A stretch of DNA of 64,000 nt from Myxococcales bacterium. Lineage in GTDB: Bacteria; Myxococcota_A; Bradymonadia; UBA7976; UBA1532. The stretch's first letter is position 1. Each line of letters starts with the position of its first letter. The position numbers and the translations under genes were made by a program. The DNA lies in the NCBI GenBank assembly GCA_002731825.1, contig PCCS01000035.1, positions 1 through 64,000 of the forward strand, read 5' to 3'. Of the stretch, positions 1 through 64,000 are shown piece by piece. The notes under the pieces were generated by a model. The model did not search any database. It was not told the DNA's origin and worked only from the letters and a program-made list of their open reading frames with translations.

Positions 1-1
1 G

Positions 2-184
2 AGCCGTGCCAACCAGATACGTTGTACAATCATCGTCCTGAAGGACGGTTACATTTGGGCCAAGTTCCATAGCGCTGGCACACTACACATGTCAGAGGAG
101 TACGTCCATAGTTGTCGTGAGGATTTGCAACAAGCAAGGCTTTGGCGAACAGGCCCCGGTGGTCGGGGCCAACAACTTAGATAG
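2..184 (+). CDS. Possible 3' end of an incoming gene (60 codons, partial)
   Basis: The + strand is open in this frame from the first bases to a TAG at 182-184. The peptide is mixed and fairly basic near its end, with a stretch reading IIVLKDGYIWAKFHS and a closing GPGGRGQQLR. I recognise no family. An open run of 60 codons at a window edge can arise by chance, so this is only a possible C-terminus. If real, it converges on the giant PKD gene, and the inverted repeats just downstream would lie between the two stops. Confidence 0.2.
   Translation, partial: SRANQIRCTIIVLKDGYIWAKFHSAGTLHMSEEYVHSCREDLQQARLWRTGPGGRGQQLR
152..170. other. GC-rich hairpin
   Basis: GGCCCCG and CGGGGCC form a perfect 7-bp stem with a 5-base loop (GTGGT). 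No T-run follows on either strand, so it is not a classical intrinsic terminator. It lies downstream of the 3' end of the minus-strand PKD gene and may protect or end that transcript. Confidence 0.35.
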
Positions 185-197
185 CATGAGGCCGCCC

Positions 198-229
198 TAG
201 ACACGGTTTTAGGCTATGGACCGTGTCTA
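198..229. terminator. Inverted repeat downstream of the giant PKD gene
   Basis: TAGACACGG at 198-206 is matched by CCGTGTCTA at 221-229, a 9-bp perfect stem that can extend by weaker pairs into the loop. It sits 45 bp beyond the TAA stop of the minus-strand gene at 275. There is no T-tract, so termination is inferred from its position. Confidence 0.35.
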
Positions 230-274
230 AGGACTCACGCGGCGCCAATAGAGGCTGACGGGCGTCACAGTACT

Positions 275-3200
275 TTAGCGGCGCTCACATACGTAGCCAT
301 ACGGGCGGTCAACCCAATCGTCTGGGCAGCCCTGAGCACAAATTTGGATATCTTGAGCACAATTCGCATCGTTCCATTGCCAATTTTGGGAGCTCAACAT
401 TCGAACGCAATCGCCGTTTCCATCAGGCTCACCAACCCGCCAGTTGGTATAATCAAGCTGCAGACCACTCAACCATTCATGGCCATTACCCCGCTGCACA
501 AGCCCAATCCAATACCCATTATTATCTTGGAGTAACGTCTCCACTGCCGCTTGTTCTTGGGCTGAGGTAATGGTCGCTAAACCGTCGAACCCGGCCGCTG
601 CACACGCATCGGCAGCCTGGGCTTGGTTGACCTGATCGCGACAGACTCGGAAGGCGACATTCCCTTCATTTACGTCTCCACAGGCGTCGTTCGCATTGTT
701 GGCGCCTTGGTTGTTATCGTTCCCTTGTTGGTCACCACCTGCAGCACCGTCTGCAGCGTCATCGTCGTCCTGCTCACAGACATCTGGAAGATCGTAGACT
801 GCCGGCGCCACTCGGTTTCCGTCTTGGTCTTCTACCCATGCTGCGGGCTCTGGAACAATGCAGCGGTTGTAGATGTCGATCATCATGCATCGACGTTCGT
901 CATCCGCATAGTATTCCAACGCCAAGGGGTAATTACCCTCATCGAAGATATCGAGACCGATTCTCTGAATGTCTCTTGCCTCGCGAACATATGGAATATT
1001 GGCTCCGCAGAGGAACTCAACACGCAAAAGCGAGATTTCAATACGGAACTTCAGAGCATGGGTTAGACACGCTTGCCAATTCCGGACCCAGACGCCCTGT
1101 ACTTCGGCAGCGGTCAGACTCTTGACCAGCGACATTGTCTCAAGCTCCATATCTAGGGCTTCGCGGTCGGTGACACAGGTCGTCCCTTCAGGACATGGGA
1201 ATGTAACGGATTTCGCAACGTCGGTGAGAATTGGACCCACCGTATCGACAGCCGAACTCATTTGCTCGACCCCAGGACCTGGGTTTCCAGCTGCCCCTGC
1301 TGCATTTCGATAATTCACCATTTCATCTCTCAGTCCGCCAATGGAGTTGGTCACGTGAACGTTGACCGGCTGTGCGGCTTGAGAGATGGTCGCAGGGTCA
1401 CCAAATCCTTGCGGAATGGGGAATCGACCATTGGCGTAACAGGGGTCGCTTACGTCCTTGAGCCAGTAGTAGGCTTCGGTGGCCAGCGTCAACAAGTTGC
1501 TGGTCAATTGACCCCCGTTGGCTTCAAAGGCGTCTGCCTTGAAGTTGGGCTCCAAATAGATGGCGTTGAAGTCGTCTATTTGCGTGTTTGCCCGTGCCAT
1601 ACTTGGGTCATCTGCGCCGAGACCTTGTGCTTCCAACACGGCGCGTTCGTCCCGAATGAGCCGTTGCAACTGTCGCGACATCGCCCATAGCTCAAGTCCA
1701 AAATTCACACCATTGCGATGGGTTGCGGACAGGGCTTGTACGATGGGCTTGAGGGCCAATAGCGTGTTACCGGTATACCCGTTCTCTTCGCCCCATTCTG
1801 CTTTATCGAAATAATCATCAATGGCGGCCAACGGAATGACATCAGCGACATTGCCATCAGCGACTGCCGCTTGCATCTCCTCGGTGACGCGCACTCGGAT
1901 GAACTGAACCAATTCAAGCATCGTGATCTCTCGAACCTCGGTCAAGAGCGGCTGATCGAATAGGGAGTCACCGTCTCGAACCGTCACGATCCCGTTGTAC
2001 GTACCCGCGTCGTGGAACTGGTGATCAATGGTGGCCTCATTGGGTCCCGCAACTTCAGCATCGCCGTCGCCGTCAAAGTCCCATTCGTAGCGCGTGATGG
2101 GGTCGCCCGGCGCACCTGGTTGTGCATTTACCTGGAACCGCATACGTGCGATCTCATAAATCTGCGCAGGCACATCGATGCCCTGAACAATCGGGTCGAC
2201 GTCTCGAACTTCCACACGAACAACCACGCTGCTGCTGCTGTCTTCATCGTGAACGGTCAGAGTCACACTGTAGGTTCCATTCTCAACAAATGTGTGAACG
2301 GGCCGCACACCGGCGCCTGGGTCCGTGCCATCATCAAAGTCCCACTCGTACCGCGTAATCGGGTCGGACCCACTGCCAGCTCGACTGCCACGGCCGTCGA
2401 ATTCAATGGGTGTTCCCTGAGGCACGACGTACGGACCACCGGCATCAGCGACGGGGTCTACATCAGCTATAGTGACTCTAAATGCCTGACTGCCCGTCAG
2501 TCCAAGACTGTCTTCCACGGTCAGCCGACCATTAAAGATGCCATCATTTTCTGTCGGGAAGTTCGGTCTCACACCTTCCGCGTCGAATTGGCCATCACCA
2601 TCCCAATCCCATCGGTATGCGACGATACTATCGGCCGCTTCTGGTGGTCGAGATTCCGAACCATCGACTTGGAGCCCATCTCCTTCTGTGGCTGCGTAAG
2701 CGATCTCACCTGGAACCGCATTGGGGTGTCCGTTGGTGATGGCGACGGCCACAGGTGGTCCGTTGACAATGAACGATCGAGTCTGGCCGCGGGTCGCTCC
2801 GTTACAGTTGGCGATTTGCAGCGCAACGGAATACTCACCCGGTGCGTTGATCTCAGCTCCTTCGTTATACGGCTGCGAGGCCGCACCAGCTCGGTTTAGA
2901 GTGGCCTCGATACGTGACGCACAGGTGTCTGGCCCAACAACGTCCCAACTGACTTGTGCGGAACGGACTAAGCTGTTGTCAGCCGGTCCAGTAATATCGA
3001 CGCTCACCGGTTCGGCGATGAGATATTCACGAGTGCCAACGCCTTCGTTGCCGCAACTGTCTGTCGCCGTGACTCGGAGAGTGCGGCCACAACCATCGTC
3101 CTGGACGGCCCGTATAATGGATGGGTTTGGATCGGCATCCACAATATCGATGGAGGGCTCGGGCACTTGATTCGGATTGTAACAAACACCATCACGGAGT

Positions 3201-6200
3201 TCGTTTCCAATGGTCACCTCCGGTGCAGTTCGGTCGAACAAGATACGACCACCAGCGGTGAGTTCAGCGGATGCACCGTTGTCGTCCTCTAAGAGAACAT
3301 CGATGGACTGACGCCCCTCTGGCACTACGTTTCGTGGGTCGACGTCCAAGTCGACTTGAACAGGTGCGCCGTTGTCGGGCGTATCGACCAGTCGGCTTGC
3401 GACTTCCTCACCAGCGATGAAGATAGTGACTGTGACTGGGTCACCAGCTGGGTCACTGACGGACACGCTGACAGTGAACGGTGCATTTCCAAAACAGGGG
3501 TTGTCTGTCGCGCGCGGTGACAAAACCTCACCCTGTGGAGGAGCCTCATCAAGCACTGCAATTTCCGCTTCGCTGGCAGGCGAACATGAACCCTGGCGGT
3601 CACAGACGATTAACCTAATAGTCTGAACCGTGTTGATCTGCCATTCTCCGCTTGTGTAGTTGTCGACGATTTCCCCTTCTCGGTCAGCCGGATTGTCGTC
3701 GCTGCCATAGAGTCCATCGCCGTCCGTATCCCACTTATATGTCACAATTTCATCGCACGGTGCGTTCGGATCTCTAGAGCCACGTCCGTCGAGACGCACA
3801 GCCAAAAAGCCGTTGTTTGTTGGCCCTGTCGTATACGGGCCGCCCGCATCGGAGATGGGTGGTACGTTTTGTGAGTCGATTGCGACCTCCACAATCGTTG
3901 TACCTGAACGGCCGGTTTCGTCGACAACGCGCAGGGCGGCTGACATCACGATCTGATTGTTCGCATCTGGGAGCGCCACGGCAGCACGCGTGACGTTCTC
4001 GCCTGTTGCATCGTCATATTGGCCATCACCATCAAAGTCCCACTCATACCGTTCAATTGCGAAGCCTTGACCGTCTGGTCCATTGACTGTGCTATTACCA
4101 CCGGAGAATGTGACATTATTTGAACAGCCTGTTCGGTTTGGAGTTGCCGTCGCCACGGCGTTTGGTCCGTCGACAACGAGAAGCCGCGCTGTCGCGGTGC
4201 CAGTCGCACCGAATCTGTCGGTGGCAGTGAGCTGAATTTCGTAATCGCCGGCGCCGTTAATGCCGAATCCATTGAGCTGTGCCCAAGTAAACTGAGGCGC
4301 TGCTTCATTGGAATCTTCAACGCCGTTTCGGTCCAGGTCCCAACTCAGGGCTACAACGGCATCACCGCACGCCGAATCGGGGTCGCTCGTCCCGTCGCTA
4401 TTGAGTGTCAGGGATTCGCCAACCGCGATGGCATATGGCCCGACCACAGCCCCGTCGGCATCGCGATAGCCACCTGCATTGGCAGCCGGTGAACGGTTTC
4501 CTTCTGTGACGGCCACGGTCCCTGTCATTTCATTGGTGTTGTTCCGGCTATCAGTCACTCTCAAGCCGATGACATTGTCGTTGCCAAAGGTGAACTGGGA
4601 GAAGCGCATGGTCGTCTGACGGCCCATCGTATCCATCGCATCATCATAGCGTCCATTGCCATTCATATCCCATTCCCAAGACGTAATCTCGATATCGGGG
4701 TGAGGGTGGAAACACGCACTGGCATCCAGGTTAATCTGCGCATTACACGCGACTGGATTCGGGTTGATGGTAAATGCTGCCACCGGGTCGACTTCATAGA
4801 CGTGCAAAACACTTGTGTCGGTGCCGGTTTGACCGAAGCCATCGGTGACTTCAAGCGTGATGGGGTAGGTACCCGCCGCATCGACACCAAAGCCGCTGAG
4901 GTCAGCAGCGGACACGTCGATTCTGGCCTCAGCACCATCGCCATTTTCATCCAATTGGGTGACATCGGCCGTAAAATTGTCGTCGGCATCAATATCCCAA
5001 CGATAGGCACTCACGAAATCTTCGGGATCAGGGTCTGATGATTGAGACCCATCCAGGGTCACGCTCTCACCGATGAGGATATGATATTGCCCTTCCGGCG
5101 GGTCCGTTGGGTCAGCGTCAGCCGTCGGCGGCGTTGGCGGAATGTCATAGGCGACATCATACCGAACCCATAAGCTTTGGCGGCCCGTATTATCAGTGAC
5201 CCGCAGGTAGGCTTGAACCGGTGGAATCTGCCCGTCTTGCAGAGGCAGGTCGAAAACCAGTTGAAAATTGTCGACCGCGTCGGTCGATGTCGGGTTGACG
5301 GCTGCACCATCAACGGGTGCATTGTCTGGGTTAAATAGCCATTCGTAACTGGCAATGGTGTTCCCTGGAACAGGGCTGAAACTCTCACGCCCGTCAAGGG
5401 TCACATTGGCGACACCTGTTCTTTGGCCGATTGCGGCCGGATTTGGTGTCTGGACAACCAAAGCCGTTGGTCGAGCGGTGTAGCGAGCGACAGTGGTGGT
5501 CGCCGTGTGAATGGCTCCGAAACTGTCCGTGACGCGAAGGGTGACCGTATTGTTAGGGAGACCCGTATCGCGATTCGCTGGCCCATCCATATTGGCCTCA
5601 ATGACAGCCCAAGCAACCGTCGGATTCGCACCTGTTACATCGATGCCAGCATCGTTAAAGTCTCCGTCCCCATTAATATCCCAAGCGTACTCGACGATGG
5701 AATCACCGCAGGGCACATCATCGTCCGATGAGCCTCGGCCATCGAGAACTAAGTCATCTCCTTCAAGAACGACGTAGTTTGCATCGGCGACACGTGCAAC
5801 AGGCGCTCGATTACCCTGATTGACAGCAACATCGATTTGGGTACTGTGAGTTCGCCCCAAATCGTCCGTCACGCGCAGAGTGACCTGGTAATCTCCGAAA
5901 CGGCCATAGGCATAGGTAAATCGTTCACTCGCCCCTTCAAATCCGGCTTCACCGTCAACATCCCAGTCGTAGTTTGAAATGGACCGTTGGGGATTTGGAT
6001 GGTAACTCGCCGTACCGACAAAGGTGATTTCTTGTTGGCAGGCTGCGGGATTAGGCTGCGCTGTCGCAACAGCAACCGGATCTCTCGGATAGATGGTCAG
6101 GGTTGTCTCTGCTGTTGCGCTGGCACCCGCACTGTCGGTCACGCGGATTCGAACGACTCTCGGCTGTTCCACCGGGAAGTTCTGGAAGAAATTCCAGGCG

Positions 6201-8548
6201 ATGGTTGGCGTCGCCCCCTGGGCATCGTCATAATTACCGTCGTTATCAAGGTCCCACGCAATGCTGATGTTATCGCCACACCCGATATTCTGATCGTTGC
6301 CGGACCCGTTTAATTCAAGTTCAGCGCCTTGCTCTAAGACATACGGACCGCCATGGGCCGCCGCTGGAGCCACATTCTGAGCCGGATTGACACGAATCGC
6401 GACGGTCGTTGTCTTGGTCTGTCCGATGCTGTCGACGACCTGAAGTGTCGCGGTGTAGTTGCCGCGAGTTGGGTATGTGAACTCAAACGTTTCTGAAAAG
6501 TTGTCATTCTCATCCGGTGTTTCAAAGTCAGGGTCTCCATCGCCTTCCCACCAAAGGCCATCATTGGCGTTGACATCCCAGCGATAGGCAACAATGCGAC
6601 TCTCTGGATTTGGATGAAAAGATTCTGTGTGATCAAAGGTGACAAGACCGGCGTTACCACCAGCACACCCCTCTGAGACCTCGGCTGGTGCAACTTCACC
6701 GATGGCGACTGGCTTCGGGTTAAAAATCGAGGGCGTCATAACCAAGTTGCCCATGGGCTGGGCTAAGCGACCACCCGCCCGACTACATGTGACGGAGTGG
6801 TCTCGACAGTATGTATCGTAAATCCGTCCATGAACGTCATAATTGCTCATGGGGTTATTATTGTCTGCGTGGCGGTCTTGAGCGCGGAGGTAATAGGTGT
6901 TGAATTCACGAACCCAATCGCGATTACCGATGATTTCGATTTCTGGTGTACCGGTTCGAAACCCTTTCTGGAGAGAGTACATGGCGTAGCTACTGCCGCA
7001 CCGCTCTTGGTTGTAGACACCGCTGGTATCTCCACAGAGGTAATCCCCGAACTCCCACATGCTATCAGCCCAGTGGCTACCCACGCTTCGCTGATTGGTC
7101 CAGTTGTTGGCCAAATGAGCGACATATGTATCGTAATTACTGCGCAGAGCACCTCGGCTAAATCCCGACTGACGCGCAAAGGCCGTCGCGCCATCGTTGC
7201 TGTTAAATTGATGAATACCAAGCCAACGCGCTGCAACCAAAGAGCCGCCCGTCAGTTTGAAGTCACCCCGACCGGACGATGAGCGATATCCGGCACCGCC
7301 ATCGCCTCGTTGATTATTGATCAGATTGTCGGCGATTCTGTATTTGTGCTTGTTATTGACGAAGACACCATAGGGACTGCCCGCAATTTCTGCACTTTCA
7401 AGTCCGATGTAGGCCCATTGAGACGTCGAAGCATCGCTGGTATTACATCCAGCAGAGCCATCATAATCGCCATAAATCCATCCACCTCGAGCACAGCCAC
7501 CATCGATTTGTTGCGCGCCCAATTGGTCTGCCATTTCTTGGATGTAATTCTCCCAGTTGGTCCCCCGCAATGCCCCGTAGGACACGGGCGTTCCAGCGAG
7601 GGCAGGAAGCACTGTTGCCATCCCGCCGAGATTGACGCCCATTCGGTACACGTTGGCGCTGCCCCGTGCATACCCGCCTTGATTATTGGCTGTTCCAGCC
7701 AGTCGGTTACATGTTCGGTCCGTTCCATCGGGATTATAACCGCATGAGTTTTCTTCTTCGCCACCAGGAATGCCTCGGAGCCCACCATTGGCTGACAAGT
7801 GATTTGCGAAGCGCATGGCTGTCTCCGCATACGGTGAATTGTGCCAGCGTTCTGAGTTGTCGTCGAACCAGTCTTGGCGAATGTTCTGCGAATTCGGCAA
7901 ATTAAAAACCGACTCCGGCGGATAGGCTGGCAAGTGGCCGTTTATAGTGAACGCCCACAGAGACATACCGGTCGCTTCATCGAACTGGTCTTGTCCATGC
8001 AATTCTTGGTTGGAGCGCTGAATAGAGCCCATGGTTCTGTGGATGTACCAGAGAGATTCCTGAATCGCCATCTGGGTCATGATGTCTAATTGCTCATCGG
8101 TCCAATTACGCGGGTCATCCGATGGCTGGAAGTCGTAGATAAACAAGCGGAAGGTAGCAAACTTGTCTTCCTGGGTACACGTGTTCCGGACACGCACATT
8201 GATATTGAAGGAAGTATCTTCGCCCACATTGGGAACGACGAAGTTACGGCCGATATCGAGAACCGCATTGGCATCACCATTACGCCCAACATCCCGACGA
8301 TGCTCTTCGTCGTAATTGCCGTCACGGTCGGTATCCCACCAGACTTGATACGAGCCACAATTGGCCCTCCGAATCATCGCCTTGAGCGTGATGCGAGCCT
8401 GTTCATGGGCCGGATGAGGCAAGGTCGGATTGACCTGCGAATACGGTATTGGCTTGACCTCGTTATCCTCAAGGTCCTGCGCACTGGCGGGGACCGCAAA
8501 CAAGGCCACAACAAGTGCGGCAGCAAAGATGCTGAAGTATCGTTTCAT
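275..8548 (-). CDS. Giant secreted multi-PKD protein with terpene-cyclase-fold N-terminus and C-type lectin C-terminus
   Basis: This 2757-residue protein starts with a clear signal peptide (about 1-23, ending ASA-QD), so it is exported. Residues about 165-530 show Gly/Trp-rich helical repeats (GGW, GDGG and QWAYIGLESAE-type segments) like the alpha/alpha toroid of squalene-cyclase/prenyltransferase folds. Residues about 615-2205 hold roughly 13 PKD/Ig-like domains with the usual YxWDxDxDG signature, many with acidic Ca-binding-like loops. A helical region follows (about 2206-2600). The end (about 2620-2745) is a C-type lectin-like domain with WIGL, WLSG, GEPDG and paired Cys. A purine-rich GGGGGAGG site precedes the ATG. 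The likely role is a surface or secreted adhesin or carbohydrate binder; no catalytic residues can be asserted. It is probably monocistronic, with a 328-bp gap upstream. Confidence 0.85.
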   Translation of the reverse strand: MKRYFSIFAAALVVALFAVPASAQDLEDNEVKPIPYSQVNPTLPHPAHEQARITLKAMIRRANCGSYQVWWDTDRDGNYDEEHRRDVGRNGDANAVLDIGRNFVVPNVGEDTSFNINVRVRNTCTQEDKFATFRLFIYDFQPSDDPRNWTDEQLDIMTQMAIQESLWYIHRTMGSIQRSNQELHGQDQFDEATGMSLWAFTINGHLPAYPPESVFNLPNSQNIRQDWFDDNSERWHNSPYAETAMRFANHLSANGGLRGIPGGEEENSCGYNPDGTDRTCNRLAGTANNQGGYARGSANVYRMGVNLGGMATVLPALAGTPVSYGALRGTNWENYIQEMADQLGAQQIDGGCARGGWIYGDYDGSAGCNTSDASTSQWAYIGLESAEIAGSPYGVFVNNKHKYRIADNLINNQRGDGGAGYRSSSGRGDFKLTGGSLVAARWLGIHQFNSNDGATAFARQSGFSRGALRSNYDTYVAHLANNWTNQRSVGSHWADSMWEFGDYLCGDTSGVYNQERCGSSYAMYSLQKGFRTGTPEIEIIGNRDWVREFNTYYLRAQDRHADNNNPMSNYDVHGRIYDTYCRDHSVTCSRAGGRLAQPMGNLVMTPSIFNPKPVAIGEVAPAEVSEGCAGGNAGLVTFDHTESFHPNPESRIVAYRWDVNANDGLWWEGDGDPDFETPDENDNFSETFEFTYPTRGNYTATLQVVDSIGQTKTTTVAIRVNPAQNVAPAAAHGGPYVLEQGAELELNGSGNDQNIGCGDNISIAWDLDNDGNYDDAQGATPTIAWNFFQNFPVEQPRVVRIRVTDSAGASATAETTLTIYPRDPVAVATAQPNPAACQQEITFVGTASYHPNPQRSISNYDWDVDGEAGFEGASERFTYAYGRFGDYQVTLRVTDDLGRTHSTQIDVAVNQGNRAPVARVADANYVVLEGDDLVLDGRGSSDDDVPCGDSIVEYAWDINGDGDFNDAGIDVTGANPTVAWAVIEANMDGPANRDTGLPNNTVTLRVTDSFGAIHTATTTVARYTARPTALVVQTPNPAAIGQRTGVANVTLDGRESFSPVPGNTIASYEWLFNPDNAPVDGAAVNPTSTDAVDNFQLVFDLPLQDGQIPPVQAYLRVTDNTGRQSLWVRYDVAYDIPPTPPTADADPTDPPEGQYHILIGESVTLDGSQSSDPDPEDFVSAYRWDIDADDNFTADVTQLDENGDGAEARIDVSAADLSGFGVDAAGTYPITLEVTDGFGQTGTDTSVLHVYEVDPVAAFTINPNPVACNAQINLDASACFHPHPDIEITSWEWDMNGNGRYDDAMDTMGRQTTMRFSQFTFGNDNVIGLRVTDSRNNTNEMTGTVAVTEGNRSPAANAGGYRDADGAVVGPYAIAVGESLTLNSDGTSDPDSACGDAVVALSWDLDRNGVEDSNEAAPQFTWAQLNGFGINGAGDYEIQLTATDRFGATGTATARLLVVDGPNAVATATPNRTGCSNNVTFSGGNSTVNGPDGQGFAIERYEWDFDGDGQYDDATGENVTRAAVALPDANNQIVMSAALRVVDETGRSGTTIVEVAIDSQNVPPISDAGGPYTTGPTNNGFLAVRLDGRGSRDPNAPCDEIVTYKWDTDGDGLYGSDDNPADREGEIVDNYTSGEWQINTVQTIRLIVCDRQGSCSPASEAEIAVLDEAPPQGEVLSPRATDNPCFGNAPFTVSVSVSDPAGDPVTVTIFIAGEEVASRLVDTPDNGAPVQVDLDVDPRNVVPEGRQSIDVLLEDDNGASAELTAGGRILFDRTAPEVTIGNELRDGVCYNPNQVPEPSIDIVDADPNPSIIRAVQDDGCGRTLRVTATDSCGNEGVGTREYLIAEPVSVDITGPADNSLVRSAQVSWDVVGPDTCASRIEATLNRAGAASQPYNEGAEINAPGEYSVALQIANCNGATRGQTRSFIVNGPPVAVAITNGHPNAVPGEIAYAATEGDGLQVDGSESRPPEAADSIVAYRWDWDGDGQFDAEGVRPNFPTENDGIFNGRLTVEDSLGLTGSQAFRVTIADVDPVADAGGPYVVPQGTPIEFDGRGSRAGSGSDPITRYEWDFDDGTDPGAGVRPVHTFVENGTYSVTLTVHDEDSSSSVVVRVEVRDVDPIVQGIDVPAQIYEIARMRFQVNAQPGAPGDPITRYEWDFDGDGDAEVAGPNEATIDHQFHDAGTYNGIVTVRDGDSLFDQPLLTEVREITMLELVQFIRVRVTEEMQAAVADGNVADVIPLAAIDDYFDKAEWGEENGYTGNTLLALKPIVQALSATHRNGVNFGLELWAMSRQLQRLIRDERAVLEAQGLGADDPSMARANTQIDDFNAIYLEPNFKADAFEANGGQLTSNLLTLATEAYYWLKDVSDPCYANGRFPIPQGFGDPATISQAAQPVNVHVTNSIGGLRDEMVNYRNAAGAAGNPGPGVEQMSSAVDTVGPILTDVAKSVTFPCPEGTTCVTDREALDMELETMSLVKSLTAAEVQGVWVRNWQACLTHALKFRIEISLLRVEFLCGANIPYVREARDIQRIGLDIFDEGNYPLALEYYADDERRCMMIDIYNRCIVPEPAAWVEDQDGNRVAPAVYDLPDVCEQDDDDAADGAAGGDQQGNDNNQGANNANDACGDVNEGNVAFRVCRDQVNQAQAADACAAAGFDGLATITSAQEQAAVETLLQDNNGYWIGLVQRGNGHEWLSGLQLDYTNWRVGEPDGNGDCVRMLSSQNWQWNDANCAQDIQICAQGCPDDWVDRPYGYVCERR

Positions 8549-8876
8549 AACCTCCCCCTCTTCCGTGTCGTCACACGGTCTTGGGTCGCAATGAATGGCT
8601 CTCTGTTTTCCCCCAAGAAACCATTCAGATCTTACATGTATACATGACCGGCCGAATCACGCGAAGCGGTCGTCCGAGAGCATTGTAGATCAAAGTGCAT
8701 GATAATTTCATGCTTCATTGAAAAAATTTACATAGAGAGAATGATTTTTTAAGGAGATGAAGTCAACTTGTCATCGACCTTGATGAAAAACTGAGCTTAA
8801 AATACTGTCATTTTGACTCAATTTAGTGCCCATGAGTGAGAAAAGGGCCGATCCATGGTTGTCAGAAAAAGCCGAA
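8549..8876. other. Intergenic region upstream of the giant PKD gene
   Basis: These 328 bp separate the start of the giant gene from the stop of the TAXI-like gene upstream; both are on the minus strand. Positions 8700-8830 are distinctly AT-rich, which suits promoter DNA for the giant gene. I see no convincing -35/-10 pair and no coding sequence. A palindrome at 8635-8646 is listed separately. Confidence 0.5.
8635..8646. promoter_or_regulatory. Perfect 12-bp palindrome CATGTATACATG
   Basis: The 12 bases are fully self-complementary and lie 87 bp upstream of the start codon of the giant PKD gene, in its presumed promoter region. The size and symmetry fit a dimeric regulator site. The regulator is unknown and chance occurrence is possible. 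Confidence 0.3.
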
Positions 8877-9800
8877 TTATTTTCGACTTTCTGAAATGAC
8901 CTTCAGTAACGCCGAAGCCAATCGGCGCGCCGCCTCGGGATAGCGTGCTTTCCATTCTGGACTGGTGAAAAACACCGCGCCTAGACTCGGCACAGTCACC
9001 GATGTTTTATTAAGTGTCCTATATGTGTCTGCCGCAATCGATGAGAGGCGGTAGATTTGTCGCTTATCGCGACCCACTTTTCTGGTTAGTTTGGGATCGG
9101 CGATACTCAAGAGTTTGATCTGGTCACCAAAAGTTTGGTCAGCGGTTGCAAGCGTGTCGCCTCCAAGGCCACTGACAAAGAATAAGCAAGCAGGCTTACT
9201 GCCATCGAGGACTCTTAAAATGCCTTCATCGAGATTTTTCTCAACGATGCGAAACCGCTTATAATCTGGGTTGAGGCGACGAAACAATCTCCACGTTATA
9301 TAGGATCCAGAGCCATATTGATTGACAATGATCGGGTGTTTTTCTGGGTCAAGCTCCGTCAGCGAGTTGGCTTTGACCTTACGGTGACAGAGAAGGTGGG
9401 TGTATTCGGGATAAACCGTTGCTGTTCTATCGACCGTGAGAGCCGAATTTGGCTTTTCGAATTGGTGCAGTGCGTGGGCGTCATCCTGAGCGATAATTGC
9501 ATCGCATCGACGAGGGTTTGAGTCCATCATCTCGAGATTTTCCCATGAACCACGTGTCTCGACGACCACAACATCCGCCTGGTCTTTCAAGCGATCAGCC
9601 AGCAAAGTGCCATAGCGGTGATAATTATTGCCCGGCTGAGCTGTGCAAATCCGAATTTTGGGCTTCTTCGGCTTGACTGTCTCTACCTGAGGGCTGTCCT
9701 CAACGCTTTTCACCACTGGGGCGTCTTGCGCATGGCCCTGCTGAACAAGGCAGATGACCAAAGTGCAGACAACGGACAATTCCAAACGATTACGAAACAT
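8877..9800 (-). CDS. TAXI-like (TRAP-type) periplasmic substrate-binding protein
   Basis: This is a 307-residue exported protein. I place the start at 9800 because an AAGGAGG site lies six bases upstream and the resulting N-terminus is a good signal peptide (ending near GHAQDA). A longer in-frame start at 9872 would run into the cobA-hemD gene. After a Lys/Pro-rich linker, the segment RICTAQPGNNYHRYGTLLAD resembles the start of TAXI-family solute-binding proteins, and later segments (NQYGSGSYITWRLF, VPSLGAVFFTSPEW) fit a two-lobed binding protein. TAXI proteins feed TRAP-type transporters or act alone as sensors. No TRAP permease gene is adjacent. It follows the haem genes by 31 bp and may be their last co-transcribed member. 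The family call is by overall pattern only. Confidence 0.6.
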   Translation of the reverse strand: MFRNRLELSVVCTLVICLVQQGHAQDAPVVKSVEDSPQVETVKPKKPKIRICTAQPGNNYHRYGTLLADRLKDQADVVVVETRGSWENLEMMDSNPRRCDAIIAQDDAHALHQFEKPNSALTVDRTATVYPEYTHLLCHRKVKANSLTELDPEKHPIIVNQYGSGSYITWRLFRRLNPDYKRFRIVEKNLDEGILRVLDGSKPACLFFVSGLGGDTLATADQTFGDQIKLLSIADPKLTRKVGRDKRQIYRLSSIAADTYRTLNKTSVTVPSLGAVFFTSPEWKARYPEAARRLASALLKVISESRK

Positions 9801-9831
9801 CAAATCCCTCCTTAGGCGACCCGTAAGCGAA

Positions 9832-11355
9832 TTAGTGATCGGAGTAATCAGCCTTGTCAACGCTCGAAACATATTCCTCGAGCGACTGGACTAAGCCGTC
9901 AATGGTATATTCATGAGCAACCGCAACAACCCGAAAGCCATTTTCGGCCGCAGTCTGAGCAGTAACAGGCCCGATACAAACAACAACGCAGGTCGAGCGA
10001 ATATGTTCTAAATTTGTTGAATTAAATTTCGAGACAAAGTTTGTCACTGTACTCGAGGACGTAAAGGTTATGATGTCAAACGCCCCATCGATAAGGCGTT
10101 CATGAACACCCAAGTCGACCTGAGCCGGGACCGTTTTATAGACAGGCAAAACAACGACATCGGCCGCTACACGGAGTGCATCGGGTAAGGTATTGCGAGC
10201 GATCAGTGCCCTGGGAATCAGAATCTTCTGGCCCGCCAAACTGACTTGCCCCAACGCATCCAGCAAGCCCTCGGCAACGTATCGTTTCGGCACAAGGTCT
10301 GCCACGAGGCCGCGCTTGACCAGTCCTTCGGCCGTCGCAGGACCAATACAGGCAATTTTGATCGTGCCGAAAATGCGCAAGTCAGCTCCGGCGTCGAGAA
10401 GTTGATCCAGAAAGAAATTGACGGCATTGGCGCTGGTGAAAACAACCCAGTCAAAACACTGAAATGTACTGATTACCTCGGCTATCCCATCAGGTATTGG
10501 TTCAAAATCAATGGTTGGATACGGAATCACCTGGGCGCCTAGGTCGCTTAATCGTGTCGAGAGTTCGCCACGTTGCCGATGACTGCGAGTAACGACGATT
10601 CGTTGGCCAAACAGTGGTCGCTTTTCATACCAGGAAATTGTTCTTCGTAGGTTGACAATCTCGCCGATGACAATCGTCATCGGTGCTGTCATTTTTTGAG
10701 CCGCCGCCGCATCGACCATCCCGTCTAAGTCGGTGACGACCGTCTGCTGGTCCGCGCGGGTTGCCCAGCGAACCAGAGCGACAGGCGTTTTCTGCGGACG
10801 TCCAGCCGCGATCAAGTTATCTCGAACCCGCGACAGCCGTTTAGCAGCCATATAGAAAACGATGGTATCAAGGGATGCGAGGGCCCCCCAATTTAAGTCT
10901 GTATCAGGTTCATCGTCCCTCGAATGACCAGTACACAGGCCAAGCGTTGAACCGTAATCGCGATGAGTTACAGGGATCCCTGCATAAGCGCAGCTCGCAA
11001 TGGCTGCGGTAACACCGGGCACGACTTCAAATTCCAACCCGACTTTGCGCAGAGCCTCCGCCTCCTCCCCGCCGCGCCCAAAGACAAAGGGATCGCCACC
11101 TTTGAGGCGCACGACATGTCTACCTAGCCGACATTCATCAACCAGACGTTGACAGATCTCAGCTTGGGTCATCCGATAACTGGACCGCCCAGTTGGCACA
11201 AGGAGGGCGTCTGCCCGTGTATGTTGTAGGATCTCCGGATTGACCAAATAATCATAAATGACCGTGTCCGCTCGTCTGAGCAATGTCTGGCCTCGAAGCG
11301 TCAATAACCCTGGATCCCAAGGCCCCGCGCCGACGAGGTAGACTCGGCCTGCCAC
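9832..11355 (-). CDS. cobA-hemD: Fused uroporphyrinogen-III C-methyltransferase / uroporphyrinogen-III synthase
   Basis: The 507-residue cytosolic fusion covers two steps around uroporphyrinogen III. Residues 1-245 are the SAM-dependent methyltransferase (SUMT/CobA), with VYLVGAGPWDPGLLTLRG at the N-terminus and RLKGGDPFVFGRGGEE as the second motif. It makes precorrin-2 toward sirohaem or cobamides. Residues about 250-500 are uroporphyrinogen-III synthase (HemD), poorly conserved as usual, with VFTSANAVNFF and ITFTSSSTVTNF as its typical segments. The start is GTG, immediately after the TGA of hemC (TGAGTG), which indicates coupled translation. The same fusion is known in other bacteria. Sirohaem or cobamide synthesis is implied, but no dehydrogenase or chelatase is in the window. 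Confidence 0.93.
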   Translation of the reverse strand: MAGRVYLVGAGPWDPGLLTLRGQTLLRRADTVIYDYLVNPEILQHTRADALLVPTGRSSYRMTQAEICQRLVDECRLGRHVVRLKGGDPFVFGRGGEEAEALRKVGLEFEVVPGVTAAIASCAYAGIPVTHRDYGSTLGLCTGHSRDDEPDTDLNWGALASLDTIVFYMAAKRLSRVRDNLIAAGRPQKTPVALVRWATRADQQTVVTDLDGMVDAAAAQKMTAPMTIVIGEIVNLRRTISWYEKRPLFGQRIVVTRSHRQRGELSTRLSDLGAQVIPYPTIDFEPIPDGIAEVISTFQCFDWVVFTSANAVNFFLDQLLDAGADLRIFGTIKIACIGPATAEGLVKRGLVADLVPKRYVAEGLLDALGQVSLAGQKILIPRALIARNTLPDALRVAADVVVLPVYKTVPAQVDLGVHERLIDGAFDIITFTSSSTVTNFVSKFNSTNLEHIRSTCVVVCIGPVTAQTAAENGFRVVAVAHEYTIDGLVQSLEEYVSSVDKADYSDH

Positions 11356-12282
11356 TCAGCCCCGCCCCCTCAAACGAGCGAGTATGTCTCGACCACCTGC
11401 ATCGAGCAGGAGCTGGGCTACGTCTCGACCCAACTGGTCAGCGTCACGACCAAATCGGGTTTCAATAAGCCTCGTTTGCCCATCGGTCGTTGCGATGAAT
11501 GCCCTGAGTCGTAAGTGGTCGCCGTCGGCTGTCGCATAGCCGCCCACCGGTACTCGACAATCTCCTTCGACAGCCCGCATGAAGGCGCGCTCGGCTGTCA
11601 CACAATGTGCGGTTTGTTCGTCATGCAGCGCAGACAACACGGCCAATGTCTCCGCGTCATCGTCTCGACATTCAATGGCGAGTGCGCCCTGACCCACGGC
11701 TGGAATCCATTTTTCCGGATTGAGCGGAGAAAAGTCATAGCGGTCCTCAGTTTGTGTCAACCCCAGCCTCAATAAACCCGCCATAGCAAGGATGACAGCA
11801 TCAACACGCCGCTCGCCGGACTCATACAAGCGGCCCATACGCGTTTGCACGTTCCCTCGAATAGGTTCCGTCCGCGCATCCGGCCAGCGCTCTTGGGCAA
11901 GGGCCATTCTTCGAAGACTGGCCGTACCAACGAGAGTCGGGTCCTCTACATCATCAACTCGCCGAACGATACAGTCTCGCACATCAGCGCGAGTTGGAAT
12001 TGCCCCTAAGACCATACCCTCGGGCAATTGAGTCGGCATGTCCTTCAAACTATGCACGGCGCAATGTACAGCCTTGGCATACAAACCTTCTTCGAGTTCT
12101 TTGGTAAACAAACCCTTACCACCGATCTCAGCTAAGGGTTTATCCAAGATGTGATCACCCATGGTTTTGTAGACCACAAGTTCTGTCTCGAGACCGGGGT
12201 GCTTTTCACGCAGACGGTCTGCGACATAGTTCGCTTGCCAGAGCGCTAATGCGGATCCTCGGGTTGCAATTCTAAACGTCAC
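11356..12282 (-). CDS. hemC: Hydroxymethylbilane synthase (porphobilinogen deaminase)
   Basis: This 308-residue cytosolic enzyme polymerises four porphobilinogens into hydroxymethylbilane. Family signatures are ATRGSALALWQA at the N-terminus, HSLKDMPTQLPEGM near residue 80, the GTASLRR substrate-binding motif near 120, and the cofactor Cys in EGDCRVPVGGYA (Cys242), which carries the dipyrromethane primer. Length is normal. The start is GTG and overlaps the hemA stop by one base (TAGTG); the stop abuts cobA-hemD. Order hemX, hemA, hemC, cobA-hemD matches the hem operons of many bacteria. Confidence 0.96.
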   Translation of the reverse strand: MTFRIATRGSALALWQANYVADRLREKHPGLETELVVYKTMGDHILDKPLAEIGGKGLFTKELEEGLYAKAVHCAVHSLKDMPTQLPEGMVLGAIPTRADVRDCIVRRVDDVEDPTLVGTASLRRMALAQERWPDARTEPIRGNVQTRMGRLYESGERRVDAVILAMAGLLRLGLTQTEDRYDFSPLNPEKWIPAVGQGALAIECRDDDAETLAVLSALHDEQTAHCVTAERAFMRAVEGDCRVPVGGYATADGDHLRLRAFIATTDGQTRLIETRFGRDADQLGRDVAQLLLDAGGRDILARLRGRG

Positions 12283-13553
12283 TATTGGCTCCGTTCGTCT
12301 AGACCAAAAATACGTCTGATAATACCGATAGACTGTTCGCTATTGCCCTCGGCTGCCTGCTTTTTCAATTCCGTCAACGCGCCGTGGAGTACCTTGTTGA
12401 GAAGTCCATCCGCTAATTGCCCCATCAGCTCTTCATCCAGGGACCCATTCGACGTGAGACGCCGCCGAAATTTGTCGACTTCCGATGCTTTCATAACCGC
12501 GATCTGTTCCTTTAATTCCATAATCGTCGGTTTGAGGGCAAGCCCCGAAAGTTCCCCAATAAAGCGCTGCGCTTGCTCAAAAACCACAGCCTCAGCGAGG
12601 CGTGCCTCAGTAGCTCTGGTCTCTTTATTCTCATTAGAAATCCCGTTTAAATCATCAACGTCATAAACGTAAACATTATCCATCTGGTTGAGATCAGGGC
12701 ACACATTTCTAGGCACCGCGATATCGATGAAAAAAATTGGGCGGTACTTTCTCGCCTTCATCACCGTCTTCATCATCTTAACATCGACGAGATGAGTCTT
12801 GGACGCTGTCGATGTGATGACGATGTCGACAAGACTCAGAAGTTGACCCAGTTCATTTAGATAACGCGGATGCCCTTGAAGCTCATTAGATAATGCCTGA
12901 GCACGCTCGAAACTACGATTGGCCACGTAAAGCTGAGAAATACCGGCATCGCGAATGTGTCGAGCAGCTAACTGCCCCATCTTGCCTGCACCAACCAGCG
13001 CGGCCTTCTTATCGTCGAGTTGACCAAATATTTGCCGAGCAAGTTGAATGGCAACACTGCTGATAGAAATGGCATGCTCGCCAATTCCGGTTTCACTCCG
13101 CACCTTCTTAGCAACGGAGAATGCGCGTTCAACAGCACGGTTGAGCAGTGGACCGGTTACGCCTGCTTTCCGGCATTTAGAATACGCTGATTTAAGCTGG
13201 CCTAGAATCTGAGGTTCACCAACGATCATGCTATCCAGACTGGCCGCCACCCGAAAAAGATGATGAATCGCTTCTCCACCACTGTGTTCATAGACATGAG
13301 GTACCAGTTTTCCAAGGCTGGTTTGACCCACGTCTGCCAGGATATGCCCCAGGGATTCCCCCAAACCAGACACGGAATGACCCGCGCCATATAATTCAAC
13401 CCGGTTGCACGTCGAGACAACAAATGACTCTTGCAGGCCCGCCTGACGAATCCGCTGCGCAGTTGTCGCCAACGACTCATCAAGAATCGAAAACTTTTCC
13501 CGCAGCTGAATCGGCGCGGTCTTGTGATTCAAACCGAGAACAAAAAATTGCAT
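12282..13553 (-). CDS. hemA: Glutamyl-tRNA reductase
   Basis: This 423-residue enzyme makes glutamate-1-semialdehyde from glutamyl-tRNA, the committed step of C5-pathway tetrapyrrole synthesis. I start it at 13553 (MQFFVLGLNHKTAPIQLREK), the standard N-terminus, rather than at a codon ten residues upstream that overlaps hemX. The catalytic Cys is in VVSTCNRVELYG (Cys49). IVGEPQILGQ follows near residue 105, then an NADPH-binding loop ALVGAGKMGQLAARHI and a C-terminal dimerisation helix region. The start lies one base past the hemX stop. The C5 route means no ALA synthase is needed. Confidence 0.95.
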   Translation of the reverse strand: MQFFVLGLNHKTAPIQLREKFSILDESLATTAQRIRQAGLQESFVVSTCNRVELYGAGHSVSGLGESLGHILADVGQTSLGKLVPHVYEHSGGEAIHHLFRVAASLDSMIVGEPQILGQLKSAYSKCRKAGVTGPLLNRAVERAFSVAKKVRSETGIGEHAISISSVAIQLARQIFGQLDDKKAALVGAGKMGQLAARHIRDAGISQLYVANRSFERAQALSNELQGHPRYLNELGQLLSLVDIVITSTASKTHLVDVKMMKTVMKARKYRPIFFIDIAVPRNVCPDLNQMDNVYVYDVDDLNGISNENKETRATEARLAEAVVFEQAQRFIGELSGLALKPTIMELKEQIAVMKASEVDKFRRRLTSNGSLDEELMGQLADGLLNKVLHGALTELKKQAAEGNSEQSIGIIRRIFGLDERSQ

Positions 13554-13554
13554 C

Positions 13555-14331
13555 TTAAGCAGTACCTGACGAATACAAACCAACGACCATGAACGCCGCT
13601 ATACATCCGATGATTGTCAGCGTCGCTGCGTTTCGCCCCCGCCAACCAGCAGTCAGACGGGCCTGTAATACGATGCCGTAAATGAGCCAAGAAAGACTCG
13701 CCAGAATATAAGCAAGCTTAATTTCATCTGTACCCGAACGAACCGCTTGAGCACTGCCCAGAAGGAGGGCAACCGTGTAAAACGGAAAACCAATGCTGAT
13801 GATTTTAAGCGCAAGATTATCGAGAATGCTTAGGGGTGGCAGCTTGCCCGGAAGGGAGAGCTTGCGCTTTATCCGACCAGAAACAAATAAGTATAAAATT
13901 GAAATGGCTGCGGCGAGCGCAAAGGCGACGACACCCAAGAACGCGAGTGAAATATGAATCCACAGGACCCAGTCAGCCAGGGGGCCAGCCAATATATCGG
14001 AGGCCTCGGCGGCGATGAAAATGCTGATAATCGATAAGACGGTAGACAGAGCAGAGACTAAGCTGCCCAGAGCTGAGATAGGATACCGGCGCTCCAGGAA
14101 CAGAAAAATAGCGCCCAGTATCCATCCCGAAGCGAGCAGCCAAGGTCGTAAACCCACACAGAGCGGGAAGTAGGCTGCGCCGATGGGAAAAGCGATAAGC
14201 CAATACAGCGTCGCCGCTGTGTACAGCCGCCTTGGCAATAACCGCCCGTCCTTGCTCGTAGCGAGGTCGACTAAGTAAGCGAGGGTGGCAGAGGCGTAGG
14301 CGACCGCGCCGATAATGAGCATTGTGCGCAT
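13555..14331 (-). CDS. hemX: HemX / CcsA-like polytopic membrane protein
   Basis: The 258-residue protein has about eight hydrophobic helices and resembles the HemX branch of the cytochrome c assembly (CcsA/CcmC) family: WIHISLAFLGVVAFALAAAISILYLF is split here as WIHISLAF, then FALAAAISILY, with FPFYTVALLLGSAQA later. The Trp-rich haem-handling motif of true CcsA/CcmC is not visible, which favours HemX. In Bacillus, HemX limits the level of HemA; here the gene lies directly upstream of hemA, one base apart, consistent with the same role. Function beyond that is inferred. A GGGGA element precedes the ATG. The 166 bp upstream, before trxA, contain a CAGCGC/GCGCTG inverted repeat (about 14454-14478) but no gene. 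Confidence 0.8.
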   Translation of the reverse strand: MRTMLIIGAVAYASATLAYLVDLATSKDGRLLPRRLYTAATLYWLIAFPIGAAYFPLCVGLRPWLLASGWILGAIFLFLERRYPISALGSLVSALSTVLSIISIFIAAEASDILAGPLADWVLWIHISLAFLGVVAFALAAAISILYLFVSGRIKRKLSLPGKLPPLSILDNLALKIISIGFPFYTVALLLGSAQAVRSGTDEIKLAYILASLSWLIYGIVLQARLTAGWRGRNAATLTIIGCIAAFMVVGLYSSGTA

Positions 14332-14497
14332 GCAATTTTCCCCTACACCAGGCCATGAACCTTAGACAGTGTGCCACCATTCGATGGAATTACGAAATAC
14401 AACGCACCAAAAGGGGGATGCAATCAAAGGTCGACGTCCACGAGACAGCAGCTCAGCGCTGGAGCAACAGGTGCGCTGCCCACAGCAGTGGGATGAC

Positions 14498-14827
14498 TTA
14501 GAGCGCGGCTTCGGCCAGATCTCTGAGGGCACCCAAAGGATTGCCCGGCATGCCATTTAATTGATTAACGACCTGACCATTCTTGAAAACTAAGATTGCG
14601 GGAATCCCGCGGATGCCATACGTGACAGCCAGCTGTTGATTGTTATCGACGTTAATCTTCGCGACCTTGACACGACCCTCATATTCAGTGCCGAGTGTCT
14701 CGACATGGGGTGCGATTGCGCGACAAGGCCCGCACCAAGGCGCCCAAAAGTCGACAATTACAGGTACATCACTATCGATAACCTGATTTTGAAAATCTGC
14801 CTGATTTACATCTACGTAACTGCCCAT
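14498..14827 (-). CDS. trxA: Thioredoxin
   Basis: A 109-residue classical thioredoxin that reduces disulfides in cytosolic proteins. The active site WCGPC lies at residues 31-35 inside VDFWAPWCGPCRAIAP. The cis-Pro loop (GIPAILVF) and the buried Asp (VDFW) are present. The start has AAAGGA seven bases upstream. It follows rodA by 22 bp and may be co-transcribed with the cell-shape genes. There is no signal peptide, so it is not an envelope redox protein. Confidence 0.95.
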   Translation of the reverse strand: MGSYVDVNQADFQNQVIDSDVPVIVDFWAPWCGPCRAIAPHVETLGTEYEGRVKVAKINVDNNQQLAVTYGIRGIPAILVFKNGQVVNQLNGMPGNPLGALRDLAEAAL

Positions 14828-14849
14828 GATTTATCCTTTCTCTGATCGA

Positions 14850-15953
14850 TTATGAAAGACGCGACTGAAACATGCTCCGCCGGACCTCGATATTCAACAA
14901 TAATCCGATTGCCACCATCACGGTGAGTGCTGATGTCCCCCCGTAACTGAGCAACGGTAGCGTCACTCCCGTCACCGGGAGAATATTCAGTACCATCCCA
15001 ATATTCATCAGGACGTGCCAGAAGATAAGCGCACCAACGCCTATGGCAACCCCTGCCGCAAATCTATCTCTCGCTCGAGCAGCCGCCCGTAGAGCAGATA
15101 AGACCAGTAGGAAGTAGAGTAAGAGGACTGTAGATCCCCCGACAAAACCATGTTCCTCGGACAAATGTGCAAAGACAAAGTCTGTATGATTTTCGGGAAG
15201 AAATTCACCGGCCACCTGCGTACCCGAGCCATGTCCTTTGCCGAGAAATCCGCCACTACCAACGGCGATACGCGCCTGCCTCGCATGCCAGCCCGTCCGG
15301 AGTTTGTCACCGTCACTGTCCAATAAGGTCAAGATTCGGTTTTTCTGATAATCATGGAGGACAAAGGTCCAAAGTCCAGGCGCGATGAAAAGCGCAGTCA
15401 AAACAATGGAGATAAACGCTCGTCGCTGCAGCTTTTCAAAAATGACCATTGTTCCACCGATGAAAAGGAGCATAAGCGTATGACCCAAGTCGGGTTCTTT
15501 GAGTACCAAGAACATGGGTACACCGAGCAATAAGGCCACAGGGATAAGATCGCCAAGACCGTACCCATCGGGACGTGCAACTCGATGGAACCAACCTGCA
15601 AGGCTCAGTATGACCGCTAATTTCGCAAGTTCGGACGGTTGAAAACCTGCGAAGCCAAGGTCGAGCCAGCGTCTCGACCCATTGACTTCTTTTCCGATCA
15701 CCAGCACCAAAGCAAGTGTGATGATGACCGCCACGTAAAAGACGGGAATGAGCTGCCGAATGATGCGTACGTCGATCATGGCAACGACAAACATCAGAAC
15801 TGAACCGGCCGCCAGCCAAACAAGCTGAGTAATATGAACTTGGCTGTCTGTTCCAATTCCCGTTGAGTGTAAGTTAATGACACTAATGGCGCTGAGCGCG
15901 ATGACGATAAAAACAACGCCCCAGGGGATCAATCGCCAGGAAAAGTTGTTCAT
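14850..15953 (-). CDS. rodA: RodA, SEDS peptidoglycan glycosyltransferase
   Basis: A 367-residue inner-membrane protein with about ten helices. It belongs to the SEDS family (RodA/FtsW), which polymerises glycan strands from lipid II during side-wall growth. Visible signatures are FQPSELAKLAVILSLAGWF, HTDFVFAHLSEEHGFVGG and the C-terminal GVTLPLLSYGGTS. Length matches RodA rather than FtsW, and the gene overlaps mrdA by four bases (ATGA), its usual partner transpeptidase gene. It acts with PBP2 and MreBCD in the elongasome. Confidence 0.95.
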   Translation of the reverse strand: MNNFSWRLIPWGVVFIVIALSAISVINLHSTGIGTDSQVHITQLVWLAAGSVLMFVVAMIDVRIIRQLIPVFYVAVIITLALVLVIGKEVNGSRRWLDLGFAGFQPSELAKLAVILSLAGWFHRVARPDGYGLGDLIPVALLLGVPMFLVLKEPDLGHTLMLLFIGGTMVIFEKLQRRAFISIVLTALFIAPGLWTFVLHDYQKNRILTLLDSDGDKLRTGWHARQARIAVGSGGFLGKGHGSGTQVAGEFLPENHTDFVFAHLSEEHGFVGGSTVLLLYFLLVLSALRAAARARDRFAAGVAIGVGALIFWHVLMNIGMVLNILPVTGVTLPLLSYGGTSALTVMVAIGLLLNIEVRRSMFQSRLS

Positions 15954-17947
15954 CGATTACGGTCCGACTGCGCTGTTTCTGACTGGGCAAACAAAGTAAA
16001 GTTTCGATTATACTGATCTAAAATTTTACGGATGACAGGTGCAGCCTGTTTCCCACCACTGCCGCCGTGTTCAATGAACACAACCACGGCAATTTTAGGG
16101 ACATCGTACGGTGCATAGGCAGCAAACCACGCGTGGTCTCGCTCGCGAAAATGCCGAATGACATGTCGATTGCGGCCTCGACCCAACTTTCGAACCTGAG
16201 CTGTTCCCGTCTTGCCGCCAATCAGACCGTCTTTGACGGCTGCGAGGTGGCCCGTACCAAATTCCTCGTCATGAACAGCTTGCCTCAAGCCTTCGTTAAT
16301 GGACTCTAGAAAGTCAGCCTGATCGGCCAGTGTATCCACGACGGTTGGTTTGGCTTCCCGTACGATGCTGCCGTCGCTTCGAATGACTCGATTCACAACA
16401 TAGGGTTTTAAGATACGACCTCCGTTTGCCAATGCGGCATAGGCTACAGCGACTTGAAGCGGTGTTGTGCGCACATCACCCTGACCTACGGCCGTCGATA
16501 GCGCGAGTCCATATTGGTAACCACCTGGAGTTGTCTCATCGTGATAGGCTTTGGTCGGCATGAGCCCTTTGGACTCACCATTGATGGATAACCCCGTCCG
16601 TCGACCGAAACCAAAACGACGCCCATATTGAGCGAGTCGATCAATACCAATTTGCTCACCCAACTTATAGAAGTAGACATCCGCAGAGGCCGATAAGGCT
16701 CTCGCAAGATTGATCCGACCATGTCCTGACCGCTTATGACAGTGAAAGGTACGATTACCAAACTCATATGCGCCGGGGCTTTCGATCAATTCAAGTGGAT
16801 CGAGCATGCCTAAATCCATGGCGGCAAAGGCCGTCACTATTTTGTAGACGGACCCCGGAAAATAAGCTTGGACGCTTTTATCAACCATGGGTTTGTGCGG
16901 GTCGTTATCGATGGCTTGTTTTCGACGCCTTGTTAGGCGACCCGACCACACATTTGGGTCAAAGGTTGGTTTCGATACAATGCCAAGAACGGCGCCGGTT
17001 TGGACCTCAATGACGACAGCAGCTCCAGAATCTCGACCCGACATGGCGCTGGTTAACATTCTCTGAATTTTTGCATCGATTGAGAGTTCGACATCAAAGC
17101 CACGTTTCGGATCTTCCCTCGGAACAATGCCTTCCATCGCTTTTTTGACCCAAGCGACGTCAGGTTTTTGTGCACGACCACTCGCGCTCACGACGTACCG
17201 CTCAAAGCCATCTTTGCCCGCCAGTTCGGATTCGAGGCGTCGCTCCAAACCCGCACGACCCAACATGGAATCAACGTGGTATCTGGGGTTGGCTCGTATC
17301 TCATAAGCGGTCGGGCGGCCAAGATAGCCTAATAGATGAGCACCAAGCTTCCACGGCTTGTCATCTTCATCCTCGTATTTATGTTCGTGCTGTGGGTAAC
17401 GGCGCATGTATCTATGGTCGACCAATATGCCAGAAATCGTTGCTCTCAGGCTCTCGATCTGAGCGACCTGTTTTCGGGTCAAGATCTTCCGTTTACCATC
17501 CACCACAAAAGGGACCGGGCGAAAACGATCGGCGCCGCGAGGCAACTTTAGCTGCTTGACCAAATCAAGGTAATGAATCGTGCGTACAGCATCTTTTTTT
17601 GAGCTGTTTTTTCCACCTTCTGTTTCATCGAAGATGGTCTTCAGCTCAGTGATCAAAGTCGGGATGTCATCATCTTTGAGGAGATAAGGCTGAAATGCCA
17701 AACCAAAAGCCGGCTCATGGACAGCCAACGTTGTTCCATTTCGGTCCAAAATAGACCCACGCTGAGCTGGCAGTCGCTTGGTTCGAACATAATTGTTCGA
17801 GGAAACCATTTTCAGCGTTGGTCCTTCAACGAATTGCAAGTACCCGAGGCGGCCGATGAGGATCATACAAATAGCGAGAGCGACCAAGGCAAAACGGACT
17901 GCTCTCCGTCGATATGCTGCGACGGGTAATTCCCCCTGTATTCGCAC
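15950..17947 (-). CDS. mrdA: Penicillin-binding protein 2 (elongation transpeptidase)
   Basis: This 665-residue bitopic membrane protein cross-links peptidoglycan during elongation. One N-terminal helix (about 17-35) is followed by a dimerisation/pedestal region with QRGSILDRNGTTLAVHEP, then the transpeptidase domain. Catalytic motifs are visible: SVYK (SxxK) in YFPGSVYKIVTAFAAMD, SAD in the SxN position in ALSASADVYFYKLG, and KTGT in GLIGGKTGTAQV. The start is GTG with GGGAG upstream. It sits between mreD (182-bp gap) and rodA (ATGA overlap). The gap holds no gene. Confidence 0.95.
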   Translation of the reverse strand: MRIQGELPVAAYRRRAVRFALVALAICMILIGRLGYLQFVEGPTLKMVSSNNYVRTKRLPAQRGSILDRNGTTLAVHEPAFGLAFQPYLLKDDDIPTLITELKTIFDETEGGKNSSKKDAVRTIHYLDLVKQLKLPRGADRFRPVPFVVDGKRKILTRKQVAQIESLRATISGILVDHRYMRRYPQHEHKYEDEDDKPWKLGAHLLGYLGRPTAYEIRANPRYHVDSMLGRAGLERRLESELAGKDGFERYVVSASGRAQKPDVAWVKKAMEGIVPREDPKRGFDVELSIDAKIQRMLTSAMSGRDSGAAVVIEVQTGAVLGIVSKPTFDPNVWSGRLTRRRKQAIDNDPHKPMVDKSVQAYFPGSVYKIVTAFAAMDLGMLDPLELIESPGAYEFGNRTFHCHKRSGHGRINLARALSASADVYFYKLGEQIGIDRLAQYGRRFGFGRRTGLSINGESKGLMPTKAYHDETTPGGYQYGLALSTAVGQGDVRTTPLQVAVAYAALANGGRILKPYVVNRVIRSDGSIVREAKPTVVDTLADQADFLESINEGLRQAVHDEEFGTGHLAAVKDGLIGGKTGTAQVRKLGRGRNRHVIRHFRERDHAWFAAYAPYDVPKIAVVVFIEHGGSGGKQAAPVIRKILDQYNRNFTLFAQSETAQSDRNR

Positions 17948-18129
17948 TCCTGCTCTCCCGTAGTTGGACTACCCAAGTGATGTATCCGAAACACCATGTG
18001 TAGCACATCTTGAACCATGGGGTTCAGCGTTTAATAGACTCTTGCTTTCGGTAAGGCTAACAGAACCTTGGCCTGGGTCAAACCAACCTGACGAGAACCG
18101 CATTCCCGCGGGTAAAAATAAAACCTCAG

Positions 18130-18630
18130 TCAGAAGGTTTCGAGGGTTGCCCGGTTCCGCCTTAAACCGTGAAGAATGTTCAAGGTTGCGACAAAGATCG
18201 GGGTCACCAATGCCATACACATTATGCGTGGGCCAAAGATAACCGCAAATTGAGGACCGACACGGCTGCCTCCACCCACTTTAACAGCGATCAATCCAAC
18301 CAGGATACTCAATAGACCCGCTAGAGCGCCGAGGACGATGAGGCCGATTCCGCGAAGCTGAATCCGGTCTGTTAATTGCAAAGACGCTAGGTAAATGATT
18401 AATCCCATCGCCGCTTGAGTACCCATTGGCCCCCCCGAAAAGCCATCTAACCAGAAACCGGTCATAAAAATGGCTGTCAAGGCCGAAAAACGCTCGCGTT
18501 TAGTCGCCAACCAAAGACAAAAGATAAACCAGAGTTGGGGTGTCCACGCTTCGCTACCAAAGATAATCGATAAGTAGACTTGGAGTACGGAGGCAAACAA
18601 GCCGAGAACAATCCAAATTAATAGACTCAT
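18130..18630 (-). CDS. mreD: Rod shape-determining protein MreD
   Basis: A 166-residue, five- to six-helix inner-membrane protein of the MreD family. It is recognised by its position after mreC and by the pattern of a small hydrophobic protein with SEAWTPQLWFIFCLWLA and GFWLDGFSGGPMGTQA, the latter resembling the conserved GxxxD segment near the third helix. It works with MreC to link MreB filaments to the wall synthases. Its ATG overlaps the mreC stop (ATGA). Confidence 0.85.
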   Translation of the reverse strand: MSLLIWIVLGLFASVLQVYLSIIFGSEAWTPQLWFIFCLWLATKRERFSALTAIFMTGFWLDGFSGGPMGTQAAMGLIIYLASLQLTDRIQLRGIGLIVLGALAGLLSILVGLIAVKVGGGSRVGPQFAVIFGPRIMCMALVTPIFVATLNILHGLRRNRATLETF

Positions 18631-19489
18631 TTCTTTTTCGCCTTGTAGCGCTTGCCATCAGGCTCTAACCCCGTCTCTCCAAGAACGACATAGACCAAGT
18701 CGAGCGCTTCGAAGTGGACGGCTGGAATGACGGAAATCTGACGTCGCGGCGCACGGGGATCTAGGCGGACTGTACCCAGGAGCAGCCCGGCTTGAAATCG
18801 GCCATCGTCACCGGTCGTCAAGACGCGTTCGCCATCCTGGGCCGACTCAGCGCGATCAACATATTTGAGTTCGGCACGATACGTTCTCTGGTCACCTGAC
18901 CCGACGGCGATCCCTCGAGTCCGGCTCTTTTCAAGAACCACGTCAACTGCGCTCCGAGCATCGGTGACCAGAAGCACTTCGGGCTTGTCATTCACAATCG
19001 CTCGGATCTGGCCGACAAGACCACCCGATGCGATCACAGACATACCAACCTCGAGCCCTTCAGATGCCTCTAATTCAATGCCGACAACACGGCTGAAAGA
19101 ACTGGCTGACTTCCGCGCAACCTTCGCCATTCTCAAGCGGAGGTCTTTACGATCTTCGGAAATGCCCAGAAGATTACGGAGTTGCCCATTTTCGTTTTTA
19201 ATATTTGTCAACTTAGCGCGCTCGGTCTCTAATTCGGAGACCCGTCGAGACAGCGTATCATTCTTTTTTATGATCCCCTGTGCATCAGCGACCGAGGAAG
19301 CAACATCCCGAACCGTGCCCCCCCATTCGGTCATCATATTGTGCACCGGCTCAGTCAAAGCCACGACACTACCGTGAATCATAGATGGTTCAAGACGACG
19401 GCTGTCGTAACGAATAGAGGCTAAGCAAATTAAGAAAAGGACGATTCCAGCACCGTAGACAGGTACCAGGCGTTGCTTGCGCTGACGCA

Positions 19490-19490
<1 letters not shown>
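18627..19490 (-). CDS. mreC: Rod shape-determining protein MreC
   Basis: The 287-residue protein has one N-terminal membrane helix (about 8-25), a coiled coil (about 60-105, ending in NIKNENGQLRNLLG) and the periplasmic beta domain, with VARKSASSFSRVVGIELEAS, ASGGLVGQI and TGDDGRFQAGLLLGTV as typical MreC segments. It scaffolds PBP2 and RodA. Start and mreB stop overlap by one base (TAATG). A short Lys-rich tail ends the protein. Confidence 0.94.
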
Positions 19491-20545
<1,055 letters not shown>

Positions 20546-20562
20546 TCAGAAAAGACCGCGGA

Positions 20563-20591
20563 TGTATAGCAGAGGAGGATCAGAACAGCAA
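20563..20591 (-). promoter_or_regulatory. Candidate sigma-70-type promoter of mreB
   Basis: On the minus strand TTGCTG (20591-20586) and TATACA (20568-20563) are 17 bp apart. The predicted start would lie about 30 bases before the mreB ATG. The -35 is poor (about three of six consensus bases), so this is tentative. Confidence 0.3.
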
Positions 20592-20678
20592 TATGAAAGG
20601 CGAAACAATCGCAGTAAAAAATTGATCGGGTTGACCAATGGCCGCTTGTCACCTAGGATGCCGCGTCCAAAACGTCAT

Positions 20679-20703
20679 CTAACCAAACGTGTTTTTCGGT
20701 TAG
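20679..20703. promoter_or_regulatory. Inverted repeat in the mreB/PpiD-like divergent region
   Basis: CTAACC (20679-20684) and GGTTAG (20698-20703) are inverted repeats with a 13-base centre. They lie just upstream of a TATATT -10 element (20721-20726) ahead of the PpiD-like gene, where an operator or sigma-factor site could be. No consensus -35 is visible at 17-18 bp from TATATT, which leaves room for an activator. Confidence 0.25.
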
Positions 20704-20743
20704 TTAGGCGAAAACTGAGCTATATTGAATAGGCGACTAGACA

Positions 20744-22468
20744 ATGCTGACAGACTTACGTGAAAAATCACAAAACTTCTTGGTCTACATCCTTTTTGGG
20801 ATCTTGATTTTCGTTTTCATCTTTTTCTTTGGGCCGCAAGCTGACGGATGTCAGCCAAATGCGCCCACACCTCGAGCCATTAGCGGATGGGCTGCGACAG
20901 TCAATGGCGAAGACATTAGTGTTCGCGAGGTCAACCTGGCAGTCTATCGGGAAAAGCAATTCAACGATGCATTCCCAGACGAACCCAGCGCGATCGCACA
21001 GTTAAGCCGCAGTGCAACGCAGCAATTGATCGAGCAAACAATCTTAGCTCAACAGGCCCGAAAAATGGGGATTACTGTCAGCGAAGAGGACATCACAAAA
21101 TACATCGTGTCCGAGCGTAACGTGCCGGACCGATGGTTGTTCCGCGACCGAAAAGGTCGAATCGCTGTCAAGGATTTCAGAGCCATCCTCACGGGCTCGC
21201 TTGGTGTCTCACCAGAAGTCTATCGCCACTCGAAGAAACGAGAGCTCACCATCAGACGCTATCTAGACTTCCTGGTCTCCACGGTCAAAGTCAGCGATGC
21301 AGAGATCAAACTAGAGTTTGACCGAAAGAGCCGTTCTTGGAATTTGGAATACGTTAATTTCTCGCCAGAAGCCCACAAAGCCAGCATCGCCGCACCCGCT
21401 GCTGATGACATCGCCGCGTTCAAGAACGATAAAAAAGATGACATCAAGGCGTACTACGATAAGAACATCGCCGACTATAAGCGAGACAAAGAAGTCAAGG
21501 TCAGCCGCGTCTTGATCCGCAAGCCGAAGGACAAAGGTGACACCGCTGGAATCGCCAAGGCTAAGGCCAAGACATTGGAACTACATGCAAAAGCAAAAAC
21601 AGAGGGTGCAAACTTCGGCGCCATTGCAAAAGAATCATCGGAAGGCTGGTTTAAAACCAGAGGTGATGGTGGCGACATGGGCTGGCAGACCTCAAAGAGA
21701 CCAGGATACAAAGTGTTTGCAACTCTTGCGAGAGGTCAAATCTCTGACATTCAGGAAGAGTCCGGCTGGTTTTATTTTGTCAAGGCAACGGATATCAAGC
21801 CGGCCCTCGACAAAACGTTGGACAATGTGACTGACGAGATTGCCAATACACTGATCGTGAATGCGTCAGCGGCTAAGAGTGCTAAACAACAAGCTGCCGA
21901 ACGACTGGCCGCAGCGAAGACGACAGGCAGCTTGGCTACCGTAAAAGCGCCCGTGGCGACTGGGGATGCTGCCGCCGAAACCGACACGCAGGCGGCCGCC
22001 CCTGCGGAGACTCCAACGCCAAAAAATGATGTTCAAACAACCGGTCTAATCAAAGAAAACCGAGGTGAGTGGGCGGAGATACCGGGGATTGGTAAAAGCG
22101 AACTGCTCGCATCGTCGCTGTCAAAGCTATCTATGGAAAACCCGCTCCACCCGGCCGTGATTGAGGCTGAGGGGCAATTTTTCATCGTGAAATTGAAGGA
22201 GCGAATCGAACCAAAAAAAGAGGAGTTCGAAAAAGAGAAAGCTGACCTGAAAGCGAATCTTATGGCGAAACGCGCATATGAGCTATTCGGCGATTGGAAT
22301 CAGGTCTTATTCGGCTTGAATGGACGGCGTCAACAAGCGAAACGAGGCGCTCTTTTGGCGGACCTTCGAAAGGGATCAAACATCAAAGTAAATGATGCCG
22401 TGTTCGCAGCACGTACAAAGCCAACTGCACCGAAAGCCCCGGCCCCTGCAAGCCCAGATACGAAATAG
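20744..22468 (+). CDS. Membrane-anchored SurA/PpiD-like peptidyl-prolyl isomerase chaperone
   Basis: The 574-residue protein has an N-terminal membrane anchor (about 14-31, FLVYILFGILIFVFIFFFG), a helical SurA/PpiD-type chaperone region (about 45-205) and a parvulin domain (about 245-345: VKVSRVLIRKPKD, GDGGDMGWQTSKRPGYK, FATLARGQISDIQEESGWF). The Lys/Ala/Pro-rich C-terminal half has a second, degenerate chaperone-like segment. Such proteins face the periplasm and help outer-membrane proteins fold. Length is near PpiD (about 620). No lon or ompA context helps to choose between ppiD and surA-like, so I give no symbol. Confidence 0.85.
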   Translation: MLTDLREKSQNFLVYILFGILIFVFIFFFGPQADGCQPNAPTPRAISGWAATVNGEDISVREVNLAVYREKQFNDAFPDEPSAIAQLSRSATQQLIEQTILAQQARKMGITVSEEDITKYIVSERNVPDRWLFRDRKGRIAVKDFRAILTGSLGVSPEVYRHSKKRELTIRRYLDFLVSTVKVSDAEIKLEFDRKSRSWNLEYVNFSPEAHKASIAAPAADDIAAFKNDKKDDIKAYYDKNIADYKRDKEVKVSRVLIRKPKDKGDTAGIAKAKAKTLELHAKAKTEGANFGAIAKESSEGWFKTRGDGGDMGWQTSKRPGYKVFATLARGQISDIQEESGWFYFVKATDIKPALDKTLDNVTDEIANTLIVNASAAKSAKQQAAERLAAAKTTGSLATVKAPVATGDAAAETDTQAAAPAETPTPKNDVQTTGLIKENRGEWAEIPGIGKSELLASSLSKLSMENPLHPAVIEAEGQFFIVKLKERIEPKKEEFEKEKADLKANLMAKRAYELFGDWNQVLFGLNGRRQQAKRGALLADLRKGSNIKVNDAVFAARTKPTAPKAPAPASPDTK

Positions 22469-22482
22469 ACTGATTGTTTCTA

Positions 22483-22498
22483 GGTCGTTCAAACGACC
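22483..22498. terminator. Perfect hairpin between convergent genes
   Basis: GGTCGTT and AACGACC form a perfect 7-bp inverted repeat around CA, placed exactly in the 31-bp gap between the stops of the PpiD-like gene and the VWA-like gene. It has no T-run. The position supports a shared bidirectional end signal. Confidence 0.45.
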
Positions 22499-22499
22499 A

Positions 22500-23669
22500 T
22501 CAGAGCGTCAAGTCTAAACACGCTCGATGAGTATATCCCCAGAGATCACCGAGCGCATCAAGTCCAAAGTAACCGCCTCGAATAAACTCCATCCGCATTT
22601 TGCTCAATGCGGTGACTGCATCGATGCGGCCATGCTCAAACTCATGGGAAATGAGTTTGTCGAAGGTTCTTACGATGTGATTTCCATCTTCTCGAGTAAA
22701 CGCATGGCAGATTTCCTCCCACCAAAGTGTGGGCCGTAAACGATCTACAGCCAATCCCAACCTTGGGTCTGCTCTTTCACATAAAGCCGGCTTATCACTG
22801 GCAGACTGGGTAATCTCTAGCGTCTTGGTCCAAGACACGCCGTTTGATCGAGCGCTAATATCAACCGTGGCAAGTAAGTACGACCCAACGTGCTTCCTCC
22901 GCACAAGGCAACGAAAAACAAAGTTGATGGCCGGCACATCCTCCGAAAGTGGACCGCAGTGGAAACGATGTGCGTACGGTGTAGACTCTCCACCCAAGTC
23001 ACGTAAGAACTGAGGAATTTGGGCGAATGAGAAGACATGGACTGGAAGCACTGCATCAGCCCATTGAAAACTCACAGACAGTTGAGAGACCCGCTGATTA
23101 AAAAGGGTTTTAGCCCGGGCATTTACACTCTGTGAATCAACAGTACCATCGACGGGCGCTACGAAAACGCCACCCATTAACAGGGCGGCCTGGCTCAAGA
23201 GTCGCAAGTCTAATCCGCCCGTCGTGCCAACCAGGTCGTAACGGCTCTGCCCCCGGGATGTCGCATCGATGAGTTGACCAAGCTTTTGAGTATCTTCAGC
23301 TCTTTGCTCGTGAATTAAGAGCACAAAGTGACATGCCTCGTAATCATTTTTTTTCAGCCACTCTTCACATTTTTCGATGGCGTCACAAATGCTGTCTTCG
23401 TAACTCAGCTGCGGGTCTGTGCCCATAGATGGGTCTGACAGATATGCATTCGAATCGATACCGATCTGTCCGATGGATGCAACCTGACTGGCGTTTAAAC
23501 GACCGACGTTGATGTATTTCACGACGGACTTCAGAACAGGCGGTACGTCATCAGCAACGAGTCGTATCGTCGTTGAACAACTTACCGTAACATAATCCTG
23601 ACCGATGGGGACCCAGGGTGGATCCAGCCGGGTCGAAACAACCACCTGCTCTTCGTTTGATACACTCAT
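22500..23669 (-). CDS. VWA-like protein coupled to the pseudokinase-PP2C gene
   Basis: The 389-residue cytosolic protein has no signal peptide or membrane helix. I start it at 23669, where ATG overlaps the upstream TAA (TAATG), not at an upstream in-frame codon. The middle has the rhythm of a von Willebrand A domain: a buried strand HFVLLIHEQ, then YDLVGTTGGLDLRLLSQAAL and GGVFVAPVDGT like the last strands and helix, followed by a beta-rich segment and a helical end as in many bacterial VWA proteins. The N-terminal MIDAS DxSxS is not visible, so metal binding may be lost. The coupling with a PP2C fusion suggests a regulatory partner or substrate. VWA assignment is inference. Confidence 0.6.
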   Translation of the reverse strand: MSVSNEEQVVVSTRLDPPWVPIGQDYVTVSCSTTIRLVADDVPPVLKSVVKYINVGRLNASQVASIGQIGIDSNAYLSDPSMGTDPQLSYEDSICDAIEKCEEWLKKNDYEACHFVLLIHEQRAEDTQKLGQLIDATSRGQSRYDLVGTTGGLDLRLLSQAALLMGGVFVAPVDGTVDSQSVNARAKTLFNQRVSQLSVSFQWADAVLPVHVFSFAQIPQFLRDLGGESTPYAHRFHCGPLSEDVPAINFVFRCLVRRKHVGSYLLATVDISARSNGVSWTKTLEITQSASDKPALCERADPRLGLAVDRLRPTLWWEEICHAFTREDGNHIVRTFDKLISHEFEHGRIDAVTALSKMRMEFIRGGYFGLDALGDLWGYTHRACLDLTL

Positions 23670-25528
23670 TATGCGACTCTCATTGAACTCAATTCGTCGA
23701 AACGAATGACAATGCACGAAATATTGTCACCACCCCCGCCTCGATTGGCTGCAACCATGAGTTCGAAAGCAGCCACTCGCGCTGTCGGTGCGCTCTCAAC
23801 GATGTCGGTGATAATTTCTTCCGATGCTTCCTCATCGAAACCGGCGTAGTCGACCACCCCATCAGAACATAGAACAACAGTATCGCCCGGTAAGATCGTC
23901 AATTTAACGTGCTCTGGCTCCAATGGAACGGCCATCAAGGTGCCATCATCCGAACGCTCAAAATCACCAACACACTTAACGAGCGCATTGGCACCTTGGG
24001 CCTGCACAGCTCGAGCAGGTGGATGGCCATTTCGCATGAGTTGAGTCTTTAGGTTGTGGTCCAAAGTCAGTGGCGCAATATGGCCATCACGGACAAGGTA
24101 TGCGCGGCTATCACCGATATAGGAAATCGTCGCTTGATTGCGTTCGAGAAACATCGAAACCGAGGTTGCGGCCATGATGCTTTCCAGCGGGCCCGTCGCT
24201 GGCGGCAACATGGGCGTCACCAGCTTTCCTATTCGTATGTTGGCTTGATTCAGCATCCCCTCAATAACGGATTTTCGTTCCGCATGCGTTCGACCGGTTT
24301 TTTGTTGACTGACGTTAAGATCGTGGCTGCTGTCAAAGGTCAAGGTATCATCGGGTTCAGTCTGCGGACCCGGCCCAAGAATACGGTTCCATAGTTGTGT
24401 GGCCGCTTCTTTGACGCAGTGACTCGCGAGATCACCACTTCCGTACCTCGAAATGCTGACGCCATCGCTCACCAAAAACAAACCTGTTCCAGTCAACTCA
24501 TCGAAGGCTTCGAAAAACTGGTCTTGATTGATTGGACTGTACATCGCTTTGACAAGGCCAATATGAATCTCGCTGCCATAGTCGATCTCGAGCGAACGGA
24601 CGCCGTAAGTCAGACGTCTAAGTTCCCGCTCGCTGGCTTTTCGCAGAGCGCGTAAGGCGACTTGCATATCGATGTAACGTCTGCCTGGATGGGCGGACGT
24701 CGCTTTCAATGCCACAGCCCCCAACATGGGTGGCACATCGTGTTTGTAAGCTTGGACAGGAGGCATCCTGAGTGCGTGCTGCCCGGTCCCTGGACTGGGT
24801 GGAACATCTGCCAAAATGGTGTACAAAACCATGCCCGCAAAATAGACATCAGAGCGAGCTGATAGCTGACCACCGCAACGCCCATAGACCTCCGGTGCCG
24901 CAAATCCTTTTGCAACATCGACCCAGGCAGATTGCGTGGTCTCACTGTCGAGCCGCCTCAGAATGGCTTTAGGCCCGAGGCGCCAACCAATATTGTCGCT
25001 GAAATAAAACCACTCCGGATTCGCATTACCCAAAAAATACCCACGTTTGTGGAGGTCACTAAACAATTCGAATAGTGGAAAGATGTAGCGTTTTAATTGC
25101 TCATGAATGCCATCTTTATGCGAATCATTTCGAAGGCGACTCAAGACACTGCTCAGGCTCAGTACGTCCGATAGGTCAAACAGACGATATGGGCGCTCAG
25201 ACAAATCCGTCGAATGGGCAAAGCCTAGGGTGACCGATTGCAGGTCACTGTGCGCCATTAAGTCAGCGTTATAATCCCCTTGGGTTTCATAGATACACGC
25301 GGCCACGCGGCGCCCATCCTTGAGATGACCATATCCAATTTTACGACCTCGCTCGTCGGTCAAAACGTCGTCTAATTGGAGGTCGTCCGACTCGTCGAGG
25401 GCTAGGGAAAAATCATTGGACATAGGCACAATTCGATAATCCACACCGCATTTCAGACAGAAACGCGGACCCAATATACCGGAACACAAGTCGCACGTTG
25501 ATCCCGATGACTCTGACTCTAAACTCAC
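23669..25528 (-). CDS. Zinc ribbon - pseudokinase - PP2C phosphatase fusion
   Basis: The 619-residue cytosolic protein starts at GTG. Residues 12-28 hold a CxxC...CxxC zinc ribbon (CDLCSGILGPRFCLKCG). Residues about 45-300 follow a Ser/Thr kinase fold (GFAAPEVYGRCGGQLSARSD and AGMVLYTILADVPPS match the APE, helix F and helix G region). The catalytic loop reads GNANPEWFYF instead of HRDLKPEN, and no DFG or ATP-binding Lys is evident, so it is a pseudokinase. Residues about 330-612 are a PP2C-type metal phosphatase with the metal-binding Asp motifs present: FLVSDGVS, ISYIGDSRAYLVRDG, VVLCSDGVVDY and GGGGDNISCIV. The enzyme probably dephosphorylates Ser/Thr, with the pseudokinase as sensor or scaffold. 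It is first in a coupled pair with the VWA-like gene. Confidence 0.88.
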   Translation of the reverse strand: MSLESESSGSTCDLCSGILGPRFCLKCGVDYRIVPMSNDFSLALDESDDLQLDDVLTDERGRKIGYGHLKDGRRVAACIYETQGDYNADLMAHSDLQSVTLGFAHSTDLSERPYRLFDLSDVLSLSSVLSRLRNDSHKDGIHEQLKRYIFPLFELFSDLHKRGYFLGNANPEWFYFSDNIGWRLGPKAILRRLDSETTQSAWVDVAKGFAAPEVYGRCGGQLSARSDVYFAGMVLYTILADVPPSPGTGQHALRMPPVQAYKHDVPPMLGAVALKATSAHPGRRYIDMQVALRALRKASERELRRLTYGVRSLEIDYGSEIHIGLVKAMYSPINQDQFFEAFDELTGTGLFLVSDGVSISRYGSGDLASHCVKEAATQLWNRILGPGPQTEPDDTLTFDSSHDLNVSQQKTGRTHAERKSVIEGMLNQANIRIGKLVTPMLPPATGPLESIMAATSVSMFLERNQATISYIGDSRAYLVRDGHIAPLTLDHNLKTQLMRNGHPPARAVQAQGANALVKCVGDFERSDDGTLMAVPLEPEHVKLTILPGDTVVLCSDGVVDYAGFDEEASEEIITDIVESAPTARVAAFELMVAANRGGGGDNISCIVIRFDELSSMRVA

Positions 25529-25636
25529 TGACTATACTCGAAAACCACCCCAATGTGTCGAGACTACGATCCCTGGCAGACTCGGGCAATGACAAAGCAG
25601 AGAAACCTCAATTACCCGAAGTGTTTGCCCTGAGCA

Positions 25637-27556
25637 TCAGTCGACCGAACCGGGCTTAGCTGGAATCTCAAACTCGCCTGTGAAACTGGTTCGTTCTTGT
25701 ACTTTGGCAGGTTCTACGCGCCTATCTGCGCGCATCACGGTAAATTTAATTGCGGTCCCGACACCCAATGTGCTCTCGACCCAGATACGGCCACCATGGA
25801 GATTAATCAATTCACGACAAATCGGGAGACCTAAACCCGTTCCCAGTGGTCGACCGTCTGAAATACCGTCCACCTGACGAAACTTTTCAAAGATCCCATT
25901 CACTTGGTCGGGCGGAATGCCCCGCCCAGTATCGGATACGCTCACTGTTACTGCGAATTCATCGATATCGACAGCCACACGAATTGTGCCTTCAGCTGTA
26001 AACTTTGTGGCATTACTCAGAAGGTTTACCACCACCTGGGCCAAGCGATCCGCATCACCCCAAATGGCCGGCACTTCGAAGTCGAATTCGCAATCCATAT
26101 GGAGCTCTTTTGCCCGCCAAAGCGCTGAGGTGGCGGCGACTGAGCCATTGATCACTTTCACGATATCAACATCGGCCATATGCAATTGCATTCGACCCGC
26201 CTCGAGTTTACTGAGGTCGAGAATATCATTCACCAAACGACCCAAGCGTTCACCCTCAGACACCATAATGTCCATATCATCCAGTATTTGCTGAAATGCA
26301 ACTCGTGCTTTGTGGGGCGCGGTCTCCAGAATCGAGGACAAATGTCTCGTCATTCGCCGGCGATTGAGTTTATTAAAACCAATGATTGATGTCAGTGGTG
26401 TCCTGAGTTCATGGCTGACTGCCGCTAAGAAACTCGCCTTCAAATCTTCTAATTGACGTTCATTGGTTACGTCTCGCTTATGGTTCAATATGGCCTTGAC
26501 TTCACCATTCTTACCCAGGAGGGGATATGTGTTAATTCGTGTGATTGCGTTACCAAAAATTCGGTGTTCAACAACAGTTGACCGCTTATTGGCGTAGGTT
26601 AGGCTGGCTGGGCATTCATCACAGACAGCATCGCGCATCCGAAACGCACGGTAACATTTCTGACCAACAAGCCGCTTGCCAAACATCGTGCGAGCAGCAC
26701 GATTAGCCTGTAGAATTTCACCATTCAGACCCAGAACAGTAATGGGGTCTTCGATGGCATCGAAAAGATTCTGAAAAACAGCTTCCGACTCAGCAACTTT
26801 TGCTTGGGCTGCTTCTAAACGAGCCCCTAATTGTTCCACTTGGCTTGGGTCACGAACCAGCAAGAGGACTCGACTGTCTTCAGGTTTCTCATCAAGGAGT
26901 ACACCGGTCGCCAAGACCTTGACTGCACGTTTGTCGGGCGTGGTGAGTTCAACCTCGATGGCCGCAACAGACCCGTCTCGCTTGATCTGTCGATACCAAG
27001 CTGGTGTCTCTTGGCCGACAAGGGTTGTCAAACCGTAGCCAATGGGACCATCTCGACTTGTAAACCGGAGAAGTTCACTGAATCGGGAATTACAAAACTC
27101 AACCAGACCGCTGGCATTGAGCACAACCAGCGGATCCGGCAGCGAATCGAGTATCGACTGGAGAAATTGCTGGTCCGAGTCGGCCGCCTTGGCCGACGCG
27201 AGAGTGTGACTTACGGTCTTTATGGCCTGATCTATGCTCGGCCCTTGCCCATCACCCCGCCTTTTTATCTCATCACCCGACTCTTGTGCTGTATGGACAA
27301 TCCATTGTTCGACTTCGTTGAGCTGAGATTCAATGCCGGATGTTTTAATAAAAGCCACTAACGCGATTGGAATCGCGGTCAATGTTCCGACGAATAGCCC
27401 TAACAACCAAATGGGCAACTCAATATGCGTACTCACGAAGAAGCCCAGACCAGAGGCGAAAATAGGAGCCAGTAGAGTCAGGCCAATGAGGCTGGGGGCC
27501 AAGCGCCTTGGCATCGCATGTGCCTTGCTTTTACTACGCGCGTTGTGACTAGACAT
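25637..27556 (-). CDS. Membrane PAS-PAS sensor histidine kinase
   Basis: A 639-residue protein with two adjacent membrane helices near residues 20-70, little periplasmic sequence, then two PAS domains (about 130-250 and 260-365). The second has the Cys-rich motif CYRAFRMRDAVCDECPASLTY split around residues 300-320, seen in PAS domains that may bind metal or sense redox. HisKA contains SHELRTPLTSIIGF; the ATPase has NLLSNATKF (N box), DTGRGIPP (G1) and GTGLGLPI (G2). It has an unusually long HisKA hairpin insert. It follows the response regulator by seven bases. An alternative start at 27514 is possible. Confidence 0.92.
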   Translation of the reverse strand: MSSHNARSKSKAHAMPRRLAPSLIGLTLLAPIFASGLGFFVSTHIELPIWLLGLFVGTLTAIPIALVAFIKTSGIESQLNEVEQWIVHTAQESGDEIKRRGDGQGPSIDQAIKTVSHTLASAKAADSDQQFLQSILDSLPDPLVVLNASGLVEFCNSRFSELLRFTSRDGPIGYGLTTLVGQETPAWYRQIKRDGSVAAIEVELTTPDKRAVKVLATGVLLDEKPEDSRVLLLVRDPSQVEQLGARLEAAQAKVAESEAVFQNLFDAIEDPITVLGLNGEILQANRAARTMFGKRLVGQKCYRAFRMRDAVCDECPASLTYANKRSTVVEHRIFGNAITRINTYPLLGKNGEVKAILNHKRDVTNERQLEDLKASFLAAVSHELRTPLTSIIGFNKLNRRRMTRHLSSILETAPHKARVAFQQILDDMDIMVSEGERLGRLVNDILDLSKLEAGRMQLHMADVDIVKVINGSVAATSALWRAKELHMDCEFDFEVPAIWGDADRLAQVVVNLLSNATKFTAEGTIRVAVDIDEFAVTVSVSDTGRGIPPDQVNGIFEKFRQVDGISDGRPLGTGLGLPICRELINLHGGRIWVESTLGVGTAIKFTVMRADRRVEPAKVQERTSFTGEFEIPAKPGSVD

Positions 27557-27563
27557 AGACGCC

Positions 27564-27950
27564 CTAATCGAGATCTAAATCGATGCCAAGAATTGCCTGG
27601 GCCAATTCGACAATTTGGTCCGGGTCAAAGGGCTTGGTCAGACAATGTTCTGGCTGCGCATTCTCAGGAAAAGTTGGAAGTTGCCCCTTCGCTGTCAGGA
27701 TGACGATGGGAATATCTCGATAGTCTGGATCTCCCTTCAATTCCAGACAGACTTGATGTCCATCCATCGTCGGCATCATCAGATCGAGAAACATGAGGTC
27801 TGGCCTTCGCTCTCGGGCGGCATCTAGACCCGCTTGCCCGTCCGATGCCATCCGTATCTCCACGCCGGCAAACTCAAAGTCTTCCAACGTGCGTCTCAGT
27901 AAAAGCCTGATGTAGTTTTCGTCATCGACGATTAGGACATTCTTCGTCAT
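27564..27950 (-). CDS. Single-domain response regulator (CheY-like)
   Basis: The 128-residue protein is a lone receiver domain. The acidic pair is in LIVDDEN (D9, D10), the phospho-acceptor is D56 in LMFLDLMMPTMDG, the conserved Thr is in ILTAKG and the Lys is in CLTKPFDPDQ. There is no output domain, so it acts by protein contact or as a phosphate shuttle. Its ATG overlaps the stop of the soluble histidine kinase gene (ATGA), and a second kinase follows, making it the likely shared partner of both. Confidence 0.93.
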   Translation of the reverse strand: MTKNVLIVDDENYIRLLLRRTLEDFEFAGVEIRMASDGQAGLDAARERRPDLMFLDLMMPTMDGHQVCLELKGDPDYRDIPIVILTAKGQLPTFPENAQPEHCLTKPFDPDQIVELAQAILGIDLDLD

Positions 27951-29155
27951 TCTGATCTCGCAGTATTAGAATCAATATCGATACTTGAATCATGGTCTAT
28001 CGCCCTAGCTGGTGGCAAGTTCACAGTAAAAGTTGTTCCAACTCCATGAATGCTTTCAACGTCAACGGTCCCGCCATGATAATCAACAATACCGCGGACT
28101 AAGGCCAATCCAAGGCCTGTGCCTTCTTTGGTATGAACGATATTTTCGACTCGATAGAATTTGTCAAAGATGTTTGGCAATAAGTCCGCTGGAATTCCAA
28201 TTCCCGTATCCTGGATTGAGACATGCAGACCATCGGTATCCGTCCATTGCCTAATCTTGACCGAACCTGCATCCGTAAACTTGATGGCATTTCCGATGAG
28301 GTTAATGAAAACTTGGTGCATCCGGGTTGGGTCAATTCGAACGTCCATTTCAGACTCAATATCGAGTCCAAGGACAATATTTTTTCCTTCGGCCTGAATT
28401 TTCAAAAGGGCGGTTACTTGCTGCAAGATCGCGGTCAGCGATTGCCTTGCAAGCCGGTAATCCATATGCCCAGACATCATCTTCGATACGTCGAGTAAGT
28501 CGTTTATGATGGCGATCAGCTTGTCGGATTCATCATTAATAATACCCACAAATTCATTGGCGACCTCACGAGGCATGTCCTGGTCAGCAAGCATGGTCGC
28601 TGCAAACCCCTTAATGCTCGCAAGAGGTGTCCGTAACTCGTGACTCACGTTCCCGACAAAGTCGCTTTTCATCTGATCGAGGGCACGCAGCTCATCGTTT
28701 AAAGTCTCCAGGGCTTCATTTTGTTCGATAAGCCCTTCGATACGCCGACTGTTCTCCAAAGCGACCCCTGCCTGACGTGCGACTGCTCGAATGAGTTTCT
28801 CGTCGGCCGCCGTAAAGAAGCCTCGTTTCTTATCAAAAAGTGTAATGTCGCCGATGCGCCCCATCGGTGTCTCAATACCAACACTCATTTTAGACGCCGG
28901 GTTCGTCGACAGGCGACCAAAAGTACGCCCATCAGACAGGCGAACGAAAGCAGACCGCGCCCGAACGACCTTTGTGCTCTCGATCATGAGCACACCGCAC
29001 ACGTCCTCGGTCTGCAAACCTGCGCTGAAAACATCACCCAATCGATAGAGTAAATTCACCTGTCGATAGAGTTCCAGGACTTCTTGGGACAGTTGTTCTA
29101 CTTGCTTTTGACTATTCGCAAGGCTGGTTTCTAGGATGTGTTCTTGCGATGACAC
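27947..29155 (-). CDS. Soluble GAF-domain sensor histidine kinase
   Basis: A 402-residue cytosolic kinase without membrane helices, starting at GTG. An N-terminal coiled coil (about 8-35) leads into a GAF domain (about 38-155, LGDVFSAGLQTEDVCGVLMI). HisKA contains the phospho-acceptor in SHELRTPLASIKGF (about 190-205); the ATPase has NLIGNAIKF, DTGIGIPADLLP and GTGLGLALV. It is first in a three-gene run with the receiver (ATGA overlap) and the membrane histidine kinase. The GAF ligand cannot be read from sequence. Confidence 0.93.
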   Translation of the reverse strand: MSSQEHILETSLANSQKQVEQLSQEVLELYRQVNLLYRLGDVFSAGLQTEDVCGVLMIESTKVVRARSAFVRLSDGRTFGRLSTNPASKMSVGIETPMGRIGDITLFDKKRGFFTAADEKLIRAVARQAGVALENSRRIEGLIEQNEALETLNDELRALDQMKSDFVGNVSHELRTPLASIKGFAATMLADQDMPREVANEFVGIINDESDKLIAIINDLLDVSKMMSGHMDYRLARQSLTAILQQVTALLKIQAEGKNIVLGLDIESEMDVRIDPTRMHQVFINLIGNAIKFTDAGSVKIRQWTDTDGLHVSIQDTGIGIPADLLPNIFDKFYRVENIVHTKEGTGLGLALVRGIVDYHGGTVDVESIHGVGTTFTVNLPPARAIDHDSSIDIDSNTARSE

Positions 29156-29241
29156 GCCACGGGCCTCCGGACTTTCACTCCCGATAGGCTAACCTGAAAT
29201 CGCCGGCTACACCACTTGCCGCAACGCACTCGGAAACTTAA

Positions 29242-29877
29242 TCAGTCTTCGTCGGGAATAATTGTCAATTTATTTGAGGGTCTAGACCGGCGGTTATCGT
29301 GCGCCGCCACCGCCACCACCATGACCTGCGTGACCCTGCCTTCTGTATTTACGCGAGTGAACGTTGCGTCGACTCGATACTCAAAACTTTCTGCAGGTCC
29401 ACCGCGATCACTAAACCGAATTCCATTAACGAGATAATGGTCTGCGTCATCAACAGCCGCCCATTCAATGGTCGCGATCTGGCCCCTCATGGCTGCGAGA
29501 CGAATTCGCGGCGATGGCACAAAACCGGTTTCTCTCACAAATCGCGGATCATCGTCATCCTCGTCGATTGGCATAAACCCTGTTTCGCGCACCTGCCTAG
29601 GGTCATCAACGTGATCGGACAGGGTCGCAAGACGCCGACCGGAGATAAATGCAACCCCTCTCGATTTATCAAGCGGGTCAACTATCGTGTTATTTTTGGC
29701 CGGATTGTGATTACCATCGCCCGCTCTCCGATGAGCCGGTTCGAGCTTACTTTCGATGACCAACAGGCTATTCGCGGACGGCATCTCCTCGTCACCACAT
29801 CCCATGGTAACAAACAGGGCTAATCCAGCAATTGCATATCGCAGGGCCTGACATCCAATGTGTTGAAATCCCATCAT
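29242..29877 (-). CDS. Lipoprotein with a duplicated DDPRxVRETGF motif and a fibronectin-like domain
   Basis: The 211-residue protein has a lipoprotein signal (LALFVTMGC, Cys27). The first of two adjacent ATGs has GGAG seven bases upstream. A low-complexity linker contains two copies of DDPR(Q/F)VRETGF(M/V)P about 20 residues apart. The C-terminal 100 residues (IATIEWAAVDDADHYLVNG, then YRVDATFTRV) follow the pattern of a fibronectin-III-like sandwich. Membrane-anchored, probably outer-membrane or periplasmic. It starts three bases after the stop of the HTH-like gene, so the two are probably co-transcribed. Function unknown. Confidence 0.7.
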   Translation of the reverse strand: MMGFQHIGCQALRYAIAGLALFVTMGCGDEEMPSANSLLVIESKLEPAHRRAGDGNHNPAKNNTIVDPLDKSRGVAFISGRRLATLSDHVDDPRQVRETGFMPIDEDDDDPRFVRETGFVPSPRIRLAAMRGQIATIEWAAVDDADHYLVNGIRFSDRGGPAESFEYRVDATFTRVNTEGRVTQVMVVAVAAHDNRRSRPSNKLTIIPDED

Positions 29878-29880
29878 TGT

Positions 29881-30651
29881 CTACTCCGCCTCCGTCGCCG
29901 TGCTACCTGCATAGACAGCAAAGACATCTGAGGCTTGAGACTCATCTGCTTTCTTTTCCATTTCATTGGTTCGAGACCGAATGAATTCAAAAAGGTCGTT
30001 GCGAAACTGAGCCATGTCTTCCGGCGTTGCTTTAAAGGAAAAGGTTCGAGCTGCAGCCTCATCAGGTTGGTCCGATAGAAAGCGCCTCCGAATGGTCTCG
30101 GTCACCGCTTCCAAATGTTCATAGAGGGCGTCGACTCGTGTTTCCCAACCATCTTCGCTAAACAGGTCATGGTGACGGGCAACGATGGTGTATTTAGCCC
30201 GGCGACCTGGTCTTGATGGCAGTTCGTCAATTCGGCCCTCGCGCACGAGCGCGTCCACCGCCAAGCGCGAGCTATCAAATTCATTTGAGTGCGGTAAACG
30301 CTCCGCCAACTCTTCCAATGTCATGGGCTGTTGGCGGAGTAAATCTTCCACTCGGCGCATTAAATTGGTTTCGGTTTGGTTGAAAAAGCCGCCCTTGTTG
30401 AAACGAGCGGACAGCGCCTTTACGGTTCGAGTCGATTTCCCAAAAATCAAGGAGATGAGATTGATTGTAGAATGCTTTCGCTTTGCTTCCTGCCAGAGGG
30501 CCAGCGTCATCATGTCTTTCACAGTGTCGAGGGGGTAGTTATGTTCGACTGCCATCTTTACCGCAGGATAGAAAGACGCATACAAAACACGAAGAACGTA
30601 CTCTGGGTAGGGGATGCGTTCTTGGTCTATTTCGGGAGCATTACGACCCAT
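29881..30651 (-). CDS. Winged-helix-like cytosolic protein, possible transcription regulator
   Basis: A 256-residue soluble protein with an SD (GAGGTG) six bases before the ATG. Residues about 15-85 are helical with LISLIFGKSTRTVKALSARF, which looks like a helix-turn-helix. Residues about 95-160 (TLEELAERLPHSNEFDSSRLAVDALVREGRIDELPSR, split here as TLEELAERLP and LAVDALVREGRI) look like a second winged helix. The overall plan resembles DUF6502-like proteins, without certainty. The C-terminal third is helical and acidic. It is divergent from a small gene cluster at 30885. A role in regulating the neighbouring lipoprotein is inference. Confidence 0.6.
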   Translation of the reverse strand: MGRNAPEIDQERIPYPEYVLRVLYASFYPAVKMAVEHNYPLDTVKDMMTLALWQEAKRKHSTINLISLIFGKSTRTVKALSARFNKGGFFNQTETNLMRRVEDLLRQQPMTLEELAERLPHSNEFDSSRLAVDALVREGRIDELPSRPGRRAKYTIVARHHDLFSEDGWETRVDALYEHLEAVTETIRRRFLSDQPDEAAARTFSFKATPEDMAQFRNDLFEFIRSRTNEMEKKADESQASDVFAVYAGSTATEAE

Positions 30652-30783
30652 GCCAACACCTCACTTGTGTAAGTTTATCAAAGGAAGACGTCGAACTATA
30701 GCGGTTTCCGCGTTGAAATGCACTCGTTTAGGATCATTGAACGCGGCTGTAGATGGACAGATGGGCGTATAGGCGAGAGCAAC

Positions 30784-30793
30784 CGGTCGACCG
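30784..30793. promoter_or_regulatory. Palindrome CGGTCGACCG in a divergent promoter region
   Basis: A perfect 10-bp palindrome lies about midway in the 233-bp gap between the divergent starts at 30651 and 30885. An operator for the HTH-like protein encoded next to it is possible, but a site this short and GC-rich may be chance. Confidence 0.2.
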
Positions 30794-30884
30794 TATGGCT
30801 GCCTAAGCGCCCAATCCCGTTTGTAAATTCGCATCGTTTTTGGTTTGACGATATGCTGTGGCGATTTCCAACAGGAGTGAGCGT

Positions 30885-31376
30885 ATGTCGAGGCCGGATC
30901 CCAATGGTATACAACGTCAGCCGATGGCGCACGCACGGTCCAGCATTGCTTGGTCAAAAACACCGGATGAGCGAGTGCAACAGGCTCCACTGTTCTCCGA
31001 AGTAGCTGTCAACATCGATACCCTCGACCAAATTCTAGAGCGGGCTGAGACCATCACCGAAGGCCGAGTGGACTCAATCAATGGCGCCGATCGTCTTTTT
31101 GGCTCAACGGTCATAAGCTGTCGGATTAGAATGGACGATTTGGCGGCCATGGATCGCGGAATAAGTCGCATTGATGTTGTGACTGCGCTGGAGATTGATC
31201 AGAGAGTCGCACGTCTAATTGATGACCGAATTTTTCGAGAGCTCGCTAAGCTTCTCGGTGACCAAACATCAGTGAACTTTGAGGCTCAAACACAGATCGA
31301 TTTCATCGGTAACACGCTGTCTTGGACCGTCGACTTCGAGAGCGCTATCGATGGGAGAGCGGCTACGGCCGGCTGA
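30885..31376 (+). CDS. Small protein of unknown function
   Basis: A 163-residue protein. I place the start at ATG 30885 because CAGGAG lies nine bases upstream; an earlier in-frame start lacks this. The N-terminal 30 residues are polar and probably unstructured. Residues about 35-160 alternate strands and helices (FSEVAVNIDTLDQILERAET, RLFGSTVISCRIRMDDLAAM, VTALEIDQRVARLIDDRIFR). No signal peptide or membrane helix. I recognise no family. The stop lies five bases before the likely start of the MerR-TPR gene, so the two are probably co-transcribed. Confidence 0.6.
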   Translation: MSRPDPNGIQRQPMAHARSSIAWSKTPDERVQQAPLFSEVAVNIDTLDQILERAETITEGRVDSINGADRLFGSTVISCRIRMDDLAAMDRGISRIDVVTALEIDQRVARLIDDRIFRELAKLLGDQTSVNFEAQTQIDFIGNTLSWTVDFESAIDGRAATAG

Positions 31377-31381
31377 CCCGA

Positions 31382-32287
31382 TTGTCTAAGAAAAGTTCAC
31401 CACCAAAGCCCCTTGGACAGTACGGGACCCAAGATGTCGTGCGTCTGACAGGGGTCCCTGTAACTCGACTTCGCCGTTGGCACCGAAGCGGTCTTCTGCT
31501 CGTCAGCAAAACGAAGTCCGGTCGGCTGTCCTATACCTTCAGCGATGTGGTCGCAGTCAGAGCGGCAAAAGCGTTATTCGACCGTGGCGTCAAAGCTCGC
31601 CAAGTATGGCGCCTGGTGCGATCAATCCGGGACTGGCGTCCCGATATCGAACAACCTCTTGCATCCGTGCGGGTTGAGGTGCTTGGATCGCGGGTTTTTA
31701 TCGTCCTGGATGGTGTGACCATGGAGACGGGGTCTGGCCAGTTAGTCTTCAATCTTGATGCACCAAGCCCGACGCGAACAGCTCGAATTCTTGAGACCCC
31801 TAACAGTGGGGCAGAGACAGCCCCAGATCAGGCAAACCTGGCCTTCAATGAAGCCCAAGAAGCCGAGCAGTCAGGAGATGTGGATGCGGCAGAGGTCGGA
31901 TACCGGCGAGCCATCAGCCTGGATCCGAGCCATGCACGCGCCATGTGTAACCTAGGAAACTTAATATTTGCCACCGGACGATTTCGGACCGCAAGCGAAC
32001 TCTACCGAGCTGCGACCCGTGCCGATGCGAGTTTGCCTCAAGCTTGGTACAACCTTGCTAATGCCTTGGACGAACTTGAAAAGTACGCTGATGCAATCGC
32101 GGCATACACGGAATGCCTCAAGCTCGATCCAGGTTATGCTGACGCCCATTTTAATGCGGGTTTAATCTTTGAAAAACAAGGTTTAAGAGATGAGGCAAGA
32201 CGCCATTGGATCGCCTTTATCGAACTGACACCGGACCATCATCCTGCTCAGCAAACAGCACGCGCCTTCCTCGAATATCAGGACTAA
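31382..32287 (+). CDS. MerR-type HTH protein with TPR repeats
   Basis: Residues about 12-80 (YGTQDVVRLTGVPVTRLRRW, then KSGRLSYTFSDVVAVRAAKAL) form a MerR-like winged helix. A beta segment follows (about 95-140), then about three TPRs (about 165-295: AMCNLGNLIFATGRFRTASE, AWYNLANALDELEKYADAIA, AHFNAGLIFEKQGLRDEARR). A DNA-binding domain fused to a protein-interaction repeat suggests a regulator that senses a partner protein rather than a metal; no effector Cys cluster is present. The start is uncertain: TTG 31382 gives 301 residues and avoids overlap, while TTG 31322 gives 321 residues and overlaps the upstream gene. Neither has a clear SD. Confidence 0.82.
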   Translation: MSKKSSPPKPLGQYGTQDVVRLTGVPVTRLRRWHRSGLLLVSKTKSGRLSYTFSDVVAVRAAKALFDRGVKARQVWRLVRSIRDWRPDIEQPLASVRVEVLGSRVFIVLDGVTMETGSGQLVFNLDAPSPTRTARILETPNSGAETAPDQANLAFNEAQEAEQSGDVDAAEVGYRRAISLDPSHARAMCNLGNLIFATGRFRTASELYRAATRADASLPQAWYNLANALDELEKYADAIAAYTECLKLDPGYADAHFNAGLIFEKQGLRDEARRHWIAFIELTPDHHPAQQTARAFLEYQD

Positions 32288-32419
32288 CCATTTTTCCTCA
32301 TCTGATGGGTCGACTGCAAATTGCGACGGTGCTTTGTCCGTGCTAGATTGTGTCCGATTACTCAAGCAGGGCGTAGCAAGCAGCCGTAGATAACCTACCG
32401 CTGATTGCCCTTGCGTTTC

Positions 32420-35194
32420 ATGGAGCGGCATTTAATTTTGAACGGCAATCACCCGTGCTTCGCTGAAGCAGGAGACAACGATGGGGGTGGCGAGCAAAGC
32501 ATCGCGACCGATCTGAGCGGTCAGGATCTTGGCGGTCGATTTAGGCTTGATGAATTGCGGATAGACACGGCCGCGGGTCAAACATACTCGGGCATTGATA
32601 CGGCTGGTGACGCACCGGTTTGGGTCTTCGTCGCAGCAGACGCATTCAAAAGTGATGATCCCGAGTTCGCTGCCTTGGAAGACACAACGGCCAAGTCTTT
32701 CGAAATCGATCATAGTAATGTTTTAGCCCTTCGCCATATCGATCAAACGGACGATGGTCGCACCTATATCGTGAGCGAAAAGCAAGAGGGCTTGTCATTG
32801 GCCGAAAAGCTGACGGCCGATGGTCCAGTTATGCCCCGTGTTGCGGGCCGGATCACGCAAGAACTGCTTCAGGCACTGAACGCGGTCCATGCGACGGGCA
32901 TGATTCACCAAGGAATACGTCCGGACACAATTTTTCTGGTACAGGACGATGTGGGCGTAGAACGGGCCGTTTTAGGTGGCTTGGGTCAGCACCATACACT
33001 GGCATTGGCATTGGCATCACAGAGGGAGAAGTCGGCCTGCAGGGCGCAGCCAGAATACTTGAGTCCTGAAGCCGTCGCTGGAAAAGACTTAACACAGCAG
33101 ACCGATCTCTATTCTCTCGGGTTGGTTCTATACGAGATGTTAACGGGCCGAACAGCCTTCGGGGGTGGCGACTTTCGTAAGACAGCTCGACAGCATGCGA
33201 TCACCCGACCATTGAGTCCACGAATTGTCCGTCGACAGGCGCAGATTCCGCGTTCACTCGACGCCGTGGTGATGAAGTTGTTGGAGAAAACACCAACACG
33301 TCGGTTTGCATCTACCGAAGAGGTCGCAGGGGCCTTAGACGCGGTTGCCAACGAAGACGACAGCAGCCGGAATCGGACCTCACTTAATTTCAAGCCGGTC
33401 GCAAGTCGAAAGCCTGAGCCCGTGAGCGCAAGCAGCACCGACTCAACTGACGCAGCTGATGACGCTGAAATATCGAAGGCGCCGGCTGATGAAGCCCCGA
33501 ACATGGATGCGGCACCTGATGGCGAACAAACCAAGCACTCCAAGGATGAGGCAGATCACAGCGACGCGTCAACCGAAAGCAAACCTGACCAGAGCCGGGA
33601 GCGCCCAAGAACGGAACCCCTGGTTTCCATCAGTTCAAAAATTGCAGTCAGTAAAGCGCCTGAGCCATCAGAACCGCCTGTCTCAGATTCTGATTTAGGT
33701 AACCTGGAACGAGAGTCCACAAAGTTCAAGGAAACCGGCCGCTGGTTTGTGGAAAGCGTCGACGAACTCCAGGCGACGAATCCAAATCTTGCAGCTCAGT
33801 TTGACGAATACACGATTCCAAAAGACCGGAATATTTTCCCCATCATTATACTCGTATTGGGCCTTATCGTTGGCGGTTTGGTTTGGTCCTCCTATGACTC
33901 TGATGACGGGACCGCCTCGCCAGACGACTCGACTGAAATAGCAACCGCCGCTGATAAGAAAGAGCAAGACCGTCGAGCGGAAATCGCGGCCAGGGCAGCG
34001 GCGTCGGCAGAGGTCGATGCAAGAGCCAAGCCGCCAGCCCAAGATGTGGGGCCGGTTACACGTGATGCCCAGGTGCCACAGAGCGATGCAGCTAAGAGCC
34101 CACTGACGGCCGAAGAGATAAAGCGAAACGAGCAGGTAGATGCCCTTCGGAAACAGGCGTTGACGGCCATCGAAAAGAAAAACTGGCAGGGCAACAGTGA
34201 TGCCTTGCTTGAGAGCATTCTGGAATTGAAAAAAGTCGATCCGGAAAACGGGTTTGATGGCCCTTTAGCCGAGAAGGTTAAAGACGCAGTGCTGCTCAGC
34301 GTGACGGAGCTTACGACTGCATCGGACTTTGCAGGGGCTAAACGAAATGCTCGCTTGGCCAAAACCTTGATGCCCGGGCTACAAATTGCACACACCATGC
34401 TCAAGCGTGTCGAAACATTGGAAGCCGCTGCGGAAAAGAAAAAAGCCGCTGATGACAAAAAGCGACTCGCCGATGAGAAAAACAAAGCTGATGAGCGAAG
34501 ACGCAACGAAGCCGATGAGAAAAAACGGCTTGCCGCCGAGAAGAGAAAAGAAAAGAACGCTGAGAAGAAAAAGCAAGACGCTGAAAAAAAGCGCATCGCT
34601 GCTGAGACGAAAAAGCAAGACGCTGAAAAAAAGCGCATCGCTGCTGAGAAGAAAAAGCAAGACGCTGAAAAAAAGCGCATCGCTGCTGAGAAGAAAAAGC
34701 GAGACACGGACAAAAAGCGACTTGCTGCGGAGAAGAAAAAGGCCCAGGACACAGAGAGAAAGCGCCTCGCTGACGAGAAAAAACGTCTCGCCGCTGAAAA
34801 GAAGAAGCAGGACGCCGAGAAGAAAAAGGTGGTGGCAACTTCAGATCCATATCGCGATGCTCAGAATCATCTGAGTAAGGGGCGTTGGGGCCAAGCCAAG
34901 GCCGCCTTTAACAAATCGATTCAATCGAACCCCAATCGTGCAGGCGCTTACGCGGGTCTTGGACGAGTTGCCTTCCAACAGGGGCAGAACAAAATGGCGG
35001 CTAAGCACTACGCGAAGGCTGTTCGTCTCAGTAGCGGGAACGTGAATTATCGAATCAAACTTGGGCTGGCGTACTTTAAACTCGGTCGCTATGACCGGGC
35101 AAAGAAACATTGGAACAAAGCCTTGTCTCTCAGCCCAGGTAACAAGAAAGCCACACGGTATCTGAAACTGCTGGAAAAAAAGGCACCTAAGTAA
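32420..35194 (+). CDS. Membrane-spanning pseudokinase with long coiled coil and periplasmic TPRs
   Basis: A 924-residue protein. Residues about 40-310 follow a Ser/Thr kinase fold (ALNAVHATGMIHQGIRPDTI, then PEYLSPEAVAGKDLTQQTDL and YSLGLVLYEMLTGRTAF). HQGIRPDT replaces HRDLKPEN, DFG is absent (LGGLGQH), and no ATP-binding Lys is seen, so catalysis is unlikely. A disordered acidic linker (about 312-465), one membrane helix (about 472-490), a Lys/Glu/Ala helix with near-identical repeats (about 670-804) and two to three TPRs (about 810-924) follow. The kinase fold should be cytosolic and the rest periplasmic. Start is uncertain: ATG 32420 or TTG 32405, neither with a good SD. Likely a transmembrane scaffold or sensor. 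Confidence 0.85.
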   Translation: MERHLILNGNHPCFAEAGDNDGGGEQSIATDLSGQDLGGRFRLDELRIDTAAGQTYSGIDTAGDAPVWVFVAADAFKSDDPEFAALEDTTAKSFEIDHSNVLALRHIDQTDDGRTYIVSEKQEGLSLAEKLTADGPVMPRVAGRITQELLQALNAVHATGMIHQGIRPDTIFLVQDDVGVERAVLGGLGQHHTLALALASQREKSACRAQPEYLSPEAVAGKDLTQQTDLYSLGLVLYEMLTGRTAFGGGDFRKTARQHAITRPLSPRIVRRQAQIPRSLDAVVMKLLEKTPTRRFASTEEVAGALDAVANEDDSSRNRTSLNFKPVASRKPEPVSASSTDSTDAADDAEISKAPADEAPNMDAAPDGEQTKHSKDEADHSDASTESKPDQSRERPRTEPLVSISSKIAVSKAPEPSEPPVSDSDLGNLERESTKFKETGRWFVESVDELQATNPNLAAQFDEYTIPKDRNIFPIIILVLGLIVGGLVWSSYDSDDGTASPDDSTEIATAADKKEQDRRAEIAARAAASAEVDARAKPPAQDVGPVTRDAQVPQSDAAKSPLTAEEIKRNEQVDALRKQALTAIEKKNWQGNSDALLESILELKKVDPENGFDGPLAEKVKDAVLLSVTELTTASDFAGAKRNARLAKTLMPGLQIAHTMLKRVETLEAAAEKKKAADDKKRLADEKNKADERRRNEADEKKRLAAEKRKEKNAEKKKQDAEKKRIAAETKKQDAEKKRIAAEKKKQDAEKKRIAAEKKKRDTDKKRLAAEKKKAQDTERKRLADEKKRLAAEKKKQDAEKKKVVATSDPYRDAQNHLSKGRWGQAKAAFNKSIQSNPNRAGAYAGLGRVAFQQGQNKMAAKHYAKAVRLSSGNVNYRIKLGLAYFKLGRYDRAKKHWNKALSLSPGNKKATRYLKLLEKKAPK
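34562..34687 (+). repeat. Three tandem 42-bp repeats in the coiled-coil region
   Basis: Copies at 34562-34603, 34604-34645 and 34646-34687 are identical except for one base (AAG to ACG in copy two). Each encodes 14 residues, about two heptads, built from EKKKQDAEKKRIAA. A degenerate fourth copy follows. Near-identity at the DNA level points to recent slippage or unequal crossover, so length may vary between strains. Confidence 0.92.
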
Positions 35195-35451
35195 GGGCGA
35201 CTCGGCCTCGACCGACTAAAATGATACCCCAGACCGCTTAGGCGTCGCTGTGGTTGCATGCAAATCAGACGCACTCATGATCATTGAATGAACGCCGACC
35301 GCGACCGATGCTGTTGAGCCCGATGCGCTCATAACGTCTGCTGTTTACGTAACAGGTCGGGGTCTAAATGTGGCGTTTTAGACTAAGGCGCACCAGTTTG
35401 AGTGCCTAGACTTGCCGCTATGGGTCGCGATTATGTCGTCCAGGTGAGGGC
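35195..35451. other. Intergenic region between convergent genes
   Basis: These 257 bp lie between the stops of the pseudokinase gene (+) and the PEGA gene (-). I see no gene and no tRNA. An inverted repeat, GTCTAAA (35362-35368) with TTTAGAC (35377-35383), is listed separately. Confidence 0.5.
35362..35383. terminator. Inverted repeat between convergent genes
   Basis: GTCTAAA and TTTAGAC make a 7-bp stem with an 8-base loop. No T-run. It may terminate the PEGA gene (-), the pseudokinase gene (+), or neither. Confidence 0.3.
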
Positions 35452-36603
35452 TTAGAATTGACCCGACATTTGGAAGAATGCACCGCCGTCTGTTGGCGCT
35501 GCCCCCACATTGATCGTGCTGCTCGACCGATTCATTCGAACATAGTCTTCTATAAACAGGGCTGTGCCAGCACCGATGGCCGCCGAACCCAGACCGAAGG
35601 CCAGCAAGCCTAAGCCGTTTGTATTGTACACATATGGACATTCCCGACGGCCTCGGCCGTCGGAACATGTGACTTCACCGTCTAACAGGACCAGCCACGT
35701 GCCCACACCGCTCAAAGCAACTCCACCAAGAACCATGCCCAATGCCAGGCCATTGTATGCGCTGCCGACCGATGCGGCCTCCACCGCAGTATCAGCCTTT
35801 TCTTTTTGTGCGATTTCCTCAATTTTGGGGTTCTTATCGAGTTTGGGAGCAGTGGGTTTGACCGCTGCCGGTGTCATCGCCAGAAGCGGTGAATTGGGGT
35901 CCGCCTTGAGCTTAACTTTGAGACTCACTTTTTTACTTAAAGCCGAGATTTTCCGCTTAACGGACAGGAAGCCTGGTTTTGAAATCGTGAGTGTATACGT
36001 GCCAGGCTTTACAGTGAACGACACGGGTGTTTTGCCCTTCCTTACCCCACCGACCAGAACATCCGCACCCTTGGGCACGGACGCGACACGGACCTGAATA
36101 CCCGATCCCTTGGCCGTCTTCGGTGCTTCTACCTTGGGTGCAGGAACGGCTAACGCCTTAGAGAACGACTTGAAGGTGGCCGCGAGCGTTCCGTTGACTT
36201 CTCGGGCGGCGCAGAGTTCGCATTCTTCTTCAGCTTGTCCGGCCCGTTTTTTCAGCGCTGCGTCATACAGCGTCATGGACACTTTGTAGATGTCATCATC
36301 ATTGACGACCTTAGTAAAAAGAGTGAAACGCGCATCGGCCCCTGCGGCCAAACTCGCTCCGCACTTGTCCGTAGCGCAGCCTGCACTCACACCACTCTTG
36401 CTCATCGCTGCTCCGGTTTTCTTCTTCGAGACAACTTGAGAAGATTTGGCTGCGATCTTCCTGATCTTGGCATCGTATTCTTCAGCGATTGCGGTTGGAA
36501 TCGACTTGTCCGTCTGGACCGGTGCAATCGCGATGGTGGGTCCATTAGCGAAACCTGCTGTGGCTGAAAAAAGAAGTGCGCATTGAATGATAATCGACTT
36601 CAT
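35452..36603 (-). CDS. Exported PEGA-domain membrane protein
   Basis: A 383-residue protein with a signal peptide (about 1-20, ending GFANG). Residues about 20-150 resemble the N-terminal domain found before PEGA domains in myxobacterial proteins (IAIAPVQTDKSIPTAIAEEY), with four Cys that could form disulfides (GCATDKCG and CELC). A PEGA domain (about 170-235: VASVPKGADVLVGGVRKGKT, then VKPGTYTLTISKPGF) follows, then a hydrophobic region with two helices (about 285-350). PEGA domains bind surfaces or envelope partners. It is monocistronic, 143 bp from the TldD-like gene. Function unknown. Confidence 0.8.
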   Translation of the reverse strand: MKSIIIQCALLFSATAGFANGPTIAIAPVQTDKSIPTAIAEEYDAKIRKIAAKSSQVVSKKKTGAAMSKSGVSAGCATDKCGASLAAGADARFTLFTKVVNDDDIYKVSMTLYDAALKKRAGQAEEECELCAAREVNGTLAATFKSFSKALAVPAPKVEAPKTAKGSGIQVRVASVPKGADVLVGGVRKGKTPVSFTVKPGTYTLTISKPGFLSVKRKISALSKKVSLKVKLKADPNSPLLAMTPAAVKPTAPKLDKNPKIEEIAQKEKADTAVEAASVGSAYNGLALGMVLGGVALSGVGTWLVLLDGEVTCSDGRGRRECPYVYNTNGLGLLAFGLGSAAIGAGTALFIEDYVRMNRSSSTINVGAAPTDGGAFFQMSGQF

Positions 36604-36746
36604 CGTGTCCGAATCCTCACTGAATTAAACTGTCGCCAGAAGGAGATTAGATCCAAACGGACCCCATGGCAACAGGGCGAACACTGTGATTACCCAAAAC
36701 CCGACAACCAACCCCATTTAGATTTCGTCGAAAGACGTGTCTACGG

Positions 36747-38450
36747 CTATTTTACGGCTGAATTTGGTGACAAATTCCAAGGGGCAGGTAAAACGGGATT
36801 CCTGCGTTTTGCTCGCTTTGTTCTTTGTAATTCGACTTCTCGGAACAAAACAGCAGGTGCGCTGGCTGAGACCGGAACATAACCACTCTCCGCACCACAG
36901 TACCCGTTAAATGCACCGTAGTCGCGACCAGTGGCGACGATCTTATTGATGGCGGATAAAGGCGTACCGACCATTTCAACACCACGAACCAGGGTTTCGG
37001 CACCTGTCTTTGCATCCACCCTGTAGACTTTCCGAGGTGTGCCTTTAAATGCTTGATATCCATAGTTACTGGTATTTGTGGAGCCACCAATAATATCCGT
37101 TATGATGAGCCCATAGGGTTTTCCCTGTTTTTTAGCTTCGTCTATCAGCATCTCTTTAAGTCTATTGCGCGACACACGTTTTGAGCTCGTCACCATGAGA
37201 TTACCCATTCGCGCAACCGGACGTGCGGTCCCCTGCGCACGGCCATGCCCGTTACTTTGACTAACCCCCTCGACAGGTGTTCGACTGGTCAAGAATGTTT
37301 TCAGGATACCGTTTTCAATCAGAACCGTCCGCTGAGCAGGAACGCCTTCATCATCGTGAGTATAATGGCCGTTTAATGTTTGAGTATTGAGGACACGTAA
37401 GGTCGGGTCGTCGACAATATCGATGAACTCAGGAAGTATCTTCTTGCCCAATTGTCCTTTAAAGGTCTGGCCTTCACTGTCATCGTTTTGCCGCTCACCT
37501 TCTAAGCGGTGCCCTATCGTCTCGTGAAAAAATACCCCTGATGCCTCGCTCTCCAAAATCGCGGGACCTGTGTACGGATCAGCCATAGGTGCGATCCTTA
37601 AAGCCATTAAATCATCGGCGACTGCATCGACCAGGCCGTCCAGTTCGCCGGGAGACGGCATTTCGTCTAGAGACCGGAAGTATAAAGTTTTGCCCTGTTC
37701 AAGAAGCATTCCATCGGGTGCTCTTGTTACAGCATCAAGAACCAATTGATAGAGGCCGTACTCCTTGGCGACACGGGTTCCCTCTGAGTTGACAACATAG
37801 GTTTTGAGATGAACGAAACCAAAGCTAACGGTCCCTGACATGAGCGATTCTGTTTTCCTGAAACGCAGGGACATTCCCTTGACCAGAGTCCGCCAGGCTG
37901 GACGATCGATCCGCGGACTTAGGGATTGGTTGACAGCCGTTGTAACGGCTTCTTTTGAGAAACTGTCAACATGCGCCTTCTTAACGGAATTAACGGCCTT
38001 GGCCTTCTTCTGCAAATACATGCTGAGCGCTTTTTTATACGCCGTATCAGTCAATAGCCAAAGTGTCCCCTGAATGGCCGATTGGTCATCATCAAGTGGA
38101 ATCTGAGCGCTTGGGCGAAATTGTTCATAATCCAAATTGAGACCGAGTTCCGGATCTGGGCTACTGTCAAATTTGTAATCGCCCACCCTTACATCAACAA
38201 ATGCCCGGCGGCGCTTGGATTCTGAGTCATGGATGAGTGCGCCAAACGAAGCAGACACGTGAATCTTTTTTTCATCAACGATTCGGTAGCCAATGAAATA
38301 AGGGACCTCGAAGTCATCAATTTTGAGTTTAGCGCGGTTGCGCGAAAGCTCGGCTGCCATGGCCGAAATGAGCGTTTGACCGGGATCAGCAAAACTGACT
38401 TGAGGACACCCAAGCCAGATGATGCAGAGGACTATAGAACAGGCTTTCAT
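36747..38450 (-). CDS. Exported TldD/PmbA-like metallopeptidase
   Basis: A 567-residue protein. I start it at ATG 38450, with GGAG six bases upstream; this gives a signal peptide ending near VSFADPG. The C-terminal half matches TldD: GVFFHETIGHRLEGER contains HExxxH, then THDDEGVPAQRTVLIENGIL, and GYVPVSASAPAVLF at the end. The N-terminal half is much less conserved. TldD normally sits in the cytosol, where TldD-TldE trims peptides such as microcin precursors and CcdA. Here the signal peptide implies the envelope, and no tldE-like partner is adjacent. Homologues with signal peptides are expected in myxobacteria, but I cannot check. Protease function is inferred from the intact motif. Confidence 0.85.
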   Translation of the reverse strand: MKACSIVLCIIWLGCPQVSFADPGQTLISAMAAELSRNRAKLKIDDFEVPYFIGYRIVDEKKIHVSASFGALIHDSESKRRRAFVDVRVGDYKFDSSPDPELGLNLDYEQFRPSAQIPLDDDQSAIQGTLWLLTDTAYKKALSMYLQKKAKAVNSVKKAHVDSFSKEAVTTAVNQSLSPRIDRPAWRTLVKGMSLRFRKTESLMSGTVSFGFVHLKTYVVNSEGTRVAKEYGLYQLVLDAVTRAPDGMLLEQGKTLYFRSLDEMPSPGELDGLVDAVADDLMALRIAPMADPYTGPAILESEASGVFFHETIGHRLEGERQNDDSEGQTFKGQLGKKILPEFIDIVDDPTLRVLNTQTLNGHYTHDDEGVPAQRTVLIENGILKTFLTSRTPVEGVSQSNGHGRAQGTARPVARMGNLMVTSSKRVSRNRLKEMLIDEAKKQGKPYGLIITDIIGGSTNTSNYGYQAFKGTPRKVYRVDAKTGAETLVRGVEMVGTPLSAINKIVATGRDYGAFNGYCGAESGYVPVSASAPAVLFREVELQRTKRAKRRNPVLPAPWNLSPNSAVK

Positions 38451-38529
38451 TCCAACTCCAGACGCCAAAAAAACTCTCCTAAATGACAATCGTTCTGGAC
38501 GATTGTTCTCCAAATACGACCACGCTTAA

Positions 38530-38949
38530 TCAATCCGAAGTCGACTTCTCCGCACGCCATGGCCCGCCATCGTCTTCACTGTCATCATAACCCCAGCGAC
38601 CGATAAGCTTTTGCCCCCGTGCCGACACGCGCAAGTAGGCGCGACCCCGTTTCAACATGACCGCAGCCTCGCGCTTACCAGGCTTGATCCACTGCAACTT
38701 GATGAGATCACCGATGAGAGTGCCTCTGAAACCACCATTATGTTCGGGTCCCCTCGGATCCGCGTACTCACCTTTGATGGCGTCACCTGCGTGCACGATG
38801 GTCATCTCACCGAAGTCTTTACTGAACCAGCGACCGGATAAGTTGATTCCAGGAATGGCAGGGCCAGGCTTAATTACGGGCTTTGATGGACCACACGCAC
38901 TCACGATGCAAAGGAATCCAAGAACCGGTAAAAAACGCTTAAGTCTCAA
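38530..38949 (-). CDS. Small lipoprotein of unknown function
   Basis: A 139-residue lipoprotein (FLCIVSACG, Cys19). The start is TTG with GGAG seven bases upstream. Residues about 38-135 form a small beta-rich domain (LSGRWFSKDFGEMTIVHAGD, LIGRWGYDD) like domains in other single-domain lipoproteins that bind no known ligand. It sits between lpxC and the TldD-like gene, with short gaps, possibly in one transcript. I recognise no named family. Confidence 0.7.
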   Translation of the reverse strand: MRLKRFLPVLGFLCIVSACGPSKPVIKPGPAIPGINLSGRWFSKDFGEMTIVHAGDAIKGEYADPRGPEHNGGFRGTLIGDLIKLQWIKPGKREAAVMLKRGRAYLRVSARGQKLIGRWGYDDSEDDGGPWRAEKSTSD

Positions 38950-38995
38950 TGTTATACTCCAAAATCTATCCGGTTAAGCATGGGCTAAAAGGCCG

Positions 38996-39781
38996 TCAAG
39001 TAGCAAGTTTTGATAGGGCTTTGACGAGTTGGTGATGTAATCGATGTCCCGATCGATAGGCCGTAAATCGCCCGAGCACCGGACGACCAAGAGCATATAA
39101 ATCGCCAAAGACATCAAGCCACTTGTGGCGGGCGACTTCGTCGTCAAATCGTAAACCGCCCATATTGAGTGCGAGACCATCATCGAATACAAGTGTATTG
39201 TCTAGGGTTGCTCCCAACGCAAGCCCCAATTCGTTGAGCCGCTTTGCATCTTTCAAAAACCCAAATGTTCGCGCATCAATAACGCCCTCCCATTGATCCG
39301 AATTGGCCTGGAACCTAAACGCTCCGAGTGACTCGAAATCTACGGTTACGCTGATGGATAATACCGGGTTAGGTTCGACTAATATCCATGACTCTTCATC
39401 TCCAATTCTAAATTGTTCATCGACAACAATCGGTGCAGCTGCAGGCCCGAACTGTGACCGCGGTGACATCAAATCAACCCAGCCTCTCGCGCTGCCATCG
39501 AGAATGGGGAGTTCTCCATCGAGGGTTGATATAAATACGTCGTCTATGCCCAGACCATGAAGGGCCGCGAATAAATGCTCGACGGTGGAGACCAAGCCAT
39601 GAGGTGTGAGCAGAGTTGTCGCAAAATCGGCTTGAGCCAGCATGTCGGGCCCAATCGCCGCACCATTGAAGCGCCGACCAGTACCAGAGGCTGCGGGCTC
39701 CAGGCGAACTGAACACTGGCGGCCAGAGTGCAGTGAGCGACCGGTCACCTCCACGACTTTCTCGATAGTTCGTCGAGCCAT
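38996..39781 (-). CDS. lpxC: UDP-3-O-acyl-N-acetylglucosamine deacetylase
   Basis: A 261-residue zinc enzyme for the committed step of lipid A synthesis. Zinc and catalytic motifs are visible: STVEHLFAALHGLGID (His near 67), RHKWLDVFGDLYAL (the KHKxxDxxGD-like site) and a C-terminal HHQLVKALSKL. The segment TFGFLKDAKRLNELGLALGA matches the family. It is shorter than the usual 300 residues because the C-terminus is trimmed, but no catalytic element is missing. GGGAG lies four bases upstream of the ATG. Shows that the cell has an outer membrane with lipid A. Confidence 0.95.
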   Translation of the reverse strand: MARRTIEKVVEVTGRSLHSGRQCSVRLEPAASGTGRRFNGAAIGPDMLAQADFATTLLTPHGLVSTVEHLFAALHGLGIDDVFISTLDGELPILDGSARGWVDLMSPRSQFGPAAAPIVVDEQFRIGDEESWILVEPNPVLSISVTVDFESLGAFRFQANSDQWEGVIDARTFGFLKDAKRLNELGLALGATLDNTLVFDDGLALNMGGLRFDDEVARHKWLDVFGDLYALGRPVLGRFTAYRSGHRLHHQLVKALSKLAT

Positions 39782-39901
39782 AAGCTCCCCTCTAGACGAA
39801 AATATGAGGTAAGGGACAAGACAGACGTGAGAGTCTTATGATACCAACAAAAAAGCAATGCCGACCACGGCTGTGGTCCGTTTCAGCCCAAGCGAGGATA
39901 C

Positions 39902-40708
39902 ATGAGGTTTGCCCTACCATTTTTTGCCCTAGCTATTTTTGCATGTGGAGAGGCCCAGGAGTCGAACTCGACCGTCGATCAAGGCGTCGCAAACGTCCCG
40001 GATGCAGGGTCCTCTTACAGTTGTAATGAAACCACGAGACGAGCAGAGGCAGAGGGTGACTTTAGCTGTGGGGACGCACCGGAGACGGTGGTCATCGACG
40101 ACAATGGTCGACGATTTGAGATCTTCAAATATGAAGCCAGTCATCCATTGGCTTCGAACTTGTGGGCTTTCCCGTGCGCAACTGTCGTCGGTGACAAATA
40201 CGAGGCACCAAATCAGCCCACAGAGGCTTGCTCTAGGCCAAATGTAATTCCTTGGCATAGTGTTCGGTGGACAGATGCCAATGCAGCCTGCGAGGCCATC
40301 GGCTGGCGTCTATGCCGCCGAGACGAGTTGGTTCGAGCATGCCAGGGCCCAAATGGCCAATTGTACACATTCGGCAGCCAATTCGAAGGCGGTGCATGCA
40401 ACGTCAGAGACGCATATCGAGATCCTGGTCAAAACTCGAGTACGGTTGCCCCAACGGGTCATTTCGCAGACTGCGTATCACGGGAAGGCGCGAATGATCT
40501 CACCGGTAATTTATGGGAATGGTCTAACGATCGAGATGAAGCCGATGGATCAGCACGATTCTATTACGGTGCGGGTTGGAAAACCATCGCAGAGCGCCAC
40601 CGCGACAGAGACCAAGCATGCGATGTGGAATCACGCATACCTGGGGTCTCAGCGCGTAGTTTCATTAAAGAATATGTCGGATTTCGGTGCTGTAGAAACG
40701 CCCCATGA
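39902..40708 (+). CDS. Lipoprotein with a formylglycine-generating-enzyme (SUMF1) fold
   Basis: The 268-residue protein has a lipoprotein signal (FFALAIFACGE). The rest is an FGE/SUMF1-like domain: VRWTDANAACEAIGWRLCRR, NDLTGNLWEWSNDRDEADGS and GVSARSFIKEYVGFRCCR. The two Cys that make the copper site of true FGE are not clear, so I infer a binding fold rather than an active FGE; related proteins use it to bind peptides or cofactors. Anchored in the envelope. SD GAGGATAC is good. Its stop overlaps the next gene (ATGA). Confidence 0.8.
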   Translation: MRFALPFFALAIFACGEAQESNSTVDQGVANVPDAGSSYSCNETTRRAEAEGDFSCGDAPETVVIDDNGRRFEIFKYEASHPLASNLWAFPCATVVGDKYEAPNQPTEACSRPNVIPWHSVRWTDANAACEAIGWRLCRRDELVRACQGPNGQLYTFGSQFEGGACNVRDAYRDPGQNSSTVAPTGHFADCVSREGANDLTGNLWEWSNDRDEADGSARFYYGAGWKTIAERHRDRDQACDVESRIPGVSARSFIKEYVGFRCCRNAP

Positions 40709-41244
40709 GGAAGCAGATCGAGATCGATCTGAGATGGGTCCTACTCTTCATGTCATTTTTAGGGACATATCTTCTTCGTGGCGATGCTATCGGACTGAGC
40801 GTGTTCCTCGGGATATTTACGCTATCCGTTGCGGTCTATCTTAAAGTTGTGCGCAAATACCTGGATCGTCAGTCGCAGCGGCTTCAAGGACATGTTGTAG
40901 CCCTCCTCGAACGCCACGAAGATGAGTCTGCCAAAGCTTTGATTGCGGACCAAACAGCTCTACGGATCTGGGGGCGTAAGCATGTAATGGATAATGCGCT
41001 CGGTCTTGTGGAAATGAGCCAAATGAATCACGAAACGGCCTATGGACACTTTGAGCAGGCGGCTCGATCAGCCCCCTACAAAGACCGTTTCAGCATCGAG
41101 CTGAACTTGGTCAATGTGGACGTTGCACTCAAGCGGAACCAGGCGGCTATTGAGCGCTGCCGACGCCTGCTCAAGCAACGCCCGGATTCGCCAGTTCTCC
41201 GTGAAAAGTTGGCCGAACTCCTCATCGAGGACATGGATGGCTAA
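40705..41244 (+). CDS. Membrane-anchored TPR protein
   Basis: The 179-residue protein has a hydrophobic N-terminus (about 10-52, two close helices), then a helical cytosolic region with TPR-like repeats (about 65-175: LIADQTALRIWGRKHVMDNA, TAYGHFEQAARSAPYKDRFS). The ATG overlaps the stop of the FGE-like gene by four bases, so both are made together. It converges on the HtrA-like gene with a four-base overlap (CTAA). Function unknown; probably a partner of the lipoprotein. Confidence 0.65.
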   Translation: MRKQIEIDLRWVLLFMSFLGTYLLRGDAIGLSVFLGIFTLSVAVYLKVVRKYLDRQSQRLQGHVVALLERHEDESAKALIADQTALRIWGRKHVMDNALGLVEMSQMNHETAYGHFEQAARSAPYKDRFSIELNLVNVDVALKRNQAAIERCRRLLKQRPDSPVLREKLAELLIEDMDG

Positions 41245-42281
41245 GGTAACCGGCCCAATGTCATAGCAATGTTGAGTCGTTCGTCTTCCCGCGCCACCAA
41301 CAAATTGACCACGCGTCCTGGCGGCGTGGCTGCAATCTGCCACGCCACGGCTCTATGGTGGAGTATTCGGCGCCCATTGATGGCTAAGATAATATCGCCC
41401 GGTTGGAGCCCTGCTTGATCGGCAGGTCCGTCACCAACCAGGGCCCTGACCCGTGCTCCATATGGTTCACTTAGATCGGCATTCTCAGCAGCCTGAAAGG
41501 AAACGGCTTGCGGATACAGCCCTGCAAATCCCCGTTCGAAGCGTCCATGCTTGAGAATTCGATCAACCACAAGCGCAACGGCAGAAATATGAGTGGAAAA
41601 AGATAAGCCTTCTCCTTTTTTAGCCGTATTGAGTCCAATGACCTCACCGCGGGTATTGACTAGGGGACCTCCCGAGTTTCCCTTAAATATCGCCACGTCA
41701 GATTGAATGAACTCGGCCCTGTGTTGAGTCAGTCCAGGTACATCGAAACGACGCACAGCGCTGACGACACCAACCGCAATGGAATGCTCCATTCCGAAGG
41801 GGTGGCCAATCGCTGCAACCCATTGACCGGGCTTGATATTTGGAGCAACCGTGCGCGGGACGGGTTTTAACTGAAGATTATCAACCTTCAATACGGCCAA
41901 ATCCGTGGGTACGTCTAAGCCAATGATGCGAGCGACAAACACCTTTCCATCACGACGACGAACACGAATGGTTTCGGACTCAGCCACAAGATGTGCATTG
42001 GTCACGAGATGTCCATTGATATCCCAGACTAAGGCTGTACCCAGTCGCTTTGCCTTAAAACGGCCCCCATCCGGCCCACCGGCAGCGATACCGACGGTGG
42101 ATGGACTGATCCGAGCAAATACAGACACAAAGTCAGGCCGGCAGGCTTGGTTGTCGGTCTTCGATGCCCGGTTCTGTTCAACCGATACGGACGGCTGTGG
42201 AGCATCAGATGTTTTTGCCGGCGGGGAACAGCCGTTCAAGAGGCACCCAAGGGCGGTTAGTGTAAGGCTTTTATGTAGCAA
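41241..42281 (-). CDS. HtrA/DegP-like lipoprotein serine protease with PDZ domain
   Basis: A 346-residue trypsin-fold protease with a lipoprotein signal (CLLNGCSPP, Cys18). The catalytic triad is visible: His in LVTNAHLVAES, Asp in PTDLAVLKVD and Ser in FKGNSGGPLVN. A C-terminal PDZ domain (about 250-335) has VGDGPADQAGLQPGDIILAI. DegP-type proteins clear or refold damaged envelope proteins; the lipid anchor is a variation. The start is TTG, six bases after the DUF1844 stop, consistent with an operon. Confidence 0.9.
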   Translation of the reverse strand: MLHKSLTLTALGCLLNGCSPPAKTSDAPQPSVSVEQNRASKTDNQACRPDFVSVFARISPSTVGIAAGGPDGGRFKAKRLGTALVWDINGHLVTNAHLVAESETIRVRRRDGKVFVARIIGLDVPTDLAVLKVDNLQLKPVPRTVAPNIKPGQWVAAIGHPFGMEHSIAVGVVSAVRRFDVPGLTQHRAEFIQSDVAIFKGNSGGPLVNTRGEVIGLNTAKKGEGLSFSTHISAVALVVDRILKHGRFERGFAGLYPQAVSFQAAENADLSEPYGARVRALVGDGPADQAGLQPGDIILAINGRRILHHRAVAWQIAATPPGRVVNLLVAREDERLNIAMTLGRLP

Positions 42282-42287
42282 AGCTGT

Positions 42288-42629
42288 CTACCCGCGGACG
42301 TGGAGGTACTTGACCTTCAATTCATAGAGAAGCGTGTCCAGCAACTTCTCCTCGCTCGCATTGAGGTTGTTCGCAGTCTTTTCTTTCAACATCTTGAGCG
42401 TATCGATGATGTGAGCCGCCGCTCCGACATCTCGTTCGTCTTCGGCGATTCCATCGACGTCACCGAGATGGAGCAATGCCATCGCGTTTAGTGATAGGAT
42501 GTGCGTTGAAAAGTCCATATCTTGGAGTGAACGAGGACTATTTTGGTCAACACTGGGTCTGTCGGTGATACGCGTCCGTCCATCGGGATCCGTCGCAAAC
42601 ACTCGCTGAGAATCTTTGTCGTCTGTCAT
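42288..42629 (-). CDS. DUF1844 protein
   Basis: A 113-residue protein of the DUF1844 family. Typical is DFSTHILSLNAMALLHLGDV near residue 35, a helix with DVGAAAHIIDTLKMLKEKT, and the end NLNASEEKLLDTLLYELKVK. The N-terminal 30 residues are polar. I start it at ATG 42629; a GTG six codons upstream is possible. The family is widespread in deltaproteobacteria and of unknown function. It is followed closely by the HtrA-like gene. Confidence 0.88.
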   Translation of the reverse strand: MTDDKDSQRVFATDPDGRTRITDRPSVDQNSPRSLQDMDFSTHILSLNAMALLHLGDVDGIAEDERDVGAAAHIIDTLKMLKEKTANNLNASEEKLLDTLLYELKVKYLHVRG

Positions 42630-42729
42630 CTTTGGCGTCTCACGCACGTGATTGAGTCGAGGGCGATCATACCCCTGAGCGCAAAGAGAAACAAAGATCT
42701 AATGTTTCAACGTCTCATGACGGTGAGAA

Positions 42730-42930
42730 TCAATCGTTCTCGCCCGTGTCCTTCGCTTCAGCGTGAGCAACACCAACGTCCAACATTTCAACGTCGATAA
42801 CATCAGCGACGTCTTTGAGGTCTTTTAAGTCAGCAAGATGCTTTTTGTAGGCATCCTGAGTCACTAGACCGTTCTCGATATTGCGCTTGACCAATCGAGT
42901 ATCCATCAGCAAGTCATCTGTTATCTTCAT
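42730..42930 (-). CDS. Small acidic helical protein (66 residues)
   Basis: The 66-residue protein starts with KITDDLLMDTRLVKRNIENG and is mainly helical and acidic. GAGGGA lies seven bases before the ATG, which supports a real gene. It has no Cys, signal peptide or membrane helix. The stop is 100 bases before the DUF1844 start, and the gene diverges from moxR across a 191-bp gap. I recognise no family. Confidence 0.6.
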   Translation of the reverse strand: MKITDDLLMDTRLVKRNIENGLVTQDAYKKHLADLKDLKDVADVIDVEMLDVGVAHAEAKDTGEND

Positions 42931-43060
42931 GAAAGCGTCCCTCTATGAACTGTGAGCCGCGGCATCCTGGTCTATATGGTCTCATTTGTCAAACCCCATT
43001 GCATAGATGATGAAAATGCGGAAAAATTTAGCTCAGGGAATAGATAGATCAACGGGATCG

Positions 43061-43088
43061 TTGACATCCGCTCTATTCTGCATATTTT
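43061..43088 (+). promoter_or_regulatory. Sigma-70-type promoter of the moxR-bat operon
   Basis: TTGACA (43061-43066) and TATTTT (43083-43088) are 16 bp apart; the -35 is perfect. The predicted start lies about 26 bases upstream of the GTG of moxR, and AAGGAGG (43109-43115) provides a strong ribosome site. This is the best promoter I could read in the window. Confidence 0.65.
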
Positions 43089-43121
43089 GCTTCGATGTAA
43101 TGATCATGAAGGAGGCGATTC

Positions 43122-44117
43122 GTGACAACGGATTTCCGAGGTGTACAAGAGTTAGTGAGAACAGAGAGCGCGTTTGTGCGTGACGTGTTGCACGAAGTAG
43201 AAAAAGTGATCGTCGGTCAACGGCAAATGGTGGAGCGGGTGTTGCTCGGTCTCTTAACCGGTGGCCACGTCTTGCTCGAGGGTGTTCCGGGGTTGGCTAA
43301 AACCCTAACGGTAAATACGTTAGCGCGAACGTTGGATGCGAGTTTCCAGCGGATTCAGTTTACACCTGACCTGCTGCCAGCTGACTTGATCGGGACGCTC
43401 ATTTACAATCCGCGGAGTGGGGAATTCACGCCGAAAAAAGGGCCCATATTCGCTAATATTATCCTTGCGGACGAAATCAATCGCGCGCCAGCGAAGGTTC
43501 AAAGCGCCTTGCTGGAAGCCATGCAAGAGCGACAGGTCACCATCGGTGATACAACGTACCCGCTTCAGCAACCCTTTATCGTCATGGCAACTCAAAACCC
43601 CATCGATCAAGAAGGGACCTATCCCCTACCAGAGGCGCAGGTAGACCGCTTCATGATGTTGGTCAAGGTTGATTATCCAACCAAGGATGAGGAGCGGGAG
43701 ATCATCAATCGGCAGCTCGATCCAGCGCCATTAGAGATCCGACCGATCATCACACCAGAAACAATTGCAAATGCGCGTAAGATCATCAGCGATATATACA
43801 TCGATGACCGAACAAAAGAATATATTTTAGACATTGTGTTTGCGACGCGGGAGCCAGCCAACGTGCCAGAACTTGGCGCTGATTTTTCCCGGTTTATCGA
43901 GGTCGGTGCAAGTCCTCGAGCGAGCATTTGGCTCTCGAGAGCCGCTAAAGCGCATGCCTTTATTCGCGGCCGCGGTGCTGTGCTGCCCGAGGATATCAAA
44001 GCCATCGCTCCTGACATTCTCAGGCATCGATTGATTCCAACGTACGAGGCTGAAGCAGAAGAACTATCGAGTGACGACCTGATAGAAAAGGTCTTGGACG
44101 TAGTCGAAATTCCGTAA
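43122..44117 (+). CDS. moxR: MoxR-family AAA+ ATPase
   Basis: A 331-residue AAA+ ATPase. Walker A is GVPGLAKT (near residue 53), Walker B is ILADEINRAPAKVQSALLEA, and sensor 1 is ATQNPIDQEGTYPLPEAQVDRF, given here in parts. It starts at GTG behind a strong AAGGAGG. MoxR proteins act as chaperone-like ATPases, usually next to VWA proteins; here it leads the bat operon. It probably remodels or loads the VWA proteins encoded downstream. Monomers form hexamers in the family. Confidence 0.95.
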   Translation: MTTDFRGVQELVRTESAFVRDVLHEVEKVIVGQRQMVERVLLGLLTGGHVLLEGVPGLAKTLTVNTLARTLDASFQRIQFTPDLLPADLIGTLIYNPRSGEFTPKKGPIFANIILADEINRAPAKVQSALLEAMQERQVTIGDTTYPLQQPFIVMATQNPIDQEGTYPLPEAQVDRFMMLVKVDYPTKDEEREIINRQLDPAPLEIRPIITPETIANARKIISDIYIDDRTKEYILDIVFATREPANVPELGADFSRFIEVGASPRASIWLSRAAKAHAFIRGRGAVLPEDIKAIAPDILRHRLIPTYEAEAEELSSDDLIEKVLDVVEIP

Positions 44118-44121
44118 ATTA

Positions 44122-45006
44122 ATGGGCGAATTATCACGAGAACTTCTGGCTGAAATCAGGCGAATTGAGATCATCACTCGGCGCCTGGTCAATCAGCAAA
44201 TGGCGGGTCATTACCACTCCGTATTTAAGGGGAGAGGTATGTCCTTCGATGAAGTTCGCGAATATCAACCCGGTGATGACCCACGAACAATCGATTGGAA
44301 CGTGACTGCTCGAACGGGTGACCCGTACGTAAAAACCTATGTGGAAGAGCGCGAGCTGACGGTTATGATCATGGTTGACATGAGTGGGTCCATGGCATTT
44401 GGCACAGTCCGAGACGAAAAACGGGTGGTCGCCGCCCGCTTGGCTGCAATGATGGCCTTCTCTGCAATCAGCAATGGCGACCGGGTCGGGCTGATCGCAT
44501 TTACAAATGAGGTCGAATGCTACGTTCCGCCAAAAAAAGGTCGAAAACATGTGCTTCGGATTATCGATGAGATTCTCCGCTTCGACCCATCTGGAGCCGG
44601 GACCGATCTGAATCAGGCCCTGGAATTTGTCGGCCGTGTCAACAAGAGAAAAGCGGTCATTTTTCTAATCTCGGACTTTTTAGACACAGGCTATGAGCGC
44701 GCACTGCATATTACCGCGCGCCGCCATGACCTCATTCCGCTGAGCATTGTTGATCCGGCCGAACATGTGATCAGTCAGCTCGGGTTAGTCATATTTGAGG
44801 ACCCTGAGACGGGTGCGAGACATGTCATCGACACGGCCAGGTCCAGCGTTCGGGATGCCTTCGCGAGAAAGCAGACAAAGGCGAATACTGAGCGGGACCA
44901 AACATTCCACCGCTATGGCTTAAGTCCAATCGAAGTCAGAACAGACGCCAAAGACTATGCAGCCCCGCTGGTCAACTACTTCAGAATCAGGGCGAGGCGA
45001 GCATGA
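44122..45006 (+). CDS. DUF58 protein with VWA-like fold
   Basis: A 294-residue cytosolic protein of the DUF58 family, the standard partner of MoxR. The family signature GRGMSFDEVREYQPGDDPRT is near residue 35, followed by IDWNVTARTG. The VWA-like part has MIIMVDMSGSM (MIDAS DxSxS) near 90 and AVIFLISDFLD near 175. It starts four bases after moxR and overlaps the next gene (ATGA). It probably binds the MoxR ATPase and metal. Confidence 0.93.
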   Translation: MGELSRELLAEIRRIEIITRRLVNQQMAGHYHSVFKGRGMSFDEVREYQPGDDPRTIDWNVTARTGDPYVKTYVEERELTVMIMVDMSGSMAFGTVRDEKRVVAARLAAMMAFSAISNGDRVGLIAFTNEVECYVPPKKGRKHVLRIIDEILRFDPSGAGTDLNQALEFVGRVNKRKAVIFLISDFLDTGYERALHITARRHDLIPLSIVDPAEHVISQLGLVIFEDPETGARHVIDTARSSVRDAFARKQTKANTERDQTFHRYGLSPIEVRTDAKDYAAPLVNYFRIRARRA

Positions 45007-46121
45007 GTCCACACAAGGTCTTAGTCTGGGCACTCATGGCTCAAGTCTCTTTGGCCCACGCGGCCGATGGAGGTCTCCCAGGCCTCGGGTCGACCCCGGC
45101 GGATGCCCAAGTGCAAGCTGAGGTTAAAAAAGTCGCTAAAGGCCCGCCTCCAGCTGTCAAAATGGAGTGCCTTCCGAACCCAGTCCTGATCGGACAACCG
45201 GTGGTGTGTGAACTGATCATCATTCACCGAGAGGACGTCACACTCACCGTGACAAGTCCGGCGGACATCACCCCGCTATCAGCCCCTCCGGCCCAAGCCC
45301 ATGGTGAGGGTTTACTCAAGTCTGTTCGACGGCTGCAAGTCATTCCTAAATCCATGAAAAAAGTGCATATCCAAGAATTGGTAATCGTCTGGACAGAAGC
45401 CGATGGTGGTATAGGAGAATACCCAGTATCCGAGCTGAGAATCCCCGTGCAATCGATGATGACCGGCGTCACTGATCCAAAGCCGAGAACCTACGATGTG
45501 CCGGTCCTAGACTCAGAGGCAGCGGACTTACAAAGCGAGAAAAAACGCTTCTTCAACGCACACGGTCCAATCCCATATCGCGTGACCAATTGGCCTTTGC
45601 TGATCACCTTGCTGGTTTTGGTTGGTGGAGCGGTCTTCACGCTGCTGGGCATTTGGCTCAATCGCTGGCTCAAAGCACGGCAAACTGAACCGGCTCCATG
45701 GGTTGATCCCAGGCCGGCTCACATCATTGCCTATGAGGCCCTTGATCTGCTGCGGTCAGAACGCTTGCCAGACAAGGACCTCTTCGAAGACTATTACGTG
45801 CGTATCTCGGAAATTATCCGAGCCTATTTGAAAAAGCGGTATGGCATTAACGGCCTCGAAATGACCAGTGAAGAGATCCGGACCTGGGCTGCACGAACCC
45901 GTTTGGGTCCTGACCCTGAGCGCGCACTCACTGATTTCCTCTATGAGACCGACATTGTGAAATTCGCCAATGTAAAGCCCAACATGGTCGAGATTGAAAT
46001 CATTACAAAACAGGCACATGGACTCATTGAATTGACGCGTCGATCAGAGACTGAACAAGGGGGTGCTGCCGACGAGGGGACACGGGAACAGGCCGCTCTC
46101 AATGGAGGCACAACTCAATGA
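45003..46121 (+). CDS. Membrane protein with BatD/DUF4381-like traits in the bat operon
   Basis: The 372-residue protein has a signal peptide (about 1-20, ending AHAAD), a periplasmic beta-rich part (about 45-165, KMECLPNPVLIGQPVVCELI at its start), one membrane helix (about 198-220) and a helical cytosolic tail (about 230-345: LFEDYYVRISEIIRAYLKKR, then FLYETDIVKFANVKPN). The tail matches DUF4381-like proteins that lie with moxR and DUF58. Start and stop overlap both neighbours (ATGA), indicating strong coupling. It may bring the ATPase pair to the membrane. Confidence 0.8.
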   Translation: MSPHKVLVWALMAQVSLAHAADGGLPGLGSTPADAQVQAEVKKVAKGPPPAVKMECLPNPVLIGQPVVCELIIIHREDVTLTVTSPADITPLSAPPAQAHGEGLLKSVRRLQVIPKSMKKVHIQELVIVWTEADGGIGEYPVSELRIPVQSMMTGVTDPKPRTYDVPVLDSEAADLQSEKKRFFNAHGPIPYRVTNWPLLITLLVLVGGAVFTLLGIWLNRWLKARQTEPAPWVDPRPAHIIAYEALDLLRSERLPDKDLFEDYYVRISEIIRAYLKKRYGINGLEMTSEEIRTWAARTRLGPDPERALTDFLYETDIVKFANVKPNMVEIEIITKQAHGLIELTRRSETEQGGAADEGTREQAALNGGTTQ

Positions 46122-47176
46122 ATTTTGCCGACGCCCCATTGTTCGCTCAGATCCTCTGGTGGATGCTGGTTTTCATCAGTCTTCTTGGTGCGATTTTCGG
46201 CTGGTTGAAACGCTGGCGGCATACAGCCTCCATGACCTATCCAGCAGATCTGAGAGTCACAGGCTTAAAACCAGGCCTCCGTGCGAGACTCGTGCATCTG
46301 CCTTTTATCCTTCGAACGATCGCCATCATTGGGTTGCTATTGGCATTGGCCCGTCCACAGCTTACGGAAGCGGAAACGGCAGACGTTGAAGGTATCGATA
46401 TCGTGGTTGCCTTCGATATGTCGGGGTCTATGGAACAGGTCGATATCAGCGAGGAAAAGCTAATCGCACTTCAAAATGCCGGCGAGGCACCGGCTAACCG
46501 CTTTATCGGGGCCGTTGAGGTGTTGCGCAACTTCGTCAAGACCCGACAATACGACCGGGTCTCCTTGGTCGTCTTCGGTAAGGAGGCCTTTCTGCAATTC
46601 CCCCTGACCTTGGACTACGGGGTCATGCTTAATATCCTGTCAAAGATGGCGTTGGGGGATATCGATGGCACAGGGACAGCCATCGGCAATGCGCTGGCCA
46701 TGAGCGTCGCTCGCTTCAAAGATAGCTCGGCGTCAACTCAGTTAATCATTTTGATCACCGATGGCGAAGATAACGGAAGCAAGATTGCGCCCAACGAAAT
46801 GGCAAAACTGGCCGCGGAGCGAAAAATTAAGGTTTTTCCAATCCTTGTCGGCAGCGAAGACCAAACCTGGCGCCCAACAGAAGCAGTCGATATTTTCACA
46901 CGGCAACGGCGGTACGAAAAAGTTGCATCTCAAGTCAACCCAAGTCTTCTCGAAGACATTGCTGAGACAACCAATGGACGCTTTTATCGGGCAGCAGATA
47001 CCGACTCTCTGGCCAAAGATTTTGTTGATATCTTGGACGAATTTGAGAAGTCACGACTGGTTGATTATGCAGCCGCTGAGAAGACGGAGTTATTCCATTT
47101 TTTCCTATGGCCGGCTCTTGGCCTTCTCCTGCTCGAGCTTTTGCTTTCACAGACCATTCTGAGGAGATTTCCGTAA
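46118..47176 (+). CDS. batA: BatA, membrane VWA protein
   Basis: A 352-residue inner-membrane protein: two N-terminal helices (about 10-30 and 62-80), a VWA domain (about 92-300) with MIDAS DMSGSM, GTAIGNAL and ILITDGEDNGS, and one C-terminal helix (about 328-348, LFHFFLWPALGLLLLELLLS). The VWA domain faces the periplasm. Bat proteins support stress survival and envelope integrity in several groups. Coupled to both neighbours (ATGA before, TAATG after). Confidence 0.93.
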   Translation: MNFADAPLFAQILWWMLVFISLLGAIFGWLKRWRHTASMTYPADLRVTGLKPGLRARLVHLPFILRTIAIIGLLLALARPQLTEAETADVEGIDIVVAFDMSGSMEQVDISEEKLIALQNAGEAPANRFIGAVEVLRNFVKTRQYDRVSLVVFGKEAFLQFPLTLDYGVMLNILSKMALGDIDGTGTAIGNALAMSVARFKDSSASTQLIILITDGEDNGSKIAPNEMAKLAAERKIKVFPILVGSEDQTWRPTEAVDIFTRQRRYEKVASQVNPSLLEDIAETTNGRFYRAADTDSLAKDFVDILDEFEKSRLVDYAAAEKTELFHFFLWPALGLLLLELLLSQTILRRFP

Positions 47177-48237
47177 TGCGCTGGGGCTTAGGAGACGTAT
47201 GGTGGCTCATGGTGATACCGATCTTCAGTATTGCCTTGTTTGCCTATGGCCATTCGGTCAGGCGAAGCATCGTGCGCCGTGCGGGATCCGTCCAACTCAT
47301 CCAAAAACTCATTTCGTCACTGTCTGTCGAGCGCCGCTTGGTCAAGCAACTCCTATTTGTCCTCGCGATCACGCTGATCGTCCTTGCGGCGCTGAGACCT
47401 CAATACGGCCGACGTCCCCAAACCCTAAGACAGACCGGGGTCGATATCGCGATCGCCTTCGACATCAGTAAATCCATGCTGGCCAGAGATGTCCACCCAT
47501 CACGATTAGACGCGGCGCGAACGCTGCTAAGCCAACTCATGGAGGAACTAAAAGGTGATCGAGTGGCCTTGGTTCCCTTTGCCGGAATTGCATTTACACA
47601 ATCTCCGCTGACAGCCGATCAGGGTGCGGTTAAACTGTACCTCGACAGTCTCGATCCTGCACAAATGCCCGTTGGTGGAACAAACTTAGCTATGGCTCTC
47701 GAAGAAGGCATCAAGCTCCTGACAGGTAAACAAGACCGTGGTGATAAAAGCAGTCGAAGCCGTGTTTTGCTCCTGATTACGGACGGTGAAGATGTGGCAA
47801 CTGACCAAGGCGAAGCGGCCAAAAAAGCGGCCACCAAAGCGGCTAAGGAGGGCATCACGGTCTTCTCTATAGCGGTCGGCACGCGGGTCGGAGAGCCCAT
47901 TCCCGTCGTCAATGATGATGGCTCTCATGCCGGCTATCAAAAGGACAGTTCAGGTAAACCAGTGTATAGCCGGCTCAACATCGACCTCTTAAACACGCTG
48001 ACGAGTCTATCCGACCCAGAAGGCAAAAAGAGCCGGCGTGTTTTCGAGTTCGATGGTCAACAGGATACCCTCAGTATGGTCGTAGACGAACTCGACAGCC
48101 TTCAAAAATCAGCGCTGCAAGCATCCATGCGCCATACCTACAATGAGAAGTATCAATACTTTCTATTCCCAGCCCTGTTACTGCTTCTATTGGAGAGCCG
48201 ACTCAGTGAACGTCGGGGCCGCGGAGTAAGATCATGA
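47176..48237 (+). CDS. batB: BatB, membrane VWA protein
   Basis: The 353-residue protein starts at ATG 47176, inside the batA stop (TAATG); an earlier in-frame codon would overlap batA by 70 bases. It has N-terminal helices (about 8-28, 55-73), a VWA domain with MIDAS DISKSM near residue 96, GTNLAMAL and LLLITDGEDVATD, and a C-terminal helix (KYQYFLFPALLLLLLESRLS). It differs from BatA by a longer insert near residue 250 (VVNDDGSHAGYQKDSSGKPV). BatA and BatB probably form a complex. Confidence 0.93.
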   Translation: MRWGLGDVWWLMVIPIFSIALFAYGHSVRRSIVRRAGSVQLIQKLISSLSVERRLVKQLLFVLAITLIVLAALRPQYGRRPQTLRQTGVDIAIAFDISKSMLARDVHPSRLDAARTLLSQLMEELKGDRVALVPFAGIAFTQSPLTADQGAVKLYLDSLDPAQMPVGGTNLAMALEEGIKLLTGKQDRGDKSSRSRVLLLITDGEDVATDQGEAAKKAATKAAKEGITVFSIAVGTRVGEPIPVVNDDGSHAGYQKDSSGKPVYSRLNIDLLNTLTSLSDPEGKKSRRVFEFDGQQDTLSMVVDELDSLQKSALQASMRHTYNEKYQYFLFPALLLLLLESRLSERRGRGVRS

Positions 48238-49805
48238 GAGTGTCGCGCAGGAATAGACGCAGTCACCGCATACGCTACCTGGCCGCGACTTTGTTGCTCG
48301 TGGGCTTCGGGCCCTTCACGTGTAACGACACGACCATCGAGGGGGCGAGAGAGCAGATCCGCAGCGCCGATTCCTTAGGTGCTTTGGACCGGCTACAGGG
48401 TTTTGGAGATGATGCGCCCGAAGTGCACCTCGTCCGCGGTGTTGCTCACCTGACAAAACCAGAGACTAAAGCGACACCAAAGAGCGATAATCAACCAATT
48501 CCCGCTGGTGACGCAGGTATTTCGAGCGATGATGACAAGGCGCCGGCCACGAAGTTCGATGAGTCGAAATCTGCATTGGACCAATCCTATCGGGCTGTCG
48601 CCGAACTCGATTCACTTCTCGATAAAAAACAGCAGGGCCAAGACGAATCTGATGTCGACCAAAGACGTCGGATTAAGACCCTCCGAAATCGAATTGCATT
48701 CAATCGAGGCTTAGTCGCGATGGAGCAGGGAAACTGGGACGATGCGCAAGTGGAGTTTTTGCGCGTCCTGAGTCTCGACCCGGACGACGATGATGCGCGC
48801 TGGAATCTTGAATATGCATGGCATCAGGCAAACCCGCCCTGCCATAAACGAGACGATGATCACGAACCAGACAATACACGTGAGCGTGCTCAAGGGTATG
48901 ATCCGAAAAAAGCAAAAGACCGCATCCTCTGTCCAGGCAACGCAGATTGGTACACTGTAGAGGCCGAGAAAGATGCAATTCTCTTTGTTACCGTCGACGG
49001 TGAGGTTGACACAAGTGACGCCGAAAACCGCGTGATCACCCTGGAACTTTACGGGCCTGAAAATGACCGTCCCATGCGAACGGCTCGCGTAAAGGACGGA
49101 AAGGCGATTGTTGGCTACACAGGACTCCGGACGACCGGAACCTATCGTTTTGGCCTCAGCGGTCCAGGTAAAGCCGAGTATAAATACAGTGTTCAAGTAG
49201 AAGCTGTACCTCCCTGCCCTGTAGATGATCAGCAGGAAGATAACGACAGCCCATCGACGGCAAAAGAGCTGAAAGATGGAGATTCACCCGGGCTCAAAGC
49301 GTGTCCGGGAGACGCGGACTGGTTCAAGGTGACGATCCCCAAAGATGAAGCTCGACAAATCCAGATCGCCTTCGACCCCGACAGAGCACCATTGGATGTG
49401 ACTCTCTACGATGAAACGGGTGTCATCAAACTCAAAGACGGCCGTCTGGGTAAAGGCGGGCGCCAACTCTCTGTCGATAAAGCCGATGAGGCGCAAAATG
49501 TGTTGGTTCGAATCGCCCCATCGACACAGAGAGAAAACACCTACCAGGTAAAAATTAATCCACCCGATGACAATGAGGGTGACGATGAAAGTCAGGACCA
49601 AAACCAGGATAAGCAAGATCAGAAAGACCAGAAAGATCAGAAGGACCAGAAAGATCAGCAGAAAAAGCAGGAACAAGAAAAAGCTAACTCTAAGCAAATG
49701 GATCTGCAGAAGTTGATCGATGCCCTTGACCAGCACAAAAAAAACCCGCAATTGGAGAAAGCGCTCCGCAACTTGAGGGTCGTGCCTCAAATGGAAGATT
49801 ACTAG
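48234..49805 (+). CDS. BatC-like TPR protein with two pre-peptidase C-terminal domains
   Basis: A 523-residue exported protein (basic N-terminus, hydrophobic segment near 15-30, with a Cys after FGPFT that may be lipidated). TPRs lie at about 150-195 (FNRGLVAMEQGNWDDAQVEF) as in BatC. Two PPC-like beta domains follow (about 205-320 and 325-440; CPGNADWYTVEAEKD and CPGDADWFKVTIPKDE). The tail is a DQK repeat and a helix. Classic BatC is a small TPR protein; the PPC domains are added. The ATG overlaps batB (ATGA). Role: periplasmic partner of the Bat complex. Confidence 0.82.
   Translation: MRVSRRNRRSHRIRYLAATLLLVGFGPFTCNDTTIEGAREQIRSADSLGALDRLQGFGDDAPEVHLVRGVAHLTKPETKATPKSDNQPIPAGDAGISSDDDKAPATKFDESKSALDQSYRAVAELDSLLDKKQQGQDESDVDQRRRIKTLRNRIAFNRGLVAMEQGNWDDAQVEFLRVLSLDPDDDDARWNLEYAWHQANPPCHKRDDDHEPDNTRERAQGYDPKKAKDRILCPGNADWYTVEAEKDAILFVTVDGEVDTSDAENRVITLELYGPENDRPMRTARVKDGKAIVGYTGLRTTGTYRFGLSGPGKAEYKYSVQVEAVPPCPVDDQQEDNDSPSTAKELKDGDSPGLKACPGDADWFKVTIPKDEARQIQIAFDPDRAPLDVTLYDETGVIKLKDGRLGKGGRQLSVDKADEAQNVLVRIAPSTQRENTYQVKINPPDDNEGDDESQDQNQDKQDQKDQKDQKDQKDQQKKQEQEKANSKQMDLQKLIDALDQHKKNPQLEKALRNLRVVPQMEDY
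49617..49658 (+). repeat. 9-bp tandem repeat encoding DQK
   Basis: The unit GAYCAGAAR (Asp-Gln-Lys) occurs four times plus a partial fifth copy in the tail of the BatC-like gene. Small changes at third codon positions show it is older than the 42-bp repeats at 34562. It makes a highly charged linker. Confidence 0.85.
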
Positions 49806-49814
49806 GCAGGAAAG

Positions 49815-51611
49815 ATGTTGGTGGGCTCTTCGATCACATGTACACGCCTTGTTTTGGCGGCCGTCTTGCTTACGCCAATGGTCGCCGCAGCGGAGACTTC
49901 ACTCAATGTGAGCGTCTCCCCCAAACAGATCGAACTGGGCCAAACGGTCACGGTCAACGTTCAAGTGGCAATTCAGGGCCAATCTAATAATCAGGGTTCC
50001 CTGGAAGCGCCAGCCCTTCTCGATTGGACGGTTGTCGGTCAGTTCAAGCGGACGAGCTATGACTCCAGCCGACAACAAAAAATCACAATTCTGGACCTGC
50101 AATTGCAGCCGAGCAAGACCGGTCAGTTGACGATAGCACCATTTTCCCTAAAAGTTGGCCGTAAGCGGTACAAGTCAAAACCCGTCCTCGTCACGGTGAC
50201 TCAGGCTGGTGGTCAAGGCACCGCATCTCCCTCTACAGGCCAAACGCCCAATAAAAATCCATCCGATGACTCAGTGCCCGACGACGGCACACCAGATGAA
50301 TATGCATTTCTCACCTGGGAGATCGATCGTGACTCCGTCTGGCTGGGCGAACCCATCGAAGCTCACCTCTACATTCACTATCGCCAGGGACTGAGAGTCA
50401 GCCGCCTAGACCCGGGGAAGATCGACCTGTCTGGATTTTGGAACGAAGAGTCGAAGGGAGAGTCGGGACGGGCGCAACGAGTTCAAATCGGTGATTTTGC
50501 ATTCATTAAAGACTCCATTGCACAGTACACCCTATATCCCATGCGCTCTGGCCAACTCAGCCTGCCGCCGATCGAAGCGCAGATCGAACTGTCGTCGGGT
50601 GGATTTTTTCGCCGAGGTCGAGCACAGACCATCAATCGAGCGGCGCCAAAAGTTGCTATCGAGGTGCGCCCCTTACCGACGTCGGGTCGGCCCAAAAATT
50701 ATCGAGGTATTGTCGTCGGCAAGACCCAATTGAGGGGACGCATCGATCGCAGACGAATCAAAGCAACGGAGGGCGTTGAGCTGAGTATCGAACTGAGAAT
50801 GGAAGGACTCATAGCCAATGTACCGGAATTTAAGTTGCCCGACAGTTCGACCTATCGTGTCTTTCCGTCGCCCACCAAAACGCAAACGATTCAGCGGGGC
50901 CGGCGAAAAATTAACATCCGAAAACAAGTCTGGTTAATTCGACCAAACCAGTCCGGTAAAATGGTTATCCCCTCCCTCAAACTTGCCTATTTTGACCCGA
51001 CTTCAGGCCGCTATAGGACCGCACGAACCCAGCGTTATACGATTCAAGTAACCGGTCAGAGTCAGTCCAAGGCAAATGAGAAAACGGCTGAATCAACTGG
51101 ACGAAAAGAGATCAAACTACATTCCATCCGAGACGCGATAGACCTGAAAGTCACTGCCATGGGGAGTAGGTCGCCATCCTGGTTTCTGGCTGTTGTTATC
51201 GGCGCACCCGCTGCTTTTCTGCTGATGCTGCTGCTGGGCGTGATTCGAAAGCACCGTTACGCGACAGCCGATGAGCGAGCTGCAAAAAATGCCAGCGGCG
51301 CAGCAAAGCAACGTCTTGCACAGATCAGTAAGTCTAAAGAGTTGACCGATGGCTACAGGCAAATCCATTCGATCATCGTTGATTTTGTCAGCCAACGCTT
51401 TCAAGTGAGCATCAAGGGCAAAACATTTGATCAGATCACGACACGTCTAGTGAGAGCAGGCGTGTCTGAGGCAACGGCGCGGGGCCTGATAGAGCAGATG
51501 GAGGCCATTGAGTTTGCTCGATTCGCGCGAGCCGGTGATACCAAAGATCTCCAACAAACAGCACAGCGAGTCGGTGAACTCATCGGTCAGATGGAGGACG
51601 AAGGTCAATGA
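49815..51611 (+). CDS. batD: BatD, large periplasmic protein with membrane anchor
   Basis: A 598-residue protein with a signal peptide (about 1-26), tandem beta-sandwich domains (about 28-430; LNVSVSPKQIELGQTVTVNV at the start is the BatD signature), one membrane helix (about 458-478) and a helical cytosolic tail. The tail contains IIVDFVSQRFQVSIKGKTFD and a C-terminal helix close to that of BatD proteins. SD AGGA precedes the ATG. It probably receives the VWA proteins BatA and BatB in the periplasm. Overlaps batE (ATGA). Confidence 0.93.
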   Translation: MLVGSSITCTRLVLAAVLLTPMVAAAETSLNVSVSPKQIELGQTVTVNVQVAIQGQSNNQGSLEAPALLDWTVVGQFKRTSYDSSRQQKITILDLQLQPSKTGQLTIAPFSLKVGRKRYKSKPVLVTVTQAGGQGTASPSTGQTPNKNPSDDSVPDDGTPDEYAFLTWEIDRDSVWLGEPIEAHLYIHYRQGLRVSRLDPGKIDLSGFWNEESKGESGRAQRVQIGDFAFIKDSIAQYTLYPMRSGQLSLPPIEAQIELSSGGFFRRGRAQTINRAAPKVAIEVRPLPTSGRPKNYRGIVVGKTQLRGRIDRRRIKATEGVELSIELRMEGLIANVPEFKLPDSSTYRVFPSPTKTQTIQRGRRKINIRKQVWLIRPNQSGKMVIPSLKLAYFDPTSGRYRTARTQRYTIQVTGQSQSKANEKTAESTGRKEIKLHSIRDAIDLKVTAMGSRSPSWFLAVVIGAPAAFLLMLLLGVIRKHRYATADERAAKNASGAAKQRLAQISKSKELTDGYRQIHSIIVDFVSQRFQVSIKGKTFDQITTRLVRAGVSEATARGLIEQMEAIEFARFARAGDTKDLQQTAQRVGELIGQMEDEGQ

Positions 51612-52378
51612 AATACGTCTTGTGGCCCAGTCTGATCTTTGTGTTTTTGCTCGGTGCTGCAACAGCATCCCCAGGCGTCGAGCGCGCTCAAAAGTCTTTC
51701 TGGTCGGGCAAATTTGGGACGGCCGCGGCGACCTACAAAAATCTGTTGGAAACATACCCAAGACAAGCTGACCTATGGTTTAACTTAGGGACGTCTGAAG
51801 CACAGGCCGGTCGTATGGGACGAGCGACCCACGCCCTGGAAACGGCTCTTTGGCTTCAACCTGACCATAGAGATGCACGATTCAATCTTGACGCTGTCAA
51901 AGCATGGGTTCTTGACAAGGCTCTGGCCCGGTCGCAATCCGGGACACTCATTTTGCCAGGGTCTGACGATTTGGGTACAGGTCTACTGTCCGCAATCCCT
52001 CTGACACCGATTCGGATTACTTTCGCTGTCTCGTGGTGTCTCTTGTTCCTGTGTTTGTCTCTTCTTCGGCGCACCATCCGCCGACGAGCGAGTCTGAGCC
52101 TCTTGCTGATTATCACTGGTTTGGTGGCCACATGTGCTGGTGGACTTTTAATTTCCAGGAGCTACATTATCGATGATTCGCGATATGGAATTCTTCTCGA
52201 TGATGCAACGGCATATCGCGGGCCTGGTCAACAATACGATACCCAAGCACAGGTCTCAAATAGCGTGAAAGTGAGGTTGGGTGGCGAAGATGGCAACTGG
52301 CGGCAAGTGACCTTACCTAATGGACAGGGCGCATGGATTAAAGGCGAATATCTGGCCCAGATCGGGTCCGAGGATTAG
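51608..52378 (+). CDS. batE: BatE, TPR protein with SH3-like domain
   Basis: The 256-residue protein has a signal peptide (about 1-21), TPRs (about 22-95: AQKSFWSGKFGTAAATYKNL, ADLWFNLGTSEAQAGRMGRA), two membrane helices (about 135-155 and 162-180) and a C-terminal bacterial SH3 domain (about 190-250; DDATAYRGPGQQYDTQ, then GQGAWIKGEYLAQI). This order is diagnostic of BatE. It is the last gene of the operon and ends 20 bases before a convergent gene. Confidence 0.9.
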   Translation: MKYVLWPSLIFVFLLGAATASPGVERAQKSFWSGKFGTAAATYKNLLETYPRQADLWFNLGTSEAQAGRMGRATHALETALWLQPDHRDARFNLDAVKAWVLDKALARSQSGTLILPGSDDLGTGLLSAIPLTPIRITFAVSWCLLFLCLSLLRRTIRRRASLSLLLIITGLVATCAGGLLISRSYIIDDSRYGILLDDATAYRGPGQQYDTQAQVSNSVKVRLGGEDGNWRQVTLPNGQGAWIKGEYLAQIGSED

Positions 52379-52391
52379 GGCTGATAGAGCC

Positions 52392-52406
52392 CCCCTATTT
52401 ATGGGG
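52392..52406. terminator. Hairpin between batE and a convergent gene
   Basis: CCCC (52392-52395) pairs with GGGG (52403-52406) around TATTTAT; flanking bases add little. It lies in the 20-bp gap and reaches into the end of the minus-strand gene. No T-run follows. Confidence 0.35.
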
Positions 52407-54927
52407 ACCGACGCCAGCCCGCTCGAAGCCCCATAAGCATCAGTAAAACAAACCAAGTCAACCCGCCTCCACCTGAAGACTGAAGGTCACAATTACAACC
52501 GGAGACAGCTTCTGGCTCAGCCGCGTCAGAATTACTTGGGGTTGGATCCTGTAGACCTGAATCGAAGGAACCTGGGTCATTTCCTATGCTCGAATCAAAC
52601 GTCGCATCCTGTGGCATACCGGCATCGCGTTCGGGTCCGGGCGCGAGGGGTGGTTCAGACCGATGTTCGTACACGCATTGCCGGCTACCATTGACAACAA
52701 TGCAGACTTGACCTGGAGGGCAGTCTTGGTCTCGGCATCCATTAAAAATGCATTCACCATCTACACAGCTCTCTCCATCTCGGCACTCAATGCCGGCGCA
52801 TGGGTCTCCGATACAATCACCCAGGACACAGGCCTGACCATCTGGACAACGGACGCCGCCACAGGGGTCAGGTTCACATGCTCCGTCAACGCAGGCTTCG
52901 AATAAGGGGCAAGCCACTTCAGCACAACTCGGAATACATTGCCCGTCTCGGCAAAATTGCCCCATTTCGCAATCTGCCGATGCACACGGGTCTGGTACAC
53001 ACTCAACACCGTTACAAATCGCGCCCTCAGGACAGCCTGTCGTCACGCAATCATCAGGCTCACACTCACCGAGCCAACATCGCTGTCCATCTGGACACTC
53101 CAGCCCACCGTCACATGGGTCATTACACTGTGCCGTCAAGGGATCACACACTTGCCCTAACGGACACTCGACGCCATCGCAGGGCCGCGTACACAAATTT
53201 TCGGCACGGTTACAAATGAGCCCTTCGCCCAGACACTCATTTCCTGCACATGGGTCCCGACATTCGCCCTCGAAGCACACCTCATTATCAGGGCATGGGT
53301 CATCTTCATCGGTTTGCCCATCGCAATCGTCATCAATGCCATTACATAGCTCTTCATCAAGCTCCGTGCACCGGCCACACGCGCCGATAAGGTTTTCATC
53401 GATGAGTTGATCACAATCGTTATCGAGTCCATCGCACACTTCTTCTTCTGGGCTGAAATTCGGATTACAGACGATCATCCCATCGATACAAGCACGGGTC
53501 CCTTCAGCACACAGACCCGTCTGACCCGTTGCACAAGGACCAGGGGCAACGGCGCCGGCGCCGTTGGGGCCTTCATCAATGCGCTCATCACAATCGTTGT
53601 CGAGTCCATCGCACAAGTCTTCCATGCCATCAGGTGTACAGACATATGGATCGCACGCATCACCAATGGTGTCGCCGTCTTCATCCAGCTGGTCGGGATT
53701 TTCTACGTCCGGACAATTATCACAGGGGTCACCAACTCCATCACCGTCTTGATCAGCCTGATCTGGATTAGCGATATCGGGGCAATTGTCTTCGACATTA
53801 CACAGCCCATCATCATCTTGATCGATGATACAAACACCCCCAAGCGACCGCTGGAGGACGAGAATCGAAAACGCTGTCGCTGCTGTGTTATTCCAAGCCC
53901 GTGGACTCGACCACCCTCCATTTCCATCTTGGTTATTGACGAGCCACCACGCGAAATCATAGTACCAACGTGGTGATTCTTCGGGATAACCGTCGGCCGC
54001 CGGATCTCGGACACCACCGATTTCCTCGGAGAAAAGGAAATTGCCGCTGCCGTCTTCACCGGTCACTTCAAAGCTTTTGGCCGCAGCCCAGAGATAATAG
54101 TATTGGCCAGGCCAATTGTTGATCTGAACGATACTGTCGTATCGATAATTATTGCGCAGCCAAGTCAAGCTGCGCTGCACATCACCATCGCCGGTGACCC
54201 GGCCAGCGAGCCGGTAGGTCCAAAGACCGGACGCACTCATCGTCGATGTCGATGCATAATTGCCACCGCTTCGGTATTGATGCCCACCATCCCCGTTTTG
54301 AGTATTGCGTATGAATTGAGCCGCATTGGGGAGTGTTGAATCGGCATTTGGAATTAACGCTGCAGCCGCAGAGAGCCCGGCCATAGAAAATTGGGCCGTC
54401 GACAAATCGCCGCTATTATCGGGCGTGGTGTAATTCCACCCCCCTTGATTGGAGCCTTGTCGCCCCTGAGTGCTCTGAAGCGCATTGACCCCGTTTCGAA
54501 TGGCCTGACTGACCAACATATTACCGTTTACATCATCAGGCCCACCTGTAACCAGATAAAGGCTCATGCCCATCAGGCAGGAGCCGGTCTGGTATGAGTT
54601 GGGCGTGTTATTGTTAAAACCGGGGATTGAGCTCATGCAGTAGCGAACCCCACGCTGTACGCGGTCTTTATCTTCGTTGTTCATCCCCGCATAACCGACC
54701 GCAGGTGCATTCCAATCGGGGCCAGCCCGTCGCTCCAGGAAGCATAAGATCGCCAGTCCCGTCGGCTCTCCCCAGCCGCCATTACCTGCCTGAGAGTTAC
54801 GCAGGTGAGTTAAACCCTGTTCGATGGCCGTATTGACTTCAATGCCGAATGGCGTAAGCAACGCACTCGCCTCAAGTGGCACCAACAGCATCACCAGCAT
54901 TGCTATCCGGACTTGCAATCGCTTCAA
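52399..54927 (-). CDS. Secreted terpene-cyclase-fold protein with TSP3, MopE and Cys-rich repeats and MYXO-CTERM tail
   Basis: I start it at TTG 54927, with GGGAG six bases upstream; the 842-residue protein then begins MKRLQVRI and has a signal peptide ending near LEASA. Residues about 25-360 are Gly/Trp-rich helical repeats like squalene-cyclase/prenyltransferase folds (GGWGEPTGLAI, GGWNYTTPDNSGDLSTAQFS). Two thrombospondin-3-type loops follow (about 369-430), three MopE-like motifs (CDGLDNDCDERIDEG near 440 is the first) and about ten Cys-rich repeats (545-760). The tail GCNCDLQSSGG, a hydrophobic segment and WRRSP is a MYXO-CTERM-like sorting signal. Probably surface-anchored. The toroid lacks the cyclase DxDD motif, so catalysis is unlikely. 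Confidence 0.85.
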   Translation of the reverse strand: MKRLQVRIAMLVMLLVPLEASALLTPFGIEVNTAIEQGLTHLRNSQAGNGGWGEPTGLAILCFLERRAGPDWNAPAVGYAGMNNEDKDRVQRGVRYCMSSIPGFNNNTPNSYQTGSCLMGMSLYLVTGGPDDVNGNMLVSQAIRNGVNALQSTQGRQGSNQGGWNYTTPDNSGDLSTAQFSMAGLSAAAALIPNADSTLPNAAQFIRNTQNGDGGHQYRSGGNYASTSTMSASGLWTYRLAGRVTGDGDVQRSLTWLRNNYRYDSIVQINNWPGQYYYLWAAAKSFEVTGEDGSGNFLFSEEIGGVRDPAADGYPEESPRWYYDFAWWLVNNQDGNGGWSSPRAWNNTAATAFSILVLQRSLGGVCIIDQDDDGLCNVEDNCPDIANPDQADQDGDGVGDPCDNCPDVENPDQLDEDGDTIGDACDPYVCTPDGMEDLCDGLDNDCDERIDEGPNGAGAVAPGPCATGQTGLCAEGTRACIDGMIVCNPNFSPEEEVCDGLDNDCDQLIDENLIGACGRCTELDEELCNGIDDDCDGQTDEDDPCPDNEVCFEGECRDPCAGNECLGEGLICNRAENLCTRPCDGVECPLGQVCDPLTAQCNDPCDGGLECPDGQRCWLGECEPDDCVTTGCPEGAICNGVECVPDPCASADCEMGQFCRDGQCIPSCAEVACPLFEACVDGACEPDPCGGVRCPDGQACVLGDCIGDPCAGIECRDGESCVDGECIFNGCRDQDCPPGQVCIVVNGSRQCVYEHRSEPPLAPGPERDAGMPQDATFDSSIGNDPGSFDSGLQDPTPSNSDAAEPEAVSGCNCDLQSSGGGGLTWFVLLMLMGLRAGWRRSP

Positions 54928-55397
54928 AACCAACTCCCATCCCGACAGTTACCACCCAATACAGGCTGGTCACCGGCGTCTCTCATTTCACGAAATGTGT
55001 TCATTCAAACAGTTAGAGTGCTACCCAATACAAGAATAATGCCAGACCAGACGGTCTGCGGCAAATCGAGATTTTATACTGACGCGTCTTTTTCGCAGTA
55101 CGATAGAGCCTGGGAGTGAGGTCAACAGGACCCACCTGTGGGACCCCGACAGCTGGGGTATCCAGAAACCATCGGCCGCCCACGACACCCTCATCAGCTG
55201 TTTTGGTTCGCCATTTGACTTTGAAAATAGCCGACACTGATGCCCGAATTGGTCTTTGGAATGGCATTCGAAATGGATCTAGACACAGGTCTGCTGAACC
55301 ATGTCTTTGTCACGTCGACATTTTCATGTCCCTGGACTCGGACCGTTAAATCAGGTTAAAGCAAGACTCCTGAGCGAAATGTGTTGAGAGGTCATAT
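54928..55397. other. Divergent promoter region between two secreted-protein genes
   Basis: These 470 bp hold no gene I can support. Two small inverted repeats are visible: CAGAC-G-GTCTG (55048-55058) and CCCAC-CT-GTGGG (55131-55142). No clear -35/-10 pair is seen. The start at 55398 has GAGAGG eight bases upstream. Confidence 0.5.
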
Positions 55398-57503
55398 ATG
55401 AGGTTAGTTTCGTGGCTGGCATACATCGGACTCTGTGCTTTTTTGCTGACTGGCTGTCAACCGATGGGCGACCAAGTCCCCGGTACATCCAGCCTACATC
55501 AACCCATTGTCAATGGAGATGTTGAACGGGGCTTCGAAGCCGTTGGTGCAATGACCATGAGAGCGCGCAACGGCGTGTACATAGGCCATTTCTGCAGCGC
55601 CGTTCTGATTGCACCTCAATGGGTACTGACGGCCGCTCACTGCATCACAGGGGCGCAAGAGCAGGCACGCGAGCTTGGCTTTAGGCTCAGGCCAGGCGAC
55701 ATGTTCTTTATGACCGGCCCAGACGCAAGAGCCAATATCCTGGGCGCCCCAATGGCGAGCGGAACGTTTTACCAAATCGACGAATTCTGGCTACATGAGG
55801 GATACGATTTGAACGAGGGTCAAGCCGTATCCATCAGCCTAAACGATATTGCCATCGTCCGACTCACGGACGCTGCAGATGCCGTGCCGTTTCCAATTAA
55901 TCGAGACCCAATTGATAATCTCGTTGGCCAAGGCATTACCTACGTTGGCTACGGCGTTTCGGATCCCGATGGTGAGAGTGGGTCTGGTGAAAAGAAAAGT
56001 GCCGTTCTCGAAATGGGAGGCGTCTCATACTCAGCCTATCTGACCAATCACAATCGACAAGGCGTTTGTTTCGGTGATTCCGGTGGTCCTGGTCTTGCCA
56101 ATATCGGCGGCCAATGGCGCGTCGTCGGGATTAACAGTTCTGTCGCTGGGACTAATCCACCGTGTCTGAGTCAATCGTTTCAAGCACGCGTGGACGCGTT
56201 TCAAACATGGATCGATGCGCGAATGGGACTCGCGCCGAATTGCGGGCAAAGCGACATATGTCTATGCGACCAAGCATGCATGAACAACGGCGTCTGCGAC
56301 CATGCACGCTGCGCGGACGGCACATGTCGCGACATAACGGAGTGTCTACAGAATTGCGATCGTGATGATGGCTGCCAATTTAGGTGCTTGAATAGCGGGT
56401 CTGAAGCGGCTCAAACTCACTACTACCAGTTTTCTCAATGTTTGAATGATCGCTGCCCTGAACCATCAACACGATGCATTCGGGACAGGTGCGGCAACAG
56501 TGCTGATCTCTGCTTACCCGAAGGATTTGGTCAGGAGGGCACAGCCAGCTGTGCTGAGCTTTATTCATGTGTTCAGAGATGCAGTGATGCTGCCTGTGCT
56601 CAGGCCTGCTTTCAAAACGGACGCTATGCGAGCCAAGATCAATTTCTAGCACTCAGCGAATGCCAAAGCAGTGCCTGCAGCGACCTAATGAATGATAATT
56701 TCGCTCGGCAGAGATGTATTTTCGAAACGTGTCGTCCACAATATTTAGCGTGTTTACCACCAGATGATTGTCGGATGACAGGGGGCGACTGTCCACCTCA
56801 ATTTGCATGTGCTGCCGAACAATGGGGTGCAACATATTGCAAGGAGACAGAAGGACTACCAATCGGTGACACCTGTTTCGCTGGACGCATTACCTGCGTC
56901 GATGGATCGGTCTGCCGATTCGGGAACGGAGGCACATTCTGTCAACAGAATTGCTACCAGGAGTCAGATTGTCCCACTGGTCAGCGCTGCCGGCTTTATG
57001 ACGGATCGGCCGTCGAGTTTGGGCAGTGCGTCGGTGACTTAGAATGCGCTGATTCAGACAATGACGCTGTCTGCGACGAAAATGATTGTGCGCCCCAGGA
57101 CCCACAGAGACGACCTGGTGCAGCGGAGGCCTGCAATAATCAACTGGATGATGACTGTGATGGGACCATCGATGAAGGCTGTGATGGTTGCATCGATGCT
57201 GACCTGGACGGGTTTTGCTCAACTAATGATTGCCGTGATGACAGAGCTGATATTAACCCGGGGACGATTGAGCGGTGTAATGACCAACAAGACGACGATT
57301 GCGATGGGCGCGTCGATGAAGGCTGCGGCACACAGTCTGGCATGCCCGATGGGGGTGCACCCAATAATGGCGGATTTATCGTGATCAATAAGCGGCCAAG
57401 CGCCTCGGGGTGTGCGGTGAGCACAACCACGGGAACAGGCTCGAACATCCTGCTCTGGTTTTTAATGGCCCTCTCACTTGGCTTTCGTCGACCGCCTATT
57501 TGA
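55398..57503 (+). CDS. Trypsin-like serine protease with lipobox, MopE repeats and MYXO-CTERM tail
   Basis: A 701-residue exported protein. A lipobox, LLTGC (Cys20), precedes the trypsin domain, which starts at PIVNGDVERGFEAVG like an activated trypsin. The triad is present: His81 (LTAAHCITG), Asp150 (SLNDIAIVRL) and Ser228 (CFGDSGGPGL). Residues about 285-555 are Cys-rich modules; about 560-660 hold two MopE-like motifs (CNNQLDDDCDGTIDEGCDG first). The end (GCAVSTTTGTGSNILLWF, then FRRPPI) is MYXO-CTERM-like. Two anchors in one protein is odd. It is divergent from the MopE/toroid gene and may form a functional pair with it. Confidence 0.87.
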   Translation: MRLVSWLAYIGLCAFLLTGCQPMGDQVPGTSSLHQPIVNGDVERGFEAVGAMTMRARNGVYIGHFCSAVLIAPQWVLTAAHCITGAQEQARELGFRLRPGDMFFMTGPDARANILGAPMASGTFYQIDEFWLHEGYDLNEGQAVSISLNDIAIVRLTDAADAVPFPINRDPIDNLVGQGITYVGYGVSDPDGESGSGEKKSAVLEMGGVSYSAYLTNHNRQGVCFGDSGGPGLANIGGQWRVVGINSSVAGTNPPCLSQSFQARVDAFQTWIDARMGLAPNCGQSDICLCDQACMNNGVCDHARCADGTCRDITECLQNCDRDDGCQFRCLNSGSEAAQTHYYQFSQCLNDRCPEPSTRCIRDRCGNSADLCLPEGFGQEGTASCAELYSCVQRCSDAACAQACFQNGRYASQDQFLALSECQSSACSDLMNDNFARQRCIFETCRPQYLACLPPDDCRMTGGDCPPQFACAAEQWGATYCKETEGLPIGDTCFAGRITCVDGSVCRFGNGGTFCQQNCYQESDCPTGQRCRLYDGSAVEFGQCVGDLECADSDNDAVCDENDCAPQDPQRRPGAAEACNNQLDDDCDGTIDEGCDGCIDADLDGFCSTNDCRDDRADINPGTIERCNDQQDDDCDGRVDEGCGTQSGMPDGGAPNNGGFIVINKRPSASGCAVSTTTGTGSNILLWFLMALSLGFRRPPI

Positions 57504-58599
57504 GAGGACCATCTACCCGTTTGCGATTGTCTCGAACTGTGCCCCAGGTCTGCTCCGCCTTGATAATCACCCGAAAGCGTTCTTCAGGCTTGTTGGCGAG
57601 CGGGCTACTATAGACCAACCTGACATCGTGTGGCCCTGCTTGAAGTCTGAGATCGATGACTGGCGTCCAGCCCCGAGACCGGCCGTCAATGAAAACTTCC
57701 GCTGCCGGCTTACTATTCAACCGCAACTGACCGAATCCTCGACTCGGACCTGAAATCGCTTGTCGTGTCACTTCGATGGGACCTCGTCTCTGCTCTAAGC
57801 GCTGTGTACCGAGACGTGCTTTGTAGCGTCTTTGCCCCTTCTTTACAGCCTCGTCTAACGCCTTTTGGGGTCCTGAGTCTAGGGAGGGCCTCGCGGCCCT
57901 CAGGGGCGTGTTTGTGCTGCGATGACCGATACCATTTGATTGTTTTTTCTTTGGGGGCAACGGCATGACGGCTCCGTCGAGAGCGGGCTCTAACCCCGCG
58001 CGCTGCCCAGCCTCTTTTGTCGACACGGGTGGGTCGATGAGCTCGGGCTCAGCTGAGACTGGCGCCAGGTGTGTCTTTGAGACTGAACGACCACTTTTTT
58101 GCAGCGGAATGGTCTTTGACTGTGTCGGCTCAGCAGACGTCTTCGCCGGCCGGGAGCCAGCAGATTGTCTGTCAGGCCGGCTGTCCTGCTGATCAGATGC
58201 ATCCAATGATCGGTCAAGCAAAGCCTGATAGCCGACATAGCCCACCCCAGCAAAGGCAAGTGCAGCGCACAAGAAGAGGCCCACGGACGCCAGGGATGCA
58301 TGGTTTCTTCTACGGTCAAACCTGCCCGAGACAGTGGCCATCCGCTTGGGCGGCGTGGGGGTAGTAAACGAGGGCGGTCTTGGCCGTCTTTCAATGGGTT
58401 CAAGTTCAGCCAATCCCTCACCCAGTACCACCAAAAGGTCTCGGGACGCCTGACTGCCTAAAAGGTGTCGAGCGTCATCAGCTGTAATCTCCTCGCCTTC
58501 GACAATCAGGGCGAGTCTCTCTTCAGTCAGCTGCTCGTCAACAGACCGATGATCTCTCAACGCCGCCGCCAGGTCACGCTCGAGTTGATTAATGTCCAT
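57496..58599 (-). CDS. Membrane PEGA protein, probable partner of the ECF sigma factor
   Basis: The 367-residue protein starts at ATG 58599, inside the sigma stop (TGATG). Residues 1-100 are helical and soluble, without the zinc HxxxCxxC motif of classical anti-sigma factors. One membrane helix (about 105-127) and a basic, Pro/Ser-rich linker follow; residues about 295-360 are a PEGA domain (LRLNSKPAAEVFIDGRSRGW). The coupled position suggests an anti-sigma-like membrane partner that reads an envelope signal. It converges on the protease gene with an 8-bp overlap of stops. Confidence 0.7.
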   Translation of the reverse strand: MDINQLERDLAAALRDHRSVDEQLTEERLALIVEGEEITADDARHLLGSQASRDLLVVLGEGLAELEPIERRPRPPSFTTPTPPKRMATVSGRFDRRRNHASLASVGLFLCAALAFAGVGYVGYQALLDRSLDASDQQDSRPDRQSAGSRPAKTSAEPTQSKTIPLQKSGRSVSKTHLAPVSAEPELIDPPVSTKEAGQRAGLEPALDGAVMPLPPKKKQSNGIGHRSTNTPLRAARPSLDSGPQKALDEAVKKGQRRYKARLGTQRLEQRRGPIEVTRQAISGPSRGFGQLRLNSKPAAEVFIDGRSRGWTPVIDLRLQAGPHDVRLVYSSPLANKPEERFRVIIKAEQTWGTVRDNRKRVDGPLK

Positions 58600-59195
58600 C
58601 AAGGCCCCCCTTCATCGAGCAACCCGCGGAGTTTGTCCAAGATGCGCATCTTACGCATCCGAACAGCTGACTTACTCTGACCCGTCGCAAGGGCCACCTC
58701 CGTCGCATTGAGTCCATCGACGTAGAAGAGTTTGAGACAGAGCTGTTCTTGTACGGGCAATGTGGCAACCGCTTGATTAAGCATGGACGTGGACTGAACA
58801 CGCGCGACGTGGTCTTCGGGCGTGACGGTGTCCGGGTCGGGTACCAGGGAGAGTAAGACATTGCCCCGCCGGTCGCGTACCAGTTTGGAGAACTGACGCT
58901 GAAAATATCGAAGTGCGACGGTATATAGCCAAGTGGTGAAGCGTGCGCGGCCCGAGTAGGTTCGCAGCCGACGGCCTTGGTCATCGAACAAAAACCCAAT
59001 ACAATCTTGGACATAATCATCCGCCTCCACAGGCTGCGAAGGCCTCCAGCGCGCGAAGGCCTTATTGAATGCATGCCGGATCACCGACCTGTATTTGGAA
59101 TCAAATTCCAAGACAGCTGTCGCCTCGCCATCGGATAAGGCCCTGGCGAATGCTAGATCATCGCTCGCTGAGTCGTCCGACGTCATGACATCCAT
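58599..59195 (-). CDS. ECF-family RNA polymerase sigma factor
   Basis: A 198-residue sigma factor. Region 2 (about 28-100) contains EFDSKYRSVIRHAFNKAF and YSGRARFTTWLYTVALRYFQ; region 4 (about 135-190) contains LPVQEQLCLKLFYVDGLNAT and EVALATGQSKSAVRMRKMRI. Region 3 is missing, as in ECF factors. The start has a weak SD. The stop overlaps the PEGA partner gene, so both are made together. Target genes are not evident. Confidence 0.9.
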   Translation of the reverse strand: MDVMTSDDSASDDLAFARALSDGEATAVLEFDSKYRSVIRHAFNKAFARWRPSQPVEADDYVQDCIGFLFDDQGRRLRTYSGRARFTTWLYTVALRYFQRQFSKLVRDRRGNVLLSLVPDPDTVTPEDHVARVQSTSMLNQAVATLPVQEQLCLKLFYVDGLNATEVALATGQSKSAVRMRKMRILDKLRGLLDEGGP

Positions 59196-59676
59196 CTAGA
59201 GTCGAGAAGGGGCCAAAGTGTAACAGATAGAGTCATCCGCAAACGCGGTGCACTCAGCCCAATTCGCACCAAATGGTCTCTGGCCGGCGACTTGAGGGGA
59301 TTCGGCAGACTGTCTTTGGGCTTCATTTCAGAGACCTGAACTGCAATAAAACTGCCATATTCAACAAACTGTCCTCGTGTCCAATTCAGTCAATTGATCT
59401 CAAAAACAAAGTCGTCCGCCAAGTTCACGGTACCACAAGGTCGGAAGAAAGATGTGGTCAGAGTCATACCGAAAGACATCTTAAGAGGCCGGAGAAACCA
59501 TTGAAAGCCTGTCGAGAAAAGATGAATTTTTAGCCCCGCGAGTCACTTAGTAACTATATTTTGAGTCACTTTTTAGTCGAGAAGTTAGATTGCGCGGCCA
59601 CCATACTGGGACTAAGATTGAACGGACTGAGGATTTTTTAGCCGCTAGCGGACAGTCTAGCGAAGTCGGAGAGGCC
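59196..59676. other. Intergenic region upstream of putA
   Basis: These 481 bp lie between the divergent starts of the sigma gene and putA. An 86-codon + frame (59273-59533) lacks an SD and family signs and looks spurious. The last 140 bp are AT-rich and hold a direct repeat at 59540-59571 and a TATATT at 59555-59560. The in-frame codons 59590-59676 could extend putA, but without a good SD. Confidence 0.5.
59540..59571. promoter_or_regulatory. Direct repeat GAGTCACTT upstream of putA
   Basis: Two identical 9-mers, 59540-59548 and 59563-59571, start 23 bp apart, close to two turns of the helix, so a protein could bind both on one face. They flank TATATT (59555-59560). The regulator is unknown. 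Confidence 0.4.
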
Positions 59677-62661
59677 ATGGCTGCAACTGAGGCCCGCATT
59701 CGGGAAATCGGAGAAGATTTATTCCGCCGAATGCGTGGGAATACACCCGGCGTCTTTAACAAAGCGTGGTGGAGCGGACAAATCTTAGAGTGGGCCATGA
59801 AGGACCCAGATTTCAAAACCGAAATGTTCAGATTTGTAGATGTCTTCCCTGTTTTGACATCGCCGGAAGAGGTCAACAGACACATACGAGAATATCTGCT
59901 CAAGCCGGGTATTAAAGTGCCGACAGTCATCAAGCTTGCTCTAAAAAGTGCAAATTTGGGCAAGATGGCCATGCGAATGGCGACGGCTCAGATCACAAAA
60001 AACCTTGAAGGTATGGCCAAGAACTTTATCGTTGGAACCGATGCGACCAGTGCGTTGCCAACACTCCGCGACCTACGCAAGCAGACGCAGGCGTTCACCG
60101 TCGATCTCCTTGGCGAAGCAACTGTAAGCGAACTTGAAGCCGCCGAATACGCTGAACGCTATGCGGCTCTCATCGATGGCCTTGCGGCGGAGTGCGCCAA
60201 CTGGAAAGAGACGGCGCTACTCGATCAAGACGATACGGGGTTCATTCCGCGGGTGAATATCTCCATCAAAGTCAGCGCTATGTATAGCCAATTCGACCCG
60301 CTGGACTTCGATCGGAGCGTGGAAGCCGCTGCGCAACGCTTGCTACCGCTGTTCCAAAAAGCAAAAGCCAAGGGTGTGTTCCTCAACTTGGACATGGAGC
60401 AACACACCTGCAAAGACATTACACTTGCTCTTTTTATGCGTGTTTTAGAGGATCCAAGCTTGGATGGCTATGACCATGCCGGTGTCGTCATTCAGGCCTA
60501 TCACCGACAGGCGGTCGCGGATCTGGAGTCCATTATCGGCTGGGCCAGGCTGACCAATAAGCGCATTACCGTGCGACTTGTAAAAGGCGCTTATTGGGAT
60601 TACGAGACGGTTAAGGCCGCACAAGAAGGCTGGGCAAGTCCCGTTTGGTTAAACAAAGGGGACTCCGATGTATGCTTTGAAAAGTGCGCATCGCTCATGC
60701 TCAAAAATCATCAATATATACGCAGCGCCATCGGAAGCCATAATGTCAGAAGTCTTGCCTATTCGATCGCGACCGCCGAGGCGCTCGGACTGGCCCCTAA
60801 CGCCTATGAGATCCAGTGCCTTTATGGCATGGCCGAACCAATCAAGGCCGCATGCATCGAAAGAGGACACCGGGTGCGTGTCTATTCGCCCGTCGGTGAA
60901 CTGATCCCAGGGATGGCGTACTTAGTCAGACGTCTCTTAGAAAATACCAGTAATGAAAGCTGGCTGCGCCAGGGATTCCAAGACAACCTGTCAGTCGACC
61001 AACTTCTGGCAAAACCAAAGGCGACTGATCACGACCCCATGCTTCGGAAAATTCCAGACGGGTGTACAGATGTCGACGCGCCCGGCCCACTCTTAAATGA
61101 ACCGCTGAGAGATTTCACAAAAGCACGTGCTCGGAGCGAATTCCGAGATGCATTAAATGCGGTGCAAGGCAACCTAGGTGGCGTCATTGGGCCCGTGATT
61201 GCTGGCGAGACCGTCGAGACATGTGAGACCCTAGATAGCGTTGACCCAGCCAATCCATCTGTATGCATAGCAACCGTTCATCTCGCTGGAATAGCAGAGG
61301 CGGATCACGCTCTCGAAACAGCAAAGGCGGCCTTCCCAGATTGGCAGAAGACACCCGCTCGAAAACGGGCAAACCTCTTATTTAAATTGGCGAATGCCAT
61401 GCGTCAGAAACGAGACCAGCTCTCAGCATTAATGGTCTTAGAGGTCGGGAAAACTTGGCGTGAGGCGGATGGAGATACGGCAGAGGCCATTGATTTCTGT
61501 GAATACTATGGCCGTGAAATGCTGAGACTCAGCAAGCCTAGGCTGATGCAGAATATACCTGGTGAACTGAATCATCTCGCCTATCGTGGACGGGGTGTGA
61601 CTGTCGTGATCGCACCATGGAACTTTCCGCTGGCCATCTATTGCGGGATGGTGAGCGCGGCACTGGTCACGGGTAATACGGTGATCGGAAAACCAGCTGA
61701 ACAATCCATGGCGATCGCAAGCGAATTTATGAAAATGGCCCTAGAGGTTGGCATCCCAGCTGATGTACTCCACTTCTTACCCGGTCGCGGTGAAGAGGTG
61801 GGTGAATATCTGGTCAAGCATGCAGACGTCTCAAATGTGGTCTTCACAGGGAGCAGAGCGGTGGGTCTGTCTATTTGGGCAGCTGCAGGGCAAACCCATC
61901 CAGGGCAGACGGTACTCAAACGGGTAGTCTGCGAGATGGGCGGAAAGAACGCCATTATCGTCGATAGCGATGCAGACTTAGATGAAGCTGTCCTAGGGGT
62001 GATTCACTCCGCGTTTAGCTTCGGGGGTCAGAAATGCAGCGCATGTAGCCGGGTGATCATACTGAGTGAGAACTACGATGCGTTCGTACCCAGGCTCATC
62101 GAGGCGACACGGAGTCTACACGTGGGCCAGCCGACCGATGCGGGCAGTGCCTTAGGTCCGCTTATCGACAGAGACTCTCAAGCGCGTTTGGACGCCGCCG
62201 TTCGAGACGCAAAGGAGCGTGAAATCCCCGTTCTTTTTCAACAAGATACCCAACCCAGAGACGGCTTCTTCTTTGGACCGACGATCATCGGACCGGTCGA
62301 CCCAAGAGACCCACTCGCTCAAGACGAATTCTTCGGTCCGTTGATCGTGCTGATCAAGGTCGACAGCTTCGAAGACGCAGTCGATGTACTCAACGACACG
62401 GATTACGCTCTGACCGGTGGCTTATTTAGTCGCTCTCCAAGTCGAATCGAGATGGCAAGGCAGGCGCTTCAGGTGGGCAACTTATACATCAACCGGAGCA
62501 TCACTGGCGCTGTGGTCGGCCGTCAACCTTTCGGTGGTGGGCAAATGAGCGGCGGGGGTACAAAAGCTGGGGGACCTGACTACTTAATCAATTTCCTAGA
62601 CCCCTATACCATCACCGAGAACACGCTTCGTCGAGGCTTTGCCCCGGATGCTGATGAGTGA
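59677..62661 (+). CDS. putA: Bifunctional proline dehydrogenase / glutamate-semialdehyde dehydrogenase
   Basis: A 994-residue enzyme that oxidises proline to glutamate. I start it at ATG 59677, with GGAG about seven bases upstream; TTG 59590 would add 29 residues. The proline dehydrogenase part (about 1-430) has FAD-barrel motifs IQAYHRQAVADL, VRLVKGAYWDYETV and IQCLYGMAEPI. The aldehyde dehydrogenase part (about 480-985) has VIAPWNFPLAI, Glu753 in CEMGGKNA and the nucleophile Cys787 in GGQKCSACSRV. It lacks the ribbon-helix-helix DNA-binding domain and the C-terminal extension of E. coli PutA, so it is a short, non-regulatory form. Substrate channelling is expected. Confidence 0.95.
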   Translation: MAATEARIREIGEDLFRRMRGNTPGVFNKAWWSGQILEWAMKDPDFKTEMFRFVDVFPVLTSPEEVNRHIREYLLKPGIKVPTVIKLALKSANLGKMAMRMATAQITKNLEGMAKNFIVGTDATSALPTLRDLRKQTQAFTVDLLGEATVSELEAAEYAERYAALIDGLAAECANWKETALLDQDDTGFIPRVNISIKVSAMYSQFDPLDFDRSVEAAAQRLLPLFQKAKAKGVFLNLDMEQHTCKDITLALFMRVLEDPSLDGYDHAGVVIQAYHRQAVADLESIIGWARLTNKRITVRLVKGAYWDYETVKAAQEGWASPVWLNKGDSDVCFEKCASLMLKNHQYIRSAIGSHNVRSLAYSIATAEALGLAPNAYEIQCLYGMAEPIKAACIERGHRVRVYSPVGELIPGMAYLVRRLLENTSNESWLRQGFQDNLSVDQLLAKPKATDHDPMLRKIPDGCTDVDAPGPLLNEPLRDFTKARARSEFRDALNAVQGNLGGVIGPVIAGETVETCETLDSVDPANPSVCIATVHLAGIAEADHALETAKAAFPDWQKTPARKRANLLFKLANAMRQKRDQLSALMVLEVGKTWREADGDTAEAIDFCEYYGREMLRLSKPRLMQNIPGELNHLAYRGRGVTVVIAPWNFPLAIYCGMVSAALVTGNTVIGKPAEQSMAIASEFMKMALEVGIPADVLHFLPGRGEEVGEYLVKHADVSNVVFTGSRAVGLSIWAAAGQTHPGQTVLKRVVCEMGGKNAIIVDSDADLDEAVLGVIHSAFSFGGQKCSACSRVIILSENYDAFVPRLIEATRSLHVGQPTDAGSALGPLIDRDSQARLDAAVRDAKEREIPVLFQQDTQPRDGFFFGPTIIGPVDPRDPLAQDEFFGPLIVLIKVDSFEDAVDVLNDTDYALTGGLFSRSPSRIEMARQALQVGNLYINRSITGAVVGRQPFGGGQMSGGGTKAGGPDYLINFLDPYTITENTLRRGFAPDADE

Positions 62662-62897
62662 TGCTATACCGAGTGATGAGAGGTGCCTTTGAGTGGATTC
62701 GAGGCCATTTCCGCAGGTGTCCCGGCTCGGGCGCATCAAGCAACCTTTCGACACACCACGGCTAAGCAGGCCCGCACCGGTGAGCAAAAGTGTCTCCGCC
62801 TTGGAATGCGAAAGCACCTAGTTGACACTCACCCTACGTCTACTGTAAGAATTTCGACAGAAACAATGCAACCACTGAGACGACAGCGGACGAGTTG
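62662..62897 (+). other. Intergenic gap after putA
   Basis: The 236 bp hold no recognisable gene or RNA. A short frame overlaps the next gene but has no SD. I see no clear terminator after putA. Confidence 0.4.
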
Positions 62898-63686
62898 ATG
62901 AAATTAAGTGCTGACCGACTTCGCATATTGCGCGAACGCGTACTACTTTTCGATGATTTCCAAGATGAGGAAATCTTAGACCTATTGCAGTTCGCCCAGA
63001 AAAAAGGATTCACAAGTGGGGATGTTCTCGTCCATGAGAATGAAAAAACAACCAGCATCTTCATCATAATCAGTGGTCAGGCTGAGGTGGTCCGTGATCA
63101 TCATGATGGGCCTGAAGTCCTCGCTCTTCTTGAGCCCGGTTCGACGGTTGGAGAAATGGCCATGGTCGATGGCGCTCCACGATCAGCGCGCGTGGTGGCC
63201 CGTGGCGATGGTGTCGTCTTGATCGTTGACGCAAGGCTCGTCAAAAATGTCGAGAATCATATTCTTCAAAAGTTCTACAAGAACCTGTCATCTATCTTGG
63301 TTCGTCGACTTCGTGCGGCCAATAAGAAAATGGAGGCTGTTGCCGCGCGTGGTTTAACGGATGCCAGTCTAGACAAACTCAAGCAGGCCGATCTGTCTGG
63401 GGTTGACTTAAGCGGTCTACGCGCGAAGCGAATCAATCTCGCGGGGGCAGACTTGAGAACCGCTGATCTGAGAGACGCCGATCTGAGGGGGGCAGACCTG
63501 CGCGGAGCCCGACTCGATGGCGCTAATTTAGCCGGTGCAAGTGTCAGCCGCGCACGGCCCCTGGATGTCGACACAGCTGACAGTTCAGCTGAGACAGACT
63601 TCAATGAGTCAACTGAGCATTATTGGGAACGTTTGATGAAAAGTCTGGCTCAAAGAGCCAAAACGACCGATGGCACCGATCCTTAA
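62898..63686 (+). CDS. Cyclic-nucleotide-binding-domain protein with pentapeptide repeats
   Basis: The 262-residue protein starts at ATG 62898; an earlier TTG is directly before it. Residues about 20-140 form a CRP-like cyclic-nucleotide-binding domain: GDVLVHENEKTTSIFIIISG, GSTVGEMAMVDGAPRSARVV. No helix-turn-helix follows. About ten pentapeptide units come next (about 162-215: ADLRTADLRDADLRGADLRG), which build a right-handed beta helix, then an acidic tail. It has no membrane helix. It could be a second-messenger-controlled scaffold. It is not part of an obvious operon. Confidence 0.88.
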   Translation: MKLSADRLRILRERVLLFDDFQDEEILDLLQFAQKKGFTSGDVLVHENEKTTSIFIIISGQAEVVRDHHDGPEVLALLEPGSTVGEMAMVDGAPRSARVVARGDGVVLIVDARLVKNVENHILQKFYKNLSSILVRRLRAANKKMEAVAARGLTDASLDKLKQADLSGVDLSGLRAKRINLAGADLRTADLRDADLRGADLRGARLDGANLAGASVSRARPLDVDTADSSAETDFNESTEHYWERLMKSLAQRAKTTDGTDP

Positions 63687-63858
63687 TTCCCCATTGAGCC
63701 TGGCCTTTTAACTGGCCAACAAAATCCGCTATCATTCGCAGACTTGGACATAGACCAAACAGAGAATCCGTTGATGCTCGCTAATAGTCCTTGACGGGAC
63801 CCATATGCGAGTGGTTCATCAAGTCTAAAATCATTGAATTCTAAGGAGGCGGAGTACC
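63687..63858 (+). other. Upstream region of the gamma-glutamyltransferase gene
   Basis: The 172 bp contain a small inverted repeat (TGGCC at 63701-63705, GGCCA at 63714-63718), possibly the end of the preceding transcript, and a TAAAAT-like element about 30 bases before the start. No convincing -35 is seen. Confidence 0.35.
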
Positions 63859-64000
63859 GTGTACGGAGTCATTTCCGCTGGGTCGACCCCAACGGCCGAA
63901 ACAGGCGCAAAGATCTTGGCCAATGGCGGGAATGCCATGGATGCCGCCGTGGGCGCTTGCTTCGCCGTAGCTGCTGGCGAACCCACTCTGACAAGTCTTG
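63859..64000 (+). CDS. Gamma-glutamyltransferase-like protein (5' part)
   Basis: The first 47 codons are present; the gene continues beyond the window. AAGGAGG (63843-63849) lies nine bases before the GTG. The translation begins MYGVISAGSTPTAETGAKIL and continues ANGGNAMDAAVGACFAVAAG, the classical N-terminal signature of the gamma-glutamyltranspeptidase family (ANGGNAxDAA). No signal peptide is visible, unlike the secreted glutathione-degrading enzymes; this fits cytosolic YwrD-like members. The catalytic Thr lies beyond the window. Confidence 0.82.
   Translation, partial: MYGVISAGSTPTAETGAKILANGGNAMDAAVGACFAVAAGEPTLTSL

Follow-up and report, generated by a model that had tools for sequence, protein, structure and literature searches.

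A zinc ribbon–pseudokinase–PP2C protein and its predicted ArnB-fold partner in Bradymonadales-type bacteria, a possible ArnA–ArnB-like pair

In the window, a 64,000-nucleotide stretch of DNA from a Myxococcales bacterium that was analysed as a whole, we find two overlapping genes that appear to form one conserved unit. Gene A fuses a zinc ribbon, a pseudokinase and a PP2C phosphatase in a single protein, and gene B encodes a VWA-like partner that is predicted to have the ArnB fold and no longer has the MIDAS, the metal site of VWA domains. A search for homologous pairs and their neighbours found A and B adjacent in all 15 same-order loci, 12 of which belong to the window's own family; judged by this conservation, the ribbon, kinase fold and PP2C with their coupled partner are a real feature, and chance is excluded. 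The nearest model for the pair is ArnA–ArnB, not TerY-P. By analogy with it, A and B may act as one cytoplasmic phospho-switch, ArnA–ArnB-like with a built-in phosphatase, a reading to which we give slightly less than an even chance.

Table 1. Features of gene A and gene B, with positions numbered along the window
Feature	Positions	Strand	Residues	Details
Gene A, zinc ribbon–pseudokinase–PP2C	23669..25528	-		619 aa, GTG start
Zinc ribbon of A	25448..25495	-	12-27	C-x2-C-x8-C-x2-C
Putative pseudokinase domain of A	24593..25387	-	48-312	hhalign, residue table, PDB profile matches
PP2C domain of A	23696..24589	-	314-611	Foldseek, invariant metal ligands
TAATG stop/start overlap, A to B	23667..23671	-		A stop 23669–23671, B start 23667–23669
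Gene B, predicted ArnB-fold VWA-like partner	22500..23669	-		389 aa, ATG start; AF2, Foldseek
N-terminal beta strands of B, part of predicted split beta-sandwich	23559..23645	-	9-37	model secondary structure, conservation
Degenerate VWA domain of B	23100..23528	-	48-190	MIDAS lost
C-terminal part of predicted beta-sandwich of B	22797..23090	-	194-291	model, tripartite fold match
Predicted C-terminal helical bundle of B	22524..22790	-	294-382	model, conservation

Domains and residues of the two proteins

The first-pass annotation had described a CxxC...CxxC zinc ribbon, a kinase fold with GNANPEW in place of the catalytic loop and a PP2C with its metal motifs, all fused in one protein that is coupled by TAATG to a VWA-like protein, and its coordinates and motifs were correct except for the start of B taken from the open reading frame list. 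That start, a GTG at 23717 (giving 405 aa), was rejected as too early, and the ATG at 23669 was preferred because it agrees with the conserved coupling of A to B: in 13 of the 15 same-order loci, gene B starts inside or directly at the stop of A. The four ribbon cysteines of A (C12, C15, C24 and C27) are found in all 12 same-family A proteins, versus none of the three in sister family f2. The ribbon region has low confidence in the AF2 model of A (pLDDT 79.7 overall), and the model suggests that it is probably flexible.

The kinase fold of A is assigned from the topology of the model and from sequence profiles. When the same-family kinase regions were compared, as a profile, with nine active kinases encoded in the host genome, the match had a probability of 99.5% (hhalign, E=5.6e-23), and PknB-type proteins were matched in the PDB (E=2e-13). 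In the profile comparison LGNANPEW stands under HRDLKPAN, with GNANPEW aligned to RDLKPAN, and there is no DFG. The HRD and DFG aspartates are absent from all 15 same-order proteins, as is any lysine at the expected beta3-strand place, and every class-wide relative whose region aligned also lacks the HRD aspartate; the usual motif of the family is LGxxDPxE where HRDLKPxN is expected. By its residues, therefore, the kinase domain of A is dead. Elsewhere in the host genome, which has 46 kinase-domain matches, a 929-aa kinase-like/TPR protein (window 32405-35194, + strand) is probably a second pseudokinase, because IHQGIRPDTIF takes the place of HRDLKPxN.

The metal ligands of the PP2C domain (D336, D355-G356, D473, D556 and D601) are all present in A. 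They are invariant in the 15 same-order proteins and are kept in all 42 aligned proteins of the class (A and 41 relatives), with the last position of one protein unaligned. Pfam PP2C matches A above the cut-off, and a Foldseek search with the A model gave only PP2C proteins among the 50 matches listed, with PstP and tPphA at the top (TMt about 0.82). Many PP2Cs have a phosphate-binding arginine; A has no clear counterpart of it, and an invariant lysine (Lys327) lies nearby. Because the PP2C ligands are intact and the kinase has lost its HRD and DFG aspartates, the reading that the phosphatase is the only active enzyme of A is well supported by residues. A special kinship of A with the phosphatase family PRK14559 of NCBIfam was considered and rejected, since only the PP2C end matches and the genome has further PP2Cs that match it better. 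More distant PP2C proteins (L100-L117 and L119) have a kinase-like part that is degraded further, and an N-terminal segment like YHSAFGFARV.

The VWA-like nature claimed for the partner is upheld by its predicted structure (pLDDT 86.2, pTM 0.85), which from end to end can be matched to VWA proteins. The best Foldseek matches were 4FX5 (TMq 0.64), ArnB from the ArnAB complex (0.59) and vWA2 (0.55), over about 410-425 alignment columns and with E from 1e-16 to 4e-13, followed in the ranking by inter-alpha-inhibitor and Sec24. The first three of these proteins have in common a VWA domain, a split beta-sandwich and a helical bundle (PMC6509490, PMC12852372), and it is because the full-length model matches such tripartite proteins that we call B, as modelled, an ArnB-fold protein. 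At the level of sequence, a profile of 12 B proteins found mostly VWA proteins in the PDB, such as Rpn10, 4FX5, TRAP and TFIIH p44, as weak matches (E from 0.009). No Pfam VWA model matched B, scans of B with Pfam, NCBIfam and PADLOC were empty, and matches to DENR_N and TPR_12 were dismissed as noise.

The DxSxS site of B reads INVGRL. A MIDAS residue (DxSxS or the Asp of TDG) is kept in none of the 12 same-family B proteins, versus all 13 relatives in families f5-f7. Within the B family the VWA domain has the lowest mean pairwise identity (25.9%) and the helical domain the highest (35.8%). Decay of B as a pseudogene was rejected, as the gene is open in all 12 same-family loci and has conserved residues in common. 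No match to B came from a pattern search of named genomes, because B diverges too fast.

Pairing, neighbourhood and longer cassettes

The A family is found class-wide in Bradymonadales-type deltaproteobacteria. In most families of the class A stands without an adjacent B and can therefore work on its own; one of these is f6, which holds Lujinxingia-type genomes. In one f6 genome, for example, a lone pseudokinase–PP2C gene follows genes for a putative lipoprotein, a TPR protein and a third protein (L063:10967-14785). In sister family f2 the partner of A is very divergent and still related to B (94%, E=1e-7), the likeness covering the second half of the VWA domain, the sandwich and the helices. 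Except for a second copy in f7, the branching of the A tree agrees with the bacterial families.

In most same-family loci the pair is flanked on one side by genes for a 256-aa protein, a lipoprotein and an HK–RR–HK series, and on the other by PpiD-like and mreBCD/PBP2/RodA genes. The sister-family pair has other neighbours than these, and the 256-aa gene remains near the pair in two of the three sister-family loci. In the window, the 256-aa protein, for which Pfam gives no confident match, and a putative lipoprotein of 211 aa are encoded at 29242-30651 (- strand), and both are possibly linked in function to the pair. A Pfam scan of nine neighbouring genes found no Ter-like gene. In a plasmid search with A only the PP2C part was matched, which gives no sign of a plasmid origin. 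Because the neighbourhood is stable and the A tree agrees with the bacterial families, the A–B locus is core and vertically inherited, and looks unlike a mobile defence cassette. Farther along the window (44362-47790, + strand), three VWA matches lie close together and are, as far as seen, unrelated to the pair.

Searching with the B profile also finds MIDAS-intact ArnB-fold VWA genes in other families, and these adjoin a ZnR-FHA gene and a Ser/Thr kinase gene. In the ZnR-FHA protein of L167, for example, the FHA domain was matched with E=1.3e-8 and a RanBP2-type zinc finger with E=0.0024. In f7, a row of genes (L172:5083-10837) encodes a pseudokinase–PP2C protein, then a MIDAS-intact ArnB-fold VWA protein, a ZnR-FHA protein, an active Ser/Thr kinase and a second kinase-like protein; the same row is found in L170 and L171, and in L173 it is cut by the contig end. 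By analogy, this cassette looks like a bacterial composition of ArnA-ArnB-ArnC type with a PP2C added. A second type of MIDAS-intact VWA gene occurs in L162-L169 and L174 (families f5-f7); in most cases ZnR-FHA and kinase genes lie with it, and no PP2C adjoins it. A ZnR-FHA query matched all seven f5-f7 positive controls and none of the 13 same-family genomes, and no FHA domain is found in A, though A has a ribbon.

Since the sister-family relatives of B lie in longer cassettes and the ZnR-FHA gene is missing in the window's family, the pair looks like a reduced form of a longer switch. This agrees with the view of the first-pass annotation that the module is a compacted, kinase-dead relative: active-kinase cassettes exist in sister families, and A has lost the aspartates of its own kinase. 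The tree of B has long branches and does not separate an origin from type-1 VWA genes of the sister families from an origin from type 2. HMM scores for B (about 130-157 bits with type 1 versus 66-90 bits with type 2) favour, and do not prove, descent from a type-1 gene.

A proposed switch and competing explanations

In the proposed switch, B would be an ArnB-fold scaffold made up of a VWA domain, a split beta-sandwich and a four-helix bundle. Because its VWA metal site is lost, B would no longer grip ligands through it, and the beta-sandwich and helix surfaces would be left for docking. The N-terminal zinc ribbon of A may tether A to B as the zinc finger of ArnA does on ArnB, the dead kinase may position or gate the complex, and the PP2C would strip phosphates from B or the clients that it holds, these phosphates having been added by one of the many unlinked Ser/Thr kinases in the genome. 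The ArnAB crystal structure shows the zinc finger of ArnA in contact with three parts of ArnB, namely its helical domain, the linker and the beta1–beta2 loop (PMC12852372), and in Sulfolobus the zinc finger docks on ArnB in the unphosphorylated state, while the FHA domain binds the phosphorylated helical domain (PMC12852372, PMC7472852). Phosphorylation of the helical domain at several Thr sites is a mark of ArnB-type proteins. A docked ribbon fits the invariant P17 in the beta1–beta2 loop of B, and the helical domain being its most conserved part. Formation of the ArnA/B complex is independent of the MIDAS, and binding of PP2A alone dissociates the complex (PMC7472852), which fits both the loss of the MIDAS in B and the phosphatase partner. 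The analogy with ArnA–ArnB is thus one of fold, position and composition.

The strongest point against the analogy is that sister family f2 keeps the pair and has lost the ribbon; a tethering role for the ribbon would require that some other contact took its place there. The spacing of the ribbon (C-x2-C-x8-C-x2-C versus C-x2-C-x10-C-x2-C in ArnA), the lack of an adjacent B in most families of the class and the missing counterpart of the PP2C arginine also count against an ArnA-like switch. Some of the same observations would suit A as a free-standing PP2C, whose own substrates are recruited by the pseudokinase and the ribbon, with B as a regulatory subunit (an anchor or an inhibitor) that turns it on and off and is not a phospho-substrate. 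Families such as f6, where no B is near A, suggest a core job of A that is independent of B, and the faster evolution of B (end branch 1.65, vs 0.96 for A) is what an adaptor might show; however, strict pairing across the order, the start/stop overlap and a fold of ArnB type speak more for a scaffold that depends on phosphorylation, and we regard the free-standing phosphatase as possible but doubtful.

That the module instead tunes cell-envelope growth, with the PP2C opposing Ser/Thr phosphorylation of the neighbouring MreBCD/PBP2/RodA machinery, is suggested by the flanking genes of most same-family loci, and has a precedent in the control of peptidoglycan synthesis by the MviN pseudokinase and FhaA of M. 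tuberculosis (PMC12599244). However, an opposite-strand gene lies between the pair and the mre genes, the pair of the sister family has different neighbours, and a neighbourhood by itself is weak evidence, so we consider this explanation unlikely. More improbable still is the idea of the first-pass annotation that the pair is a reduced stress or anti-phage module of TerY-P type. In TerY-P (PMC11090510), the VWA protein is TerY-like, the PP2C is a protein of its own and the Ser/Thr kinase carries a zinc ribbon at its C-terminus. These domain classes and a zinc ribbon are also present in the window's pair, and modules of this type have been reported as antiphage (PMC11090510, PMC7699616). The kinship is not supported: the ribbon of A is at the opposite, N-terminal end, its kinase is dead and fused to the PP2C, and B has a predicted three-domain ArnB fold and no MIDAS. 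The lack of Ter genes among the nine scanned neighbours, the stable housekeeping synteny on the mreBCD/PBP2/RodA side and a gene tree in step with the bacterial families also speak against it, as does PADLOC, which matched A with kinase models only and B with none, and which may not contain TerY-P models.

We return to the ArnA–ArnB-like switch as the preferred reading. More broadly, and tentatively, the class may carry ArnA–ArnB-like switches, one of which the window's order would have condensed to a MIDAS-less ArnB-fold scaffold and a ribbon–pseudokinase–PP2C subunit that both docks and erases, with only dephosphorylation hard-wired. The pair links a class-wide family of bacterial pseudokinase–PP2C proteins, for which Pfam and NCBIfam have no model as a unit, to a predicted scaffold fold of ArnB/Sec23-like kind. 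It would illustrate the shedding of the kinase from a kinase–phosphatase switch that keeps its eraser, would assign to bacterial pseudokinases a testable role in partnership with phosphatases, and would suggest that regulation of ArnA–ArnB type extends beyond archaea. Since Lujinxingia vulgaris, a cultured member of the class, has the class-wide A-family protein, the system is partly open to testing.

Comparison with known systems

Bacterial pseudokinases (ActPs1-3, GLW, CP1, DYD and DLHK) are like A in having lost catalytic motifs within a Ser/Thr kinase fold, and the text of the 2025 review that describes them does not mention PP2C (PMC12599244). Fusions of PP2C and kinase in one chain are known from Pseudomonas, where the PP2C is N-terminal (PMC1262709), whereas in A it is C-terminal and the kinase is dead. 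In actinobacterial GAP1-N2 neighbourhoods, genes for a zinc-ribbon kinase, a PP2C and a standalone vWA protein are adjacent; unlike in gene A, the kinase and the phosphatase are separate, both are described as active, and they lie beside a GTPase (PMC7159879). Beside the TerY-like VWA protein of TerY-P, B stands as a VWA-fold protein that is predicted to be tripartite and is MIDAS-less. Its best structural match, 4FX5 (caci_2163, a VWA protein of Catenulispora acidiphila; 411 columns, 13% identity), has an intact MIDAS (PMC6509490), as have ArnB and vWA2, whereas B has lost it.

ArnA–ArnB of Sulfolobus acidocaldarius, which works with the kinases ArnC and ArnD and with PP2A, is too remote from the window's pair for a sequence-based match. 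The bacterial pair differs from it in lacking the MIDAS, the FHA domain and a dedicated active kinase, and in a phosphatase that is of PP2C type and is fused to the ribbon and pseudokinase. The likeness lies in the tripartite fold predicted for B, in a ribbon that is carried by the partner, and in a Ser/Thr phosphatase as part of the system (PMC12852372, PMC7472852).
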